From an uncultured Porphyromonadaceae bacterium (GTDB lineage: Bacteria > Bacteroidota > Bacteroidia > Bacteroidales > Muribaculaceae): DNA of 64,000 nucleotides. Shown piece by piece: positions 1 through 64,000 of this stretch. Each line of letters begins with the position of its first letter. The stretch's first letter is position 1. The stretch lies in NCBI GenBank assembly GCA_947649495.1, contig CANSRU010000002.1:62001-126000 (forward strand). Direction: 5' to 3'. The notes beneath the pieces were generated by a model that did no database searches, was not told where the DNA came from, and saw nothing but the letters and a program-made list of their open reading frames with translations. The position numbers and the translations under genes are program-made.

Positions 1-16
1 GAACACCTACACGCAT

Positions 17-98
17 GGCAGTGATTTAACCCACACCGGACAGGCACAGGTGCGCAGACGGATGCACCTGCAGGAGGGAGGGCATTCCTGCCCTCGCA
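17..98. repeat. 82-bp hairpin repeat, copy 1
   Basis: Copy 1 matches 1154-1235 almost base for base with no gap. It contains a perfect stem GAGGGCA/TGCCCTC around TTCC and a weaker GGTGC/GCACC stem. It begins at a stop-codon-like TAA context in both copies, so it may sit just after the 3' end of a gene to the left of the window. It looks like an intergenic REP-like or non-autonomous mobile repeat. The class is inferred. Confidence 0.7.
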
Positions 99-173
99 CA
101 GAATACAACCTGCAAGCGGATTGAACATGACTTGGGGCTACTTTATGGCGACATTTGATATGTTTTTTGAGCC

Positions 174-259
174 TGAACCCTCAGATTTTTGTGGTTTTTA
201 CAGAATTGAACCCTAAGAAAAATGTGGTTTTTCATTGCACGAACCCTAAGAAAAATGTA
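174..259. repeat. Three imperfect direct repeats (GAACCC units)
   Basis: Three copies of a unit reading roughly GAACCCTMAGAWWWWTGTGG start at about 175, 208 and 241, so the period is 33 bases. The last copy is truncated. Such periodic subterminal repeats occur at the ends of some transposons (IS21-like) and at protein-binding arrays. No transposase is visible, so the role is unknown. Confidence 0.6.
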
Positions 260-492
260 ATTATCACGCCGAACACATTAATATCCAAACAGATACAGGA
301 AAACATACTTAATTAACCAATTACCCACTACATGCGGTGCCATTCTGTCCTACTATCCATCACTGATGACCGCTCAATAGGCTACGGCTTCCCGCAACCT
401 TATCCTGAATTTTCAATAAAAACACAGCGGGAATTTTGTAATATAAAAAACATTAACCATTTTTGCGACAAATCATCTTTTTCTAAATAAAC
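260..492. other. AT-rich intergenic stretch without a gene
   Basis: No convincing reading frame was found between the GAACCC repeats and the DUF4160 gene. The stretch is AT-rich near its right end and may hold the promoter of the following pair, but no clear TAnnTTTG box at the right distance was identified. It could be the eroded remnant of a mobile element. Confidence 0.4.
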
Positions 493-744
493 ATGCCCAC
501 AGTACTATACATATTCGGAATCCGTTTTTTCTTTTATCCCAATGACCACGAACCGATACATGTGCATGTGGAATACCAAGGAAATTCAGCAAAGATACAG
601 GTAGAACCATCGGTGAGACTAATAGAAAACAATGGCATAAAACCACAGACTATAGCCAAAGCAATCGATACGGTTGTTTTTTATAAGAATGATATAGTGA
701 ATGCATGGCATGAAGTTTTCACCGGAAAAACAGACAACAGATGA
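493..744 (+). CDS. DUF4160 domain-containing protein
   Basis: This 83-residue protein matches the DUF4160 pattern: an N-terminal strand, then a FFYPNDHEPIHVHVEY block with the conserved His-x-His-x-His, and a C-terminal helix ending in a W-H-E motif. DUF4160 genes are typically followed by a DUF2442 gene, as here, with a 4-bp overlap (ATGA). The pair is often listed with toxin-antitoxin-like accessory modules, but its biochemical role is not established. The gene lies between two copies of a hairpin repeat, which suggests acquisition as a small cassette. Confidence 0.8.
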   Translation: MPTVLYIFGIRFFFYPNDHEPIHVHVEYQGNSAKIQVEPSVRLIENNGIKPQTIAKAIDTVVFYKNDIVNAWHEVFTGKTDNR

Positions 745-1166
745 ACGAACGAATCGCAACATTGTGGTTTGACAACAACCGCATATTCATAAAAACAGAA
801 GAGAACCGGATATATAGTCAACCGCTTGAATTATTTCCGGCACTGATGGATGCTACTCAAAGTCAACGTGAGCAGTATTATGTATGGGACAACGGCAAAA
901 GCGTAAGATGGGAAGATATAGACGAGGATATACATATATCGAACTTCTTTGAATCAGAGACTGTAAATTACGACAATGATGTAAACCATCTTCTGTCACG
1001 GTTTCCATGGCTTGACATGAAAGCCTTTGCCCAATACATCGGTATGCATTGGACCAAGCTCGCGAAGTTCAGGTATGGTGTATGGACACCTAACGATGAG
1101 AATATGTCAAAAATAAAAAACGGCATCAAGGCTATAGCCAAGGAGATGTCGGCGGCAGTGATGTAA
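741..1166 (+). CDS. DUF2442 protein with C-terminal HTH-like region
   Basis: This is a 141-residue protein. Residues 1-75 carry the DUF2442 fold, with the strand-rich start and the typical [11 protein letters not shown] end. The C-terminal 50 residues ([15 protein letters not shown] onward) resemble a helix-turn-helix of the kind fused to DUF2442 in Bacteroidales, usually read as a DNA-binding antitoxin-like module. It overlaps the DUF4160 gene by 4 bp, so the two are probably translationally coupled. The 3' end runs straight into repeat copy 2. A regulatory role is inferred only. Confidence 0.75.
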
Positions 1167-1235
1167 CCCACATCAAGCAGGCACGGGTGCGCAGACGGAT
1201 GCACCTGCAGGAGGGAGGGCATTCCTGCCCTCACA
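1154..1235. repeat. 82-bp hairpin repeat, copy 2
   Basis: This is the second copy of the element at 17-98, in the same orientation. It covers the last codons and stop of the DUF2442 gene and ends 90 bp before the LolD-type start codon. The stem GAGGGCA/TGCCCTC is intact, so it might also act as a transcription terminator for the upstream pair. Confidence 0.7.
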
Positions 1236-1287
1236 TAGCAAAAGGGATGGCAGATGTGGCTGTGTTGCGGGCATGGGAATTTTTAGC

Positions 1288-1295
1288 TACTTTTG
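1288..1295 (+). promoter_or_regulatory. Candidate promoter -7 box for lolD-type gene
   Basis: TACTTTTG matches the Bacteroidota -7 consensus TAnnTTTG. A TTG lies 20 bp upstream (1265-1267), the expected -33 spacing. The start codon is at 1325. Confidence 0.5.
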
Positions 1296-1324
1296 CGGGT
1301 ATATATATTTTACGCACGAAGCCG

Positions 1325-2005
1325 ATGATTGAATTACGCCAAATAACAAAATCGTTCGAGGGGCTGAAAGTCCTAAAGGGCATAGACCTTGACATAGCCC
1401 GGGGCGAGATTGTGTCGATAGTGGGTCCGAGCGGGGCCGGCAAAACCACCCTGCTACAGATAATGGGCTCGCTTGACCGGCCCGACAGCGGCACGGTGAG
1501 CATCGATGGCGAGGATATATTCAAGATGTCGGACAACCGGCTGGCGCATTTCCGAAACGCCAATGTGGGATTTGTGTTCCAGTTCCATCAGCTCCTGCCT
1601 GAATTCACATTGGAGGAAAATGTGGCAATGCCGGCAATGATAGGCGGCATGGGCAAGGATGAGGCTATGGCAAAAGCCAGGAAACTCATCGATTATATGG
1701 GTCTTTCGGAAAGGAGAGGCCACAGGCCGTCGGAACTGTCGGGGGGAGAGCGTCAGCGTGCCGCCGTGGCGCGGGCGCTTATAAACGGCCCCAAGGTGGT
1801 GCTTGCCGACGAGCCGTCGGGAAGCCTCGACTCGAAAAACCGCAGCGAACTGCACCGCCTGTTCTTTGACCTGCGGAGAGACCTTGGACATACGTTTGTG
1901 ATAGTGACCCACGATGAGAGCCTTGCCCGCATGGCCGACCGCAGGGTGGAGATGCGCGATGGCATGATAACCGAGATTATAACCAACAGCAACCCTATAC
2001 GATGA
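1325..2005 (+). CDS. lolD: ABC transporter ATP-binding protein, LolD type
   Basis: This 226-residue ATPase has Walker A GPSGAGKT at residues 34-41, a Q-loop [11 protein letters not shown], the signature LSGGERQR, Walker B VVLADEP and the H-loop THD. The Q-loop sequence and small size fit the LolD/MacB-type family, which drives release of lipoproteins or other substrates from the inner membrane with FtsX-fold permeases. ATG 1325 is chosen over upstream in-frame starts because those codons lie in the hairpin repeat and upstream of the promoter. The 3' end overlaps the next lipoprotein gene by 4 bp. No permease is adjacent; a LolC/E-like permease lies at 61197-62417, and pairing of the two is only a guess. 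Confidence 0.85.
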
Positions 2006-2664
2006 ACCGTCTGCTAAAATATTTGCTCGCCTTAGCCGTTATTATTACGGCCACTGCCTGCGGTGACGATGACAATGGCGGCACGGCGGGAGAGCTGTGT
2101 GAGTCGGTGGTTACCTTCACCGGCAACCGTGAGGGCGTGGCCTGGTTCGAATACCGCAAGGTGGGCGACTCGCCGCTGATCACACTCCACGGCAACGGAC
2201 GCCTCGACGAGAAGGAGGTGGAGCCCGGCACACGGCTGCTGATGCGCTACTATGCAGGCCCGGACATGGCTGCTGACGGTGGCGAGGTGAGCATAATCGG
2301 ACTGCAGCGCGTGCTTACCGACACGGTTGAGACTGTAGCGGTGGCTCCGGAAAGCATCGGCCCCCTCTATCTGACGGCCATAGAACGCTCGGGCGAATAT
2401 CTCAACATCTATTCGCAGATGCCCGCCGTGAAAGGGAGGAAGATAACGGTGGAGGCTATAAGCACCCCGGCAACCGATGGAACCATGGAGCTGTACATCT
2501 CGGCCACCGCACCCGACGACCCTACGGCCTACCGCACCACCACCGTGGCCTCGCTCTGGATAGGTCCGGTGTGGAACAAAGCCGGGACAACCGGAGTTAC
2601 AGTACATATAGACAACACAAACAATATATACCGCAAGGTATTCACTTTTCTTAAAAACGACTGA
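2002..2664 (+). CDS. NigD-like surface lipoprotein, paralogue 1
   Basis: This 220-residue protein has a signal peptide ending in a lipobox (ATAC) followed by GDDDN, the acidic stretch that in Bacteroidota acts as a surface-export signal. The body is strand-rich, with a first half that reads like a small OB-type domain ([20 protein letters not shown]) and a second half ending [10 protein letters not shown], the layout of NigD-like proteins. It is the first of three tandem paralogues sharing this architecture. Its 4-bp overlap with the LolD-type ATPase gene suggests an operon. Function is unknown. Confidence 0.65.
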
Positions 2665-2671
2665 AAAACAG

Positions 2672-3400
2672 ATGAAAACAATGAAACAACTTCGCAATCT
2701 CACCATGGCCGCACTGCTGGCCCTATCGACTATAACCGTAACCTCGTGCGTGAGCAACGATAATGGCGGTCCGGATACCAACGGCAAGTTCACAGCACTC
2801 GTAACCTACGACTATTCCGTACCGGCTACCGAGTCCGGAAACACTGCCACAGCATATTACACTTACTACGGCCTTAACGATGCACAGCCCGTCATTATGT
2901 TGGCAAAATACGACATGCCCTCGAGCATAAAGAAAGGTCAGCGCTGCGTGATAGGGTTCAATCCGGCCGACTACTCCAACCCTCTGGCCGGCGGCCCTGT
3001 AACCGTGACACGCTGTCTCGGCATATCGACAACCACCGTAGAGACCGCACCCACAGCCACAGCCCAGGCCGCAAATGCACCGATAAACCTGCTGTACACC
3101 AGCGGACAGCCGGCACTGAGCCGCACAGGCAACTACATAAACATCGAGGCCTACATGCCGTACGTTGAAGACCGCACATTCACCATTGTGGCCGATGAAG
3201 CCACCGTAAACACCGCCATGCCGGATCTCTACCTCACAACCACGGCATCACAACCCACTCAGGGGATAACAAACGCCACCTTAGGCTCGATAGACATACA
3301 AAGCGTATGGCGCCGTCCCGACGTGCAGGGTGTGAGAATCCACATAAACAACTCCAACCCCAACTACCCGGAGCAGAAAACATTCGAATTCAAGAAATAA
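2672..3400 (+). CDS. NigD-like surface lipoprotein, paralogue 2
   Basis: This 242-residue protein has a signal peptide with lipobox VTSC followed by VSNDN. It shares with its neighbours the pattern V-T-[FY] near residue 45, a KxGQR block, a run ending in ATAQ, a D-E-A-T block and a C-terminal V-x-I-H-I-N-N-S-N. A second possible ATG lies at 2681. It starts 7 bp after paralogue 1 and is probably co-transcribed with it. It is likely anchored in the outer membrane and surface exposed. The ligand is unknown. Confidence 0.65.
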   Translation: MKTMKQLRNLTMAALLALSTITVTSCVSNDNGGPDTNGKFTALVTYDYSVPATESGNTATAYYTYYGLNDAQPVIMLAKYDMPSSIKKGQRCVIGFNPADYSNPLAGGPVTVTRCLGISTTTVETAPTATAQAANAPINLLYTSGQPALSRTGNYINIEAYMPYVEDRTFTIVADEATVNTAMPDLYLTTTASQPTQGITNATLGSIDIQSVWRRPDVQGVRIHINNSNPNYPEQKTFEFKK

Positions 3401-3418
3401 TCCCCCTACAGCGATAAT

Positions 3419-4111
3419 ATGAAAAGTCTGCGCAACATGGCAATGGCCACAATGATGGCCGCACTGACACTGATATTCCTTCCGGGATGCAGCACATCGG
3501 ACGACGACAATTACTCCGGCCTGCAATCGCTCGTGACCTTTGCGGGTAATGTGGACAATGCATCATATTTCACACTTCAGGAGATAGACGATGCCGCCCC
3601 GGCCACACTCTACAGCCTGAACAAAATCTCCAACCCCGCCATAAAGGCAGGACAGCGCATGGTGATACGCTACACCATAGCCGGAGAGCAGAAAGTGGGT
3701 GAGAGCGGCCCGATAGAGCTGCTCGCCTATCAGACAGTGCCGACATCGTCGGTAGAGGTTGTCCCAACAGCCACAGCCCAGGAGGCCGACGAGGAGATGG
3801 ATGTGCTCTACTTCCAGGGCAAATACAGTGTGTTCCGCACAGGCACATTCATCAACATCGAAGTAACACTGCCCAACTGCGCCAGCCGCACATTCAGCAT
3901 CTATGCCGACGAGGCTACCATGGACAGCGGCATGCCTGAACTGTACATAACCACCGGGACCACTACGATGCCCGACAACTACAGCTCGCTCGCACTCGCA
4001 TCGTTCGACATAGCATCCGTATGGAACCAGCCCACGGTCAACGGCATAAAGGTGCACATCAACAACTCCAACATCACCTATCCGCAGAAGGTGTTTGAAT
4101 TCAGAAAATAA
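3419..4111 (+). CDS. NigD-like surface lipoprotein, paralogue 3
   Basis: This 230-residue protein has a signal peptide with lipobox LPGC followed by STSDDDN, a good match to the Bacteroidota lipoprotein surface-export signal. It is closest to paralogue 2: both carry KAGQR/KKGQR, PTATAQ, DEAT and an HINNSN near the C terminus. The three genes look like products of tandem duplication followed by divergence. It lies 18 bp after paralogue 2 and 33 bp before the DUF3467 gene, in the same transcription unit. Confidence 0.65.
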   Translation: MKSLRNMAMATMMAALTLIFLPGCSTSDDDNYSGLQSLVTFAGNVDNASYFTLQEIDDAAPATLYSLNKISNPAIKAGQRMVIRYTIAGEQKVGESGPIELLAYQTVPTSSVEVVPTATAQEADEEMDVLYFQGKYSVFRTGTFINIEVTLPNCASRTFSIYADEATMDSGMPELYITTGTTTMPDNYSSLALASFDIASVWNQPTVNGIKVHINNSNITYPQKVFEFRK

Positions 4112-4144
4112 ACAAAATCAAAAAAAATACGACATAACAACATC

Positions 4145-4465
4145 ATGGAACAGAAACCCCAGGAAGTAAAGATAGAGCTCACGCCCGAAGTGGCCGGCGG
4201 ACATTACAGCAATTTCACTGTCATATCGCACAGCGGTGGCGAATTTTTCTTCGACTTCATAACCATGGCTCCCAACATGCCTCAGGCCAAAGTGCAGAGC
4301 CGCATAATAATGACACCGGAGAATGCCAAGAACCTTATGTTTGCCCTCAACGACAACATAAAGAAGTACGAAGCCACCTTCGGCGAAATCAAACGCACCC
4401 TCCCGATAGCCAAAGGGGGCAACGATATACCCAATCCGTTTATGAACGGAGGGAAACTGAACTAA
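4145..4465 (+). CDS. DUF3467 domain-containing protein
   Basis: This 106-residue protein fits DUF3467 along most of its length: an N-terminal I-E-L-T-P-E-V-A-G-G-x-Y-S-N start, a central F-x-F-D-F block and R-I-I-M-T-P-E-N-A-K before a C-terminal helix. The family is small, cytosolic and widespread in Bacteroidota, with no established function. It lies between the lipoproteins and cysS. Confidence 0.8.
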   Translation: MEQKPQEVKIELTPEVAGGHYSNFTVISHSGGEFFFDFITMAPNMPQAKVQSRIIMTPENAKNLMFALNDNIKKYEATFGEIKRTLPIAKGGNDIPNPFMNGGKLN

Positions 4466-4523
4466 CACCCGCCGGCCACAAGCCGGAAAAACGCATTCAG
4501 AAGCCACGTAATCCATCCAAGGC

Positions 4524-6014
4524 ATGAAACCCAACCAATTTACCGTCTACAACTCGCTGACGCGAAACAAGGAGCTTTTCAAGCCCATACACGAAGACCG
4601 TGTGGGCATGTATGTGTGCGGACCCACCGTATATGGCGACGGCCACCTCGGCCATGCCCGCCCGGCAATAACTTTCGACATACTGTACCGGTATCTGACC
4701 CATCTCGGCTACAAGGTGCGCTATGTGCGCAACATTACCGATGTGGGACATCTTGAGCATGATGCCGACGACGGTGAGGACAAAATCGCAAAAAAAGCCC
4801 GCATAGAGCAACTCGAGCCGATGGAGGTGGTGCAGTATTACCTCAACCGCTACCATCACGCCATGGAGAAGCTCAATGTGCTTCCTCCGTCAATCGAGCC
4901 GCATGCCTCGGGACATATCATAGAGCAGATCGAATACATCAAGAAGATTCTTGAGAGCGGATATGCCTACGAGAGCGAGGGTTCGGTATATTTCGATGTT
5001 CCGAAATACAACCGCGACCACCGCTACGGAAAGCTGTCGGGCCGCAACATCGATGAGCTCCTGTCGACCACCCGCGAACTCGACGGACAGCAGGAGAAAC
5101 ACCATCCGGCCGACTTTGCCCTATGGAAAAAGGCTGCTCCCGAACACATAATGCGCTGGCCATCGCCCTGGAGCGACGGATTCCCGGGATGGCATCTCGA
5201 ATGCTCAACCATGGGCGAGAAATACCTCGGCGAGACATTCGACATACATGGCGGCGGAATGGACCTGAAATTCCCCCACCACGAGTGCGAGATAGCGCAA
5301 TCTGTGGCTCACAACGGACACGACAGCGTGCACTACTGGATGCACAACAACATGATAACCATCAACGGACAGAAGATGGGCAAGTCGCTCGGCAATTTCA
5401 TAACCCTCGATGAATTCTTCACAGGCTCCCACCCTCTCCTCACTCAAGCCTACTCGCCGATGACCATACGCTTCTTCATACTCCAGGCCCACTACCGTGG
5501 CACCGTGGATTTCAGCAACGAAGCGTTGCAGGCGGCCGAAAAAGCACTGCAGCGCATGCTCGAAGGCTACAAGCGCCTGCAAGGCCTGAAGCCATCCGAC
5601 ACAAGCGACATTGACGTGGATGCGCTTAAAACCAAATGCTACGAAGCTATGGACGATGACCTCAACACACCAGTGCTGCTGGCTCATCTGTTTGAAGGTT
5701 GCGCCATGATCAACAAAATCAATGACGGAACCGCCAAGGCCACCGCTGCCGACATTGAAGCGCTCAAAGAACTGTTCGACACATTCCTGATAGACATTCT
5801 CGGCATCCGGGCTGAGGGAGCGGCGGCGGACTCAGCCGCAGGCAACGCCATGAAGCCGTTTGAGGACGCCGTGGAGCTGCTTCTCGAAATGCGCTCAAAA
5901 GCCAAAGCCGACAAGGATTGGGCCACAAGCGACCTTATCCGCGACCGTCTGGCTGCAATAGGTTTCGATGTAAAAGATACGAAAAACGGCTTTGAGTGGA
6001 GCCTTAAAAAATAA
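4524..6014 (+). CDS. cysS: Cysteine--tRNA ligase
   Basis: This 496-residue class I aminoacyl-tRNA synthetase charges tRNA-Cys with cysteine in the cytosol. The signature CGPTVYG is followed by GHLGHAR (the HIGH motif), the zinc-ligand region contains LECSTMG and HHECEIAQS, and KMGKSLGN is the KMSKS loop. The C-terminal helical anticodon region is complete and the length is normal. The final codons overlap the start of the next exporter gene by 23 bp in another frame. No T-box-like leader is visible in the 58-bp gap upstream. Confidence 0.97.
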
Positions 6015-6954
6015 CGACAACCGGTTGGCCGCCCATGTAGCTCTGCTGCTGGCCAATCTGTTCTGGGGAGTTATGTCGCCTATATCCAAGGCTTTGCTTC
6101 TTGGTGGCGACATAACTCCGCTGGCGTTGTCGGCTCTCCGCATAGGTGGAGGCGCCATGCTATTCCTGCTATGCTCGTTTGTGCTCCCACAGTCGGTGGC
6201 ACCGCGCGAGCGCATAGAGCGCGGCGACTGGTGGAAGATAGCGATAGCCTCCATCCTGATGATCAGCGCCAACCAGGGACTGTTCATACTCGGCATAGGC
6301 TACACAAGCCCTATAGATTCGGCTGTGATGAGCAGCATGACACCGATGCTCACCATGCTTCTCGCCGCCGTGGTGCTGCACTTCCCCATCACCGGTCTCA
6401 AATTCATAGGCGTCGCGATAGGGCTTGCCGGTGTGGTGATGCTCGTGGCCGGCAACAGCGGCGACAATATAGCAAGCAACCCACTTCTCGGCGATGCGCT
6501 GTGCCTCGGGGCGCAGTTGTGCGCAGCCTTATACTATGTAATGTTCAGCGGGCTCATAAAACGATACGCGCCTTTCACTTTGATGAAATGGATGTTCTAT
6601 CTGTCGGCTCTCACCTACGTGCCATGCTGTGCCGGAGAACTTATAAAAGTACCCTACACCTCGTTACCGGCCGAAACATGGTGGTCGCTTGCCTACATCA
6701 TAGCCCTCGCCACATGTGCGGCTTATCTGACACTGCCATTCGCACAGCGCCATCTTAAACCCACGGTGGTAAGCATTTACAATTATTTCCAACCTGTATT
6801 CGCAGCGATTGTCGCCGTGTGGATAGGCGTAGGTAGTTTCGGACCGATGAAAATAGCGGCTACCATCCTGATATTCATAGGTGTCTACTTTGTCAACAAC
6901 AACTCCCGCGGAAGCAGTCGCCGCTCAATTGAAACGGTAGGTGATAGTGCCTGA
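5992..6954 (+). CDS. EamA/DMT-family transporter
   Basis: This protein of about 320 residues has ten hydrophobic segments in two EamA repeats and the N-terminal [10 protein letters not shown] motif typical of Bacteroidota DMT exporters. The substrate is unknown; family members export amino acids, nucleosides or metabolites. There is no ATG at a sensible place: a TTG at 5992 (overlapping cysS by 23 bp) or a TTG about 30 bp further on must be used. The 3' end overlaps the convergent tonB-like gene by 30 bp. A second DMT protein lies at 29764-30702. Confidence 0.85.
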
Positions 6955-7728
6955 CTGCATCTGTCCGCCATCCTGAGCTACAGAGAAACGGGAATTCCGG
7001 GCTGCCGCCACACAGCTCTTACGTATGGCGGCACTTGCCGCTGCCGCTCCTGACCCGCCTGAATATGCAGCATCGACCACACGGCCCGAGGCATCCACTT
7101 TCACCCTTACTTTCACAATACCCGATGCGGTGGACGACGGTTTCTGCCACGATTCAAGCGTGCGGCCCGACAGACTTGTTCCGGGAGTACCGCTAAGCGC
7201 TCCTGAAGCGGCATTACCGTTGGGCGAACCGCTTTTGCCCGCCGTTCCCTTTCCAGCGTCAGATGCGGATGTAGTGCCGAATTTCATCCGATTGTTTATC
7301 TCGCGGGCCATTTCCCGCTCACGCTTCTCCTGTTCCCGCCGCTCAAGCTCCTCCTTACTTGGACCTGTTTTCTCAGGCTTCGGTTTCGGAGCCACCTTCA
7401 TGGGCGAATTACGTTCGGAGGCTACGAGCGGAGCCGGTTCGGGAGCCTGCTCACCGCCATTGGCAATATCCTGAGCCTCCTGGGCCGGAGCCATTTTCTG
7501 CTCAGGTATCCTCGATGGCTCAGACTGCTCCGGAACAGCAACATCGCCGGCCATCACATACTCACCCTCAAACAAGAGCTCAGAAGTATCCTCAGGCGGC
7601 CACCGGCGCTCTTCCAACGGATTATAACGAAGTTTCAGACACAGTATGACCACTATGGCAACAGCCACAACCATCAATGTGACAGCGGCTGCAACACGCC
7701 TGATTTTATTATTTTCAGCAGTGGTCAT
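6925..7728 (-). CDS. tonB: TonB-family energy transducer
   Basis: This protein of about 267 residues has one N-terminal membrane helix, a Pro/Glu/Lys-rich middle with charged coiled-coil residues (EELERREQEKRERE), a Gly/Ser/Ala-rich linker, and a C-terminal TonB-type domain (VKVRVKVDASGRV then A-A-I-R-K-S). It would carry proton-motive energy from ExbBD to outer-membrane receptors. The start at 7728 (MTTAENN) is preferred over the ATG at 7737. It is the last gene of the pdxJ-exbB-exbD-tonB operon, 13 bp after exbD. The C-terminal domain is short compared with Escherichia coli TonB. Confidence 0.85.
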   Translation of the reverse strand: MTTAENNKIRRVAAAVTLMVVAVAIVVILCLKLRYNPLEERRWPPEDTSELLFEGEYVMAGDVAVPEQSEPSRIPEQKMAPAQEAQDIANGGEQAPEPAPLVASERNSPMKVAPKPKPEKTGPSKEELERREQEKREREMAREINNRMKFGTTSASDAGKGTAGKSGSPNGNAASGALSGTPGTSLSGRTLESWQKPSSTASGIVKVRVKVDASGRVVDAAYSGGSGAAAASAAIRKSCVAAARNSRFSVAQDGGQMQSGTITYRFN

Positions 7729-7741
7729 GCAGTACATTTAT

Positions 7742-8188
7742 CTATTGAGCAGGGCGCGCCGATTCGGGAGCCGGTTTGGTAGCCAACACCATTTTCAGCC
7801 CATGGCGGGCACCGAGATCGAGAATCTCCACCAGTTTTCCGTAAGGCACCTCGCTATCGGCATAAATGGCAATATATTGCTCTTGACCCACACTGTCGGT
7901 CTGCGACGCACGGGCAAGCTGAAGAAACGCCAGCAATTGATCGGCTGTCACAGCCTGAGGCTCAGCCTCATCAAACGAAGCATATATCACCTGATTCTTG
8001 TCGACATATACCCTCGTAGCGGGCTTTATGGCCGTCTGCTCCGAACTTTGAGGCAGATTTATCTCCAATGCCGTGGGAAAAACGAATGTGGAGGTCACCA
8101 TGAAAAATATAAGCAACAGAAATATAACATCGGTCATCGAAGCCATAGAGAACAACGATGTCATGTCAAATTGTCGTTTAAGCGCCAT
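7742..8188 (-). CDS. exbD: ExbD/TolR-family biopolymer transport protein
   Basis: This 148-residue protein has a single membrane helix just after the N terminus. The key Asp20 lies in the T-D-V-I-F-L-L-L-I-F-F sequence, the residue that carries protons in this family. The periplasmic domain follows. With ExbB it forms the proton channel that energises TonB. Its neighbours on both sides are its functional partners. Confidence 0.93.
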   Translation of the reverse strand: MALKRQFDMTSLFSMASMTDVIFLLLIFFMVTSTFVFPTALEINLPQSSEQTAIKPATRVYVDKNQVIYASFDEAEPQAVTADQLLAFLQLARASQTDSVGQEQYIAIYADSEVPYGKLVEILDLGARHGLKMVLATKPAPESARPAQ

Positions 8189-8221
8189 CAGCAGAAAAAT
8201 TTAGGTTTATGCAACACGCTA

Positions 8222-8953
8222 TCAGGCCGGTTCATTCAGAAGATCCATGAACTCCATGGTGCTCCCCTCGAGAGCCGACATCACACCATTTATCCTGGCC
8301 ACAAGATAATTATAAGCGAACAATGCTATCACGCCTACTATCAGACCGGCCACTGTGGTGACAAGAGCCTCGTAGATACCGCCTGCAAGCACATCGATAT
8401 TGGCACTTGAGCCGGCACTCGCAAGATTATAGAAAGCCTCCACCATACCTATCACAGTGCCGAGGAAACCGAGCATCGGAGCGCCTGCCGCAGTAGTGGC
8501 AAGCCAAGGAAGCCCCTTGCCAAGAGCAGCCACTTCAATATTGCCGGTATTCTCTATAGCTACGAGCACATCGTTCATCGGACGCCCGATACGGCTTATT
8601 CCTTTAGCTATCAATCGTGCCGACGGCGAGTCAGTCCTCTTGCACAACCGCAATGCTGATTCCGGATCACCATCGTGTATGTAATCACGTATCAGGCTCA
8701 TAAAGCTGCGGTCCTCGCGGGCAGCTTTCCGTATTACCATGACACGCTCCACAAACACATAAATAGAAATCACGGCAAGAAGAGCGAGAGGAACCATGAT
8801 AAAGCCACCCTGCATGCACAGTTCCCATACAGAAAGTTCCTGCACGGCAGGTGCGGCGGGAGTCTGAACACTTGCAACGGTTGTGGCCATGGTGTCCTGC
8901 ACCTGAAGAGCCACCGGGGTAAATAGAGTTGTCATTATAGTAAACATTTGCAT
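8222..8953 (-). CDS. exbB: MotA/TolQ/ExbB-family proton channel protein
   Basis: This 243-residue protein has three membrane helices. The long cytosolic loop contains A-L-R-L-C-K-R, and the conserved G-L-P-W-L-A-T-T-A-A-G-A-P-M-L-G-F-L-G-T-V-I-G-M block leads into helix 2. It forms the pentameric channel of the TonB system. Two Met codons near the N terminus (8953 and 8935) are possible starts. It lies 19 bp downstream of pdxJ and 33 bp upstream of exbD. Confidence 0.92.
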   Translation of the reverse strand: MQMFTIMTTLFTPVALQVQDTMATTVASVQTPAAPAVQELSVWELCMQGGFIMVPLALLAVISIYVFVERVMVIRKAAREDRSFMSLIRDYIHDGDPESALRLCKRTDSPSARLIAKGISRIGRPMNDVLVAIENTGNIEVAALGKGLPWLATTAAGAPMLGFLGTVIGMVEAFYNLASAGSSANIDVLAGGIYEALVTTVAGLIVGVIALFAYNYLVARINGVMSALEGSTMEFMDLLNEPA

Positions 8954-8972
8954 ATTAATGAACCGCCGGAGG

Positions 8973-9686
8973 TCATACCAGACACTCCTTGTAACGGCGT
9001 ATCGTCTCCCCTATCCCGAGATACAGCGCGTCCGCTATTATGGAATGGCCTATTGAAACCTCGTTGAGGAAAGGAATCCGTTTATGGAAAAACGCAAGAT
9101 TTTCAAGATTCAGATCGTGCCCTGCATTAACACCAAGACCTACACTGTGGGCAGCCCGCGAAGCCTCGACAAAAGGCGCCACCGCAGCTTCGGGGTCGGA
9201 AGGATACATATCGGCATACGGTTTTGTGAACAGCTCAACACGGTCGGCACCCGCGCGGGCCGCAGCCTTGATATTATCGACATCCGTACCCACGAAAATT
9301 GATGTACGGATACCGGCATCGCGCAAACGGTCCACCACAGCGGTCAGAAACTCCATGTTGGGTTCAACAAGCCATCCCTCGCTTGATGTAAGAGCATCTG
9401 GCGCATCAGGCACCAGGGTAACCTGCTCAGGACGCACTTTCAGCACCAGATCCATGAATTCAGGCGAAGGATATCCTTCTATATTAAACTCAGTCTTGAC
9501 AAGCGGACGCAACGAAAACACATCGCTGCGCTTTATATGGCGCTCGTCGGGACGGGGATGAACTGTAATACCGTTGGCCCCGAGACGCTCGCATTCAGAA
9601 GCGAACTTCTGCACATCGGGCACATTCTCACCGCGGGCGTTACGCACCGTGGCTACCTTGTTGATATTTACACTTAAGTTGGTCAT
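8973..9686 (-). CDS. pdxJ: Pyridoxine 5'-phosphate synthase
   Basis: This protein of about 237 residues starts [19 protein letters not shown], the normal N terminus of the family. It then shows [13 protein letters not shown] with the catalytic His, N-I-E-G-Y-P-S, V-T-L-V-P-D and [11 protein letters not shown]. It condenses 1-deoxy-xylulose 5-phosphate with 3-amino-2-oxopropyl phosphate to make pyridoxine 5'-phosphate. ATG 9686 fits the family best; an ATG at 9692 is two codons upstream. pdxA, the preceding step, is at 17145-18245. It heads the exbB-exbD-tonB operon, an arrangement that recurs in Bacteroidales. Confidence 0.95.
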
Positions 9687-9762
9687 CTGCATGTTTTTCT
9701 TAAAAACTTGACGCGCCACGCGGACGTTAACATACTATAGCCATATTGTCAACTAAAATTGC

Positions 9763-9770
9763 TAAATTTG
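9763..9770 (+). promoter_or_regulatory. Promoter -7 box for ACT-like gene and nadK
   Basis: TAAATTTG is a perfect -7 box. The bases around it closely match the promoter at 11903: both read GCTAAATTTGCA, preceded by TATTGnCAA at the same distance. It lies in the gap that divides pdxJ from the plus-strand genes. Confidence 0.65.
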
Positions 9771-9824
9771 CAATCCGCGAACGCGACTACAAATTTAGAC
9801 AGAATTAACCGGATTAAAAAACGA

Positions 9825-10208
9825 TTGAAATCAAAAGATGACATACTGATTCAAAACGCACGGCACACCGGCGGCACACTTCATTCGGAGGAACGGCTGT
9901 TTCCACCGAACGAGGAAAGCTGCGAGCTTTCGGTGGCCTGCCGACGGGAGGAGTACAGCGCCTCTCGCATAGCCCACGCTATAGAAGACGCTGAGGCTCA
10001 TCTGCTCAATCTCAACGTGACATCCGAAACCACTGAACTTGGCGAAGTCATAGCCGACATACGCATAAGCCACAGGGACGCAGGTGCGGCCACCCGCTCG
10101 CTCGAACGATATGGCTACCGGGTGACAGGAATGCGATATGGATTTGACCGCCATGCAGAAATACTACAGCGACGCATAGATGAACTGCTGAGCCATATAA
10201 ACGTGTGA
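9825..10208 (+). CDS. Orphan ACT-like C-terminal domain of a CBS protein
   Basis: In Bacteroides the position upstream of nadK is held by a protein of about 220 residues with two CBS domains and a C-terminal ACT-like domain. Here only the C-terminal part is seen: E-L-S-V-A-C-R-R-E-E-Y-S-A-S-R-I-A, then A-H-L-L-N-L-N-V, R-S-L-E-R-Y-G-Y and a final R-R-I-D-E-L-L. The CBS domains are absent. The frame is open from TTG 9759, but that lies in the promoter, so TTG 9825 (127 residues) is the likely start. There is no ATG. It may sense a ligand and influence nadK, or be a decaying remnant. The comparison with Bacteroides is from memory of the family. Confidence 0.55.
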   Translation: MKSKDDILIQNARHTGGTLHSEERLFPPNEESCELSVACRREEYSASRIAHAIEDAEAHLLNLNVTSETTELGEVIADIRISHRDAGAATRSLERYGYRVTGMRYGFDRHAEILQRRIDELLSHINV

Positions 10209-10247
10209 CAACAATCGTTTCTCCAATCCTATAAAACCAATAGCGAT

Positions 10248-11144
10248 ATGACACCGAAAACACGGCTGGCCATATTCGGCAACAAGAGCCAGAAAGAACA
10301 TCTGGACAGCCTTAGCCTGTTTTTTGAATTGCTCTGCCGCCAACAGGCATTCACAAGCATCTCCATCGACCGCCGCTACATCAAGTTCCTTCACTCGGCA
10401 ATCGGATTCAACGCCGCATGTCATGGAATCATAACCATTGACGAAGACCGGGAGGTGGACGCCGATCTTGTGCTCAGCGTGGGTGGCGACGGCACATTCC
10501 TCAAGACAGCACGACGCATCGGAGCCCGTCAGACACCCATTATGGGTATCAACTCCGGACACCTCGGCTATCTCGCCGCCGCAAGCATCACCGATGCCCG
10601 ACAGGTGGTTGAAAACATCGTATCGCACAACTTCGTAATCGAACAGCGCTCGGTGATAGAAGTTCAAAGCGACTGCCCCACTCTGCCTGAACGTCCGTTC
10701 GCCCTCAACGAAGTGGCCATACTGCGGCGCGACTCAGCCTCCATGATCACCGTAGATGCATCGCTCGACGGCTCCCCGCTCGCATCATACCGTGGCGACG
10801 GCCTCATAGTGGCCACCCCGACAGGCTCCACAGGCTATAATCTCAGTGTGGGCGGTCCGGTAGTGGCACCGAATGCCGCCGACTGGGTTATATCGCCGAT
10901 AGCGCCACACTCGCTCAACATGCGGCCTCTCGTGGTTCACGATGACATGAACATAGACATTTCCGTGCAATTGCGTTCCGACACCTTCCTGCTCACAATC
11001 GACGGAAAAGCCACGCCGATGCCCGCCGATGCCCGCCTGCGGCTGGTCAAGGCGCCACACTGTGTTAATCTCGTGCACTCCCGCGACAATAATTTCATCG
11101 ACACACTCAGACGCAAACTTCTTTGGGGCATGGAGGGTAATTGA
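10248..11144 (+). CDS. nadK: NAD kinase
   Basis: This 298-residue enzyme phosphorylates NAD to NADP. GGDGTF at residues 79-84 is the catalytic and nucleotide-binding motif. N-E-V-A-I, the G-D-G-L-I-V-A-T-P-T-G-S-T-G-Y block and S-P-I-A-P-H-S follow in the normal order. Length is usual for the family. It starts 39 bp after the ACT-like gene, and its stop overlaps the next start by one base (TGATG). Quinolinate synthase (nadA) for NAD synthesis lies at 37278. Confidence 0.96.
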   Translation: MTPKTRLAIFGNKSQKEHLDSLSLFFELLCRQQAFTSISIDRRYIKFLHSAIGFNAACHGIITIDEDREVDADLVLSVGGDGTFLKTARRIGARQTPIMGINSGHLGYLAAASITDARQVVENIVSHNFVIEQRSVIEVQSDCPTLPERPFALNEVAILRRDSASMITVDASLDGSPLASYRGDGLIVATPTGSTGYNLSVGGPVVAPNAADWVISPIAPHSLNMRPLVVHDDMNIDISVQLRSDTFLLTIDGKATPMPADARLRLVKAPHCVNLVHSRDNNFIDTLRRKLLWGMEGN

Positions 11145-11863
11145 TGCGCCTTACACAATCACTCCATATCGAGCTTTCCGACCACCGGAGCGTCACCGTA
11201 ACACCACGGCGAAACGCACGAAATGTAACTCTGCGACAAAATGGAGCGGGAGAACTCCGTGCAAGCGTCCCTTACGGAATGCCTCTGCAACATGCGGTAA
11301 GCTCAATCGGCACACTGCTTACACGTCTACCCATCAGAACTGCGACAGAACCGACATACAGCACCGGGGATATAATCGAGTGCGGCGATACCAGATTCCA
11401 CATACACACACAAACCTACCGCCCCGATAAGGTTGTGGTCACACGCCATGGCCTCGAAATAGGCATAGGCGTGGGTGACAGGCTCGACATCACATCAATT
11501 GCCACACATCGAGCCATAAGCGGCTCACTTTGCAGGGCTGCATTTGCAATAGCACGGCAGAGCATCATACCGCAAGCCATCGAGATAGCCCGCCGCACCG
11601 GTGTAACTCCGACAAGATGGGATATCGGACGTGGGAAACGCACCCTCGGGACATGCCACGCTGACCGGCACATAACACTCTCATGCCTGCTGGTGTTTCT
11701 ACCGCCACATCTGCGCGAATATATAATATGCCACGAACTGGCACATCTCACCGAGATGAATCACTCCAATCAGTTTCACAAACTGTGCGATACATATTGC
11801 CAAGGCATGGAACAGATGTGGAATAAGGAACTTAAGCATTTCAAATGGCCGGTTTTACGTTAA
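11144..11863 (+). CDS. YgjP-like M48-type metallopeptidase domain protein
   Basis: This 239-residue protein belongs to the YgjP/DUF45 family. The zinc motif HELAHLTEMNHS (HExxH) is followed by a third His in F-H-K-L-C, as in SprT-like domains. The N-terminal half is the usual strand-rich region ending W-D-I-G-R-G-K-R-T-L-G-T-C. Substrates are unknown. ATG 11144 shares one base with the nadK stop, so the two are likely coupled. Confidence 0.85.
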   Translation: MRLTQSLHIELSDHRSVTVTPRRNARNVTLRQNGAGELRASVPYGMPLQHAVSSIGTLLTRLPIRTATEPTYSTGDIIECGDTRFHIHTQTYRPDKVVVTRHGLEIGIGVGDRLDITSIATHRAISGSLCRAAFAIARQSIIPQAIEIARRTGVTPTRWDIGRGKRTLGTCHADRHITLSCLLVFLPPHLREYIICHELAHLTEMNHSNQFHKLCDTYCQGMEQMWNKELKHFKWPVLR

Positions 11864-11902
11864 TTTAATACTCATACATTCATTATTGACAATTAAAAAA
11901 GC

Positions 11903-11910
11903 TAAATTTG
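11903..11910 (+). promoter_or_regulatory. Promoter -7 box for DUF2723 gene
   Basis: TAAATTTG is a perfect -7 box, followed by a 69-base leader to ATG 11980. The sequence from 11884 to 11912 strongly resembles the promoter at 9763. Confidence 0.65.
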
Positions 11911-11979
11911 CAGCTGCTAAGGCATATTATGCCGTAACCATATCCATGCATTTCAAAACAGCAACACACTCATTCTGTA

Positions 11980-14900
11980 ATGAAAAAGTATAATCTGATT
12001 AACAATTCCTTAGGCTGGCTATGCTTTGCAATAGCCACCGTGACATATATGCTCACACTCGAGCCTACGGCAAGTTTCTGGGACTGTCCGGAATTCATAT
12101 TACAAGGATTCAAGCTTGAAGTCGGCCACCCGCCGGGCAACCCCATATTCATGCTCGCCGCACGTTTCTTCGCCAATTTCGCATTCGGCGATGTGACGAA
12201 GGTGGCCCTTATGGTCAACGCCATGTCGGGGCTTCTCAGCGCCGGCACCATACTTTTGCTGTTCTGGACCATAACCCATCTTGTGAAGCGTCTGATTGTC
12301 AGCGATGGAGCTACCGAGATATCCACACTCAAGATGCTTGTGATATTCAGCTCCGGAATATGCGGCGCGCTGATGTTTGCATGGAGTGATACATTCTGGT
12401 TCTCGGCCGTAGAGGGTGAGGTATATGCATTCTCATCATTCTGCACCGCACTCGTGTTCTGGCTCATACTCAAATGGGAAAACCGCGCCGACCTTCCTCA
12501 CAGCGACAAATACCTGATACTGATAGCATACGTAATAGGAATCTCCATAGCCGTACACCTGCTCAACCTGCTTTGCATACCGGCTATCGTGCTTGTGGTC
12601 TACTACAAGAAGTGGAAAAACACCACCGCAAAAGGTTCGTTGGCAGCATTGCTGATCTCCTTTGCCATAGTGGCTCTGATTCTTTACGGACTTGTACCGG
12701 GATTCATCGAGGTATCGCAATATTTCGAACTGTTCTGCGTCAATGTGCTTGGAATGCCATTCAATGTCGGAGTTCTCATCTATGCCGTATTCATGGTGGC
12801 ATCGTTCGTATGGACCATCACATGTCTCTACAAGCAGACCAATCCGCTTATGATAAAACTTTCGTTCATGGTCAGCGTGCTGTTATCAGGCATTCCGTTC
12901 ATTGGCGACAGTCTATTGATACCGGTGGTCATACTGGCGGCGCTCGGCATATACCTTTTCACAGCCAAACGCCTGCCTATACGGGTGCTCAACATCACAG
13001 CCATAAGCATATTGGTGATCTTCATAGGCTACTCGTCGTATGCGCTCCTGCTAATACGCTCATCGGCACACACACCGATGAACCAGAATGCACCCGACAA
13101 TGTATTCGCACTAAGTTCATACCTCAACCGCGAGCAATACGGCGACCGTCCGCTATTCTATGGCGAGACCATAAACTCCACTCCTGTATATGAAGTGAAA
13201 GGAGAGCGCACCGTGCCAATCATTGACGAAGGCCGCAGGCTATATTCCAAACGCGTGAAAACTCCGTCGGATTCCACCGACAGCTACATAATGACCGGAA
13301 AAAAGAAGAATTATGTAATGTCGCCGGAACTCAACATGGTGTTCCCACGAATATACAGCGGACCCCATAAAGCCGCCTACTCCGAATGGATAGGAGGCCT
13401 GAAAGGAACCACTGTGCAAGCTACGCAATATGTCAATTCCGATGGAGAACCGCTTCAGCGCACCTCGGCCATAAAGCCCACCATGGGCGAGAATATGGCC
13501 TACTTCCTCACATACCAGCTCAACCACATGTACTGGCGATACTTCATGTGGAACTTCGCCGGACGCCAGAATGACATTCAGGGCAACGGAGAGGTTAACC
13601 AGGGCAATTGGATATCAGGCATACCGTTCATCGACAATCCGCGACTGGGCGACCAATCGTTGCTCCCCGACGAAATGGGAAAAGGAAATGCCGGACACAA
13701 TGTGTTTTTCCTTCTGCCGTTGCTCATGGGTATAATAGGCCTCGGATGGCAGGCGTTCACCTCCAAGCGCGGTATCGAACAATTCTGGGTGGTATTTTTC
13801 CTATTCTTTATGACCGGTATCGCCATTGTGCTTTACCTCAACCAGACTCCTTCGCAACCACGTGAACGCGACTATGCATTCGCCGGCTCGTTCTATGCAT
13901 ACGCTATATGGGTAGGAATGGGTGTAGCCGGACTTTGGCGCATGATTGTAGCCCTTACCCGAAAAGGCAAAAAGCAACTTGGAGCACCGGAAAATGAAGC
14001 CGATTTCGACCCTGACAACGGTTCGCCACTCTACAAACGCTCTATGACAGCCGCCTTGATAGCCGCTGTGGTCGCCATAATAATACCCATTCAGGTGGTG
14101 TCACAGACTTGGGACGACCATGACCGCTCGGGCCGCTATGCAGCACGCGATTTCGGAATGAACTACCTCGAGAGTCTCGATGAAAACGCCATCATATTCA
14201 CTAACGGTGACAACGATACATTCCCGCTGTGGTATGCTCAGGAAGTCGAGGGACGACGCACGGATGTTAAGGTGGTAAACCTGTCGTATCTCACCACCGA
14301 CTGGTATGTGGACCAGATACGGCGTCCCAGTTACGACGCCCCGGGCATAGCGATGCAGGCAACTCCTGAAGATTATGCCTACGACAAACTCCAGTTTGCT
14401 TATTTCCTCAACCCCGACACTATGTTTGTCGACGCACTCGGAGCTGTGCGGCACCTCTATTCTCCGGCATCAAAACAGAATGCCTACGGAGTGACCGAAT
14501 TCAAATATCCCAGAATGTTTATCCCTGTGGATACGGCAGCTATGGTCAAAGCCGGACGAATCACCTCCGACGAAGCCCAGATTGCCGAAAACGCCATACT
14601 GATAGACCTGCTCAACGATCCGTCGTCGCAAAGCGAACGCGGACTACGTCTGAACTCGATAATGGCTGTAGACATGCTCTCGACCTCCGCAGCCAATGGT
14701 TGGAACCGCCCGGTATATTTCGCGATGACTGTTCCGGAAAGCTACTATATCAGCCTGTCACCCTTTATGCGCAACACAGGTCTGGCCTATGAGGTAAGCC
14801 CTATTTTCAATAACGGCCGCGAAATGGGAGTGAACACAGACAAGATGTACCGCAACATTACAGAACGCTTCCAATGGGGCGGACTTGACAAAGTAACCGA

Positions 14901-15501
14901 GCCAGGGCAGATATATCTCGATGAGACTGTGCGCCGCATGGTCACCACCAACCGCTCGGCCATGCTTGACCTGGCCATAGCGCTGATAAATGAAGCCCTC
15001 GAGGCTGAAGTGGTGCTCGAAGATGACTCGACAAAGCATACGCTGACTGCCGACGAGACAAAGAGACTACAGGATTTCAAGGCCGACCGTTACACACGTG
15101 CACGCACCATGCTCAATCTCATCCGTGAGAAACTTCCTGAAAAAGCCATGCCCTATGCCGTACAGGTAGGACAGCAGATAGCACAATTGTATCTGCGACT
15201 CGGCGAAGCCACCGGCAATGCCGACGACACCCGCACAGGTCTTGACTTGCTCAAGAGTGAGATTGACCGCTACGCTCAGAATGTGGTATATTACCAAAGT
15301 CTGTCGCCTGTACAGTACTCTACCCTGCCCCGCAACGACATGTTCATTGACCGCTATCACTTCATGGACCTCATAGAGGATTACGGATATAGCGGAGGTG
15401 ACATCGAGGCACTACAGGATGAGCTTACAGCACGCGGAGTAAACCTCAACCGACAGGTAGCATTCAGAGAGGCCCAGGAACGCGCTGCACAACAAAAGTA
15501 A
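11980..15501 (+). CDS. DUF2723 membrane glycosyltransferase-like protein
   Basis: This very large membrane protein (1173 residues) starts with the DUF2723 domain: a first helix, then LTLEPTASFWDCPEFI with the acidic pair D-x-x-E, and K-L-E-V-G-H-P-P-G-N-P. About a dozen membrane helices follow up to about residue 720. The C-terminal 450 residues are soluble and contain ERDYAFAGSF, NAIIFTNGDNDTFPLWYAQEVEGRR and TPR-like helices. DUF2723 is related to the C-type glycosyltransferases, and the eukaryotic member TMEM260 is a protein O-mannosyltransferase. A role in protein O-glycosylation in the periplasm is plausible but not proven. A polysaccharide deacetylase gene follows 9 bp later. Confidence 0.85.
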   Translation: MKKYNLINNSLGWLCFAIATVTYMLTLEPTASFWDCPEFILQGFKLEVGHPPGNPIFMLAARFFANFAFGDVTKVALMVNAMSGLLSAGTILLLFWTITHLVKRLIVSDGATEISTLKMLVIFSSGICGALMFAWSDTFWFSAVEGEVYAFSSFCTALVFWLILKWENRADLPHSDKYLILIAYVIGISIAVHLLNLLCIPAIVLVVYYKKWKNTTAKGSLAALLISFAIVALILYGLVPGFIEVSQYFELFCVNVLGMPFNVGVLIYAVFMVASFVWTITCLYKQTNPLMIKLSFMVSVLLSGIPFIGDSLLIPVVILAALGIYLFTAKRLPIRVLNITAISILVIFIGYSSYALLLIRSSAHTPMNQNAPDNVFALSSYLNREQYGDRPLFYGETINSTPVYEVKGERTVPIIDEGRRLYSKRVKTPSDSTDSYIMTGKKKNYVMSPELNMVFPRIYSGPHKAAYSEWIGGLKGTTVQATQYVNSDGEPLQRTSAIKPTMGENMAYFLTYQLNHMYWRYFMWNFAGRQNDIQGNGEVNQGNWISGIPFIDNPRLGDQSLLPDEMGKGNAGHNVFFLLPLLMGIIGLGWQAFTSKRGIEQFWVVFFLFFMTGIAIVLYLNQTPSQPRERDYAFAGSFYAYAIWVGMGVAGLWRMIVALTRKGKKQLGAPENEADFDPDNGSPLYKRSMTAALIAAVVAIIIPIQVVSQTWDDHDRSGRYAARDFGMNYLESLDENAIIFTNGDNDTFPLWYAQEVEGRRTDVKVVNLSYLTTDWYVDQIRRPSYDAPGIAMQATPEDYAYDKLQFAYFLNPDTMFVDALGAVRHLYSPASKQNAYGVTEFKYPRMFIPVDTAAMVKAGRITSDEAQIAENAILIDLLNDPSSQSERGLRLNSIMAVDMLSTSAANGWNRPVYFAMTVPESYYISLSPFMRNTGLAYEVSPIFNNGREMGVNTDKMYRNITERFQWGGLDKVTEPGQIYLDETVRRMVTTNRSAMLDLAIALINEALEAEVVLEDDSTKHTLTADETKRLQDFKADRYTRARTMLNLIREKLPEKAMPYAVQVGQQIAQLYLRLGEATGNADDTRTGLDLLKSEIDRYAQNVVYYQSLSPVQYSTLPRNDMFIDRYHFMDLIEDYGYSGGDIEALQDELTARGVNLNRQVAFREAQERAAQQK

Positions 15502-15510
15502 CCTGAAAAG

Positions 15511-16131
15511 ATGTTCATCGAACAGCCACCGTTACTGTACCGCCTGCTTTTTCCCGAGGCTCTTTGGCGCATAAAGCACAAGGGGCACAAAGTGGTGTAT
15601 CTTACGTTTGACGATGGTCCGGTGCCGGAAGTAACCCCATGGGTGCTTGACCTGCTCGATGAATATGGTATAAAAGCCACATTCTTTCTCGTAGGCGACA
15701 ATGTGAGACGCTCACCGGAACTGTTCGAGGAGATAAAACGTCGTGGTCACAGCTGGGGAAACCATACCATGCACCACCTGCAAGGTATGAAAGTACCCTC
15801 ACCGCGATATATGCGCGACATCACCGAGGCCGATTATCTGATAGGAAGCTCACTGTTCAGACCGCCGCACGGCTTGCTGAGGTGGACACAAGCCGCCTGC
15901 ATAAAACATCACTACAACATAGTGATGTACGATCTGGTAACACGCGACTACAGCAAGAAACTTACCGGCGAAGAAGTCCTTGAAAATGTAAAACGCTACA
16001 CGCGCAACGGTTCCATAATCGTATTTCACGATTCACTTAAAGCTGAACGAAATCTCCGCTATGCACTTCCACTGGCATTGAAGTGGCTCAAAGATCAAGG
16101 TTATGAATTCCGAGCCATGCCAATGGAATAA
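15511..16131 (+). CDS. Polysaccharide deacetylase family protein
   Basis: This 206-residue protein has a NodB-homology domain: the TFDDGP motif near residue 32 (metal-binding Asp), a GNHTMHH motif with the two metal-binding His, and RPPHG. It removes acyl groups from polysaccharide, peptidoglycan or similar N- or O-acetylated sugars. There is no clear signal peptide, only a short N-terminal extension (MFIEQPPLLYRLLFPEALW) that may lie along the membrane. The 3' end overlaps queG by 29 bp. Confidence 0.88.
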   Translation: MFIEQPPLLYRLLFPEALWRIKHKGHKVVYLTFDDGPVPEVTPWVLDLLDEYGIKATFFLVGDNVRRSPELFEEIKRRGHSWGNHTMHHLQGMKVPSPRYMRDITEADYLIGSSLFRPPHGLLRWTQAACIKHHYNIVMYDLVTRDYSKKLTGEEVLENVKRYTRNGSIIVFHDSLKAERNLRYALPLALKWLKDQGYEFRAMPME

Positions 16132-17026
16132 ACTTCCGGCCGATATATGGACCGGCACGGGAGTGTTCCGCTATGGCGTGTCCGACATCAGCCCTGTAGA
16201 TGAAACTGCCGTTCTCCACTATCGGCAATGGATAGCCCGCCACAGGCATGGAACAATGCAATATATGGAACGTTATGCCGAAGTGCGCGATAATCCACAC
16301 CTGCTTCTCGAAGGTGCAGAATCGATAATTTCATGTGCCATACCCTATCACACACCATTGGCGGGCTGCGCCATATCATCGTATGCACTTGGCGATGACT
16401 ACCACGAAGTGGTGCGTAACCGACTTGAGACGGTGGCCGAACGTGTGCGCGGGCTTTTCGGCGGAGAAACAAGAGTGTGTGTGGACACAGCCCCCATACG
16501 CGAACGCTATTGGGCCGTCAGAGCCGGACTTGGCTTTATCGGCATCAACAACCAGCTAATAATTCCCGGGGCGGGATCCTACTTCTTTCTCGGCGAGATA
16601 CTGACCACTGTAAGACTGAAACCTACGGCTCCCCTGCCCGACCACATGGACTGCGGGCGATGCGGGCGATGCGTCAGGGCATGTCCTACACGGGCCATAA
16701 TGGGCGATGGAAGCATAGACACCTCACGTTGCCTGTCGTATCTCACCATTGAGCACAAAGGCGACCTGCCGGAAGGCACAGACCTCCACGGATGCCTGTA
16801 TGGATGCGACACCTGCGCAAGAGTTTGTCCACACAATGCACACCCCCCAACCGACATATTACCGGAATTCACCCCACGCCCCGCCGTAGCAGCCCTCACA
16901 GCCGCACAAGCGACCGAATTGACACAGGAACAATTCTCCACCATGATGCGCCACTCAGCCATAAAACGCACAAAACTCACCGGCCTCCAACGCAACGCCC
17001 AATCAATCCTTAAACAACAGTCCTGA
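16103..17026 (+). CDS. queG: Epoxyqueuosine reductase
   Basis: This 307-residue enzyme catalyses the last step of queuosine synthesis in tRNA. Two Fe-S cluster motifs are visible: CGRCGRCVRACPTRAI and CLYGCDTCARVCPHN. The cobalamin-binding N-terminal half has the family blocks R-H-R-H-G-T-M-Q-Y-M and G-A-x-S-I-I-S-C-A. It lacks the C-terminal HEAT-like domain present in the longer Escherichia coli protein, normal for the short Bacteroidota form. The only ATG at the N terminus gives a 29-bp overlap with the deacetylase gene. Confidence 0.92.
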   Translation: MNSEPCQWNKLPADIWTGTGVFRYGVSDISPVDETAVLHYRQWIARHRHGTMQYMERYAEVRDNPHLLLEGAESIISCAIPYHTPLAGCAISSYALGDDYHEVVRNRLETVAERVRGLFGGETRVCVDTAPIRERYWAVRAGLGFIGINNQLIIPGAGSYFFLGEILTTVRLKPTAPLPDHMDCGRCGRCVRACPTRAIMGDGSIDTSRCLSYLTIEHKGDLPEGTDLHGCLYGCDTCARVCPHNAHPPTDILPEFTPRPAVAALTAAQATELTQEQFSTMMRHSAIKRTKLTGLQRNAQSILKQQS

Positions 17027-17113
17027 CAGTTTAAAATCCATAAACTCCAACCGCAAAAACACCACAGGATTACTGCATAAACACACAGTGCACCAGAAAC
17101 ACAAAAAAAAATG

Positions 17114-17121
17114 TAACTTTG
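17114..17121 (+). promoter_or_regulatory. Promoter -7 box for pdxA
   Basis: TAACTTTG is a perfect -7 box 24 bases before ATG 17145. No clear -33 element was seen. Confidence 0.6.
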
Positions 17122-17144
17122 CAAAACATATATATAAACCAGAC

Positions 17145-18245
17145 ATGGCAGAACATAAATATAAGATAGGCATAACGCAAGGCGATATCAATGGGATAGG
17201 CTATGAGGTGATACTCAAGGCCCTCGAGGATTCCAGAATGCTCGAACTGTGCATCCCGGTGATATACGGCTCGGCCAAAATTGCGGCATTCTACCGCAAG
17301 AACGCTAATCTGCAACCTCTTAACCTCAATCAGATAAGCGATGCCCAGCAGGCCAAACCCGACCAATACAATATAATAAATGTGGTGGGTGAAAACACTA
17401 AAGTGGAACCGGGAGTGGATTCCCGCGAGGCCGGTGAAGCAGCTTTCGCCGCACTTGAGAGGGCAGTGGCCGACCTTCGCAACGGTGAGATAGACGCATT
17501 GGTTACAGCACCGATAAACAAGCACAACATACAGAGCCAGCAATTCACATTTCCCGGCCATACGGAATATCTCGAAAGCTCGCTTGGCAACGGCAGCGAC
17601 AAGGCGCTGATGATATTGTGCAACGATACAGTGCGCGTGGCTCTCGTCACCATCCACACACCCATAGCAAAAGTGGCCGAGGGGGTGACACGCGAAGCCG
17701 TAGCTGATAAAATAAAAGCGTTCAATCTTTCGCTCGAACGCGATTTCGGCCGGCCCCATCCCCGCATAGCAGTGTTGGCCCTCAACCCGCACAGCGGTGA
17801 GGACGGAATGCTCGGAACTGAAGAGAAAGAACAGATAACGCCTGCCATAGAGGAGGCCAGCGAGCAGAAAATAAACTGCTTCGGTCCCTACGCAGCCGAT
17901 GGATTCTGGGGGAGCGGAATGTTCAAGAAATTCGACGGAGTGCTTGCCATGTACCATGACCAGGGGCTCGCACCGTTCAAAACCCTCGCCATGGATGCAG
18001 GCGTGAACTTCACCGCAGGCCTTGACTATGTGCGCACATCGCCCGACCATGGAACGGGATATGACATTGCCGGACAAGGCATCGCCTCAGAAGAATCAAT
18101 GCGTCAGGCGATATACACCGCCATCGATGTGCTCCGTCGCCGCCGCAACCACGACTATGCCCACCGCAATCCATTGCGCAAACAATATGTGGAGCGCAAT
18201 AAAAAAGACAATGTAGTGCTCGACCTCACCAAAACCGACGAATAA
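17145..18245 (+). CDS. pdxA: 4-hydroxythreonine-4-phosphate dehydrogenase
   Basis: This 366-residue enzyme of vitamin B6 synthesis makes the substrate that PdxJ uses. Family blocks are I-G-I-T-Q-G-D-I-N-G-I-G-Y-E near the start, T-A-P-I-N-K-H-N, F-P-G-H-T-E-Y-L, A-L-N-P-H-S-G-E-D-G, Y-H-D-Q-G-L-A-P-F-K and R-T-S-P-D-H-G-T-G-Y-D-I-A. His and Asp metal ligands are all present. ATG 17145 is chosen because the open frame upstream covers the promoter. The next gene starts 3 bp after the stop, so pdxA may share an operon with the lipid cluster. Confidence 0.95.
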   Translation: MAEHKYKIGITQGDINGIGYEVILKALEDSRMLELCIPVIYGSAKIAAFYRKNANLQPLNLNQISDAQQAKPDQYNIINVVGENTKVEPGVDSREAGEAAFAALERAVADLRNGEIDALVTAPINKHNIQSQQFTFPGHTEYLESSLGNGSDKALMILCNDTVRVALVTIHTPIAKVAEGVTREAVADKIKAFNLSLERDFGRPHPRIAVLALNPHSGEDGMLGTEEKEQITPAIEEASEQKINCFGPYAADGFWGSGMFKKFDGVLAMYHDQGLAPFKTLAMDAGVNFTAGLDYVRTSPDHGTGYDIAGQGIASEESMRQAIYTAIDVLRRRRNHDYAHRNPLRKQYVERNKKDNVVLDLTKTDE

Positions 18246-18248
18246 ACC

Positions 18249-18950
18249 ATGGACTTTGCAATCATAGCAGCCGGACAAGGCTCACGCCTGAGCCATGAAG
18301 GAATAGACCAGCCTAAACCTCTGGTGAACTTGTGCGGACAGCCTATGATAAAACGCCTTATCGACATATTCCTTGAATGCGGGGCCACGTCAGTGAGCAT
18401 AATCACCAATCCCGATATGCCTCAGGTGAAGGATTATCTTGCGACACTGTCGCTTCCTGTATCGCTGAACGTAATAGAAAAAAGCACTCCAAGTTCCATG
18501 CACAGTTTCCATGAGCTGAGCAAATTTCTGACCGCTGAAAAGTTCTGTCTCACCACAGTTGATACAATTTTCCGGCCGGAAGAATTCAAACGTTATGTCA
18601 AAGCCTTTGAAAGCGATGAATCGTCCGATGGTCTGATGGCCGTAACAACGTTTATCGACGATGAAAAGCCACTGTATGTGGATATTCAACCCGGCAACGA
18701 CATGCGTATATCGGCTTTCAACGACACACCATCGCCCGGTGTGAATCACGTTTCCGGCGGCATATACGGTCTCAGACATAAAGCTCTCGACATACTGGAC
18801 CACTGCATGCGACAAGGCATACACCGCATGCGCAACTACCAACGCGCCCTCCTGGCGACCGGACTTGACATCAAAGCCTATCCGTTTGAGAAGATAATAG
18901 ATGTGGACCATGCTGCCGACATAGCCACAGCCAGAAATTTCTTGCAGTAA
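18249..18950 (+). CDS. NTP transferase (sugar- or inositol-phosphate nucleotidyltransferase-like)
   Basis: This 233-residue Rossmann-type nucleotidyltransferase begins F-A-I-I-A-A-G-Q-G-S-R-L, the nucleotide-binding loop, followed by Q-P-K-P-L-V as in sugar-phosphate and alcohol-phosphate nucleotidyltransferases. D-T-I-F near residue 100 and I-D-V-D-H-A-A-D-I-A-T-A near the end fit the fold. Context favours activation of an alcohol phosphate: it leads a cluster with two CDP-alcohol phosphatidyltransferases and inositol-phosphate synthase. A CTP:inositol-1-phosphate cytidylyltransferase role is an attractive guess, not shown by the sequence alone. Confidence 0.75.
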   Translation: MDFAIIAAGQGSRLSHEGIDQPKPLVNLCGQPMIKRLIDIFLECGATSVSIITNPDMPQVKDYLATLSLPVSLNVIEKSTPSSMHSFHELSKFLTAEKFCLTTVDTIFRPEEFKRYVKAFESDESSDGLMAVTTFIDDEKPLYVDIQPGNDMRISAFNDTPSPGVNHVSGGIYGLRHKALDILDHCMRQGIHRMRNYQRALLATGLDIKAYPFEKIIDVDHAADIATARNFLQ

Positions 18951-18981
18951 AAAAATAACCAAATTCATTGTCAACAATACA

Positions 18982-19845
18982 ATGGCCGACATAAAAATAG
19001 CAGGCATAATGAGAGCGGGCGCATTTTCGCCCAATCATATAGGCAACGACGCCACCATATTCAACATGGTGGCCGACCAATTGCGCAAACGTGGCTGCGA
19101 TGTGACAACCTATAGCGAGGAACAGCTCATAAACGGGAAAGTTACCGAAAGTATCATTCTTAACATGTGCCGTGAACGGCGCTCCATAACACGCCTGCAG
19201 GAACTTGAGGATGCCGGTGCGTTGGTGATAAATTCCGGCTACGGAATCGAGAACTGTACCCGCGAGCGCATGACACGCATACTCATAGGCAGCAACATTC
19301 CATATCCGGAGAGCCTGATTGTAGGCACTGACGAGGCCATAAAGGACTCGCTGGCCAAGGCCCGGTTCACACAATGCTGGATAAAGCGCGGCGACTCACA
19401 TGCAATGCACAAGGAGGATGTGAGTTTTGCCCGGCACCACCAGGAGGCGCAGGAGATGCTTCAGGAATACTTCCTGCGTGGAATCAAGAGAGCGGTTATA
19501 AACCGCCACCTTGAAGGCGACCTGATAAAATTCTATGGAGTGCAGGGGACGCCGTTCTTCTATTGGTTCTATCCCTACAACGAGGGTCAGAGCAAATATG
19601 GGCTTGAAAGCATCAACGGCAAGCCGCAAGGAGCTGAATTCGACCTCGGTTACCTGCGTGAGATATGCCTGAAAGCCGCTGAGACACTTGATGTCAGGAT
19701 ATACGGTGGCGACTGTATAATAGGCCGCGACGGAAACATACAGATAATCGATTTCAACGACTGGCCCAGCTTCGCGCCATGCCGTGCCGAAGCCGCACCC
19801 CACATTGCCAAAATGGTGATGTCCATGATTAAGGAACATATCTAA
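18982..19845 (+). CDS. ATP-grasp-like protein of the lipid cluster
   Basis: This protein of 287 residues has weak ATP-grasp features: the W-I-K-R-G-D-S-H segment (the usual ATP-binding Lys), a R-A-V-I-N-R-H-L-E-G-D-L-I-K-F-Y strand pair, and the C-terminal G-G-D-C-I-I-G-R-D-G-N-I-Q-I-I-D-F-N-D-W-P with D/N metal ligands. Such enzymes join a carboxylate to an amine or thiol. Substrate is unknown. It is located 31 bp after the nucleotidyltransferase and 5 bp before pgpA, so it is likely part of the same operon and possibly decorates a lipid headgroup or makes its precursor. Confidence 0.65.
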   Translation: MADIKIAGIMRAGAFSPNHIGNDATIFNMVADQLRKRGCDVTTYSEEQLINGKVTESIILNMCRERRSITRLQELEDAGALVINSGYGIENCTRERMTRILIGSNIPYPESLIVGTDEAIKDSLAKARFTQCWIKRGDSHAMHKEDVSFARHHQEAQEMLQEYFLRGIKRAVINRHLEGDLIKFYGVQGTPFFYWFYPYNEGQSKYGLESINGKPQGAEFDLGYLREICLKAAETLDVRIYGGDCIIGRDGNIQIIDFNDWPSFAPCRAEAAPHIAKMVMSMIKEHI

Positions 19846-19850
19846 CGATT

Positions 19851-20354
19851 ATGAGCGAAAAAAATCCCGACAATAAGAAATTTCCGTTGTTGCCGAAGCT
19901 GATAGCCACCTCATTCGGAGCCGGATTCCTGCCTGTGGCTCCCGGCACATGGGGTGCCATTGTGGCCATAGCGCTATGGCTTCCGCTCTACTTCTTTGCC
20001 CGGCCGGATGTGATATTCTGGACCACGCTTGCAGCCACCGTGGTCTATACCATAGCGGGGACATGGGCAAGTTCCGAATCTGAAAAATACTGGGGCAAAG
20101 ACCCTGTGATAGCGTGTGCCGATGAAACAGTAGGGCAGTGGATATCACTGCTTCCTCTCTCCGGCATCGCCATCACCCCATGGTGGGAAATCCTGCTCTC
20201 ATTGGCATTATTCAGGTTTTTCGACATATTCAAACCGCTCGGCATCCGCGCCATGGAACGGCTTCCGCGGGGCTACGGCATGATGGCCGACGACATTCTT
20301 TCGGGCATATACACCGTGATTATACTGCTGATTGTAAATCATTTTATTCTTTAG
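19851..20354 (+). CDS. pgpA: Phosphatidylglycerophosphatase A-family lipid phosphatase
   Basis: This 167-residue membrane protein has the PgpA pattern: G-F-L-P-V-A-P-G-T-W-G, then K-D-P-x-x-x-x-x-D-E-x-V-G-Q-W, R-F-F-D-I-F-K-P, and M-M-A-D-D-I-L-S-G-I. Four membrane segments are likely. In the Bacteroides thetaiotaomicron inositol lipid cluster a PgpA-family enzyme dephosphorylates phosphatidylinositol phosphate to phosphatidylinositol. The same role is likely here given the inositol-phosphate synthase downstream, although true phosphatidylglycerophosphatase activity cannot be excluded. Confidence 0.88.
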   Translation: MSEKNPDNKKFPLLPKLIATSFGAGFLPVAPGTWGAIVAIALWLPLYFFARPDVIFWTTLAATVVYTIAGTWASSESEKYWGKDPVIACADETVGQWISLLPLSGIAITPWWEILLSLALFRFFDIFKPLGIRAMERLPRGYGMMADDILSGIYTVIILLIVNHFIL

Positions 20355-20358
20355 ACCG

Positions 20359-20862
20359 ATGGGACGGATAAAAAATGTTGGCAACAATCTCATAAACAGC
20401 GATAAGTTCGTGTATTCATTCATACGCGCCGCAGCTTCGTCGCAGACAGCATCGTGGGTCGACCTTTTCACCGGATTCGCACTCTTCGCGTGGGTAGGTC
20501 TGGCGCCATGGATATCCACCGCCATCGGTGCCATGCTTGGAGGCGTAATAAACTGTATAATCAACTTCCGCTTCACATTCCACGCCAAAGACTGCACCTG
20601 GACAGCCGTAGCGGTGAAATATGCCATGGTATGGACAGGAAGCGTGCTGCTCAACTCGTTCGGCACCGAAGCTCTTTATTATCTGCTGAACCATTGGCAC
20701 TGGCTTGAAACAATAGGATTCCGGCCCGATGGCTACTATGCCGCCGCACGTCTCACCACATCGCTGCTCGTGTCGTGGTTCTGGAATTTTCTGCTGCAGC
20801 GCTATTTCGTGTACAGGGTCACACCATTCGACGATATTGTAAACCGCCTTTTCCACAAGTAA
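20359..20862 (+). CDS. GtrA-family membrane protein
   Basis: This 167-residue protein has four membrane helices and fits the GtrA/DPMS family: F-I-R-A-A-A-S-S-Q near the start, A-I-G-A-M-L-G-G-V-I-N-C-I-I-N-F-R-F-T-F in the middle and a C-terminal F-W-N-F-L-L-Q-R-Y-F-V-Y. Members are thought to move lipid-linked sugars across the inner membrane. It lies between pgpA and the first CDP-alcohol phosphatidyltransferase, 4 bp after pgpA, so a role in flipping or modifying an inositol lipid is possible but inferred from position. Confidence 0.8.
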   Translation: MGRIKNVGNNLINSDKFVYSFIRAAASSQTASWVDLFTGFALFAWVGLAPWISTAIGAMLGGVINCIINFRFTFHAKDCTWTAVAVKYAMVWTGSVLLNSFGTEALYYLLNHWHWLETIGFRPDGYYAAARLTTSLLVSWFWNFLLQRYFVYRVTPFDDIVNRLFHK

Positions 20863-20889
20863 TCTCCAAACATCGACAAAACTATAGCT

Positions 20890-21585
20890 ATGGAAGTCAA
20901 GAAAATAGCCTCCGAAAGCCGCAATTCATTGCAACAAGGCATATACAAGGTGATAAATCCGTTCGTCTATCTGCTTATACGTCTCAAAGTCACTCCCAAT
21001 GTAGTGACCACCATAGGATTCTTAGGTAATCTCGCGGCCGCCTGCGTGATAGTATGGGCCGGCTATGAATCATCGGTAACAGGCACCGTAAACTACGGTA
21101 TGCTCACTTGGGCCGGAGCCTTGATTATAGGATTCTCGCTCTTCGACATGCTCGACGGACAAGTGGCTCGTCTGGGCAACATGGCATCCACATTCGGAGC
21201 CATGTACGATTCTGTGCTCGACCGCTATTGTGAACTGCTCACTCTCGGCGCCATATCCTACTATCTTATTCAGACCGGCGACATTGTCGGAGCACTCATC
21301 ACTTTCCTCGCCCTTGTAGGCAGCATAATGGTAAGCTACGTGCGTGCCCGCGCCGAGGGTCTCGGAGTGGAATGCAAGATAGGATTCCTGCAACGGCCCG
21401 AGCGAGTGGTGATAACGAGTGCCGCCACCCTCGCCACAGGAATCGTGGGTCAATGCTGCCACGACCTGTCGTTCAAGCCCGACATAATTCTTGTTATAGC
21501 CATGGCTTTCATAGCCGTATTTGCCAATATCACCGCATTCGCACGTCTGTCACACAGCCGTCGCGCCCTGCTTGAAAAGAAATGA
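20890..21585 (+). CDS. CDP-alcohol phosphatidyltransferase 1 (PIP synthase candidate)
   Basis: This 231-residue membrane enzyme carries the complete signature D-x2-D-G-x2-A-R-x8-G-x3-D-x3-D (from FDMLDGQVARLG to YDSVLDR), so all metal-binding Asp residues are in place. It transfers a phosphatidyl group from CDP-diacylglycerol to an alcohol or alcohol phosphate. Between pgpA and the PAP2 protein, and in a cluster with inositol-phosphate synthase, it is the likely phosphatidylinositol phosphate synthase by comparison with the Bacteroides cluster. Its stop overlaps the next start by 4 bp. Confidence 0.87.
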   Translation: MEVKKIASESRNSLQQGIYKVINPFVYLLIRLKVTPNVVTTIGFLGNLAAACVIVWAGYESSVTGTVNYGMLTWAGALIIGFSLFDMLDGQVARLGNMASTFGAMYDSVLDRYCELLTLGAISYYLIQTGDIVGALITFLALVGSIMVSYVRARAEGLGVECKIGFLQRPERVVITSAATLATGIVGQCCHDLSFKPDIILVIAMAFIAVFANITAFARLSHSRRALLEKK

Positions 21586-22517
21586 AAAGCCACATACTCC
21601 CCAATATTAAGGAATCGCTCTGGTGCGTATGTGCCCTGATTATATGGCTCATTGTCACCGCCCTGTTCATAGGCTTCCGTCCCGAACACACGGTGATGGC
21701 TCTGCTCATAGCCGCTCTGTTTTTCGGCAATCCGGCCACACGCAAACTCACCGTAGCCCTGATTCCATTTTTCCTTTTCGGCATATCCTACGATTGGATG
21801 AACCTTTGTCCCAACTACAAAGTCAATCCCATAGATACCATCGGGCTTTACACCGCTGAAAAATCACTGTTCGGAATAGACACGGCAATGTTCGGAACAC
21901 TAACCCCAAACGAATTTTTCGCCCTACACACCAACCGGGTAGCCGATTTCCTTGCCGGAGTATTCTACCTTTGCTGGGTTCCGGTGCCGATTATTTTCGG
22001 CCTATGGCTGTATTTCAAGCACCGGCGCGAGCAATATCTTCATTTTGCCATAGTGTTCCTGCTCGTAAACCTCATAGGCTTCACCTTTTACTATATCCAT
22101 CCGGCAGCTCCACCATGGTACGTGGCGCTTCATGGCTTTGAACCCATACTCGACACGCCCGGCGATGTGGCCGGTCTCGGAGCATTCGACCGGATGACAG
22201 GATGGGGTATATTCCATGGACTTTATGCCCGCAACTCCAACATATTCGCGGCTCTCCCGTCGCTCCATTCCGCCTATACACTCGTAGCGCTCATATATGC
22301 CGTGCATTACCGCGTGTCGCGCTGGTGGACAGCAGTTCTCGCCATAATTACATTGGGAATATGGTTCACAGCCGTGTACACATCCCACCACTATATAATT
22401 GATGTCCTCGCCGGCATAGCCTGCGCATTATGCGGGTACCTGCTGATGGAAAAACTGCTTATGCGCCTGCCGGCTGTAAGCAGCTTCATCAGACGATATA
22501 CCGCTTACATCAGCTAA
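21582..22517 (+). CDS. PAP2-family phosphotransferase (inositol phosphoceramide synthase candidate)
   Basis: This 311-residue protein has about six membrane helices and the PAP2/AUR1-like motifs A-L-P-S-L-H-S-A-Y (active-site His) and T-S-H-H-Y-I-I-D-V-L-A-G (second His). The membrane layout and the length match the AUR1-like enzymes, which move phosphoinositol from phosphatidylinositol to ceramide. In the Bacteroides inositol lipid cluster the equivalent gene lies next to the CDP-alcohol phosphatidyltransferase, as here. Assignment as inositol phosphoceramide synthase is therefore likely but rests on synteny. Confidence 0.8.
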   Translation: MKSHILPNIKESLWCVCALIIWLIVTALFIGFRPEHTVMALLIAALFFGNPATRKLTVALIPFFLFGISYDWMNLCPNYKVNPIDTIGLYTAEKSLFGIDTAMFGTLTPNEFFALHTNRVADFLAGVFYLCWVPVPIIFGLWLYFKHRREQYLHFAIVFLLVNLIGFTFYYIHPAAPPWYVALHGFEPILDTPGDVAGLGAFDRMTGWGIFHGLYARNSNIFAALPSLHSAYTLVALIYAVHYRVSRWWTAVLAIITLGIWFTAVYTSHHYIIDVLAGIACALCGYLLMEKLLMRLPAVSSFIRRYTAYIS

Positions 22518-22538
22518 CCAATCAATATCCACTGTCAG

Positions 22539-23393
22539 ATGACCCAAAACGAATACTCCGAAATACGCCCTGACGTTCTCAACTACGACGATTTGCGAAA
22601 ACTTGTGCCGAAACTTGACGGACATGAGAAACTCGTGAACCGACTCCTTCATTTTCTCTCGGTAGACAAGGTCAACGCCGTTCATGCAAAATGCTGCGAC
22701 ACACCCGGACCGGAATTCGTGCGACGCCTGCTCTTCGATGAATTCAAAATAAAGTTACGTATCGACAACGAGGATATCCTCGACCATCTTCCCGAAGGAG
22801 CATTCATAACCGTGAGCAACCATCCCTTCGGTGCGCTCGACGGCATAGCACTCATACACCTCATAGCGTCGCGACGTCCTGAATTCCGCGTCATGGTCAA
22901 CATGATTCTGAACCAGATCGGAGCCATGCGCCCCAACTTCATAGCCGTTGATGCATGGTCGTCGCCCGACCCAAAGAAACGTCAGGTGTCCGTCAACGGC
23001 ATCCGTCAGGCGTTGCGCATGCTCAAAGAAGGGGAGCCGGTGGGATTTTTCCCGGCCGGAGCCATGAGCAAGACCGATTGGCGAGGCAATCTCGAGGACC
23101 GTCCCTGGCAACCCACCATCCTGCAGATTATCCATAGAGCCAAAGTGCCTGTAATCCCCATATTCTTCCACGGCAGCAACAGCTGGTGGTTCAATTTCCT
23201 CGGCCACGCGTTCTGGCAGGGACGCTCGCTACGTCTTCCGGCCGAAGTGTGGCGCAAAGTCGGGAAAGAGATCCACGTGAGCATCGGCAGCCCCATCTCA
23301 CCTGAAGAACAGGCTCAACATGGCGCCACACCCGAAGAACTCGGAAAATATTTGCGCCAACAGACTTACCGATTGCGTAAAATGTACCGATAA
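22539..23393 (+). CDS. Lysophospholipid acyltransferase family protein
   Basis: This 284-residue protein has an acyltransferase core: the catalytic block S-N-H-P-F-G-A-L-D-G near residue 90, a later G-F-F-P-A-G-A-M-S-K corresponding to the acyl-acceptor motif FPEGTRS, and V-P-V-I-P-I-F-F-H-G. The His and Asp are five residues apart instead of the usual four, as in hemolysin-type COG3176 acyltransferases. It may acylate a lysolipid or an amino-acid lipid. It lies 21 bp after the PAP2 gene and 3 bp before the second phosphatidyltransferase. Confidence 0.85.
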   Translation: MTQNEYSEIRPDVLNYDDLRKLVPKLDGHEKLVNRLLHFLSVDKVNAVHAKCCDTPGPEFVRRLLFDEFKIKLRIDNEDILDHLPEGAFITVSNHPFGALDGIALIHLIASRRPEFRVMVNMILNQIGAMRPNFIAVDAWSSPDPKKRQVSVNGIRQALRMLKEGEPVGFFPAGAMSKTDWRGNLEDRPWQPTILQIIHRAKVPVIPIFFHGSNSWWFNFLGHAFWQGRSLRLPAEVWRKVGKEIHVSIGSPISPEEQAQHGATPEELGKYLRQQTYRLRKMYR

Positions 23394-23396
23394 ACG

Positions 23397-24353
23397 ATGG
23401 CTACAGAAGATTCACACAACGGACAACAGACGTCGGCCTACCGCGATTCGCTCAAATCGCTCGACACAGAAGAGGGGATAGACCTTGCTTTCTACCGCCC
23501 CATAGGCTATGCCTGGGCATGCGCCGCAAAAAAACTTGGCGTGACACCCAACGCCATAACCATTGCATCGATATTTCTCGGCATCGGAGCCGGCATAGCG
23601 TTCTACTTCAACAATCTATGGATAAACATAGCGGGCATGCTTCTGCTCATCTGGGCCAACTCATTTGACAGCGCCGACGGACAGCTCGCACGCATGACCC
23701 ACCAATACTCACGCCTCGGACGCATACTCGACGGTCTAAGCGGCGATATATGGTTTGCCACCATATATATAGCCATCTGTCTGCGGGAGAACGACACATC
23801 GACATTTTTCATGGCTCATCCATGGCTTATATGGCTTATAGCTGTAGTAACCGGAATATGCCATGCCAAACAGGCCGCTATGGCCGACTATTACCGTCAG
23901 TTCCACCTCTATTTCCTAAAGGGTAAGGAGGGAAGCGAGCTCGACACCTGCGACGAACTGCGCAAACGTCTCGACACCATGTCGTGGCGCACTCACTTCT
24001 GGAAAAAACTCACACTGTCAGTCTACGCAAACTATACTGCCAATCAGGAACTCACATCGCGCTCAATGCAGAATCTGCGCGCCGAACTGCGCCACCGGTT
24101 CCCCTCAGGCAACATACCGGCCTCGTTCAGAAGCGATTTCCGTGCCATGAGTCTTCCGCTTATGAAGTACACCAACATACTCTCATTCAACTGGCGCACA
24201 ATAGCCCTGTTCACATCCCTCTTTCTCCAGATGCCGTGGCTGTACTTCGCTTTCGAGCTTAGCGTGCTCAACAATATACTGATATATATGGTGGCAAAAC
24301 ATGAAAAAATATGCCGCATACTCACCTCACGACTTCAAAATGGAGAATATTAA
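23397..24353 (+). CDS. CDP-alcohol phosphatidyltransferase 2
   Basis: This 318-residue membrane protein has the motif D-S-A-D-G-Q-L-A-R near residue 93 and G-R-I-L-D-G-L-S-G-D downstream. The last Asp follows after four residues instead of the canonical three, a difference from the first family member at 20890. A soluble insert of about 80 residues (K-G-K-E-G-S-E-L-D-T-C onward) and a further pair of membrane segments make it longer than usual. It probably builds a second headgroup, perhaps from a nucleotide-activated alcohol made by the 18249 nucleotidyltransferase. This is inferred. Confidence 0.82.
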   Translation: MATEDSHNGQQTSAYRDSLKSLDTEEGIDLAFYRPIGYAWACAAKKLGVTPNAITIASIFLGIGAGIAFYFNNLWINIAGMLLLIWANSFDSADGQLARMTHQYSRLGRILDGLSGDIWFATIYIAICLRENDTSTFFMAHPWLIWLIAVVTGICHAKQAAMADYYRQFHLYFLKGKEGSELDTCDELRKRLDTMSWRTHFWKKLTLSVYANYTANQELTSRSMQNLRAELRHRFPSGNIPASFRSDFRAMSLPLMKYTNILSFNWRTIALFTSLFLQMPWLYFAFELSVLNNILIYMVAKHEKICRILTSRLQNGEY

Positions 24354-25053
24354 AGGTATAATCCTCGATTACGGCGGCACCATTGACAGCCACGGGGTGC
24401 ACTGGAGCGAGATAATCTGGGATAATTACAGCAAATGCGGCGTGCCTGTTGACAAAGAAACTTTCAGACACGCCTATGTGGAGACTGAGCGTGAACTCGC
24501 CCGCCACCGTCACATTCTGCCTCACCATAATTTCAGGCACCTGATGGAGATTAAAATAGGGCTTGAACTCGATGTACTTGTGGCGGAGGGCCACATTTCA
24601 TCTGAAATGGCTCAGAAATTCATCAATCCCGTGGCATGGGGATGCTACGAAGCAGCACGCTCCACCATAGAAAGTTGCCGTCCCACATTGGAATTCCTTT
24701 ATGAACGATGGCCGATGGTGCTCGTAAGCAATTTTTACGGCAATGTAAACTCCGTACTCGATGATTTCGATATAAAGCACTATTTCAAAGATGTTATAGA
24801 GAGTGCAGTGGTAGGAGTGCGGAAACCCGACCCGAAAATATTCCAGCTTGGAGTTGACAGCCTGAACCTCAAGCCTCAACAAGTGCTCGTGGTAGGCGAC
24901 AGCTACAGAAAAGATATTATTCCGGCCGCATCCATCGGATGCCGCACGGCATGGCTCAAAGGCCGCGGATGGGACGATGACGACCAACAGACAACAACTG
25001 CGGATACAATCATTATAAATAAGCTGAGTGAGCTAACCGATGTATTGTTATAG
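24340..25053 (+). CDS. HAD-family hydrolase
   Basis: This protein of about 237 residues has motif I as L-D-Y-G-G-T-I-D (a Tyr replaces the usual Phe), motif II S-N-F-Y-G-N, a Lys in R-K-P-D-P-K-I-F and motif IV V-V-G-D-S-Y-R-K-D. It is a phosphatase-type HAD. The first Asp (D-Y-G-G-T) is the nucleophile, but the second acid is replaced by Gly, as in some HAD proteins. ATG 24340 (MENIKG) fits the fold, overlapping the upstream gene by 14 bp; ATG 24301 is an alternative. It is last before the inositol-phosphate synthase promoter, so removal of a headgroup phosphate is plausible. Confidence 0.8.
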   Translation: MENIKGIILDYGGTIDSHGVHWSEIIWDNYSKCGVPVDKETFRHAYVETERELARHRHILPHHNFRHLMEIKIGLELDVLVAEGHISSEMAQKFINPVAWGCYEAARSTIESCRPTLEFLYERWPMVLVSNFYGNVNSVLDDFDIKHYFKDVIESAVVGVRKPDPKIFQLGVDSLNLKPQQVLVVGDSYRKDIIPAASIGCRTAWLKGRGWDDDDQQTTTADTIIINKLSELTDVLL

Positions 25054-25185
25054 TTTATTAACTACACAACCATTTTATTCATATATTTTAATTAAAAACA
25101 CACCTGTTTGGCCTATTTTTTCACCATATTAACAAATATAATACAATATTAAAGTAAAAAAATTTTGCATTTGGAAAATTAGGAG

Positions 25186-25193
25186 TACTTTTA
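25186..25193 (+). promoter_or_regulatory. Promoter candidate for inositol-phosphate synthase
   Basis: TACTTTTA differs from the -7 consensus only in its last base, and a TTTG -33 element (25164-25167) lies 18 bp upstream. The leader to ATG 25289 is about 90 bases and holds a TCTGCC/GGCAGA stem (25212-25217 and 25234-25239) and a 14-codon reading frame. Confidence 0.55.
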
Positions 25194-25247
25194 CACCTCA
25201 CATAAAGGGTATCTGCCTATTTCAACAACTGCTGGCAGAACTTAACC

Positions 25248-25292
25248 ATGAATAAAAAACAAAAAAACATAACATTACTCAGTAAATTATGA
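25248..25292 (+). CDS. Possible 14-residue leader peptide
   Basis: ATG 25248 opens a frame encoding MNKKQKNITLLSKL. Its TGA stop overlaps the ATG of the inositol-phosphate synthase gene by four bases (ATGA). The overlap is what a translationally coupled leader would show, but in AT-rich DNA such a small frame can arise by chance, and a similar one precedes the DUF2723 gene. Confidence 0.25.
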   Translation: MNKKQKNITLLSKL

Positions 25293-26596
25293 ACGCAACT
25301 AACGTAAAACCTGCTGAAGGAAAACTTGGTGTCCTGGTAGTAGGACTTGGAGCTGTTACCTCCACATTCATGACCGGCGTACTTATGGCCCGCAAAGGCT
25401 TGTCAAAGCCTGTAGGCTCAATGACCCAGTACGATAAAATACGTGTGGGTAAGGGTGCCGACAAAAAATATCTGAAATACGAAGATATAGTTCCCATTGC
25501 CAAACTCGACGACATCGTGTTCGGAGCTTGGGACGTATACCCCGCCAATGCATACGAAAGCGCAATAAACTGCGAGGTATTGAAAGAAAAGGATATCAAC
25601 CCTGTAAAGGATGAGCTTGAAGCCATCAAGCCCATGAAAGCAGCTTTTGACCACAACTATGCAAAGCGTCTTGACGGCGAAAACATAATGGTGGGCAAAA
25701 CCCGCTGGGAAATGGTTGAACAGCTCCGCGAGGATATCCGCAACTTCAAGAAAGAAAACGGACTTGACCGCGTAGTGGTTCTTTGGGCCGCATCTACCGA
25801 AGTTTATGTACCCGTTGATGAAAATGTACACGGTACTCTCGCCGCTCTTGAAGCAGCAATGAAAGCCGACGACAAGGAACACATCGCACCCTCCATGTGC
25901 TACGCTTATGCAGCACTCGCCGAAGGTGCACCTTTCATCATGGGCGCTCCCAACACCACCGTCGATATACCCGCCATGTGGGAACTCAGCGAAAAGACTG
26001 GCATGCCCATCGCAGGCAAGGACTTCAAGACAGGCCAGACACTTGTGAAATCAGGTTTCGCACCCATCATAGGCACACGTTGCCTCGGTCTCAGCGGATG
26101 GTTCTCTACCAATATCCTCGGCAACCGCGACGGTCTTGTGCTTGACGAGCCCGCCAACTTCCGCACAAAAGAAGTTTCCAAGCTCTCCACACTCGAGTCA
26201 ATCCTCGTGCCCGAAGAGCAGCCCGATCTCTACACCGACTATTATCACAAGGTGCGCATCAACTACTATCCCCCGCGCAACGACAACAAAGAAGGCTGGG
26301 ACAACATCGACATCTTCGGATGGATGGGCTATCCCATGCAGATCAAGATCAACTTCCTCTGCCGCGATTCAATTCTCGCAGCTCCCTTGTGTCTTGACCT
26401 CGTGCTGCTCAGCGACCTTGCCGCACGTGCAGGCCGCCACGGCATACAGCGCTTCCTGAGCTTCTTCCTCAAGAGCCCGATGCACGATTACACCAAGGGC
26501 GAAGTTCCTGTAAACCACCTCTTCCAGCAGTATGTAATGCTTAAGAACGCAATCCGCGAAATGGGTGGCTACGAAGCCGACGAGGAAATCGATTAA
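25289..26596 (+). CDS. Inositol-3-phosphate synthase
   Basis: This 435-residue enzyme converts glucose 6-phosphate to myo-inositol phosphate with bound NAD. The N-terminal nucleotide loop V-V-G-L-G-A-V-T-S-T, the F-G-A-W-D block, W-A-A-S-T-E, A-E-G-A-P-F-I-M-G-A-P-N-T-T-V-D, the catalytic K-D-F-K-T-G-Q-T region and N-N-K-E-G-W-D-N-type block are all conserved. It is the committed step of the inositol lipid cluster upstream. It has its own promoter and a strong terminator 48 bp after its stop, so its expression can be set separately from the lipid enzymes. Confidence 0.95.
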   Translation: MNATNVKPAEGKLGVLVVGLGAVTSTFMTGVLMARKGLSKPVGSMTQYDKIRVGKGADKKYLKYEDIVPIAKLDDIVFGAWDVYPANAYESAINCEVLKEKDINPVKDELEAIKPMKAAFDHNYAKRLDGENIMVGKTRWEMVEQLREDIRNFKKENGLDRVVVLWAASTEVYVPVDENVHGTLAALEAAMKADDKEHIAPSMCYAYAALAEGAPFIMGAPNTTVDIPAMWELSEKTGMPIAGKDFKTGQTLVKSGFAPIIGTRCLGLSGWFSTNILGNRDGLVLDEPANFRTKEVSKLSTLESILVPEEQPDLYTDYYHKVRINYYPPRNDNKEGWDNIDIFGWMGYPMQIKINFLCRDSILAAPLCLDLVLLSDLAARAGRHGIQRFLSFFLKSPMHDYTKGEVPVNHLFQQYVMLKNAIREMGGYEADEEID

Positions 26597-26643
26597 ACCA
26601 TTATCGCAGAACACAACCTCCCTTTCAACTAAATTCAACCACG

Positions 26644-26675
26644 AGGTGGCTTCCCATTACGGGGAGCCACCTTTT
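26644..26675 (+). terminator. Rho-independent terminator after inositol-phosphate synthase
   Basis: A 12-bp stem with one G-T pair (AGGTGGCTTCCC against GGGGAGCCACCT) closes a five-base loop and is followed by TTTT. Confidence 0.85.
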
Positions 26676-26730
26676 ATTGTATTGTTAACTATTTTTAACT
26701 ATAGGGGGGGGTGAATTGACTATTCTTATC

Positions 26731-26738
26731 TATATTTG
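26731..26738 (+). promoter_or_regulatory. Promoter -7 box for the 784-residue secreted protein
   Basis: TATATTTG is a perfect -7 box. An 83-base leader with a perfect 8-bp stem (26774-26793, AATGCTGT/ACAGCATT, loop CATC) runs to ATG 26822. Confidence 0.6.
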
Positions 26739-26773
26739 CACACAAGTACTGCCAAACCACTTACACATAGCAT

Positions 26774-26793
26774 AATGCTGTCATCACAGCATT
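26774..26793 (+). other. Stem-loop in the leader of the 784-residue protein gene
   Basis: AATGCTGT and ACAGCATT pair perfectly around a four-base loop. There is no T-run, so it is not a classical terminator. It may stabilise the mRNA or bind a regulator. Confidence 0.5.
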
Positions 26794-26821
26794 GCAAGCA
26801 CACCAATCAAACACTACGCTT

Positions 26822-29176
26822 ATGAAACATTTTCTACTCATTGCATTTCTAATAGCCGGATGTATTTCGGCACAATCGGAGGAAAAGAAAGTACTCACAC
26901 AAATTCTCAGCACACCGCAGCATGTTACCATATCCAACACCACAGAAACCACCTCCGATGCAAATTTTGGAGAATGGTACTTGGAAACCAATGGCCAACT
27001 ATCCGTGGAGTATTATTCCAAAGTATCCGTGGCTGTTTTCGGCAAGCATTCGGGAGTTGATGTGACAATATTCCGACGCGATGCAGCCGGTGACAGCGAC
27101 CTCGCACAACTGAAAATAGTCGGTGCGATAAAGGATTTTGATATTATTCTCAACTGGATTCCATCGACCGGCGAACTATATTGGGACACACAAACCATAC
27201 CGATAGCCATCACCGATGATATAAAACAGGAATTCGGCGAATTGGACTACCTCGACAATTTCACCATATCGTCCGTGGCTCAATTGGGGATTGAGAAACA
27301 TTCAGACTACTACCATCCCGGCGAGAAAATGTACCTCGCCAACTTTTTGCTTGCGATAACATCCGATATGGCCGGGTTCCGGCATGCCATTACCATAGAA
27401 CCGCAGGAACAGATAGCCATACGGAATTCCGTGCAATGGAACACTCCGGTACTCTTTGATGGCAACACCGCCACATTGACATCCGAAGCCCATCCTGACA
27501 TCAAGTCCATACGTTTTCTTGTGTTACGCATGTCTGCAGACGGAGACTATATAATAGACGGGGTAACATATAACAGCGCCGGGCTGGACGAAATATTGAA
27601 AGACAACAGCAACTTGCTCCGAAACATGACACCAGGCTCCGAAGCCGACATCACATTCGATATGGACGGGATATACTATGCCCTTGTGAGAATATATACC
27701 GGCAATGAACATGCCATGACGCAGTTGGATCTGTTGCCAATATCTGTAGTAAATCCAGTACCTGAAAAATGGAAAACAGCAGGCACGGGAGCACTCCGCG
27801 AAAGCATCATGCTTTTATCAACACCTTTCCACCCGCTCGCCAACACAGATATGCACGAAGTGGAAGTGCAGCAGCATGTCGACAATCCGAAACTGCTGCG
27901 TCTTGTCAACCCCTACAACAAAAATCATTGCATAACCACTCCTGTACAATACGACAACGGAATTGTAACCACGACCGTAGATGCAGACAGTGAACACGAT
28001 TACTACATGACAGTCGATATATCCGACCCATCTAACGTGAAAGTGTACCAATGTGCAACACCTTTCAGCCATCACAATCCTTTGTTCGACAAACGTCCAA
28101 TGTACACCGGTGATGCAGGTTACAGTTCGCCTCTCAGCATGCGCGGGTTCCTGATAACCGAAAACGACATGGACGATGACAGCACATTAAAAATCAAACT
28201 CCCATGGGACAGCAAATTCAGTCTGTCCACCAACCAGGCGGGCGGTGCCGAGATATCAGAATACACTGACGAAGTGGCTTATATATATTATACCGTAGGG
28301 CGCTTTGGAGAAAACAATATGGCCGAAGAAATATCACGTGTGGAAGCAGCGGCAAAAACATCGGGTAGAGCAACCGGTGAGATAAGCCGAATGAATCCGA
28401 CCGATAGATACATGGATCTGTCACAGTACAATATTAAATACCGCGAGAAAGCATTTGTTGTAGCCGTGGCCGTTGACAAGGATGGCAACATACTGCATCC
28501 GGAATACTCAGACATAGAATTGATAACAGTGCCTATGACTGTGAACAATGGAAAAAGCATAGTGCGCGAAGGATTCATATCAAGCACATACGGTATCGAT
28601 GCCGAGGAATTTGAGGTAGAAACATGGACCAATCCAATCCAGGCACCAGGTTACTATTTTCTAAAAGATATGTATACCAACGGCAACTGGTCCTTATCCA
28701 AATACTTCACCACCAACATGACATCAGACAATACTGTGAGGCAAGACATGGAACATTACATGATTATCAACTGCTCCGACCCCGAAAATGTGTATATGGA
28801 ACACCACGAGACCGGCATAAACATTGGCGATGGTAACATAAAAGTCATATCCCTTGCCTATAAATACCTCTACCTCCCCGACTACGCGAAAAATTTCATG
28901 GGTCAGTTGACCGACAATGGAACCACGCGCACCATCTCATTTCCGACCGATGCTTTCCATCTTGAAATAGGCGGCAACACTTATCACACCAACAGCAACG
29001 GCGATTTTACGGTAACACTTCCTGCCACATCAGCAGATATAGACGACATAAATACTGACAATTCCGATATGCCGAAAACATATTACAATCTACAGGGCAT
29101 TGAAATAAAGAAACCCACAGCCGGAATCTACATTGTACGTCAGGGTTCGAAAGTGTATAAGGAATATATTAGATAA
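26822..29176 (+). CDS. Large secreted protein of unknown function with YYNLQG-type tail
   Basis: This 784-residue protein begins with a signal peptide. The sequence A-G-C could act as a lipobox, or signal peptidase I could cut after I-S-A-Q-S. The body is strand-rich, like cell-surface proteins of Muribaculaceae and Prevotella, with Y-Y-T-V-G-R-F-G and similar repeats, and no catalytic motif was recognised. The last 35 residues (K-T-Y-Y-N-L-Q-G-I then A-G-I-Y-I-V-R-Q-G-S-K-V) are a short tail of a type seen at the C terminus of many secreted proteins of this group. ATG 26822 is chosen because it starts the signal peptide. The gene is monocistronic, between terminators. Confidence 0.7.
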   Translation: MKHFLLIAFLIAGCISAQSEEKKVLTQILSTPQHVTISNTTETTSDANFGEWYLETNGQLSVEYYSKVSVAVFGKHSGVDVTIFRRDAAGDSDLAQLKIVGAIKDFDIILNWIPSTGELYWDTQTIPIAITDDIKQEFGELDYLDNFTISSVAQLGIEKHSDYYHPGEKMYLANFLLAITSDMAGFRHAITIEPQEQIAIRNSVQWNTPVLFDGNTATLTSEAHPDIKSIRFLVLRMSADGDYIIDGVTYNSAGLDEILKDNSNLLRNMTPGSEADITFDMDGIYYALVRIYTGNEHAMTQLDLLPISVVNPVPEKWKTAGTGALRESIMLLSTPFHPLANTDMHEVEVQQHVDNPKLLRLVNPYNKNHCITTPVQYDNGIVTTTVDADSEHDYYMTVDISDPSNVKVYQCATPFSHHNPLFDKRPMYTGDAGYSSPLSMRGFLITENDMDDDSTLKIKLPWDSKFSLSTNQAGGAEISEYTDEVAYIYYTVGRFGENNMAEEISRVEAAAKTSGRATGEISRMNPTDRYMDLSQYNIKYREKAFVVAVAVDKDGNILHPEYSDIELITVPMTVNNGKSIVREGFISSTYGIDAEEFEVETWTNPIQAPGYYFLKDMYTNGNWSLSKYFTTNMTSDNTVRQDMEHYMIINCSDPENVYMEHHETGINIGDGNIKVISLAYKYLYLPDYAKNFMGQLTDNGTTRTISFPTDAFHLEIGGNTYHTNSNGDFTVTLPATSADIDDINTDNSDMPKTYYNLQGIEIKKPTAGIYIVRQGSKVYKEYIR

Positions 29177-29198
29177 ATCTCAACCACGCACACACGCG

Positions 29199-29234
29199 GA
29201 AAGCAGGCACGACTATTCGAGCCTGCTTTCTTTA
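29199..29234 (+). terminator. Rho-independent terminator
   Basis: A perfect 10-bp stem (GAAAGCAGGC/GCCTGCTTTC) with a 12-base loop is followed by TTTAT. It closes the gene of the 784-residue protein. Confidence 0.85.
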
Positions 29235-29279
29235 TACACAAATGTGTAAATTCACCCTCCGACAGCATACATAGTGCCG

Positions 29280-29287
29280 TAACTTTG
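29280..29287 (+). promoter_or_regulatory. Promoter -7 box for spanin-like lipoprotein gene
   Basis: TAACTTTG is a perfect -7 box 42 bases before ATG 29329. No clear -33 element was seen. Confidence 0.55.
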
Positions 29288-29328
29288 CAGATGGAGAGAC
29301 ACACTGCATAGACATTACATTTTACGGC

Positions 29329-29793
29329 ATGAGACACACATCAATCATCATCTTCATTATCGTGGCGGCAATGACCTTGGCGGCCTGCCAAAGCCGACGT
29401 ACTGTTGAAAAAACATCGGAATCAGTATATACCGACTCATCTGCCACATTCACGCGGAGATACATCGAATCGGGGTCGATGTCCGATTCTTCGGGCTGCA
29501 CGCACTTCATCGCACTCGACAGTGTGACCATTCTGCTCACCGGCGATACAATGCACGGAGCATCGGCACGGCTCACGGCTAAAAGCATGCTTGCCGCGCA
29601 CAGTTACGAAAGAAAAATGTCGGCCGACAGTACCGCCACACTTACCACTGCTGCAGGAACCCATGTAAAGTCGGAAGCATCAACACGGCTCGACACTGTG
29701 AGCAAACATAAAGAAAGGGTGAATATATGGTTACCGATAATAGCGGCAGCCGCTATTGTTGCATCACTTCTGCTCAGACGACGGTTCAGATAG
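29329..29793 (+). CDS. Small lipoprotein with C-terminal membrane helix (spanin-like topology)
   Basis: This 154-residue protein has a signal peptide with lipobox L-A-A-C (Cys20), a Ser/Thr/Asp-rich middle with little hydrophobic content, and one membrane helix at about residues 134-149 (WLPIIAAAAIVASLLL) followed by RRRFR. An N-terminal lipid anchor together with a C-terminal membrane helix is the topology of one-piece phage spanins, which bridge the outer and inner membranes. No phage genes lie nearby, so it may be a domesticated lysis or envelope-bridging protein. It overlaps the convergent DMT gene by 30 bp. Confidence 0.6.
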   Translation: MRHTSIIIFIIVAAMTLAACQSRRTVEKTSESVYTDSSATFTRRYIESGSMSDSSGCTHFIALDSVTILLTGDTMHGASARLTAKSMLAAHSYERKMSADSTATLTTAAGTHVKSEASTRLDTVSKHKERVNIWLPIIAAAAIVASLLLRRRFR

Positions 29794-30702
29794 GGGAGAA
29801 GACACCTCCTTCATCTCGGCAATTTCCACAAAATAGACCGAAGCCACAATCATGGCCATGGAAAGAATCTGCCACCAGCTGAACTGGTCCTGACCGAGAA
29901 TATAGCTTACCACAGCCGCTACTATAAGAATGAGATATCCATAAAGAGCAACCACCGTGGCCGACAGATTACGCAACCCGACAGTGAGAAGCAGATAGCT
30001 TATGGATGTAGGGAATAAAAGAACAAACATAAGCGTAAGCATAGGCACAGAGAACAGACCCGATGAAAGAACCGGAGCATACCAACCTGTAGAACATATC
30101 ATTACAACAGCCGAAAATGCACCACCGAGAAAGGTCCATTTCAGCACAGTAATCTTATCGACAGTAAGTAACATCCTCTTTTCAATCACCAGATACACAG
30201 CATAGAGCAGCGACGACAACAAACAGTATAAACTTCCCAGCAACGGATCGGACGCCACATCGCCCGCTTTCTGTGTGGCCACTATTATAAGCGCACCTCC
30301 CAGACCGAGGACTATGCCTGTCACCTTACGCACAGTGACCTTTTCGTGCATGAACAGCACGCATATCAGGAACACCCATATAGGCTGCATGCTTATGAAT
30401 ATGGACGATGTGATAGGTGTTGTGTAGGTAAGTCCCATGAGAAGAGCGAACATATACCCGAACACACATACAGCTCCGAGAAAAAAGAGAGCCGCCCGCT
30501 GCTTCAGCGTAGAGGTGACACCATGTTTTTCAGTGAATATTCCCGCAGTCCAGAAAAACAAAGTCCCGAACACCAGCCGCAACACCACTCCCGAATAAGC
30601 CGACATCCATGCCGGCAACAGATAGCGCAAGGCATTTTCGTTGAGTCCCGAAAATGTCTTTGACACAAACATGGCCACATTGCCCTTTATCCTGCCGTTC
30701 AT
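29764..30702 (-). CDS. EamA/DMT-family transporter
   Basis: This protein of about 312 residues has ten membrane segments in two EamA repeats. The second repeat has W-K-W-T-F-L and G-Y-L-I-L-I-V-A-A-V-V. It resembles drug/metabolite exporters of unknown substrate. The start at 30702 (MNGRIKG) is preferred to ATG 30729. It is the only minus-strand gene between 9.8 and 44.8 kb, and its stop lies 30 bp inside the convergent lipoprotein gene. Confidence 0.85.
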   Translation of the reverse strand: MNGRIKGNVAMFVSKTFSGLNENALRYLLPAWMSAYSGVVLRLVFGTLFFWTAGIFTEKHGVTSTLKQRAALFFLGAVCVFGYMFALLMGLTYTTPITSSIFISMQPIWVFLICVLFMHEKVTVRKVTGIVLGLGGALIIVATQKAGDVASDPLLGSLYCLLSSLLYAVYLVIEKRMLLTVDKITVLKWTFLGGAFSAVVMICSTGWYAPVLSSGLFSVPMLTLMFVLLFPTSISYLLLTVGLRNLSATVVALYGYLILIVAAVVSYILGQDQFSWWQILSMAMIVASVYFVEIAEMKEVSSPLSEPSSEQK

Positions 30703-30834
30703 ACTGTATGTTTTTATTGAGTGCGACAATAAGGGGATGTCTAATAACTGATACCCTCTAAAAACAACACCGGCGCGATGTGAATCGTTCCGGCATACCT
30801 ACTTTTAGGTATATCACTCTAAATATTATTTGAT

Positions 30835-30842
30835 TAAATTTG
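30835..30842 (+). promoter_or_regulatory. Promoter -7 box for the FMN/Fe-S protein gene
   Basis: TAAATTTG is a perfect -7 box 23 bases before ATG 30865. It lies between the divergent DMT gene and this operon. Confidence 0.6.
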
Positions 30843-30864
30843 CAGTTGGAAAAATCATCAGATA

Positions 30865-31953
30865 ATGAACAAACGTGTCATAAACATAATAAGCCTCATC
30901 ACCGTGTTCCTTATGATGGCTTCGGCTGCAATAACACGGAGCGGTTCACTGTTCGGACATAAAATTGAACTCAGTGGACCGGGCGGCGATTCGGCTATAA
31001 CCACATCGCCCGATGGCACCGTAACCATCAACACCACCACACTTGGAGAGAAAATTATAGGTTATTCCGGACAAGTACCGGTGGAAATCAGCATTACCGA
31101 TGGAAAAATAGAATCCGTAAAGCCCCTCGACAATGAGGAGACACCCGGATTTTTCAAACGTGTCACATCCTCAGGACTGCTCGACACATGGGTTGGAAAG
31201 ACACCGCAGCAAGCAGTGGAAATGGAAGTGGACGGAGTTACCGGAGCCACATATTCGTCAAAAGCACTTATAGCAAATGTCCAGGCCGGTCTCAACCACT
31301 ACATGAAAAGCGATGTGGTTGCCAGGCCTAAAGCAGACACACCGGCCGCCGGGCACAAGGGATGGCAATTCTACTGCACAATTGCCGTGCTGCTGTCGGC
31401 AGCAATAATACCGCTCTATACAAAAAACAAACACTACCGCGTGGCACAGCAGTTGCTCAATGCAGGTATACTTGGTTTTTGGAGCGGAACATTCGTAGAC
31501 TATACAATGATGCTTGGCATAATGGCCAACGGTACGGTAGCCATATCATCCATCATTCCATTGGTAATGCTTACCATAGCATTCATATATCCTATGTTTG
31601 GCAAAGATGGTTACTACTGCGCCTGGGTATGTCCACTCGGATCCATGCAGGAACTTGCCCTGCGGTGCAACCCACGTCACAGGCTCCACATTAGCCCGGC
31701 CCTTGTAAAAAAACTAACATGGTTTCGAAAATCATTATGGGCCGCACTGATGCTGTGCCTATGGACCGGAGCATGGTTCAGCTGGATAGACTATGAACTG
31801 TTCACATCGTTTATGGTAGAGGAGGCCGCCACAGGTGTACTGATTGCCGGTGCCTTAATGCTTCTTATATCTATTTTCATTCCGCGGCCATATTGCCGCT
31901 TCATCTGCCCCACGGGCACATTGCTTCACATGTCGCAAAACACTAATTCCTGA
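30865..31953 (+). CDS. Membrane FMN-binding and 4Fe-4S protein (NosR/NapH-like)
   Basis: This 362-residue protein starts with a membrane helix and is followed by a periplasmic FMN-binding domain (residues about 60-150). The motif D-G-V-T-G-A-T-Y-S-S matches the site where ApbE attaches FMN covalently to Thr. The second half has about four membrane helices and two C-x3-C-P motifs (YCAWVCPLGS and YCRFICPTGT), as in NapH/NosR electron carriers. It probably moves electrons across the inner membrane. A nitroreductase gene with an N-terminal membrane anchor follows 6 bp later. No ApbE gene is in the window. Confidence 0.85.
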   Translation: MNKRVINIISLITVFLMMASAAITRSGSLFGHKIELSGPGGDSAITTSPDGTVTINTTTLGEKIIGYSGQVPVEISITDGKIESVKPLDNEETPGFFKRVTSSGLLDTWVGKTPQQAVEMEVDGVTGATYSSKALIANVQAGLNHYMKSDVVARPKADTPAAGHKGWQFYCTIAVLLSAAIIPLYTKNKHYRVAQQLLNAGILGFWSGTFVDYTMMLGIMANGTVAISSIIPLVMLTIAFIYPMFGKDGYYCAWVCPLGSMQELALRCNPRHRLHISPALVKKLTWFRKSLWAALMLCLWTGAWFSWIDYELFTSFMVEEAATGVLIAGALMLLISIFIPRPYCRFICPTGTLLHMSQNTNS

Positions 31954-31959
31954 CCGTAT

Positions 31960-32604
31960 ATGAAAACATCCTATCTGCTAAACGTGCTGCTCGCCATAGC
32001 GCTCGTATTGCTTTCCGTTAAAATCGTGTTTTTTGAAAAATCAAATACCGAAACTCCGGCAGCGCCGCAAACAGACTCACCTGCTGAGATAATAGACAAT
32101 ATATTCACCCGCACAAGTGTACGTTCCTACAGCGACCGACAGATATCCGACGGACAGATAGACACCCTGCTGCGTGCCGCCATGGCCGCACCGACTGCCG
32201 TCAACAAACAGCCATGGCAATATGTGGTGATTAAAAACCGCGCCACACTCGACACCATAGCATCAAGATTCAATAACATAAAGATGGCTGCACAGGCTCA
32301 GGCAGCTGTCGTGGTGTGCGGCGACCTTGGAAAGACACTTGATGGAGATGGTCAGGCTTATTGGATACAGGACTGCTCGGCAGCTACCGAAAATCTGTTG
32401 CTTGCAGCCCATGGACTCGGGCTCGGAGCCGTGTGGTGCGGCATTTACCCCATTGAACAAAGAGTTAAAACGGTAAAGGAACTATTATCCTTACCCGACA
32501 CCATAATTCCGCTCAACATAATCCCCATCGGATACCCCAAACATCCCGGACAGCAACCGAAAGATAAGTACGACGCCGCACGCATACACTACGAACGGTT
32601 CTGA
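31960..32604 (+). CDS. Membrane-anchored nitroreductase-family protein
   Basis: This 214-residue protein has an N-terminal hydrophobic helix (residues about 5-25), then a linker and a nitroreductase fold beginning T-R-T-S-V-R-S-Y-S-D. N-K-Q-P-W-Q-Y-V-V and G-L-G-A-V-W-C-G-I-Y-P-I are FMN-contacting blocks of the family. Most nitroreductases are cytosolic, so the signal-anchor is unusual and points to a periplasmic flavin enzyme fed by the upstream membrane carrier. The substrate is unknown. Confidence 0.85.
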   Translation: MKTSYLLNVLLAIALVLLSVKIVFFEKSNTETPAAPQTDSPAEIIDNIFTRTSVRSYSDRQISDGQIDTLLRAAMAAPTAVNKQPWQYVVIKNRATLDTIASRFNNIKMAAQAQAAVVVCGDLGKTLDGDGQAYWIQDCSAATENLLLAAHGLGLGAVWCGIYPIEQRVKTVKELLSLPDTIIPLNIIPIGYPKHPGQQPKDKYDAARIHYERF

Positions 32605-32638
32605 CCTGCAACCGTTTTACCATTATCGCTTTTTTGCG

Positions 32639-32646
32639 TAACTTTG
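32639..32646 (+). promoter_or_regulatory. Promoter -7 box for LOG gene
   Basis: TAACTTTG lies only six bases before ATG 32653. A start at the usual distance would begin at or next to the ATG, so the transcript may be leaderless. A weak T-rich -33 element (32614-32618) is 20 bp upstream. Confidence 0.6.
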
Positions 32647-32652
32647 CACGCA

Positions 32653-33234
32653 ATGGAAACAACAAAAGCGATAACCGTCTACGGCGCATCAAGCGAAGAT
32701 ATTGATGCCGTATATAAAAACGACGCATTCAGGCTCGGAGAGCTTATTGCCTGCGCGGGAAAGACATTAGTGTGCGGCGGTGGCAAAGCCGGACTTATGA
32801 AAGCCGCGATAGACGGAGCATTGAGCCGTGGCGGACACACCATAGGCGTTCTGCCTGAATTTATGGTGGCACGCAATTGGCAGCATCCAGGCCTGTCGGA
32901 AATGATTTCCACACCCGACATGCACACCCGGAAAAGCTCCATGGCACGGATGAGTATGGCAGCCATAGCATGTCCCGGAGGATGCGGCACTTTCGAGGAG
33001 CTGATGGAGATAATAACATGGCGCCAGCTCAATCTCTACCACGGACAGGTGGTGATACTCAACACCGCCGGCTACTACGCCCCGTTGATTGAAATGCTTG
33101 AGCGTACAATCGAACGCGGATTCATGCGTGGCGACCACACCGGGTTATGGTCTGTGGCATCTACCCCTGAAGAAGCGGTTGAAATGGCTCTCGCCCCATG
33201 TCATGAATCGGGATTCACACAGAAAATACACTGA
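32653..33234 (+). CDS. LOG family protein (TIGR00730-type)
   Basis: This protein of 193 residues is of the lysine-decarboxylase-like LOG family. It starts with a Rossmann fold (A-I-T-V-Y-G-A-S-S), has the signature P-G-G-C-G-T-F-E-E-L-M-E and an earlier G-G-G-K-A-G-L-M. Such proteins cleave the N-glycosidic bond of adenosine monophosphates or related nucleotides, although the substrate in Bacteroidota is not established. ATG 32653 lies six bases from the promoter -7 box. Confidence 0.9.
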   Translation: METTKAITVYGASSEDIDAVYKNDAFRLGELIACAGKTLVCGGGKAGLMKAAIDGALSRGGHTIGVLPEFMVARNWQHPGLSEMISTPDMHTRKSSMARMSMAAIACPGGCGTFEELMEIITWRQLNLYHGQVVILNTAGYYAPLIEMLERTIERGFMRGDHTGLWSVASTPEEAVEMALAPCHESGFTQKIH

Positions 33235-33250
33235 CAATTGACCTGTAGTC

Positions 33251-34096
33251 ATGCCGCAGGCATCAGAACATATCAGCATAAACATGTTCGCCATTAACTA
33301 TGGCGATAGTATCGCTTCAGCCACATCCATGCGCGCTACATGCGTGGAAGCGGAAGCTCCGTCGGCCGCACGCGAACGCGACATCACCACCACCGGACGC
33401 ATACCGTACACCGAAGGTCTGCCGGCACTGCCGCGCACACTCCTCCCTGGCTACGACACCGGAGTGATGGGAATGCTTATAGCTCTGTTCCTGATCATAG
33501 CACTCAACTTCCGCCACTACTCCACATTCATCAAGACATTCATGCAGAATCTCTTCACCGTCCGTACAAGAGCCAATGCATTCGACGACCACAACACCAC
33601 CAGCGAAGTGCGCGTGCTTGCATCACTGATCATATTGGGATGCGCATGCCAGGGTATATTGCTTTTCTCTATTATAAACATTGACGTTCCGGGAATCAAC
33701 GTGTTCTTTGGAGTGGGAAGCGCTACTATTCTCGCCATATTATATTACCTGTGGCAACTCGCGGCATACTCCACCGTAGGCTACGTGTTCGGCAGCGGAA
33801 ATCAGGCCGCACAATGGCTCAAGGGATTCAACGCCTCTCAATCGCTGCTAAGCATGGCACTGGTGGTTCCGGCTCTCGTCATACTCTTCAATCCCGACAT
33901 GGCGGAAGCACTCATTTATATCGGTGCCGCGCTCTATCTCGTTGCAAGAATTATATTTATATCAAAGGGTTTTAGAATTTTTTACCATCAATCTTTCTCT
34001 TTGCTCTACTTTATTTTGTACCTTTGCACTCTGGAAATCATACCCCCGCTTCTTATGATTAAAGCGGCATTCTTTCTCATTCCAATTTTAGATTAA
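33251..34096 (+). CDS. DUF4271 domain-containing membrane protein
   Basis: This 281-residue protein has an N-terminal soluble segment of about 70 residues, then about six membrane helices, and fits DUF4271, a Bacteroidota-only family. Members are usually encoded just upstream of the hemD-like gene, as here (18 bp gap), but no function is established. The last part of the gene contains a promoter-like box for hemD. Confidence 0.85.
   Translation: MPQASEHISINMFAINYGDSIASATSMRATCVEAEAPSAARERDITTTGRIPYTEGLPALPRTLLPGYDTGVMGMLIALFLIIALNFRHYSTFIKTFMQNLFTVRTRANAFDDHNTTSEVRVLASLIILGCACQGILLFSIINIDVPGINVFFGVGSATILAILYYLWQLAAYSTVGYVFGSGNQAAQWLKGFNASQSLLSMALVVPALVILFNPDMAEALIYIGAALYLVARIIFISKGFRIFYHQSFSLLYFILYLCTLEIIPPLLMIKAAFFLIPILD
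34019..34026 (+). promoter_or_regulatory. Internal promoter candidate upstream of hemD
   Basis: TACCTTTG matches the -7 consensus and lies inside the DUF4271 gene, 88 bases before the GTG start of hemD. A TTTG lies 15 bp upstream, shorter than usual. Confidence 0.4.
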
Positions 34097-34113
34097 TTAA
34101 ATTTCATCGAAGC

Positions 34114-34860
34114 GTGAAAGTTAAGAAAGTATTAGTATCTCAGCCTAAACCCTCATCGGAAAAGTCGCCATACTATGAAATTGCTGAAAAATATGGCATA
34201 CAGATTGAATTCCGACCATTTATTAAAGTTGAAGGTTTGACAGCAAAGGAATTTCGCCAGTCCAAAATAGCGATTTCCGATTTTACCGCAATTATCTTTA
34301 CAGCACGTACAGCTATTGACCATTTTTTCCGTTTATGCGAGGAGATGCGCGTCAGCATACCCGACACCATGAAATATTTCTGCACCACGGAATCCATAGC
34401 CCTTTACCTGCAGAAATACATCGTGTACCGCAAGCGTAAGATATTCCATGGCAGTACCGGTAAACTTGACGGTCTGCTACCGGCCCTCACAAAGCACAAC
34501 AAAGAGAAGTATCTCTACGTGGTGAGCGACGTACACAAAGAGGACACAAACGTGCTCGATGCCAACAAAATCAACTACACCAAAGCTGTAATGTACCGCA
34601 CGGTGAGCAATGATTTCAGACCCGACGAACCGTTTGATTACGATATGCTGTTGTTTTTCAGCCCTTCCGGTATAGCATCACTGCTTAAAAACTTCCCCGA
34701 ATTCAAACAGGACGACATCAAAATAGGATGCTTCGGCAGCACAACAGCGCAAGCGGTTAAAAATGCCGGACTACGTCTCGACATGGAAGCCCCCTCAGTG
34801 AAAGCCCCGTCAATGACAGCTGCTCTCGACCTCTTTCTCAACGAAGAATCCAAGAAATAA
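34114..34860 (+). CDS. hemD: Uroporphyrinogen-III synthase family protein
   Basis: This protein of 248 residues has the two-domain HemD layout: VLVSQPKP at the start, then A-I-I-F-T-A-R-T-A-I-D-H-F-F, a hinge, L-L-F-F-S-P-S-G-I-A-S-L-L and I-G-C-F-G-S-T-T-A-Q-A-V near the end. HemD proteins convert hydroxymethylbilane to uroporphyrinogen III. Sequence conservation in the family is low, so the assignment rests on fold motifs and the DUF4271-hemD-rnpA synteny. It uses a GTG start, and rnpA follows 14 bp later. Confidence 0.85.
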   Translation: MKVKKVLVSQPKPSSEKSPYYEIAEKYGIQIEFRPFIKVEGLTAKEFRQSKIAISDFTAIIFTARTAIDHFFRLCEEMRVSIPDTMKYFCTTESIALYLQKYIVYRKRKIFHGSTGKLDGLLPALTKHNKEKYLYVVSDVHKEDTNVLDANKINYTKAVMYRTVSNDFRPDEPFDYDMLLFFSPSGIASLLKNFPEFKQDDIKIGCFGSTTAQAVKNAGLRLDMEAPSVKAPSMTAALDLFLNEESKK

Positions 34861-34874
34861 TAACACCACACACA

Positions 34875-35279
34875 TTGAAAGGTCTGCGTCTATATAAAAA
34901 AGAGAAACTTTGCAGCCTTACAGCCATAGAATCATTGTTCTCGCCCACAGCCAAGGGCGGGAACAATAGCATTATGGCCTATCCATGGAGAGCCGTGTGG
35001 AAAACCGACAATACAGACACTCGCGATTGCTCCCGCTTTCTAATCACCGTTCCCAAAAAAAGGTTGAGAAAAGCAGTGGACCGCGTTACAATGCGCCGGC
35101 GCATGCGGGAAGCCTACAGACTTAACCGCCATCTCCTTACAGAGGAAACACCGGTGGACATAGCTTTCATATACGTAGCCGACAAACTTACCGCATACAA
35201 TCTCTCGGTAAAATCCATCACAAAGATACTCGGCCGTATATCGGCCACTGTCGCAGAACATAAATCAGACAACATCTGA
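34875..35279 (+). CDS. rnpA: Ribonuclease P protein component
   Basis: This 134-residue basic protein carries S-R-F-L-I-T-V-P-K-K-R-L-R-K-A-V-D-R-V-T-M-R-R-R-M-R-E-A-Y-R, the RNR-type helix that contacts the RNase P RNA. It matures the 5' end of tRNAs. The start is TTG 34875. yidD lies 9 bp downstream, the usual neighbour. The gene is not next to rpmH or dnaA, as is common in Bacteroidota. Confidence 0.9.
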   Translation: MKGLRLYKKEKLCSLTAIESLFSPTAKGGNNSIMAYPWRAVWKTDNTDTRDCSRFLITVPKKRLRKAVDRVTMRRRMREAYRLNRHLLTEETPVDIAFIYVADKLTAYNLSVKSITKILGRISATVAEHKSDNI

Positions 35280-35288
35280 CCCCCTCTT

Positions 35289-35501
35289 ATGCTACGATAC
35301 ATACTCACTCTTCCGGTGCGTTTCTACCGCCTGTGCATATCACCGATGCTTCCACAGTCGTGCCGTTTTGTACCCACGTGTAGCCAATATGCCATAGAGG
35401 CAATTATGAAACATGGAGTGATAAAAGGTAGCTGGCTTGCCATTAAAAGAATATCACGTTGCCATCCATGGGGAGGATGCGGTTACGACCCCGTGCCATG
35501 A
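35289..35501 (+). CDS. yidD: Membrane protein insertion efficiency factor YidD
   Basis: This 70-residue protein has the whole YidD pattern: [48 protein letters not shown]. It assists membrane protein insertion at the inner membrane. Its stop overlaps the next start by four bases (ATGA). Confidence 0.93.
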
Positions 35502-36121
35502 CTATAACCGACCTGCACTCACATCGCGTTTCAGACAATGCCATAGTCAATATAGACTACCGCGGTGATATACCTGAGAAAATATTGTTTTCGGCAGGAA
35601 TACATCCTTGGGACACAGATTGTAAACCCGACCTCGGATTGCTGCGAGCCACATTGTCGCACCCACGGGCTGTGGCTATTGGTGAATGCGGACTTGATAA
35701 ATTGAAAGGTGCGGATATTCACAGGCAAATCGAAATTTTCGAGCAACACATAAGCATGAGTGAGGAAATGGGCAAACCGATGATAATACACTGCGTGCGC
35801 GCCCATCAGCTGCTTATTGACATGCACCGTAACATCAGACCACGCCAACCATGGATATTTCACGGATTCAGACTGAAACCATCTATAGCCGAAGCGATGC
35901 TCAAGGAAGATATACTGATGTCGTTCGGCGAAATTTTCAACCCTGAAACACTCCGGCTCATTCCTGACGAAAAATTTCTTATTGAAACAGACGCAAGTCC
36001 GTTAACCATAGAGCAGGTGGCTGATATAATTGAAAAAGATACCAGATTTTCATCGTCAGACATACTCGACTTATCGGCTGCCAACATAAAAAGAATTTTA
36101 ATTAGTACATTTGCACCATAA
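35498..36121 (+). CDS. TatD-family metal-dependent hydrolase (short form)
   Basis: This protein of 207 residues carries the TatD motifs D-L-H-S-H at the start, [18 protein letters not shown] and L-I-E-T-D-A-S-P. It is about 50 residues shorter than the usual TatD, with the region after the first motif reduced, as in some Bacteroidota members. Function is nuclease-like and not firmly known. ATG 35498 overlaps the yidD stop; an upstream ATG at 35459 lies inside yidD. Confidence 0.85.
36106..36113 (+). promoter_or_regulatory. Promoter -7 box for upp
   Basis: TACATTTG is a perfect -7 box 29 bases before ATG 36142, at the very end of the TatD-like gene. Confidence 0.6.
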
Positions 36122-36141
36122 AATCTAATCCACATATACCT

Positions 36142-36795
36142 ATGAAAGTTATAAATTTTGCCGATACACCCTCGTTGGTGAACCAATACATGGCCGAACT
36201 GCGCGATGTCAACATTCAGAAAGACATGCTCCGTTTCCGCCGTAATCTCGAACGTATAGGAGAAATAATGGCCTACGAGATAAGCAAGACCGTCAACTAT
36301 GCCACCGTAACGGTCGACACACCTCTTGCTCCGGCACAATGTAGCGTTCTTGATGAAAAAATAGTGCTTGCCACAATATTCCGTGCCGGCGTACCATTTC
36401 ACAAGGGATTCCTCGACTATTTCGACCATGCTGAAAACGCTTTCGTATCGGCTTATCGTAAATATAAAGAGAAAGAAAATTTCGATGTGTTCATTGAATA
36501 CATCGCATCACCCCGAATCGATGGAAAGACACTTATAATAGCCGACCCGATGCTTGCCACCGGAGCTTCAATGGAATTGAGCTACCGCGCCCTCCTCACA
36601 AAAGGCGAGCCTGAAAAGATACACGTGGCATCCGTTATAGCATCTCAGACCGCCATCGATTATATAAAATCAACATTCCCCGACGCAAAGACTACAATCT
36701 GGGCAGGCGCCATAGACAATGAGATAAATTCCCACTCCTACATAGTGCCAGGTCTCGGTGATGCAGGCGATCTTGCCTACGGAATCAAGGAATAA
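36142..36795 (+). CDS. upp: Uracil phosphoribosyltransferase
   Basis: This 217-residue enzyme makes UMP from uracil and PRPP. The PRPP loop is A-D-P-M-L-A-T-G-A-S, and the C-terminal uracil-binding A-G-A-I-D-N-E-I-N-S-H-S-Y-I-V-P-G-L-G-D-A-G-D matches the family. It has its own promoter and terminator, so it is monocistronic. It is the last gene to the left of the putative replication origin. Confidence 0.95.
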   Translation: MKVINFADTPSLVNQYMAELRDVNIQKDMLRFRRNLERIGEIMAYEISKTVNYATVTVDTPLAPAQCSVLDEKIVLATIFRAGVPFHKGFLDYFDHAENAFVSAYRKYKEKENFDVFIEYIASPRIDGKTLIIADPMLATGASMELSYRALLTKGEPEKIHVASVIASQTAIDYIKSTFPDAKTTIWAGAIDNEINSHSYIVPGLGDAGDLAYGIKE

Positions 36796-36831
36796 TATAC
36801 CTCACATACATAAAACATCTGCTTCACACAG

Positions 36832-36860
36832 CGGCTGCCACTACCATGGCAGCCGTTTTT
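36832..36860 (+). terminator. Rho-independent terminator after upp
   Basis: A perfect 9-bp stem (CGGCTGCCA/TGGCAGCCG) with a six-base loop is followed by TTTTT. Confidence 0.9.
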
Positions 36861-37291
36861 CACTATATATAAACACTGTTCAAAAGTATGTTGATAACCG
36901 TAAATAAGAATAGGGTAAGTTTCAATAAATATATTTGGATTTAACATACGGCACTCATACTAATCATTACAGGCATTCACGCAAATAAGTAAACCATAAC
37001 ATATAACATGGTTTTTAACTGCGTTTTCTATAGTTATTGATGTGGAATGTGGAGGAAAGTTGTTAACTTTGCATATTATTGACAGCATGTTAATAACAAT
37101 GGTAACTACCTGAAATGCAATATTAAAAGATGTTGATAAGCGGTAAACAACCATTTTTCACTAATCAATAACTTAATGTGAAAGAAATAAGCCGGAAAGT
37201 TATCACAGCTATTAACATCCACTATTGTTACTATTGAATTTTAATTTTTTGAAAAACTTATTTTTTAATATAAAGATATGAATGTGGATAA
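36861..37291. other. Candidate chromosomal replication origin (oriC)
   Basis: This is the longest AT-rich gap in the window that also lies at a change in strand composition. It holds two exact copies of TGTTGATAA (36889-36897 and 37131-37139), one TGTTAATAA (37088-37096) and, in the first codons of nadA, TGTGGATAA (37283-37291), a perfect DnaA box. The first two differ from that consensus in one position. All are in the same direction. A near-pure A/T stretch at 37231-37275 could be the unwinding element. The plus strand is C/A-rich to the left and G/T-rich to the right. A TAACTTTG box for nadA lies inside. Confidence 0.6.
37064..37071 (+). promoter_or_regulatory. Promoter -7 box for nadA
   Basis: TAACTTTG is a perfect -7 box. 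It is 207 bases before ATG 37278, so the leader is long and overlaps the putative origin. Confidence 0.5.
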
Positions 37292-38258
37292 AGGCTATGT
37301 GGATGCTCCCGTAGATGATGATATGGACTTGAAAAAAGAGATAATCAGGCTCAAGAAAGAAAAAGGTGCCGTGATTATGGCCCACTATTATCAGAATGGG
37401 GATATTCAGGACGTGGCCGACTACATAGGCGATTCACTTGCCCTTGCCAGGATAGCTGAAGAGATAGAGGCTCCAGTCATAGTGATGTGCGGTGTTCATT
37501 TTATGGGCGAGACAGCCAAGATACTTTGTCCTGATAAAAAGGTGCTCATTCCTGACCTGAATGCAGGATGCTCGCTTGCCGACAGCTGTCCGGCCGACCG
37601 GTTTGCCGAATTTATCAAGGAACATCCCGGGCATACCGTGATAAGCTATGTCAACACCACAGCCAAAGTGAAGGCTCTTACAGATGTGGTGGTGACTTCA
37701 GGAAATTCCAGGGAGATTGTGGAGAGTTTTCCGGTGGATACTAAAATAATATTCGGTCCCGACAGGAATCTCGGCAATTATATAAATTCCCGGACCGGAA
37801 GAAACATGGTGCTTTGGGATGGAGCATGTCACGTTCACGAGCAATTCTCGTTGGAAAAGATTTTAGAGCTTAAAAAAGAGCATCCCGAGGCTAAGATACT
37901 CGTGCATCCCGAATGTAAGAAACCTCTTCAGCTTATAGCCGACAAGATTGGTTCTACCGCTGTATTGTTGAAATATGCGTGTGAGAGCGATTGCAAGGAA
38001 TTCATAGTGGTGACAGAAGCCGGCATACTGCATGAGATGCGCCGTCTGTGTCCCGACAAGACTTTTATTCCGGCTCCGCCTGAGGACAGCACATGTGCAT
38101 GCAACGATTGTTCGTTTATGAAGTTGAACACTCTTGAAAAGCTATACAATTGCCTTAAATACGGACAGCCCGAAGTGACGGTCGATGCTTCACTTATGGA
38201 GAAGGCGCGCAAGCCTATAGAACGCATGCTGGAACTGTCGAAAAATATAAAGAAGTAA
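37278..38258 (+). CDS. nadA: Quinolinate synthase
   Basis: This 326-residue enzyme makes quinolinate from iminoaspartate and dihydroxyacetone phosphate with a 4Fe-4S cluster. The three cluster Cys lie in A-G-C-S-L-A-D-S-C, V-H-P-E-C-K-K-P and C-A-C-N-D-C-S-F-M-K-L-N. A-H-Y-Y-Q near the start and the C-terminal L-E-K-L-Y block are family marks. No nadB or nadC is adjacent. The first codons contain a perfect DnaA-box sequence. Confidence 0.95.
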   Translation: MNVDKGYVDAPVDDDMDLKKEIIRLKKEKGAVIMAHYYQNGDIQDVADYIGDSLALARIAEEIEAPVIVMCGVHFMGETAKILCPDKKVLIPDLNAGCSLADSCPADRFAEFIKEHPGHTVISYVNTTAKVKALTDVVVTSGNSREIVESFPVDTKIIFGPDRNLGNYINSRTGRNMVLWDGACHVHEQFSLEKILELKKEHPEAKILVHPECKKPLQLIADKIGSTAVLLKYACESDCKEFIVVTEAGILHEMRRLCPDKTFIPAPPEDSTCACNDCSFMKLNTLEKLYNCLKYGQPEVTVDASLMEKARKPIERMLELSKNIKK

Positions 38259-38288
38259 TCATACATTAATATATATATAATATAGAAG

Positions 38289-41060
38289 ATGGAATATAAC
38301 CATAAAAATATAGAGCAACGCTGGCAGCAGTACTGGCGCGACAACAAGACTTACAAAACTGTGGTTGATGAGAGTCGTCCGAAGTTTTATGTGCTTGACA
38401 TGTTTCCTTATCCCTCCGGTGCCGGACTGCATGTAGGGCATCCGTTGGGCTATATAGCTTCTGACATATATTCACGCTACAAACGTCTGCAGGGATTCAA
38501 TGTGTTGCATCCTATGGGTTACGATGCATACGGCCTGCCGGCGGAGCAATATGCCATACAGACAGGACAGCACCCCGAGATAACCACGCGTAACAACATT
38601 GCAAGATATCGTTCGCAGCTTGACAAGATAGGTTTCTGTTACGATTGGGACCGTGAGATCAAGACATGCGATCCATCCTATTATAAATGGACCCAGTGGG
38701 CGTTCATAAAGATGTTCAACCACTATTATGATACGGAAGCCGACAAAGCGATGTCTATTGATAAGCTCATAGAGCATTTCGAGGCTAACGGTTCAAAAGG
38801 TGTGAAAGCTGCATGCTCGCAGGAACTCGATTTTACTGCCGACCAGTGGAAAGCTATGAACGATAAGGAGAAAAGCGATACGCTTATGAACTATCGTCTT
38901 GCTTACCTCGGCAACACTATGGTCAACTGGTGTCCGAAGCTCGGAACAGTTCTTGCCAACGACGAGGTGAGCGAGGGTGTGTCTGTGCGTGGTGGCTATC
39001 CTGTTGAGCAGAAACTGATGTATCAGTGGTGCCTGCGTGTATCTGCCTATGCACCACGATTGCTTTCAGGTCTGGATACCATAGACTGGACAGATTCACT
39101 GAAAGAAACGCAACGTAACTGGATAGGCCGCTCTGAAGGAGCCGAAATGATATTCGCCGTAGATAATTCGGATGTAAAACTCGAGATATTCACCACTCGT
39201 GCCGACACTGTGTTCGGTGTCACTTTCATGGTTCTTGCTCCTGAAAGTGAATATGTGGATATGGTGACTGTTGCCGACCGTAAGGAGGCTGTCAAGGAAT
39301 ATATAGACAGCATAAAGCACAAGACGGAGCGCGAGCGTATGATAGATAAGAAGGTGAGCGGTGTGTTTACCGGGGCATACGCCATCAATCCTCTTTCCGG
39401 AGCTAAAATACCGGTGTGGGTCAGCGACTATGTGCTCGCCGGTTACGGAACAGGAGCTATTATGGCTGTTCCTGCCCACGATAGCCGCGACTATGCTTTC
39501 GCACGTCATTTCCAGTTGCCTGTAATTCCTCTTATTGAGGGGGCGGATGTCAGCGAGGAGAGTTTCGATGCCAAAAGCGGTAAGATGATAAATTCCTCTT
39601 GCGATGGTCTTGATCTCAATGGCATGGAGGTTAAAGATGCAATAGCAGCTGCAAAACGGTATATAGAGGAAAAAGGAATAGGTAAGGTGAAGGTTAACTA
39701 CCGTCTTCGCGATGCCATTTTCAGCCGTCAGAGATACTGGGGTGAACCGTTCCCGGTTTATTATAAGGATGGCATACCCTGTATGATGGATGAAAGCAAA
39801 CTTCCCCTTCTTTTGCCGGAAGTTGACAGCTATCTTCCCACAGAAAACGGAGAACCGCCGCTGGGACGCGCCAAGAACTGGACTTCAGCCGAAGGTTATC
39901 CTATAGAATTATGCACCATGCCCGGATTTGCAGGATCGTCGGCCTATTATCTCCGCTATATGGACCCTGCCAATGATAATGCTATTGTATCCAAGGAAGC
40001 CGACGAATACTGGCGTAATGTGGATTTATATATAGGTGGTACGGAGCATGCCACCGGTCACCTTATCTACAGCCGTTTCTGGAACAAGTTCCTTTACGAC
40101 CTCGGTGCGGTGTGTGAGGAGGAACCTTTCAAGAAGCTCATAAATCAGGGTATGATTCAGGGACGTAGTAATTTCGTGTACAGAATCAAGGATACAAATA
40201 CATTTGTAAGCTACAACCTGCGCAAGAACTACGATGTTACTCCCATACATGTGGATGTCAACATTGTGTCCAACGACATACTCGATACTGAAGCGTTCAA
40301 AAACTGGCGTCCTGAATTCAAAACTGCCGAGTTCATACTTGAGGATGGCAAATATGTGTGCGGGTACGCGGTTGAAAAAATGTCGAAATCGATGTTTAAC
40401 GTAGTGAATCCCGATGATATTGTGGAGAGATATGGTGCCGATACACTACGTCTGTATGAGATGTTCCTCGGGCCACTCGAACAGAGCAAGCCATGGGATA
40501 CAAACGGCATAGATGGAGTGAACCGCTTCCTGAAAAAAATGTGGGGACTCTTCTATAAAGGCGATGATTTACTGGTGACAGATGAAGCACCGTCGAAAGA
40601 GGCATTGAAATCTGTACACAAACTTGTAAAGAAAGTTACATACGATATAGAGAACTTCTCTTACAACACATCCATAGCCGCTTTCATGATATGTGTCAAT
40701 GAACTTGGCCAGCAGAAATGCCATAGCCGTGAGGTACTTGAGATGCTTTTGGTGACTCTCGCACCATTTGCCCCGCATATCACCGAGGAACTGTGGCATG
40801 CTTTGGGACACGACACTACCATTTGCGATGCGCAGTGGCCGGTTTACAATGAAGAATATCTGAAGGAGGATAATGTGAAATATGCCGTTTCATTCAATGG
40901 TAAGGCACGTTTCAGCATGGAGGTTCCTGCGGGTATTTCCAGTGAAGATGTGGAGAAACTTGCGCTTGGAAATGAAAATGCGGCGAAATGGCTTGATGGC
41001 AAAACTATCCGTAAAGTGATAGTGGTGCCGGGCAAGATTGTAAATATAGTGATTTCGTGA
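38289..41060 (+). CDS. leuS: Leucine--tRNA ligase
   Basis: This 923-residue class I synthetase has [17 protein letters not shown] (HIGH), the CP1 editing domain with [13 protein letters not shown] and A-H-D-S-R-D, and E-K-M-S-K-S (KMSKS). The C-terminal anticodon-binding domain is complete. It charges tRNA-Leu in the cytosol. It starts 30 bp after nadA, and the two could be co-transcribed. Confidence 0.97.
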
Positions 41061-41114
41061 TGACAATATAATGGTGTGAAAACCGTTATAATCCTACTGT
41101 AAAATATCAATCAA

Positions 41115-41705
41115 GTGCGCATAGAGGAACCGAGAAAAATAGTATTCGCCACCAACAATGCTCATAAGCTAAGTGAAATACGCAGTATAATGGGCGATAA
41201 ATGGCATATACTGTCGCTTAAAGATATAAATTGCTTTGACGATATAGAGGAAACGGCCTGTACTCTACAGGGCAATGCTGAAATAAAGGCAAGATATATC
41301 AAGGAGCGTTACGGGTACGATTGCTTTGCCGATGATACCGGATTGCTTGTCGATGCTCTCGACGGTGCTCCCGGTGTGTATTCTGCACGATATGCCGGAC
41401 CGGAACACGATTCAGCGGCCAATATGGAGTTGCTTCTGCGTAATATGGCGGATAAAACAGACCGTAAAGCTCATTTCTCTACAGTTATAGCTCTTATAAA
41501 AGGTGATGAACTTACCTTTTTCGAGGGGCGTGTAGATGGTGAGATTTTACGTGAACCAGCCGGTGACGAGGGATTCGGCTACGACCCCGTGTTCCGTCCC
41601 GATGGTTACGAAAAATCGTTCGCACAGATGAGCGCTGAAGAAAAAAACTCCATCAGCCACCGCGGACGTGCCACCGCCCGACTTATTGATTACCTGAACA
41701 GATAG
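41115..41705 (+). CDS. rdgB: XTP/dITP diphosphatase (RdgB/HAM1 family)
   Basis: This 196-residue enzyme removes inosine- and xanthosine-type nucleotides. Motifs: F-A-T-N-N-A-H-K-L-S-E-I at the start, C-F-A-D-D-T-G-L in the middle, F-F-E-G-R-V-D-G and G-F-G-Y-D-P-V-F-R-P, and S-H-R-G-R-A near the C terminus. The start is GTG 41115; no ATG is available. Confidence 0.93.
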   Translation: MRIEEPRKIVFATNNAHKLSEIRSIMGDKWHILSLKDINCFDDIEETACTLQGNAEIKARYIKERYGYDCFADDTGLLVDALDGAPGVYSARYAGPEHDSAANMELLLRNMADKTDRKAHFSTVIALIKGDELTFFEGRVDGEILREPAGDEGFGYDPVFRPDGYEKSFAQMSAEEKNSISHRGRATARLIDYLNR

Positions 41706-41738
41706 GAAATAACAAATCACAATATTTATATACTCTCC

Positions 41739-44201
41739 ATGAAAAAATATACCATAGCATTTATAATAACATGCATGCTTTTTGCTGTTACGGCACTGAA
41801 AGCGGAGAATCAGCCAATAGGAACATGGCAGTTTCATCCTGCATTTTCAGCTCCGGCACAAAAAGTTATAGATATAGGTGAGACAGTCTATTATATATCG
41901 GGAGGAAATATGTTTTCCTACGATAAAAAAAATGACGAAAGTTACAGCTATACCGTAGATAATAAGCTGTCGGACATTGGAATATCTGATATATATTACA
42001 ATTACGACAAGAATTATCTTGTAATTGTGTACACATCCGGCAATGTCGATATAATGGACAGTGACGGAAATGTGTACAATATGTCGGATATAAAGGATTC
42101 GACATATAAGACAGATTTTGAGGTCAACGATGTTGCTTTTGACGGCGATTATATGTATATGGCCACGAATTTCGGTATAGTCCAGTTCGATTGCCGTCGT
42201 CACGAAGTGGTTCAGTCGGGTATATACAATGTGCCGGTTAAGGGTATCACAGTGATGGGCGACAATCTTGTGGCTTATTTCAACAAGGCTGTAAGATATA
42301 TTGGAAAGGATAAGATATTCTCTCAATCCACAGCTTTCAGACAGCTGTTTTCCACCTCCGAGCCTATGGAACTTCATGCTGTGTCAGACACTCAGCTGTT
42401 GAAACTGGCCACATCGCAGAACGACAGAATGTTTCTGTTCATCATAGATTTTGAAAAGGAAAACTATACCGACATTAAACGTCTGGCAAATATACATTCC
42501 TCATTTTCCAAGTTGATTCATGGTGAATCAGGGAAGCTATATTATGCTGCCGACAGCAGGCTTTATGAACTGAGCGATGATTATCAGCAGACGTCTGTTG
42601 TTGCGGAATTTCCTGAAGATTTCGGTAACGCCAGGATAGGAACATATAAAGGCATACCGTCGGTATGGTCGCTCAATAACGAGGGTATCGCCAATCACTC
42701 TTTCGATGAAGATGGAGGAGTGACTGTGAACATAGACCGTTTCCGTCCTGAAGAATTTTCAGTGAGCGGAGCTTATTATCTGGTACCTGCACGTGATAAA
42801 AAACATCTGTATGTGCAGAATCTCGGTGCTACGTCGTACAAATTCGGTATGACGACAAATATCGAGCGTCGAGGACGCAGTAAAATTCAGAATGCCGCCC
42901 GCATAGAACTGGCTACAGGCGATAAGAAAGATATAACGCTGTATCCGGTAGATACGAAACTGAACAGTGTACCGGCAAATAACATTGACAAATATCTCAC
43001 TGCGTGTACGAGCATAATCCCCGATCCTGATGATATTGACACTTATTTCGTAGGTTCGATGGAGGAGGGTGTGTTCAAGGTAAAGGATGGAAAGATGGTA
43101 GGCCGGTACGACAGCAGCAATTCACCCTATACTTTGGTTGACAACAGGTATATATGCTACGGTCTCGGAGTGGACCGGGGCGGTAATCTGTGGGTTATGC
43201 AATCGGGTAGTTCGGCAGAAGGCAGTCAACCTATATTGATATTGCCTTCGGCTAAGAGAAAACTTGATCCGAAAGATGTAAAACCTGAAGATTGGTATGT
43301 TCCAGACCTCATTTCACTCGGATATACCGGTGGGCAGGATGCAATGTTCCTTATGTGCGAGAAGTCCAACATGATATTTGTGGTTGACCATAATACATCA
43401 TGGACATTGCTCGCTTGCGATACAAGAGGTACATTTGATAAACTTGCCGATGACAAATTTTATTTGTGGCGTACACTTGTGGATCAGGACGGACAGGAAC
43501 TGCATCCCGGCCGAAAATGCACCCTTATGGAGGATAAAAACGGCCATGTGTGGTTTGGTACAAATGCAGGAGTAATAAAGTTGCAGTCGCCTTCCAATGC
43601 CACAAATCCAGGCATGACGGTGACACATGTGAAAGTTCCGCGCAATGATGGCACGAATATGGCCGATTATCTTCTTAATACGGAGGAGATATATGCTATA
43701 TCTGAGGATGCTGCCAATAGGAAGTGGTTTGCTACAAAAGAATCAGGATTGTTCCTGACAACAGCCGATGGCGATGAAATACTTGCAAATTTCACTTCCG
43801 ACAACTCACCTTTGCCAAGCAATATGGTCAATTCCGTATTTGCCGATCCTCGTAGTTCCACGATATATATAGGTACTGCCAAAGGTATGTACACCTACAG
43901 TTCTGATGCCACTCCTTCAATGGACGACTATTCTGATATATACGCCTATCCCAATCCGGTAAGGCCTGACTATTCAGGACCGATATACATACGCGGACTT
44001 ATGGATAATTCGCTGGTCAAGATAGCTGATGTATCGGGTACTGTGGTCTATCAGGGACGGTCGGAAGGAGGCCTGTTCACATGGAATGGATGTAATGCTT
44101 CAGGAAGCAGGGTGAAAACCGGAGTATATTATGTGATGGTTTCACAAAATTCCACCGGTTCCGCTTCGGGTGCGGTTACAAAAATAATGGTTGTAAACTG
44201 A
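41739..44201 (+). CDS. porZ: PorZ-like beta-propeller protein
   Basis: This 820-residue secreted protein has a signal peptide, then two blocks of propeller-type repeats: D-I-G-E-T-V-Y-Y-I-S, I-S-D-I-Y-Y-N-Y, and later G-R-K-C-T-L-M-E-D-K-N-G-H-V-W-F-G-T-N-A-G-V-I and N-R-K-W-F-A-T. The C terminus has a sorting-type tail (Y-P-N-P-V-R-P then T-G-V-Y-Y-V-M-V). This layout is that of PorZ, which in type IX secretion systems helps attach anionic LPS to cargo. No other type IX component is in the window. Confidence 0.8.
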   Translation: MKKYTIAFIITCMLFAVTALKAENQPIGTWQFHPAFSAPAQKVIDIGETVYYISGGNMFSYDKKNDESYSYTVDNKLSDIGISDIYYNYDKNYLVIVYTSGNVDIMDSDGNVYNMSDIKDSTYKTDFEVNDVAFDGDYMYMATNFGIVQFDCRRHEVVQSGIYNVPVKGITVMGDNLVAYFNKAVRYIGKDKIFSQSTAFRQLFSTSEPMELHAVSDTQLLKLATSQNDRMFLFIIDFEKENYTDIKRLANIHSSFSKLIHGESGKLYYAADSRLYELSDDYQQTSVVAEFPEDFGNARIGTYKGIPSVWSLNNEGIANHSFDEDGGVTVNIDRFRPEEFSVSGAYYLVPARDKKHLYVQNLGATSYKFGMTTNIERRGRSKIQNAARIELATGDKKDITLYPVDTKLNSVPANNIDKYLTACTSIIPDPDDIDTYFVGSMEEGVFKVKDGKMVGRYDSSNSPYTLVDNRYICYGLGVDRGGNLWVMQSGSSAEGSQPILILPSAKRKLDPKDVKPEDWYVPDLISLGYTGGQDAMFLMCEKSNMIFVVDHNTSWTLLACDTRGTFDKLADDKFYLWRTLVDQDGQELHPGRKCTLMEDKNGHVWFGTNAGVIKLQSPSNATNPGMTVTHVKVPRNDGTNMADYLLNTEEIYAISEDAANRKWFATKESGLFLTTADGDEILANFTSDNSPLPSNMVNSVFADPRSSTIYIGTAKGMYTYSSDATPSMDDYSDIYAYPNPVRPDYSGPIYIRGLMDNSLVKIADVSGTVVYQGRSEGGLFTWNGCNASGSRVKTGVYYVMVSQNSTGSASGAVTKIMVVN

Positions 44202-44235
44202 AATCAATCGGCATACGTTTAAAATAAATAAAAGT

Positions 44236-44775
44236 ATGAGTTCAATGAAAGATACCAAACTGAGTTATCGTAATGAAGATGATAAATGCTATGGTGCCAC
44301 AGGTATGGCCATAGCCGTGGTGGTGTTTGATGGAGAGGATATGCTTTCTGCAGTGGATCTGGATGCTGCTCCTGAATCCATGCTCGAGTTGGCCGAGGAC
44401 TTTTATTTTTCAGGCAATCCGGGACTTTCGGCCAAAAGTGCCTGGAACCGTATGCTTGGCAATTTCAATATATCGATGGCCGCTTCTATAGCCAATGTGA
44501 TGTGCCGCAGTGTGATACTAGACCATACTCCGGTGTCGGCAGATATAAAGAATTATCTGCGTGAATGTGTTATTGAGGCAGGTCACGATATCTGCGACCT
44601 TGAGGATGATGAATCGGGAAGGCTTTTTGACAAGAATTATATGTATCTTCACCGTGTGTTCAATCACACAGGTGTGCAGGGCATAGCACACGATTTTGCC
44701 GATGTGCTGAAGCGCCGTCGCCGTCTGACCCGCATGGATGTCATGGAACAGTTGCGTGCGTTGAGCATGCTTTGA
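44236..44775 (+). CDS. Conserved Bacteroidales protein of unknown function
   Basis: This 179-residue soluble protein has no signal or membrane segment. Residues 20-45 (G-M-A-I-A-V-V-V-F-D-G-E-D) form a strand pair, followed by helices including A-W-N-R-M-L-G-N-F-N and a C-terminal R-R-R-L-T-R-M-D-V-M-E-Q-L. I do not recognise its family. It follows the PorZ-like gene by 34 bp and ends 17 bp before the convergent phosphoethanolamine-type transferase gene. ATG 44236 or 44245 may be used. Confidence 0.7.
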   Translation: MSSMKDTKLSYRNEDDKCYGATGMAIAVVVFDGEDMLSAVDLDAAPESMLELAEDFYFSGNPGLSAKSAWNRMLGNFNISMAASIANVMCRSVILDHTPVSADIKNYLRECVIEAGHDICDLEDDESGRLFDKNYMYLHRVFNHTGVQGIAHDFADVLKRRRRLTRMDVMEQLRALSML

Positions 44776-44792
44776 TTTCCATCCATTCGATT

Positions 44793-46334
44793 CTATGGTT
44801 CATAAAATATACTTTTAGATTCCATAAGTGCCGGTGTTGATATTCCGGCTGCATCTATAGCCGTGTGGAATATGGCGTCGGTGGAATAGTGTCTGAGCCT
44901 GTTGTCGCGCAGTGTCTTTATTTTTGATGGAAAAAGCGTCAAATATCCCGGTGTGTACCATACCATACATGCCGGATGGTGTACAGGTACGGCTTCTACG
45001 GCATGCAGATAAGCGCCGTTTTCGCCCAATGCCTCCCCATGGTCGGAAATGAATATTATTATTGCATTGCGTCCGGATAGTATTCCGGTAAGCTGAGACA
45101 AGAATTGGTCTGTGGCAAGAATTGTATTATCGTAGGAGTTAACTATCTGTTCGTCGCTTAGGTAACCGATTTCCTTGTGTGGTGTGTCGGGCATGAAGTT
45201 GTGTGGCGAATCGTTGTAGTGCGATTTGTACCACCAATGCGAACCGATGGTGTGCAGAATAGCCAACGATGGTTTCGTGCTGTCCTGGGAAAGCCATTTT
45301 TTTACAGGTTCAATTAATTCGGTGTCAAGCCACTTATCGTAAGTGTAGACAGAGCGTGCGGCATTGCAGTAAGCTATGGTGTCGGTCTCGTGGGCGAAGT
45401 ATGTGTACGAGCCGCTTATATCCTGATTGGCGAACCATGCCGAACGGTAACCGGCCTTTGAAAAAAGGCTTATGAAGGATTGTTCGGAGTAGGCTATGTC
45501 GGGGTTGAGGGAATCGGCACGTGTGAGTATATGCGGAACACTGGTATAGGTGTGTGTTGCCACGGTTGTCACGTAAGGCAGGGATACGGTTGCGGTATCA
45601 GCTCCGAACAGCGGCATGGTGTTACGGTGGTAACCGTTCATCGGCAGATGGTCGGCACGCAGTGATTCTCCCAGAACTATTATCACATCGGGAGGTGTTG
45701 TGTGGGCTTCGGCCGGGGTGTTGTCGAATGTGTGACGTATGTTCTGTATCTGTCTGTTGCTGTACAGATAATCGGTAACGGCGGAATATATGGAATAGGG
45801 CATGCGTGCCAATACGGCATTGCGTACCCGTGAAGGAGCCACTGCAGGTATGCATGCCATCACTATTGCAGCAATGGCACAGAAGGCTTTTTGTCGTTTA
45901 GCTGACCTGACATACCTATAGCGAACATACACTATGCCGGCAGATATTACCAATGCTGCTGATATGGTGGTTACAAGTGCAGGTGTTATCACCGTGTGCC
46001 ACATTGTCCAGGAGTTGACAACAGCTATCTCTATGCTTACGGCATTCAGTTTTATTCCAATAGAGACAGAATAGTAGGCCATCACTGCGCTGATTAGGTT
46101 CAGAACCGGAAACAGTATGGCGAAAACCGTTCTGTTGAGGGAAATCAGACCTAATAAGCCCGATGTGCATGTGGCCACAATGCACCATTGGATGGTGACC
46201 ATAAAAAACGATTTGACATCGGAAATGGGCAATGTAGCGAATTCCAGTGTGGTGAATATGCCGCAATAGAGAGCCGAGAGCAGAATCCAGAACAATGGAA
46301 ATGCTATTTTCCTGTCAGATTTGGATAGGTTCAT
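44793..46334 (-). CDS. Phosphoethanolamine transferase-like sulfatase-fold protein
   Basis: This 513-residue protein has about five N-terminal membrane helices and a periplasmic domain of the EptA/sulfatase type. V-L-G-E-S-L-R-A-D-H holds the first metal-binding Glu, T-Y-T-S-V-P-H-I the active-site Thr, H-T-I-G-S-H-W-W-Y a metal His, and I-S-D-H-G-E-A-L-G the last metal site. It likely moves phosphoethanolamine onto lipid A or another glycan in the envelope. It overlaps the wbqC-like gene by 20 bp in the dapB-lepB operon. Confidence 0.87.
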   Translation of the reverse strand: MNLSKSDRKIAFPLFWILLSALYCGIFTTLEFATLPISDVKSFFMVTIQWCIVATCTSGLLGLISLNRTVFAILFPVLNLISAVMAYYSVSIGIKLNAVSIEIAVVNSWTMWHTVITPALVTTISAALVISAGIVYVRYRYVRSAKRQKAFCAIAAIVMACIPAVAPSRVRNAVLARMPYSIYSAVTDYLYSNRQIQNIRHTFDNTPAEAHTTPPDVIIVLGESLRADHLPMNGYHRNTMPLFGADTATVSLPYVTTVATHTYTSVPHILTRADSLNPDIAYSEQSFISLFSKAGYRSAWFANQDISGSYTYFAHETDTIAYCNAARSVYTYDKWLDTELIEPVKKWLSQDSTKPSLAILHTIGSHWWYKSHYNDSPHNFMPDTPHKEIGYLSDEQIVNSYDNTILATDQFLSQLTGILSGRNAIIIFISDHGEALGENGAYLHAVEAVPVHHPACMVWYTPGYLTLFPSKIKTLRDNRLRHYSTDAIFHTAIDAAGISTPALMESKSIFYEP

Positions 46335-46965
46335 GGTTGCCGGTCATTTCATGCAGGATAATCTGTGATTCAGGCCCCATGTTGAACAGGAGATCGACCA
46401 CACTGAGAGATGGTATGAATCCATAGCGGAGGTTGCGCACCTGATAATATTCCACAGCATCGAGAGACGGTAAATTGCATTGGGAAAAATTGTCGGTGGC
46501 AATATCTTTTCCCGGGGCTGACATTTCAGTGTCGATATAAAGCAGCCTGCGCAGAAGAGCATCAAGACGGCTGTTGTATTCGGTGAGACGCATTCCGGCG
46601 CATTCAGATGTGTAGAATGGTAGGAAATCGTCGAGGTAGTATTCAAAGAACGGCGTGCGGCCGTAGGCCGATTTAAGAGCCGTCAGATGGACGTTCCACC
46701 ACTTACCGTGCGATGATATAACAATATCGTCCCAACGGGCCTGTGTAAGGCTCACAGGCTTTTCTATTGGTATGGTGAGATTGATGGTGCCGTTGGCATC
46801 GGCTATCACCGTGCGGTGTGTCTCTTTCCGACGTTTGTCAAATCTGTTGCCGGTTTCGATTGTGGCCGATGGATAGGCCGCAAGCATGGCATAGTAGTCC
46901 ACACACGCCAGATAGCGTGTGGGAAGTATCACGTGTCTGTTGTCAAACCGGCTTGCGGCTATCAT
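46315..46965 (-). CDS. WbqC-family protein
   Basis: This 216-residue protein fits the WbqC family: I-L-P-T-R-Y-L-A-C near the start, N-R-F-D-K-R-R-K-E-T-H-R-T-V-I, I-P-I-E-K and K-W-W-N-V-H-L-T-A-L-K-S-A-Y. WbqC proteins are linked to polysaccharide synthesis, but their reaction is not settled. It sits immediately downstream of lepB with a 4-bp overlap, an arrangement conserved in Bacteroidales. Confidence 0.88.
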   Translation of the reverse strand: MIAASRFDNRHVILPTRYLACVDYYAMLAAYPSATIETGNRFDKRRKETHRTVIADANGTINLTIPIEKPVSLTQARWDDIVISSHGKWWNVHLTALKSAYGRTPFFEYYLDDFLPFYTSECAGMRLTEYNSRLDALLRRLLYIDTEMSAPGKDIATDNFSQCNLPSLDAVEYYQVRNLRYGFIPSLSVVDLLFNMGPESQIILHEMTGNHEPIQI

Positions 46966-48413
46966 TCCAGAGCGGGATTAGCATTCTTGAACACACGGTT
47001 CCATCGTATGCCACCGTTGAGCAGACCCTTGTCTTTGTCAAACGAAACGAGCACACGCATGGGTTTTCCCACGATGTGGTCCTCAGGCACGAATCCCCAG
47101 TAGCGCGAATCGAGCGAATTGTCGCGGTTGTCGCCCATCATAAAGTAATAATCCATAAGGAAAGTGTATGTCGGGGCATGTTTTCCGTCAATGTACACTT
47201 TACCATCGCGCAGATATGCGTCGGGATGATATTCGTAGTTGCGTATCACCCGTTCATATATGGGCCATGTGGAGTCGTTAAGCTCTATCGTGGCATTTTT
47301 TTTCGGTATCCATATCTCGCCGTAGTCTGAGCGGGTCCACTCCCGGCTCACGCCGTCGGGGAAAAGATATTCTCCCTGAGGAGCCGGCATTTTCATGATC
47401 TGAAGTATACCTGATGTTGATTTCAATCGGTCGAGCATGGATGCTGTGAGCGGTGATACATATACCGGTGGTACGGAGCCGTCGGGGTTGACGGTGAAAC
47501 CGAGCAGTTTCATATTGTCTATGTCAGCCGGAGTTATGGTGACTTGCATCCGGTCGTCGCGGGCTATACCGAGAGTTTCCCACTGCATGTCGGAAAGAGG
47601 GGAGGCCGATTGGAAATAGTAGTTGAACTGTGCGTCGGCAGGCATAGGCTGTTTCACACCGTCAATGTATATCTCACCATCGACAATTTTCAGTTTCTGT
47701 CCCGGAAGCCCTACGGCACGTTTCACATAGTTTTCCCTGCGGTCTACCGGGCGGTAAATGACATCTCCGAAATCGGCTTTGTTGTTCAGAATCATTTCGC
47801 GACCGAACATCTTTACGAGCGTATAGTAGTCGGGGTTCTGTACCTTTACGGCAACAGTGTCGCCGGCGGGGAAGTTGAACACCACTATATCGCCTGTCTG
47901 TACATCGCCAAGTCCTTTCAGACGATGATATTTCCATTGAGGCCATTCCACATAGCTCTTTGTATTGATGATTGGAAATGTGTTCTGCACAAGCGGAAAG
48001 TGAATAGGTGTCATCGGGACGCGCGGACCATAGGCCATTTTGTTGACCCAAAGATAGTCGCCCACGAGAAGTGATTTTTCGAGAGATGAGGATGGTATCT
48101 GGTAGTTCTGTCCGATGAATGTGAACACGAAATACACAAGAATCAAAGCGTATACTATGGCATCGACCCAGCTCATCACAGTGCGGACCACTTTGTTCTT
48201 GCTGTGTTTCCACCAGGTGAAAGGGATGTAACCTGTAATGTATATGTCGAAGAGGAGCGGCAGGAATATCAGCACCCACCAGCTTCCGAGCCATGCCACC
48301 CAGGCTATGAACAGTGCCGCCACTATTCCGAAACGTATCCAGCGTGTGGTTTTCACCTCTTTTATGCGCCGCATGAAGTCGGCTGAGAATGAAGGTTGTG
48401 TATCGTTTTGCAT
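46962..48413 (-). CDS. lepB: Signal peptidase I
   Basis: This 483-residue protease cleaves signal peptides at the inner membrane. Three N-terminal membrane segments lead to Q-I-P-S-S-S-L-E-K-S with the catalytic Ser, then R-E-N-Y-V-K-R-A-V-G-L-P-G-Q with the general base Lys, and late G-D-N-R-D-N-S-L-D-S-R-Y-W-G-F-V. The insertion of about 200 residues between the catalytic parts makes it much longer than the Escherichia coli enzyme, as is usual in Bacteroidota. It lies 22 bp after dapB in the same operon. Confidence 0.95.
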   Translation of the reverse strand: MQNDTQPSFSADFMRRIKEVKTTRWIRFGIVAALFIAWVAWLGSWWVLIFLPLLFDIYITGYIPFTWWKHSKNKVVRTVMSWVDAIVYALILVYFVFTFIGQNYQIPSSSLEKSLLVGDYLWVNKMAYGPRVPMTPIHFPLVQNTFPIINTKSYVEWPQWKYHRLKGLGDVQTGDIVVFNFPAGDTVAVKVQNPDYYTLVKMFGREMILNNKADFGDVIYRPVDRRENYVKRAVGLPGQKLKIVDGEIYIDGVKQPMPADAQFNYYFQSASPLSDMQWETLGIARDDRMQVTITPADIDNMKLLGFTVNPDGSVPPVYVSPLTASMLDRLKSTSGILQIMKMPAPQGEYLFPDGVSREWTRSDYGEIWIPKKNATIELNDSTWPIYERVIRNYEYHPDAYLRDGKVYIDGKHAPTYTFLMDYYFMMGDNRDNSLDSRYWGFVPEDHIVGKPMRVLVSFDKDKGLLNGGIRWNRVFKNANPALE

Positions 48414-48435
48414 TGGAAAAAAAGAGTCTTAAAGT

Positions 48436-49167
48436 TTATTTTGCGTTGGCAATGATACGGTCCATCAGCATGTCCATTGTGAGGAATCCCTGCTGGGATG
48501 CCACCCATTCGGCTGCTATCACGGCGCCGAGGGCGAATCCGTCGCGACTTTTGGCACGATGGCGAAGTGTTATCTCATCGACAGCCGAGTCCCATGTCAC
48601 GGTGTGTGTGCCCGGGGTCTCGCCCAGACGTATATGATCTATGCGGACTACATCGGCGGCGTCTTTGTCCTCGCTCCACGATGATATGGCTTTGTCTGAT
48701 TCGATTATTCCTTCGGCCAGGGATATGGCTGTGCCACTCGGGTGGTCGAGTTTATGTATGTGATGCTCTTCGGAGATGTGCGGATGGTACTGCTGAAAGT
48801 TGGCCATCAGCCGTGCCGCGTATCTGTTTATGGCGAAAAAAAGGTTGACGCCGATGCTGAAATTGGATGTCCAGAAAAAAGTGGCGTTTTTTTCGGCGCA
48901 TATCTGTTTAAGTTCGTCCATCCGTGCTGTCCATCCGGTGGTTCCCGACACGACTTTCACACCACGGTCGAAGGCCATGAGGTAGTTGTCGAAAGCGGTG
49001 GCGGGTGTAGTGAATTCTATGGCCACGTCGGCACTGCGGAATGCTTCGGAGTCAAAATCGTGCCGGTTGTCAACGTCTATCACCGACACTATGCGGTGGC
49101 CACGTTCGATGGCGAAGCGTTCGATAGCCTTGCCCATTTTTCCGTAACCTATAAGAGCTATATTCAT
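48436..49167 (-). CDS. dapB: 4-hydroxy-tetrahydrodipicolinate reductase
   Basis: This 243-residue enzyme of lysine and diaminopimelate synthesis has the NAD(P) loop G-Y-G-K-M-G-K near the start, S-G-T-T-G-W, N-F-S-I-G-V-N and the catalytic E-E-H-H-I-H-K-L-D-H-P-S-G-T-A. It is somewhat short but complete, as in other Bacteroidota. It leads the dapB-lepB-wbqC operon, with a -7 box (49193-49200) upstream. Confidence 0.95.
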   Translation of the reverse strand: MNIALIGYGKMGKAIERFAIERGHRIVSVIDVDNRHDFDSEAFRSADVAIEFTTPATAFDNYLMAFDRGVKVVSGTTGWTARMDELKQICAEKNATFFWTSNFSIGVNLFFAINRYAARLMANFQQYHPHISEEHHIHKLDHPSGTAISLAEGIIESDKAISSWSEDKDAADVVRIDHIRLGETPGTHTVTWDSAVDEITLRHRAKSRDGFALGAVIAAEWVASQQGFLTMDMLMDRIIANAK

Positions 49168-49192
49168 ATTTCACATTGATATATTACATTCG

Positions 49193-49200
49193 CAAAATTA
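49193..49200 (-). promoter_or_regulatory. Promoter -7 box for dapB operon
   Basis: Read on the minus strand the sequence is TAATTTTG, a match to TAnnTTTG, 25 bases before ATG 49167. Confidence 0.55.
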
Positions 49201-49241
49201 GTAAATATATATTTTAAATTGCACGGTTGTGCATATATACT

Positions 49242-49249
49242 TACATTTG
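49242..49249 (+). promoter_or_regulatory. Promoter -7 box for the epimerase operon
   Basis: TACATTTG is a perfect -7 box with a TTG (49219-49221) 20 bp upstream. It is 12 bases before ATG 49262 and 24 before ATG 49274. The short distance favours 49274 (MGKKVL) as the start. Confidence 0.6.
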
Positions 49250-49261
49250 TAACATAAACTG

Positions 49262-50296
49262 ATGAACTATATTATGGGTAAGAAAGTACTTGTGGTAGGC
49301 GCCGGCGGATTCATAGGCGGATTCATAGCATCGGAAGCGCTTGAACGCGGTTACGATACCTATGTGGCGGTGCGGGAGAGCACTTCACGCCGGTATCTGA
49401 CTGACGGACGGCTGAAATTTGTGGTGCTTGACTATGATAATGCCGAGGCGATGGCTGAAGTGCTGTCGGGGGCATTGCCTGCCGGCGAGCGTTGGGATTA
49501 TATAATATATAATCTCGGAGCCACCAAGTGTGTCAACTTTATGGATTTCAACCGAATAAATTATATTTATCTGAAGGATTTCATAGAGGCTCTGAGGAGA
49601 GCCGACAAGATTCCCGAGCGGTTTCTGTTCATGAGCAGCCTGAGTGCTCTCGGCCCCGGCGATGAGAAGGGGTATGCCCCGATGACGTCGCGTATGATAC
49701 CTAACCCCAACACACGCTACGGTGTGTCGAAGATAAAGGCTGAAACATTTCTTGAGACATGCCCCGATGTGCCTTGGACCATATTCCGTCCGACAGGTGT
49801 GTACGGTCCTCACGAGAAGGATTACCTGATGATGATAAAGAGCATAGACAGCCATTGGGATTTCGGCGTGGGATTCAGAAAACAGATGCTGACGTTCGTG
49901 TACGTGGAGGATCTTGTCAATGCCATGTTTGAGGCTATGGTGACGCCGCGTACTCTCAAAAAGAAATATATCATATCGGAGGGCAGGGCTTACACTCAGA
50001 AGGAATTCCGCAGGATTGTGGCGGAGGAGCTGGGTGGCAAGCTGGTGATACCTGTGCGCCTGCCTCTTTGGGCTGTGTATATAGCTTCGGTGGTGGCGGA
50101 GAAATATGGTGTGGCGAAGATGCAACCTTCGACATTAAACAGCGATAAATTCAAGATAATGAAACAACGTAACTGGAATTGCGATATATCGGATGCTGTG
50201 AATGATTTCGGATTCAGCCCGAAATATTCGCTGCGTGATGGTATAAGAAATACGGTTGCGGCTTACATGGAGTCGAAAAAGAAGGAGGGTAAATGA
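49262..50296 (+). CDS. NAD-dependent epimerase/dehydratase family protein
   Basis: This short-chain dehydrogenase-type protein of 344 residues has the nucleotide loop V-V-G-A-G-G-F-I-G-G, F-M-S-S-L-S-A-L-G-P-G, Y-G-V-S-K-I-K-A-E (the Y-x3-K pair) and F-R-P-T-G-V-Y-G-P-H. It resembles extended SDRs of sugar or sterol type, with no single substrate indicated. ATG 49274 is an alternative start. The stop overlaps the next gene by four bases. Confidence 0.88.
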   Translation: MNYIMGKKVLVVGAGGFIGGFIASEALERGYDTYVAVRESTSRRYLTDGRLKFVVLDYDNAEAMAEVLSGALPAGERWDYIIYNLGATKCVNFMDFNRINYIYLKDFIEALRRADKIPERFLFMSSLSALGPGDEKGYAPMTSRMIPNPNTRYGVSKIKAETFLETCPDVPWTIFRPTGVYGPHEKDYLMMIKSIDSHWDFGVGFRKQMLTFVYVEDLVNAMFEAMVTPRTLKKKYIISEGRAYTQKEFRRIVAEELGGKLVIPVRLPLWAVYIASVVAEKYGVAKMQPSTLNSDKFKIMKQRNWNCDISDAVNDFGFSPKYSLRDGIRNTVAAYMESKKKEGK

Positions 50297-50568
50297 TACG
50301 TATTAATAATGACACGCCACGGTGGTTTGCCGTGGTGGTTATACTGGTGCTTCTTCCGGTGTTTCAGTTTCCGGTGCTTTTGGCCAACAGCCCCGATGTG
50401 ACAGCCGTGCGCGCCATGGTGTGGATTTATCCAATCTATGTGGTGGTGGCAGCCTATCTGGCATGGAGAAGTTATGCCGAACGCCCGGTGCTTTCATGGA
50501 TACTGCTAGTTTTAATGGTGATGTCGCATGTGGCTATGTGGCTGCTGGTCACAACACCCATAATATGA
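50293..50568 (+). CDS. Small membrane protein
   Basis: This 91-residue protein has three membrane segments (about residues 12-30, 40-58 and 65-86) and no other feature I recognise. It overlaps the epimerase gene by four bases and precedes aroQ by 7 bp, so it is part of one operon. Function is unknown. Confidence 0.7.
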   Translation: MIRINNDTPRWFAVVVILVLLPVFQFPVLLANSPDVTAVRAMVWIYPIYVVVAAYLAWRSYAERPVLSWILLVLMVMSHVAMWLLVTTPII

Positions 50569-50575
50569 GAATAGA

Positions 50576-51010
50576 ATGAAAATACTGATAGTTAACGGTC
50601 CGAATCTGAATATGCTCGGCCGTCGCCAACCTGAGATATATGGATCGGACACAATGGAGTCGTGTCTTGACGATTTGCGCGGCCGATATGAGGAAATTGA
50701 GCTGGAGTACTACCAAAGCAACTGTGAGGGTAGTCTGATAGACAAAATCCAGACAGCAGGCTGTTCCGGCGAATTCGCAGGGATAGTGCTCAATGCGGGT
50801 GCATATACACATACATCGCTTGCCATAGCCGATGCCATAGCGTCGGTTTCAATTCCTGTGGTGGAGGTGCATATCTCCAATGTGGCAGCGCGCGAGGCCA
50901 TACGCCGCCAGTCGCTCATAGCGCCGGTGTGCAAAGGGGTAATATCGGGATTTGGGCTTGACAGTTACAGACTTGCTATAGAAGCGTTGATATGCGGCAG
51001 ACAAAGATAA
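50576..51010 (+). CDS. aroQ: 3-dehydroquinate dehydratase, type II
   Basis: This 144-residue shikimate-pathway enzyme has N-G-P-N-L-N-M-L-G-R-R-Q-P-E-I-Y-G (catalytic Tyr), N-A-G-A-Y-T-H-T-S, and E-V-H-I-S-N-V. It forms a dodecamer in known members. It overlaps the pyruvate kinase gene by 19 bp; the aroQ-pyk-methyltransferase order recurs in Bacteroides. Confidence 0.95.
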   Translation: MKILIVNGPNLNMLGRRQPEIYGSDTMESCLDDLRGRYEEIELEYYQSNCEGSLIDKIQTAGCSGEFAGIVLNAGAYTHTSLAIADAIASVSIPVVEVHISNVAAREAIRRQSLIAPVCKGVISGFGLDSYRLAIEALICGRQR

Positions 51011-52005
51011 TGGCCACTGTGGCCGATGTGAGGTGTACGCCTGAGTTTGTAGAAAGTCTGCGTTGCGCAGGACTGGATGGCGTGCGTATAAATTCGGCGC
51101 ATGTAACACCCGACGATATCAGAAGGATGGTGTCGGTGATAAAGGGTGTTGATTCCGGTATTGTGATTCTTATGGACACAAAAGGCCCTGAGATACGCAC
51201 CACGGAAAATGTCGACGGCGATATTCGGTTAGCCGACGGCGATGAGGTGGAGGTTGTGTCTGGAAACGCTCTTACGGATAAGAACCGCATATCGATATTG
51301 GTAGAAGATCTGCACCGGTATGTCGCTGCCGGAAATGAGATAATGCTTGATGACGGTGATATACGTCTTGGTGTAAAGACTGTTTCCGATGGAAAGATAC
51401 TGGCTACAGTGGTAAAGGGGGGTGTTCTGGGTTCGCGTAAAACAGTGGCTATACCGGGTGTAGAGCTGCCTCCGCTACCCGCCGTGAGCGACCGCGACAG
51501 GCTTAACATCCATGCGGCCCGTGAGGCCGGTATTGACATCGTGGCCCATTCGTTTGTGAGGAGTGTGGATGATGTGGATGCCGTGAGGGCTGAACTTGAA
51601 GGGTCGGGTATAAGTCTTTATTCAAAGATAGAGTGTCGCGAGGCGTTGGAGAATTTCTCGGGTATAGTTGGCGCAAGCGACGGTATATTGGTGGCACGCG
51701 GAGATCTTGGTACAAATATACCTCTTGAGGATGTTCCGGCTACGCAGTATGATGTGCTGACGGCATGCCGGGCAGCAGGTAAGCCTACTATAGTGGCAAC
51801 CCAGATGCTTCACAGCATGATGTCGTCGCCTTATCCCACACGTGCCGAGCTCAGTGATATAGCTCTTGCTGTGATGGAGGGTGCCGGAACACTGTTGCTT
51901 TGCGGTGAGACGGCTACCGGATGTTACCCGGTGGAATGTGTCAGCATGATGAAACGAACAATCGATTCAATTGAAAATCACGGTTTGAGATGCAGGATAA
52001 GTTAG
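50992..52005 (+). CDS. pyk: Pyruvate kinase lacking the C-terminal domain
   Basis: This 337-residue enzyme has the A and B domains only. M-D-T-K-G-P-E-I-R-T-T is at residues 61-71, Y-S-K-I-E holds the catalytic Lys, V-A-R-G-D-L-G-T the metal site, and K-P-T-I-V-A-T-Q-M-L-H-S-M and L-L-C-G-E-T-A-T-G complete the active site. It ends soon after M-M-K-R-T-I-D-S-I-E, where most pyruvate kinases (about 470-485 residues) continue with a C-terminal domain used for allostery. The stop is clean, with the next gene overlapping by 16 bp, so this is not a frameshift in obvious form. It would make pyruvate and ATP from phosphoenolpyruvate. Confidence 0.88.
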   Translation: MRQTKIMATVADVRCTPEFVESLRCAGLDGVRINSAHVTPDDIRRMVSVIKGVDSGIVILMDTKGPEIRTTENVDGDIRLADGDEVEVVSGNALTDKNRISILVEDLHRYVAAGNEIMLDDGDIRLGVKTVSDGKILATVVKGGVLGSRKTVAIPGVELPPLPAVSDRDRLNIHAAREAGIDIVAHSFVRSVDDVDAVRAELEGSGISLYSKIECREALENFSGIVGASDGILVARGDLGTNIPLEDVPATQYDVLTACRAAGKPTIVATQMLHSMMSSPYPTRAELSDIALAVMEGAGTLLLCGETATGCYPVECVSMMKRTIDSIENHGLRCRIS

Positions 52006-52628
52006 AGCAATATATATTGTCGCACATATCGGAAGAACCACCGGTATTGTCAAAGACGTATCGCGACACATATCTTCATCATCTGTACCCGAGAATGTGC
52101 TCGGGACATCTGCAGGGGCGTGTGCTGAAGATGCTTACCGCCATGGTGGCTCCGCGGTGTGTGCTGGAGCTGGGAGCGTTTACGGGATATTCCACACTGT
52201 GCATTGCCGAAGGATTGCCCGAAGGTGGCGAATTGCACACGGTGGAGATAGACGATGAACTGGAGGATGAACTTCTCGAGAGATTCGCCTCCTCAGGATA
52301 CGGAGAGAGTATCCATCTGCATATAGGTGATGCGCTCGTTGTGGTGCCGACGCTCGGCAAGAGATGGGATATGGTGTTTATGGATGCCAACAAACGTCAT
52401 TATCCCGAGTACTTCGACATGCTGATGCCTATGGTCAATACAGGAGGATATATAGTAGCCGATAATACGCTTTGGGACGGGAAGGTGGTGGAGGACCCTC
52501 TTCCCACAGATGCGCAGACTCAGGGCATAATGAAGTTTAATGATATGGTGGCCCACGACAGGAGGGTGGAGACTGTAATACTTCCGCTGCGCGATGGATT
52601 GACGTTAATAAGAAAGATAAGCGACTGA
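51990..52628 (+). CDS. Class I SAM-dependent O-methyltransferase
   Basis: This 212-residue protein has the catechol-type O-methyltransferase pattern: V-L-E-L-G-A-F-T-G-Y-S-T-L, T-V-E-I-D-D-E, M-V-F-M-D-A-N-K-R-H-Y and Y-I-V-A-D-N-T-L-W-D-G-K-V. Divalent-metal ligands are in place. Substrate is unknown. It is the last gene of the operon, 5 bases before a strong inverted repeat. Confidence 0.9.
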   Translation: MQDKLEQYILSHISEEPPVLSKTYRDTYLHHLYPRMCSGHLQGRVLKMLTAMVAPRCVLELGAFTGYSTLCIAEGLPEGGELHTVEIDDELEDELLERFASSGYGESIHLHIGDALVVVPTLGKRWDMVFMDANKRHYPEYFDMLMPMVNTGGYIVADNTLWDGKVVEDPLPTDAQTQGIMKFNDMVAHDRRVETVILPLRDGLTLIRKISD

Positions 52629-52632
52629 ACAT

Positions 52633-52674
52633 AAAATATAATGGCATGGATTCAAATCCATGCCATTATATTTT
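52633..52674. terminator. Strong palindromic terminator
   Basis: Two arms of 20 bases (beginning AAAATATAATGG and ending CCATTATATTTT) pair perfectly with a loop of two to four bases. T and A runs flank both sides, so it can act in both directions, between the methyltransferase gene (+) and the convergent sigma factor gene (-). Confidence 0.85.
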
Positions 52675-52845
52675 AAAAACCTATAGTAATATATATCTTA
52701 TGAGTAAGCTGATATGATTATTGTTTCGTTTAGATAATTGCTGAAAGTTAGAAATCAAATTAATGGCGCGTTTATTGTTGGCCTTAGTCCTTGAATCTTA
52801 TTGGTTGTGAGGGAGGGGGATTTATTTAATCTGCTGTATCAGTTC

Positions 52846-53349
52846 TTAACGGTAGTCAGCGAAACGCTTCTGGAGCTCCTGGCGGGCGAAGAAAATACGG
52901 CTTTTGATAGTGCCGAGCGGAAGATTCATCTCGTCGGCGATCTCGTTGTACTTGTAACCGGCAACGTGCATGGAGAAAGGCACACGGTACTTTTCGGGGA
53001 ACTCGTTTATGGCGTCGGTTATCTCGGCTGCCGAGAAAGAACCTTCGGGCGATTCGATACCGGAGTCCTGCGACAGGTTGAGGTGGTAGCAGTCCTCGGT
53101 CTGGTCTATGACTGTTGCCGAGCGTACGATCCTGCGGTAGTTGTTTATGAATATGTTACGCATTATGGTGAACACCCATCCCTTGAAGTTTGTGTTCTCG
53201 ACATATTTGTCTCTGTTGTCGAGCACCTTCAGGGTGGTATCCTGCAGGAGGTCGTATGCATCGTCGCGGTTGGAAGTCAGCATGAAAGCGAAGTTGAGCA
53301 TGTTAGCCTGAAGGCTCATGAGTTTTGTCTGGAAAGCGTCGGAGTTCAT
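52846..53349 (-). CDS. RNA polymerase ECF sigma factor
   Basis: This protein of 167 residues has sigma region 2 (L-M-L-T-S-N-R-D-D-A-Y-D-L-L-Q-D-T-T-L-K-V and F-K-G-W-V-F-T-I-M-R-N-I-F-I-N-N-Y-R-R) and region 4 (L-P-L-G-T-I-K-S-R-I-F-F-A-R), separated by V-I-D-Q-T-E-D. ATG 53349 is chosen from an upstream start at 53379. No anti-sigma gene is next to it, which is common for this conserved Bacteroidales type, where an oxidative or envelope stress role has been suggested. This is inference. Confidence 0.9.
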   Translation of the reverse strand: MNSDAFQTKLMSLQANMLNFAFMLTSNRDDAYDLLQDTTLKVLDNRDKYVENTNFKGWVFTIMRNIFINNYRRIVRSATVIDQTEDCYHLNLSQDSGIESPEGSFSAAEITDAINEFPEKYRVPFSMHVAGYKYNEIADEMNLPLGTIKSRIFFARQELQKRFADYR

Positions 53350-53419
53350 AACAGCAGATTTTATAGATTGAATAAACAAAGTGTTGAAAAAGCGTCAGGG
53401 TCATTATCGACCTCTGATG

Positions 53420-53427
53420 CAAAGGTA
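53420..53427 (-). promoter_or_regulatory. Promoter -7 box for the sigma factor gene
   Basis: Read on the minus strand the sequence is TACCTTTG. It is 70 bases before ATG 53349, which also supports that start. Confidence 0.55.
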
Positions 53428-53697
53428 CGCAGAAATGAGAAAAGCAAAGAATATGCAAATTAAAGAATGTTAAAATAATCACGAAGTTGTTACAATACTA
53501 TGTAGTGTATTGATATATAATAAAATAAATTTGTAAAAATTAAATTACAAAACTGTTACAAATGGTGTGTTTTTGTGTGTCTACGTTAGATTTTTTGTCA
53601 ATACAAAGGGTATTTCAAGTAGGTATATCATATAAAATGCGCGATTCATGCAACATGAAATATGTTAAAATTGTTTAGGATTTTGTGATAATTGTTT

Positions 53698-53705
53698 TAT
53701 CTTTG
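53698..53705 (+). promoter_or_regulatory. Promoter -7 box for the Na/Pi cotransporter gene
   Basis: TATCTTTG is a perfect -7 box, 82 bases before ATG 53788. A partial -33 element TTTA (53674-53677) is 20 bp upstream. Confidence 0.55.
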
Positions 53706-53787
53706 TAAGCGTAAATAGAAGATATATGAGCATTGTTGAATAACAGTGCACATAAGTGAATAAGGATACTCACCATTTTGATATTCA

Positions 53788-55608
53788 ATGAATTATAGTT
53801 TTTTAGATTTCCTTGGTCTTTTAGGGGCAGTAGGTTTGTTCCTTTATGGTATGAAAGTGATGAGCGAAGGTCTGCAGAAAGCTGCCGGTGACCGCCTGCG
53901 CAACATTCTGTCGGCAATGACGCGCAATCGCTTTACAGGCACACTTACAGGTTTCCTTATCACAGCCCTTATCCAAAGTTCATCGGCATCTACCGTAATG
54001 GTGGTCAGCTTTGTTAATGCCGGTCTGATGACTCTCGCGCAGTCAATGGCCGTTATTATGGGAGCTAATGTGGGTACCACTTTCACAGCTTGGGTTATAG
54101 CGCTGTTCGGTTTCAAGGTCAATATATCGGCATTCGTACTTCCGCTTATCGGTCTTTCCATCCCGTTGCTGTTTTCCAATAAGAGCCGCACCAAATCCAT
54201 GGGTGAATTCCTTGTGGGATTCTCGTTCCTGTTCATGGGTCTGGACCTTATAAGTAAATATGTCCCCGATCTGCAAAGCAATCCGGAGATGTTTGCATTC
54301 CTCCAGCAATATTCTTCAATGGGCTATGGTTCAGTGCTGATATTCCTGGCCGTGGGCATTGTGCTCACAATGGTAATTCAATCGTCGGCTGCCACATTTG
54401 CCATCACATTGATTATGTGCAGCAAGGGCTGGATAGATTTCAATCTTGCATGTGCCCTTGTGCTCGGAAGCAATATCGGTACGACCATCACGCCAATACT
54501 CGCATCAATGAGCGGAAATGTAGCGGCCAAGCGAACGGCCATGGGGCACCTGCTGTTCAATGTGCTCGGGTGTGCGTGGGTGCTATGTGTGTTCAATCCA
54601 TTTGTAGAGCTGAACACATGGATCACGGAGCATATCGGCGCCGGCAATCCCGAGGCTCTGGCCGGATATGTGAACCATCTCGAGGCTACACAACCTGATA
54701 TATACGACCATCTGTTTGACAATTCATTGCCCGACGGGCATCCGGTGCTTGCCAAGATAGGAAGCATGCAGCTGAGTGTATCGTTCGGACTGTCCATATT
54801 CCACACAGTGTTCAACCTCATAAACCTTTCGATAATGATATGGCTTACGGGCTTCTATGTAAAGGTGGTGGAATATCTTGTGCCTGTCAAGCATAAGGAG
54901 GATGAGGAATTCCAGTTGAAGTTTATATCCGGCGGTCTGCTCAATGCCTCCGAACTCAACATAGCTCAGGCGGAAAAGGAGATAGCAGTGTTTGGCGAGC
55001 GTGTTGGACGCATGATTGATATGGCGCAGACACTTGTGCATACCAAAGGCGAAAGCGAGGATTTCTCGCAGCTCTATTCGCGACTGGAGAAATACGAGGA
55101 TATATCAGACCGCATGGAGATAGAGATAGCCCATTATCTCAACCGGTGTTCGGAAGGACGTCTTTCAAATGAAGGCAAACTGCGCATAGCTGCCATGTTG
55201 CGTATAGTGAGCGAGATAGAGAGCATAGCCGACTGCTGTATGGGTGCCGGTAAGATTATGCTTCGCAAGAATCAGGCACATGTTGATTTCAACGATGAGA
55301 TATATGGAAATATCGACCGCATGTTTGCTTACGTGAAATCGGCAATGGACAATATGGTGCATCTGTTGTCGGATGTTGAGCACGCACGCGAGCCGGAAAT
55401 CATCAAGTCGTACAATAAAGAGCGTGAAATCAACAACCTGCGCAATCAGTTGCGTACGGCCAATATCGAGAATATCAACAACCGTCACTATGAGTACCAG
55501 TCGGGTATATATTACATGGATCTCGTATCCGATCTGGAAAAGACCGGAGACTATATAGTGAACGTTGTCGATGCCATTAAAGAGCAGGTGCGTCGCACTG
55601 TAGAATAG
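53788..55608 (+). CDS. Na/Pi cotransporter family protein
   Basis: This 606-residue membrane protein has the paired Q-S-S motifs of NptA/PNaS transporters (A-L-I-Q-S-S-S-A-S-T-V-M and M-V-I-Q-S-S-A-A-T-F-A), each in an inverted membrane repeat, and a C-terminal PhoU-like helical domain of about 200 residues. It probably imports phosphate with sodium. It has its own promoter, and no pho regulon gene lies next to it, although an orphan response regulator follows. Confidence 0.9.
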   Translation: MNYSFLDFLGLLGAVGLFLYGMKVMSEGLQKAAGDRLRNILSAMTRNRFTGTLTGFLITALIQSSSASTVMVVSFVNAGLMTLAQSMAVIMGANVGTTFTAWVIALFGFKVNISAFVLPLIGLSIPLLFSNKSRTKSMGEFLVGFSFLFMGLDLISKYVPDLQSNPEMFAFLQQYSSMGYGSVLIFLAVGIVLTMVIQSSAATFAITLIMCSKGWIDFNLACALVLGSNIGTTITPILASMSGNVAAKRTAMGHLLFNVLGCAWVLCVFNPFVELNTWITEHIGAGNPEALAGYVNHLEATQPDIYDHLFDNSLPDGHPVLAKIGSMQLSVSFGLSIFHTVFNLINLSIMIWLTGFYVKVVEYLVPVKHKEDEEFQLKFISGGLLNASELNIAQAEKEIAVFGERVGRMIDMAQTLVHTKGESEDFSQLYSRLEKYEDISDRMEIEIAHYLNRCSEGRLSNEGKLRIAAMLRIVSEIESIADCCMGAGKIMLRKNQAHVDFNDEIYGNIDRMFAYVKSAMDNMVHLLSDVEHAREPEIIKSYNKEREINNLRNQLRTANIENINNRHYEYQSGIYYMDLVSDLEKTGDYIVNVVDAIKEQVRRTVE

Positions 55609-55686
55609 GATTTTTACAAACGATTAAAAAACGGCAACAAAACCGTCACAATTGAGGTGCTACTGCCGTATTTTGTCGCAAATGCG

Positions 55687-55694
55687 TATATTTG
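55687..55694 (+). promoter_or_regulatory. Promoter -7 box for the response regulator gene
   Basis: TATATTTG is a perfect -7 box, 20 bases before ATG 55715. Confidence 0.6.
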
Positions 55695-55714
55695 CAGCAT
55701 AAGTCACGTATATC

Positions 55715-56425
55715 ATGCCAGTAATTGGAAATACAACAACCGATGCAGAGAATCGACTTTTGATAGTCGATGCCGAGACCATGATGTGCGAACTGATGCA
55801 GTTCAAACTTGAGGATGAAGGATTCAAGACCGTGGTGATGCACGACGGTCACGAAGCCCTTAATCTTGATGTGGCGTCTTTCGGGCTTATACTTGTCGAC
55901 CTGATGGGGCGTGAATTCGATGGATTCAAGTTCACCCAGTCAGTAAAAAGCAATCCCGGTACATATAATGTGCCGGTTATAATAATATCATCGCGCACTT
56001 CGGAAGATGATGTCGTAAACGGACTCGATGCCGGAGCCGATGATTTCGTGAGCAAGCCATTCTCTATGCGCGAACTGATAGCGCGCATACGGTCGGTGAT
56101 GCGGCGTAAGCGTATGATGAGCGCGCGCCGCGCTTTCAATGTGATACGTTTCCGCGAGCTTGTGCTCGACATGGGGTCGGGCAGTCTCACCATTGCCGGA
56201 GAGCCTGTTTCGATATCGCGTACGGAGTATCTTATCCTGGCCATGTTCCTGCGGCAGAAGGGTCACTTCTTCGACCGCTCCCAGATAAAGTCGGAGGCCT
56301 GGCAGGATGAGGAGGTGAGCGACAGAGCCGTGGATACCACCATATCGCGTCTGCGCAAGAAACTCGGCGAATATGGCCAGCAGATAGTCAACCGTCAGGG
56401 ATTCGGTTACGGTTTTCTGGAGTAA
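55715..56425 (+). CDS. Orphan OmpR-family response regulator
   Basis: This 236-residue protein has an N-terminal receiver domain (L-L-I-V-D-A-E with acidic pocket, the phosphorylated Asp in L-I-L-V-D-L-M-G, the Lys in F-V-S-K-P-F) and a C-terminal winged helix (V-S-I-S-R-T-E-Y-L-I-L and V-D-T-T-I-S-R-L-R-K-K-L). No histidine kinase is adjacent, so its partner is unknown. It lies 106 bp after the Na/Pi transporter, but has its own promoter. The rnhB gene follows 9 bp later and may be co-transcribed. Confidence 0.92.
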   Translation: MPVIGNTTTDAENRLLIVDAETMMCELMQFKLEDEGFKTVVMHDGHEALNLDVASFGLILVDLMGREFDGFKFTQSVKSNPGTYNVPVIIISSRTSEDDVVNGLDAGADDFVSKPFSMRELIARIRSVMRRKRMMSARRAFNVIRFRELVLDMGSGSLTIAGEPVSISRTEYLILAMFLRQKGHFFDRSQIKSEAWQDEEVSDRAVDTTISRLRKKLGEYGQQIVNRQGFGYGFLE

Positions 56426-56434
56426 ACCACTGCC

Positions 56435-57037
56435 ATGCCATTGCTTCCCAATTGTAATACATGTGGCATAAACGAAGCCGGCTGCGATGAAGCCGGACGT
56501 GGCTGTCTGGCAGGTCCGGTATATGCAGCGGCCGTGATTTTGCCCGACGATTTCCATCATCAATGGCTCAACGATTCCAAGCAGCTCACCGAGGCGCGCA
56601 GGGATAAACTGCGTCCTATAATAGAAGCTGAGGCTGTGGCGTGGGCCATCGGTGTGGTCAGCGCCGAAGAGATAGACCGTATCAATATCCTCAATGCTTC
56701 CATTCTCGCCATGCACCGGGCGCTCGACGGGCTGGATGTGCGTCCCGGAGCGGTTATTGTCGACGGCAACAGGTTCAAGCCGTATGGCGAAATACCATGG
56801 ACCACATTTGTCAAGGGCGACGGGCGCTTCGGAAATATTGCCGCGGCCTCTATTCTTGCAAAGACCCATCGGGATGAATATATGCGTGGATTGCACAAGG
56901 AGTTCCCGATGTACGCGTGGGATGTCAACAAGGGCTATCCCACTCCCGCCCACCGTGCGGCAATCGCCGCCAACGGCCCATGTGTTCACCACCGCATGTC
57001 GTTCAGACTGCTTGACAATCAGCTCACGCTGTTCTGA
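56435..57037 (+). CDS. rnhB: Ribonuclease HII
   Basis: This 200-residue enzyme cuts RNA in RNA-DNA hybrids and removes single ribonucleotides. The acid-rich [14 protein letters not shown] motif, [15 protein letters not shown] and A-K-T-H-R-D-E-Y-M supply the metal-binding residues. It is convergent with the LD-carboxypeptidase gene, with only 6 bp between the stops. Confidence 0.95.
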
Positions 57038-57043
57038 TGGTGG

Positions 57044-57949
57044 TTATTGGCTTATTGTAACTCCGCTGTCGGTTATCTCGAGTGTGACCGGAGCGCTCAC
57101 CATCAAAGGGATGTTGTGGCTTACATGTCCTACCGGAACATCAAATGCCACAGGATAACCGTAGTCAGCCACCATGTCGCGGATCATATCTTCCATAGAG
57201 GCATTGTCGGCATCGGGCGAATATTCCGTGAAGCTGCCCACGATAAGTCCGGCAAGATTTTTCAAGGCTCTGCTAAGTTTCAGCTGATACATCATGCGCT
57301 CTATTTTGTAAATAGGCTCAGACACATCTTCTATAAAAAGCACCGAACCCGGATGGAACACATCGAACGGAGTGCCGATAAGTCCGGCAAGCACCGCCAG
57401 ATTGCCACCTACGAGCATACCGGTTGCTGTGCCCGGCCGGTTGTAGGGATGCGGGTCCATGGTGTATCTCACATGCTTTCCGCGGAGCATGTCAAATAAA
57501 GCGAGTGAATCGTCGTCCTTGCCCTCGTTGCTGCCTATATGCTTTGCCATCGGGCCGTGGATACTTGCTATTCCGTGTGCGTTCATCAGGGCATGTAGCG
57601 CTGATATGTCGCTGAATCCCACTATCCATTTCGCGTTATCGCGTAGGGGTAGACGGTCGAGGCGTTCCAGAAGGTGCACCACTCCATATCCTCCTCGGGA
57701 GCACAGTATGGCCTTCGTATCAGGGTCGAGCAGGGCTTTCTCAAGGTCGCTGTAGCGCTCATTGTCAGTGCCGCTGTATGTACCGTGCCTGCCGAATGTG
57801 TGGTCGGCCACATAGGGATCCCACCCCATGTCGCGCAGCACAGCCATGGCATTGTAAACATTCTGCGGGCGTGCTATTCCTGCCGGAGAGAGCATCGCTA
57901 TTCTGTCGCCCGGTTTCAAAGGGGCCGGTATTATCACCTCTTCGTCCAT
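57044..57949 (-). CDS. LD-carboxypeptidase (S66 family)
   Basis: This 301-residue protein has S-R-G-G-Y-G (nucleophile Ser), the Glu in F-I-E-D-V-S-E-P, and P-V-G-H-V-S-H-N with the catalytic His. S66 enzymes trim the tetrapeptide stems of recycled murein in the cytosol. It is the last gene of the trmB-apbC-radical SAM operon, 13 bp downstream of the radical SAM gene. Confidence 0.92.
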   Translation of the reverse strand: MDEEVIIPAPLKPGDRIAMLSPAGIARPQNVYNAMAVLRDMGWDPYVADHTFGRHGTYSGTDNERYSDLEKALLDPDTKAILCSRGGYGVVHLLERLDRLPLRDNAKWIVGFSDISALHALMNAHGIASIHGPMAKHIGSNEGKDDDSLALFDMLRGKHVRYTMDPHPYNRPGTATGMLVGGNLAVLAGLIGTPFDVFHPGSVLFIEDVSEPIYKIERMMYQLKLSRALKNLAGLIVGSFTEYSPDADNASMEDMIRDMVADYGYPVAFDVPVGHVSHNIPLMVSAPVTLEITDSGVTISQ

Positions 57950-57962
57950 TGGTATATCAAAT

Positions 57963-58742
57963 TTAACCGCTTACCTGAACATCGATTCCTTCGCGCCGTA
58001 TCCGTTCGGCCACTGCCTCCAGTTCCTCGCGCGGCACCTTTCTGAGATTCTCGGCCGGCGTTTTTCTGTCGATGGAATAAAGCATCACCTCTTTCGGATT
58101 TATCTTACGGTAGGCGGCTATCAAGGCGTCTATCTCAGCGGGGGTGGTGTTGTCAATGGCTGAGCCGTTGTATTCCCCTCTCAGCAGCATGGTCTGCACT
58201 ATGCATTGTCCACCGAAGTCCGCTATCATATCTATAACCTTTTCAGTGGTGAACGATGGCGACACCGGGCGGTCTATGGCACGCATGGTGCTTTCTATGG
58301 CCGAGTCGAGCTTGAGTATGTTATTGTCGACAAGTCTGAGCGCTTCCGCCACATCCGGACGGTCGAGGCGTGTGGAATTGCTGAGCACACTTATCTTCAC
58401 CTCAGGATAATATTTGTCGCGCAGAGCTATGGTGTCGGTGATGATTCCGAGGAAATCAGGATGCATGGTGGGTTCGCCGTTACCAGAGAATGTGATTACA
58501 TCAAGCCGTTCGTTATGCGCCTTCATGTCGCTGAGCCGCTTTTCAAGCAGTCTGTACACCTCCTCGCGTGGCGGCAGGCCGGCCTTACCCGGACCCTGGG
58601 CGTTGAATCCCGCCTCGCAGTAAAGGCAGTCGAAAGAGCATACCTTTCCATCTCGTGGCGACAGATTGACTCCGAGCGACGTGCCGAGACGCCGGGAGTG
58701 TATCGGCCCGAAGACCGTGTCGTGAAAGAGTATTGTCTGCAT
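57963..58742 (-). CDS. Radical SAM protein
   Basis: This 259-residue protein has C-S-F-D-C-L-Y-C, the C-x3-C-x2-C that holds the 4Fe-4S cluster, and F-S-G-N-G-E-P-T-M-H-P. The N terminus (F-G-P-I-H-S-R-R-L-G-T-S-L-G-V-N) is typical of a family of wybutosine- or moaA-like radical SAM proteins of unknown reaction. It is located between an ATP-binding Fe-S scaffold gene and the LD-carboxypeptidase gene. Confidence 0.88.
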   Translation of the reverse strand: MQTILFHDTVFGPIHSRRLGTSLGVNLSPRDGKVCSFDCLYCEAGFNAQGPGKAGLPPREEVYRLLEKRLSDMKAHNERLDVITFSGNGEPTMHPDFLGIITDTIALRDKYYPEVKISVLSNSTRLDRPDVAEALRLVDNNILKLDSAIESTMRAIDRPVSPSFTTEKVIDMIADFGGQCIVQTMLLRGEYNGSAIDNTTPAEIDALIAAYRKINPKEVMLYSIDRKTPAENLRKVPREELEAVAERIRREGIDVQVSG

Positions 58743-58759
58743 TGTTTCCCCGAATTGGT

Positions 58760-59863
58760 TTATTTGCGTGTCACATTCACCTTTACCGTGGGAGGCAGCT
58801 GGCTGTTACGTTCGTTGACGGCATCAATCACCTCATGGGCCAGATGCATGAAAGCATGTCCGGTAATTGTATCTTCGAGGGCTATGGGATGACCGCCGTC
58901 GCCGCCGTCGCATATAGAACCTACCACCGGAATCTGGGCAAGGAGACGTATGCCAAGCTCCTTGGCAAGTTCCACTCCACCTTCGCGGCCGAATATGTAG
59001 TAGCGTTCGTCAGGATGAATTTCAGGTGTGAACCAGGCCATGTTCTCCACCAGTCCGAGCACCGGCACATTCACTTTGTCGCCGGTGAACATGGCTATGC
59101 CTTTGCGAGCGTCGGCCAGAGCCACCTGCTGCGGCGTGCTCACCACCACCACTCCGGTCATGGCAAGTGTCTGAACCAATGTAAGGTGGATGTCGCTCGT
59201 TCCCGGAGGCATGTCTATCAGGAAATAGTCGAGTTCACCCCAGTCGGCCTCCTCTATAAGCTGCCGCAAGGCGTTCGACGCCATGCTTCCGCGCCATAGC
59301 ACAGGAGCGTTCTTGTCCACGAGAAATCCTATTGACAGCACTTTGACGCCGTAGCGTTCAGCCGGGATTATCAGTTGGCGTCCATCCACTTCGTGCATAT
59401 AAAGTGTTGTATCCTCAAGACCGAACATCTTAGGTACCGACGGACCGAATATGTCGGCGTCGAGCAGCCCCACTTTATATCCTTCGCGGGCCAGAGCCAC
59501 GGCCAGATTGCTTGCCACCGTGCTTTTGCCTACGCCACCTTTGCCCGACGAAACTCCAACAATGTTCTTCACACCCGGAAGCACCGGAGCCTTTTCTGCA
59601 GCAGGAGCGGCCGGTGTCTGGGCGTTGACCGTCACCTTAACGTCGGGCGATATATAAGTATGTATGGCTGTCTCGGCCGATTTGAGCAGCGACTTCATGA
59701 ACGGGTCGGTGCTTTTGGCGAATATTATTGAGAAACTCACCCGGTCGCCATCTATGCGTATGTCGTCGGCCACCATGTCGAGTTCCACTATGTTTTTGCC
59801 GTTGCCGGGATAGCGCACGTGTGTCAGTGCGTCGAGTATAAGCTGAGGATACAGACGTTCCAT
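58760..59863 (-). CDS. apbC: Mrp/ApbC-family Fe-S carrier ATPase without CxxC
   Basis: This 367-residue protein has an N-terminal MIP18/DUF59 domain, then a deviant Walker A (S-S-G-K-G-G-V-G-K-S), A-D-I-F-G-P-S and D-M-P-P-G-T-S-D. These are the marks of the Mrp/NBP35 family, which carries or inserts Fe-S clusters. The C-terminal C-x2-C that bridges a cluster in many members is absent: after E-N-M-A-W-F the sequence reads T-P-E-I-H-P, and the only Cys is in S-I-C-D-G-G. This may be the normal Bacteroidota form. It overlaps trmB by one base. Confidence 0.92.
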   Translation of the reverse strand: MERLYPQLILDALTHVRYPGNGKNIVELDMVADDIRIDGDRVSFSIIFAKSTDPFMKSLLKSAETAIHTYISPDVKVTVNAQTPAAPAAEKAPVLPGVKNIVGVSSGKGGVGKSTVASNLAVALAREGYKVGLLDADIFGPSVPKMFGLEDTTLYMHEVDGRQLIIPAERYGVKVLSIGFLVDKNAPVLWRGSMASNALRQLIEEADWGELDYFLIDMPPGTSDIHLTLVQTLAMTGVVVVSTPQQVALADARKGIAMFTGDKVNVPVLGLVENMAWFTPEIHPDERYYIFGREGGVELAKELGIRLLAQIPVVGSICDGGDGGHPIALEDTITGHAFMHLAHEVIDAVNERNSQLPPTVKVNVTRK

Positions 59864-60648
59864 TAATTCTGATGTTTTATCGTTACTTTAGGATTACACA
59901 ATTCGGGGCATTGAAGTTCACCGCGCGAGAAACTTCGATAGGTGTCGTGCTCTATTTCCACCTCGGGTTCGGAGAGCGGGGTGTGGCGGTCGAGCAGAAA
60001 CGATAGGTATTTTATGGTGAGCCCTCGGTCGAGCCACTGCTGCTCGTAGAAGGTGCGTATGCCCAGTATGTCATCGGCATGCTCCGATGCGTAGAGGTTG
60101 TCGGTGTCTGCCAGTATCTCAAGCCCGTTATGCTTGGCCATTATGCGGGTATATGTGTAGAGAAACGGACTGTCTGACTTTAGATTGATTCTGCCACCGT
60201 CGGCCATCACCTTGCGGTATAGTTCCATGAATCTGGTGGAAGTAAGGCGTTTGCGCACCTTCTTCATCTGCGGGTCGGGAAATGTAATCCATATCTCACT
60301 CACTTCTCCAGATTCGAAGAACCATGGCAAGAGCTCTATGTCGGTGCGCAGGAACGCCACATTGGGCAGCGAAAGCATGCGGGCCTCCTTGGCTCCGGTC
60401 CACATGCGGGCGCCTTTTATATCAATGCCTATATAATTGCGGTCGGGAAAAGCCTTTGCCAAGCCTACAGTGTACTCGCCTTTGCCACAGCCCAGCTCAA
60501 GCACTATCGGATTGTCGTTGTGGAAAAAATCGGAGTGCCAGCGACCCTTCATCGGGAATCCCTCCTTCTGAAGCTCGGCCCAGGGATATTGAAACACAAA
60601 GTCAATCTCCTCCATCTCCTTAAATTTCTTTAGCTTGTTCTTTCCCAT
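59863..60648 (-). CDS. trmB: tRNA (guanine-N7)-methyltransferase
   Basis: This 261-residue enzyme methylates G46 of t[14 protein letters not shown] is the SAM loop, and [16 protein letters not shown] is the family signature. The C-terminal 50 residues extend beyond the core fold. It leads the operon with apbC, the radical SAM gene and the LD-carboxypeptidase gene, starting from a -7 box at 60672-60679. Confidence 0.94.
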
Positions 60649-60671
60649 ATATGGTTATGTATTGTTTGGTG

Positions 60672-60679
60672 CAAAGTTA
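60672..60679 (-). promoter_or_regulatory. Promoter -7 box for the trmB operon
   Basis: Read on the minus strand the sequence is TAACTTTG, 24 bases before ATG 60648. It is one arm of an inverted repeat whose other arm is the rbfA promoter box at 60703-60710. Confidence 0.6.
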
Positions 60680-60702
60680 CACAGATTTCGGCAAATTCTG
60701 CG

Positions 60703-60710
60703 TAACTTTG
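60703..60710 (+). promoter_or_regulatory. Promoter -7 box for rbfA
   Basis: TAACTTTG, 67 bases before ATG 60778. The two divergent boxes are identical and face away from each other. Confidence 0.6.
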
Positions 60711-60777
60711 TGAGCCAATAGCCGTTTCCCGATGTTATAATTTGGAAATGTCTAATCAATAAAAAATATAAACGATT

Positions 60778-61161
60778 ATGGAAAGTACCCGTCAGGCCAA
60801 GATAGCCAGATTGCTTCAGAAAGAACTGAGTGAGATATTCCGTCGCCAGACGGCCAAGACCCACGGTGTGCTCGTGTCGGTAAGCGCCGTGAGGGTGTCG
60901 CCCGATTTGAGTATTGCACGCGCATATCTGTCGGTATTTCCCTCGGCTAAAGCCCAGGAGATGATAGAGAGCATAAACAAGAGTGCCAAAACCATCCGTT
61001 ACGAACTTGCGCAGATTGTGCGTCATCAGTTGAGGAAAACTCCTGAGCTGGCATTCTATCTCGACGATTCGCTCGACTATATAGAAAACATTGACAATCT
61101 GCTCGGAGCCGATGCCAAGGCTCATCCTCAGACTCCCGATACTGCCGGAACTGAAGAGTAA
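60778..61161 (+). CDS. rbfA: 30S ribosome-binding factor RbfA
   Basis: This 127-residue protein fits RbfA: R-Q-A-K-I-A-R-L-L-Q-K-E-L-S-E-I-F near the start, L-V-S-V-S-A-V-R-V-S-P-D-L-S-I-A-R-A-Y-L-S-V-F-P in the middle, and F-Y-L-D-D-S-L-D-Y near the end. It assists 30S subunit maturation. It lies 35 bp before an ABC permease gene, as in other Bacteroidales. Confidence 0.93.
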   Translation: MESTRQAKIARLLQKELSEIFRRQTAKTHGVLVSVSAVRVSPDLSIARAYLSVFPSAKAQEMIESINKSAKTIRYELAQIVRHQLRKTPELAFYLDDSLDYIENIDNLLGADAKAHPQTPDTAGTEE

Positions 61162-61196
61162 GCTCCATCCACCACAGGTTCTCATCATTATCACGT

Positions 61197-62417
61197 ATGC
61201 TCACACTCCGCATAGCCCTGCGCTATCTTTTTTCAAAAAAGAGTCATAATGCGGTCAATGTCATTTCGGTCATATCCATGGCCGGTGTGGCGGTGGCCAC
61301 CATGGCTATGGTGTGTGTGCTGTCGGTGTTCAACGGTTTTGCCGATCTGGCCTATGGCAGGCTGTCGATGGTTGACCCTCAGATAAAGATAGAGCCTGTG
61401 TCGGGCAAGGTGATTGCCAATGGCGACTCCATAGCCGGTATAGTGTCATCTTTACCTTCTGTGGCAAAAGCTGTGGCTACGGTGAGCGATCAGGCTCTTG
61501 CCATGTTCGGCAACCGTCAGATGGCGGTAACCATCCATGGTGTTCCCGAAGGATATGCCGGAGTGACTGATGTGGAGCGGGCGGTAATCGACGGTATGTA
61601 TCTGCTTGACGATGGCGAGCGGCTTTATGCCACATTGAGCGTAGGGGTGGCCATACGCCTCGGTGTTAGGCCCGGTATGGAACGTGAAATGGCTCTGTAT
61701 GTGCCACGCAGGGTGGGAAACATCAATCCCGCAAATCCCATGGCTGCATTTCGTGCCGATTCGCTGACGGTGGCTGCCGTCTATGAAGTGGAGGAGAGCG
61801 ACCACGATGCATCGACCGTACTGGTACCGGTGGAGGTGGCAAGAAATCTGCTCGATTACACCACCGAATCATCGGCCGTGGAGGTGGCTCTTATCCCCGG
61901 AGCCGATGAGAAGCAGGCTGTTGAAGAGTTACGTTCTTTGCTCGGGCCTGATTTCGTTGTGAAAAATCGTCTTGAGCAGGAAAGCAGCTCCTTCAAGATG
62001 ATATCCGTGGAGAAATGGATTACCTTCGTTATGCTCGCTTTTATTTTGGTAATCGCTTCATTTAACGTCATATCCACCTTGTCGATGCTTATAATAGAGA
62101 AATCCGACAATATGTTGACATTGCGGTCGCTTGGCGCTACAGCAGCCATGGTGCGTGGAATTTTCATGTGGGAAGGGTGGCTTGTGTCCATGGTCGGTGG
62201 GCTGTCGGGCATTGTGCTCGGAGTGGTTCTATGTCTGGCACAACAATATGGTGGTTTTATCAAACTTGGCGGCGATCCTTCGCAGCTGTCCATCTCGGAA
62301 TATCCGGTGCGTGTGGCTTTTCCCGACCTGCTGGCTGTCATAGCAGTGGTGGTGGTCGTGGGACTGGTGATCAGTATGGTCACCGCATGTTTCGCTACAT
62401 CGGGAAAACGCAAATAG
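61197..62417 (+). CDS. FtsX-fold ABC permease (LolC/E-like)
   Basis: This 406-residue protein has an N-terminal membrane helix, a periplasmic domain of about 220 residues, and three C-terminal membrane segments with L-R-S-L-G-A-T, the usual sequence before helix 3. It belongs to the LolC/E/MacB-like family, which releases lipoproteins or similar substrates. No ATPase gene is next to it; a LolD-type one lies at 1325-2005. It follows rbfA, with the same transcription direction. Confidence 0.87.
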   Translation: MLTLRIALRYLFSKKSHNAVNVISVISMAGVAVATMAMVCVLSVFNGFADLAYGRLSMVDPQIKIEPVSGKVIANGDSIAGIVSSLPSVAKAVATVSDQALAMFGNRQMAVTIHGVPEGYAGVTDVERAVIDGMYLLDDGERLYATLSVGVAIRLGVRPGMEREMALYVPRRVGNINPANPMAAFRADSLTVAAVYEVEESDHDASTVLVPVEVARNLLDYTTESSAVEVALIPGADEKQAVEELRSLLGPDFVVKNRLEQESSSFKMISVEKWITFVMLAFILVIASFNVISTLSMLIIEKSDNMLTLRSLGATAAMVRGIFMWEGWLVSMVGGLSGIVLGVVLCLAQQYGGFIKLGGDPSQLSISEYPVRVAFPDLLAVIAVVVVVGLVISMVTACFATSGKRK

Positions 62418-62451
62418 TGTGAATTTACCTTTGCCCGGTGTCCTGATATGT

Positions 62452-62459
62452 TATCTTTG
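62452..62459 (+). promoter_or_regulatory. Promoter for the SPFH protein gene
   Basis: TATCTTTG with a TTTG -33 element (62430-62433) 18 bp upstream. It is 76 bases before ATG 62535, which supports that start over 62481. Confidence 0.65.
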
Positions 62460-62534
62460 CATCAGGACGGCAGATAGAGTTTGGATTTATGTGGGCTAAT
62501 GGCTATATTTGTGGAAACCAAAAATTACAGGATT

Positions 62535-63455
62535 ATGAAAAATGAAGAATATGAATACGGCGGCTTGCTGGTCAACGGCTTTGTAATGCTGTTCTTTACA
62601 TTCGTGCTGATACCGGCTCTTATCATCCTTTGCGTGGTGGTAGGTGGAGAGGACAATATGTGGCTCTCGGCCGGTGGATCTGTTATTGGCGGCATACTCT
62701 TTATAATGGGTTGCGTGGGTTATTTCACCCAGGAGCCTAACGAGGCACGTGTAATGATATTCTTCGGAAAGTACAAAGGCACATGCCGCAGGGTTGGTTA
62801 CTTCTGGACAAACCCGTTTATGACCCGTCGCAAGCTGTCGCTCCGCATACGCAACATGGATATCGAGCCGATAAAGGTCAACGACAAGGTGGGCAATCCG
62901 GTGCTGATAGGCATGGTGCTCGTATGGCGCATTAAGGATACGTATCGTGCGGTGTTTGACATAGACTCGGCTTCGCTCGGTGCCACCGGTACGTCAGTGA
63001 GCAGTGCTGCACTGCAGAATTTCGTGCGCATACAAAGCGATGCGGCTCTTCGCGAGGTTACCGGACATTATGCTTACGACCAATCGGGAACAGACAACGA
63101 TGAACTCACTTTGCGCGATGGAGGCGATGAGATAAACGAACTGCTGGAACGTAAAATCAACGACCGTCTGGCCATGGCCGGTATGGAAGTGGTGGAAGCG
63201 CGCCTCAACTATTTGGCCTACGCCCCCGAAATCGCTGCCGTCATGCTGCGCCGTCAGCAGGCCGCCGCTATAATCTCGGCACGCGAGAAGATAGTGGAGG
63301 GTGCGGTAAGCATGGTCGATATGGCCCTTAAGCGTATCGAGAGCGACGGTGTGGTGAAGCTTGACGAGGACCGTAAGGCCGCTATGGTGAGCAATCTGCT
63401 CGTGGTGCTTTGCGCCGACGAGCCCGCACAGCCTGTGCTGAATACCGGCAACTGA
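62535..63455 (+). CDS. SPFH/Band 7 domain membrane protein
   Basis: This protein of 306 residues has two N-terminal membrane segments (about residues 10-32 and 42-60) and then an SPFH domain with E-A-R-V-M-I-F-F-G-K, R-I-R-N-M-D-I-E-P-I-K-V-N-D-K and a C-terminal helix rich in A-A-I-I-S-A-R-E-K-I-V-E-G-A. SPFH proteins build membrane microdomains or oligomeric rings. ATG 62535 (MKNEEYEYG) is preferred over 62481. No NfeD or protease gene is next to it. Confidence 0.9.
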   Translation: MKNEEYEYGGLLVNGFVMLFFTFVLIPALIILCVVVGGEDNMWLSAGGSVIGGILFIMGCVGYFTQEPNEARVMIFFGKYKGTCRRVGYFWTNPFMTRRKLSLRIRNMDIEPIKVNDKVGNPVLIGMVLVWRIKDTYRAVFDIDSASLGATGTSVSSAALQNFVRIQSDAALREVTGHYAYDQSGTDNDELTLRDGGDEINELLERKINDRLAMAGMEVVEARLNYLAYAPEIAAVMLRRQQAAAIISAREKIVEGAVSMVDMALKRIESDGVVKLDEDRKAAMVSNLLVVLCADEPAQPVLNTGN

Positions 63456-63486
63456 AAATTAGTATAACATACACATTAAAATATAT

Positions 63487-64000
63487 ATGAATCCGAAATA
63501 TAAAAGAGTGCTTCTGAAATTGAGTGGTGAATCGCTCATGGGGCATCAGGGTTACGGCATAGACCGCGTGCGTCTTGACGAGTATGCATCACAGATAGCC
63601 GAAATAGTGCGCCTCGGTGTGGAGGTTGGCATTGTGATAGGCGGTGGCAATATATTCCGTGGTCTTCAAGGTGCGGCCAAAGGTTTCGACCGGGTTAAGG
63701 GCGACCAGATGGGCATGCTTGCCACAACCATCAATTCGTTGGCTCTCAGTTCGGCTCTTGAGGCTATCGGGCAGCCGGCCAAGGTGTTCACCGCCATAAA
63801 TATGTTCCCTATCGGTGAGCAATACTCCAACCGCAAGGCAATCGAGGCTATAACTTCAGGTACCGTGGCGATAATGGCAGGTGGTACCGGCAACCCTTTC
63901 TTTACGACCGATACAGGCAGTGCACTGCGTGGTATAGAGATATGTGCTGATGTGATGCTCAAGGGTACCCGTATAGACGGTGTTTACACGGCCGACCCCG
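63487..64000 (+). CDS. pyrH: UMP kinase, partial (cut by window end)
   Basis: The 171 codons seen start M-N-P-K-Y-K-R-V-L-L-K-L-S-G-E-S-L, then G-G-G-N-I-F-R-G, D-Q-M-G-M-L-A-T-T-I-N and G-G-T-G-N-P-F-F-T-T-D-T. This is the amino-acid kinase fold of UMP kinase, which makes UDP. The gene continues past 64000; a full protein is about 236 residues. Confidence 0.95.
   Translation, partial: MNPKYKRVLLKLSGESLMGHQGYGIDRVRLDEYASQIAEIVRLGVEVGIVIGGGNIFRGLQGAAKGFDRVKGDQMGMLATTINSLALSSALEAIGQPAKVFTAINMFPIGEQYSNRKAIEAITSGTVAIMAGGTGNPFFTTDTGSALRGIEICADVMLKGTRIDGVYTADP

Follow-up and report, generated by a model that had tools for sequence, protein, structure and literature searches.

A candidate chromosomal replication origin beside nadA in an uncultured Muribaculaceae bacterium, with counterparts in other Bacteroidales

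Does the intergenic gap between upp and nadA, in the draft genome of an uncultured Muribaculaceae bacterium, contain the chromosomal replication origin (oriC)? The window, which is the whole stretch of DNA analysed, comprises 64,000 nucleotides (C2:62001-126000) of this draft (G000; 2,447,697 bases in 34 contigs). An earlier note, made from the letters of the window, had proposed an origin in this gap from a switch in strand composition, A+T richness and DnaA-like boxes, and had remarked that dnaA is not next to oriC in many Bacteroidota. The remark holds for this genome, in which the one dnaA found is located on contig C1 at 263361 (approximately 0.26 Mb in), not adjacent to the candidate oriC. 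The same rule is stated in PMC4755523 which, citing DoriC, describes oriC as commonly far from dnaA in Bacteroidota. In that paper, the oriC of Prevotella intermedia OMA14 is predicted from a GC-skew transition and several DnaA boxes, far from dnaA, and this kind of origin is therefore already known. The Porphyromonas gingivalis maps of PMC5771137 are drawn with oriC at dnaA, which is either at odds with the phylum rule or a drawing convention.

The cumulative GC skew of the 64-kb window has its minimum at base 37007, inside the gap. In 2-kb steps, the skew is negative from approximately 2 kb up to 37 kb, where it turns positive and stays so until approximately 56 kb. Among hand-picked ORFs, the third-codon skew, read in plus-strand letters, is -0.28 to the left of the gap (13 plus-strand ORFs), and to the right it is +0.10 in nine plus-strand ORFs and +0.26 in four minus-strand ORFs. 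Since this skew flips among ORFs of the same strand, gene direction is not the cause of the switch. The earlier note had reached the same view from hand counts, which proved exact on recount (line 30241-30300, C 22 and G 13; line 37681-37740, G 22 and C 7), and its description of the gap as very AT-rich agrees with the measured 70% A+T.

The skew of this genome was read over 464 kb of the 2.45 Mb (19%), corresponding to the window and to sampled stretches of the draft. In the right arm of the window, it drops to about zero over 5 kb (56000-61000), where the GC content is higher and long minus-strand ORFs are found. Near C2:20,000, about 79 kb to the left of the candidate origin, the skew changes from positive to negative, opposite to what is expected of an undisturbed arm; a mobile element, an inversion or a misjoin are possible causes. 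The change from positive to negative on C3, between 90,000 and 140,000, has the direction expected of a replication terminus and possibly marks it. Sign changes are also present in sampled stretches of C5. Scans of the window for tRNA and, at gathering scores, for Rfam families gave no match.

The features of the locus are collected in Table 1.

Table 1. Features of the candidate origin and of its flanking genes, in window coordinates.
Feature	Position	Strand	Basis
upp (uracil phosphoribosyltransferase), lineage-specific neighbour	36142..36795	+	family search
Candidate oriC: upp–nadA intergenic gap, 70% A+T, containing the window skew minimum (37007)	36796..37277		skew and base composition
DnaA-like outer box TGTTGATAA, about 390-400 bp before nadA, position kept in the family	36889..36897	+	exact 9-mer and alignment
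Conserved core, match of model R1 (C2:99053-99230)	37053..37230	+	103.6 bits, runner-up 19.7
Conserved block GTTGTTAACTTTGCA, family consensus GTTATTAACTTTGCA	37059..37073	+	alignment
Inverted box TTATTGACA, consensus TTATnAACA, 3 bp from the next box	37076..37084	-	alignment
DnaA-like box TGTTAATAA	37088..37096	+	exact 9-mer and alignment
DnaA-like box TGTTGATAA, second copy	37131..37139	+	exact 9-mer and alignment
Conserved block TCAATAAC, not a clear DnaA box	37165..37172	+	alignment
Degenerate box TTATCACAG, inside conserved AAAGTTATCA, upstream member of the tandem pair	37200..37208	-	alignment
Box CTATTAACA, consensus [CT]TATYAACA, downstream member of the tandem pair	37209..37217	-	alignment
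Spacer TCCA, from the last box to the trio-like tract	37218..37221		sequence
Trio-like tract, plus strand CTA-TTG-TTA-CTA-TTG, i.e. five 3'-NAN-5' on the minus strand, the first 3'-GAT-5'	37222..37236	-	periodicity
A+T-rich tract, probable duplex unwinding element	37237..37277		composition and stability
nadA (quinolinate synthase), neighbour conserved in many relatives	37278..38258	+	family search

The gap of this candidate oriC holds a cluster of DnaA boxes, predicted from the sequence, with an ordered spacing. The exact 9-mers listed in the earlier note are all present, TGTTGATAA and TGTTAATAA within the gap and TGTGGATAA at 37283 on the plus strand. The last one lies within the nadA coding sequence and was found in 1 of 30 family loci; it is therefore probably incidental and was rejected as a conserved part of the origin. 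The claim that all boxes run in the same direction applies to the exact 9-mers only, and fails for the array as a whole given the conserved inverted boxes at 37076-37084 and 37209-37217. The pattern TGTKRATAA is found at 139 places across the genome (73 forward and 66 reverse; reversed control pattern, 64 and 43) and five times in the window, where 2.5 are expected and 7 of 100 shuffles reach that count. Single 9-mers are therefore weak evidence, and the number of boxes alone, with the pattern so scattered through the genome, was discarded as not decisive. It is by their spacing, conserved across genera, that the boxes exceed chance.

The 30 best nadA loci of the family were compared, and the non-coding stretch of approximately 360 bp before nadA is alignable in most of them, its boxes lying near -400, -200 and -150; one locus that showed no boxes (L037) was left out of one alignment. 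The core of 23 of the 30 loci was aligned to give a sequence-only model (R1), the nadA adjacency of these 23 rows being by construction. Among the seven loci left out of the model, R1 matches L023, L025, L034 and L042; L028 was seen in the alignment only, and L037 is missed, although its genome (G002) has the element elsewhere. The genome under study contains one strong match, far above the next (Table 1), and thus a single strong copy. Two partial matches occur 3 kb apart in G082, which holds L039 (52.4 and 36.6 bits; C1:1376960-1380152), and two within 0.5 kb in L034 (51.7 and 39.6 bits). In genus g16, these nearby partial copies suggest a split or duplicated origin.

At E ≤1e-4 and with strict filters, R1 has matches in 27 of 159 genomes of the order, 24 of them outside the family and spread over 17 other families, and most of these matches cover nearly the whole model. 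In the 132 order genomes that gave no match under these filters, the element is missing or has diverged beyond the reach of R1. R2, a wider model built from 38 rows, has matches in 8 of 247 genomes of the phylum, five of which are outside the order but within the class. An exact pattern derived from the alignment was found in 115 stretches of named genomes. Among the 80 of these matches listed, 76 carry Bacteroidales-group labels, one is named 'bacterium UBA1790', and three are labelled Ruminococcus, Paenibacillus and Clostridiales, which are taken to be putative misnamed MAGs.

The skew around the element was compared, over at most 20 kb, in 20 of the 27 R1-matched genomes of the order search and in 20 family genomes, chosen mostly for their long contigs. 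Two loci cut short by contig ends (L162 and L173) were dropped, which left 38 copies to be set against 74 control stretches without the element. The skew is higher on the right than on the left at 36 of the 38 copies, versus 32 of the 74 controls. The cumulative minimum falls within 500 bp of the element in 17 copies and in one control, the p value of the rank test (1.6e-11) being optimistic since related genomes are not independent. Outside the family, the rise was observed in 16/16 copies and the minimum within 500 bp in 12/16, whereas inside the family the figures are 20/22 and 5/22. The sharp coincidence is therefore found mainly outside Muribaculaceae, and the pooled figure overstates the within-family case. 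In two genomes (G007 and G092), the skew falls at the element.

Three relatives allowed a longer view. In G082, assembled as one contig of 3.3 Mb, the skew of the sampled 20-kb stretches is negative in seven of the nine that precede the element and positive in 10 of the 11 that follow, with a local skew minimum at 1376725, 235 bp from the element (1376960). In G030 (C1, 2.27 Mb), nine of ten stretches before are negative, eight of ten after are positive, and the switch (1184465) is about 1.1 kb from the element (1183300). The skew of G099 is weak, with 8 of 11 stretches negative before (mean about -0.014) and seven of nine positive after (about +0.017; means calculated by hand), and its local minimum is 17 kb from the element. 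In the R2-matched genomes outside the order, the skew rises in all five and the minimum lies within 600 bp in four.

The gene nadA was detected in 132 of the 136 family genomes that are 95% or more complete. Its start is placed less than 500 bp downstream of the element, the gene pointing away from it, in 105 of the 115 named stretches; in two it lies about 1.57 kb downstream, and in eight it was not seen, four of these having less than 350 bp of room. On the other hand, upp is present within 1.5 kb upstream in 3/30 family loci and 2/115 named stretches, and was rejected as a conserved neighbour. The origin had been placed between both genes, and only nadA proved a lasting neighbour. The upstream neighbours vary and, judged by eye, include a SpoU-methylase-like protein, RpiB and others, with upp in the window. 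A scan with a single 60-residue fragment per protein gave a clear result for RpiB and a score below the curated cut-offs for the SpoU-like methylase.

The usual company of nadA makes a nadA promoter or operator the first alternative to be weighed, in which a repressor would bind the inverted repeats beside a promoter (TTAACTTTGC), the skew switch being coincidental. The distance and orientation of nadA in the 105 stretches fit this alternative, as do the inverted boxes 3 bp apart, which look operator-like. In addition, TAACTTTGC, in the 37059-37073 block, resembles the -7 promoter element of Bacteroidota. However, the core is present in three of the four family genomes without detected nadA (G099, E 1.9e-22; G107, 2.6e-18; G102, 2.2e-8), the fourth (G113) having an R1 match at E 0.003 only. 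In G099 and G107, the ORF next to the element is one other than nadA, that of G099 being perhaps spurious, and in G002 the element and nadA are on separate contigs (C17 and C11). A core that is kept without nadA is not simply a nadA operator. The skew rise at 36 of the 38 elements also speaks against coincidence, and so do the five weaker relatives outside the order, which all show the rise and have no nadA match in their loci of 3.1 kb each. An operator is accordingly a very improbable explanation, while a promoter within the origin is possible: the 37059-37073 block may be such a promoter or the site of another protein. From the sequences, the simplest reading of the neighbourhood is an ancestral oriC–nadA arrangement. 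Among the titles and abstracts listed in searches of the open literature, none links nadA or quinolinate synthase with oriC.

The segment 37200-37277, overlooked in the first reading, is a probable unwinding site. At the 3' side of the array, AAAGTTATCACAG-CTATTAACA precedes TCCA, CTATTGTTACTATTG and, up to nadA, A+T-rich DNA. The A+T content of 37232-37277 is 91%, and 37223-37282 ranks third in instability among the 60-mers of the window (fifth when lengths of 40 or 100 bases are compared); other gaps of the window are equally unstable, so that instability alone is not specific. The trinucleotide periodicity was examined in 62 rows, reduced to 56 by dropping six without a box (L175, L182, L156, L186, L172 and L036). 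After the last box, the lag-3 identity is 0.57 versus 0.345 in shuffles (sd 0.015; largest of 1000, 0.39), in rows that are related rather than independent and a few of which look misplaced (L177, L191, L170 and L174). A run of at least three NTN is present in 36 of the 56 rows, compared with 29% expected from shuffles, and absent from the other 20. An earlier form of the test, which picked the best-scoring box, had given a weak signal (run of at least three in 15/44 rows versus 29%; mean reached by 14 of 500 shuffles). This picker chose the wrong box in several rows; the last good box was adopted as reference after that weak result, and rows were added.

In PMC8287927, a basal unwinding system (BUS) is defined by at least three 3'-NAN-5' triplets and by a DnaA box no more than 16 bp away from them, which may deviate from the standard or species box at up to two positions. 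In the window, CTATTAACA has one mismatch to the species-type TTATYAACA and three to TTATCCACA, its spacer to the trios is 4 bp long, and five triplets are present. As in the Bacillus subtilis oriC (PMC8287927, PMC10721633), where tandem boxes, a GC-rich spacer and DnaA-trios form the BUS, tandem co-oriented boxes are followed by a short spacer, by more triplets than the minimum and by A+T-rich DNA. The box would also face the trios as in Bacillus, according to our reading of these papers. The locus differs from the B. subtilis BUS in that its boxes resemble TTATYAACA rather than TTATCCACA, its triplets do not follow a strict 3'-GAT-5' rule and dnaA is not adjacent. In many relatives, the plus-strand tract reads ATT, ATC or ATA, and consequently fits the general triplet pattern better than the strict 3'-GAT-5' consensus.

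The second alternative is a site that titrates DnaA or is regulated by it, with datA-like boxes or a DnaA-controlled promoter, while the true oriC would be elsewhere on the draft. DnaA-box clusters can regulate genes, and the skew was read for a minority of the draft. A second cluster, consisting of three DnaA-like boxes in 43 bp (C12:11301-11343, plus strand; two TTATTAACA and one TGTTGATAA), is located shortly before mutL and is the second-best R1 match of the genome, with 19.7 bits. The skew is constantly positive over the 20 kb read around it, and the cluster was rejected as a rival origin; its boxes may tie the expression of this mismatch-repair gene to DnaA, or titrate DnaA. The nadA element, in contrast, is positioned at a skew switch, and its trio-like and A+T-rich tracts fit unwinding. 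Titration or regulation is, if anything, slightly less credible than the operator. An assembly or rearrangement artefact, by which an inversion endpoint or misjoin would create the switch, is suggested by the draft state of the genome and by the sign changes in sampled C2, C3 and C5 stretches, and is nearly inconceivable in view of the skew rise at the element in other genomes (36/38) and of its place at the switch in the one-contig assembly of G082.

A further line of evidence concerns chromosome segregation sites. The query was a parS-like 16-mer, whose sole perfect match in the genome (C2:48004) is 51 kb away from the element. Of six relatives, five have a parS-like site on the same contig as the element, in genomes of 3.3-3.7 Mb and at a distance of 11 (G029), 13 (G081), 31 (G030), 43 (G082) and 116 kb (G099), G081/G082 and G029/G030 being same-genus pairs; in G002, both are on different contigs. 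Near-matches number no more than those of the reversed control (4 versus 8 in the genome under study, at ≤2 mismatches; 2 versus 7 in G099, at ≤1), and hence only the perfection and nearness of the site count as support.

Altogether, the gap is very probably the chromosomal replication origin. This reading is based on the local skew switch, the conservation with fixed spacing, the single strong copy, the architecture, the trinucleotide periodicity and the parS-like site nearby; the skew rise in relatives and the persistence without nadA in three of four genomes strengthen the proposal of the earlier note. The binding of DnaA to the boxes, the melting of the gap and the order of events can be inferred as follows. 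DnaA would bind the TTATYAACA-type array with its fixed spacing, formed by the outer box at 36889, the inverted pair (37076/37088), the box at 37131 and the tandem pair (37200/37209). Subsequently, a DnaA-ATP filament would start at the tandem pair and be guided over the 4-bp spacer onto the minus-strand trinucleotide repeats. The filament would then melt the A+T-rich tract that reaches the nadA start codon, the helicase would be loaded there and two forks would depart.

The genome encodes a full-length DnaA (TIGR00362, 444.5 bits), which by sequence is related to chain 8btg (E 7.4e-78), presumably the Bacillus subtilis DnaA. In the recognition-helix stretch of domain IV, it reads ARTHATVLYA compared with GRDHTTVIHA in 8btg. 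The presence of a full-length DnaA is shared with Escherichia coli and Bacillus; the exact boxes, on the other hand, differ from their box, TTATCCACA, by one or two bases that include the sixth. This sixth base leaves room for a matching shift in DnaA specificity, and our guess is that the altered stretch (THATV versus DHTTV) is matched to the TTATYAACA boxes. A search of the literature on DnaA recognition residues provided nothing useful.

Compared with the predicted origins of Bacteroidota (DoriC/Ori-Finder; PMC4755523), the locus is alike in that a clear GC-skew transition coincides with several DnaA boxes while dnaA is far away. It differs in that the oriC account of PMC4755523 names no neighbour gene, conserved element or unwinding module, whereas here a core, mostly linked to nadA, is aligned over 18 families. 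The species tested for a BUS, as given in the text of PMC8287927 on this point, are six and do not include Bacteroidota. For the Bacteroidales, and perhaps for the wider class, the balance tips slightly towards a single oriC inherited from a common ancestor, in which about seven boxes and blocks keep their order over approximately 180 bp. Such an origin would be anchored to nadA by descent and yet independent of it, with TTATYAACA boxes read by a DnaA of altered helix (THATV for DHTTV) and a variant BUS that tolerates 3'-TAN-5' triplets.

Among the common bacteria of the gut are Muribaculaceae and other Bacteroidales, many of which are known from drafts only. With an origin defined by sequence, which can be found without dnaA, draft genomes could be oriented and replication starts marked, growth rates could be estimated from the read depth of metagenomes, and plasmids carrying the origin could be tried. 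As the origin can be aligned across many families, it also allows a direct test, in Bacteroidota, of how well the code of DnaA boxes and trios is conserved.
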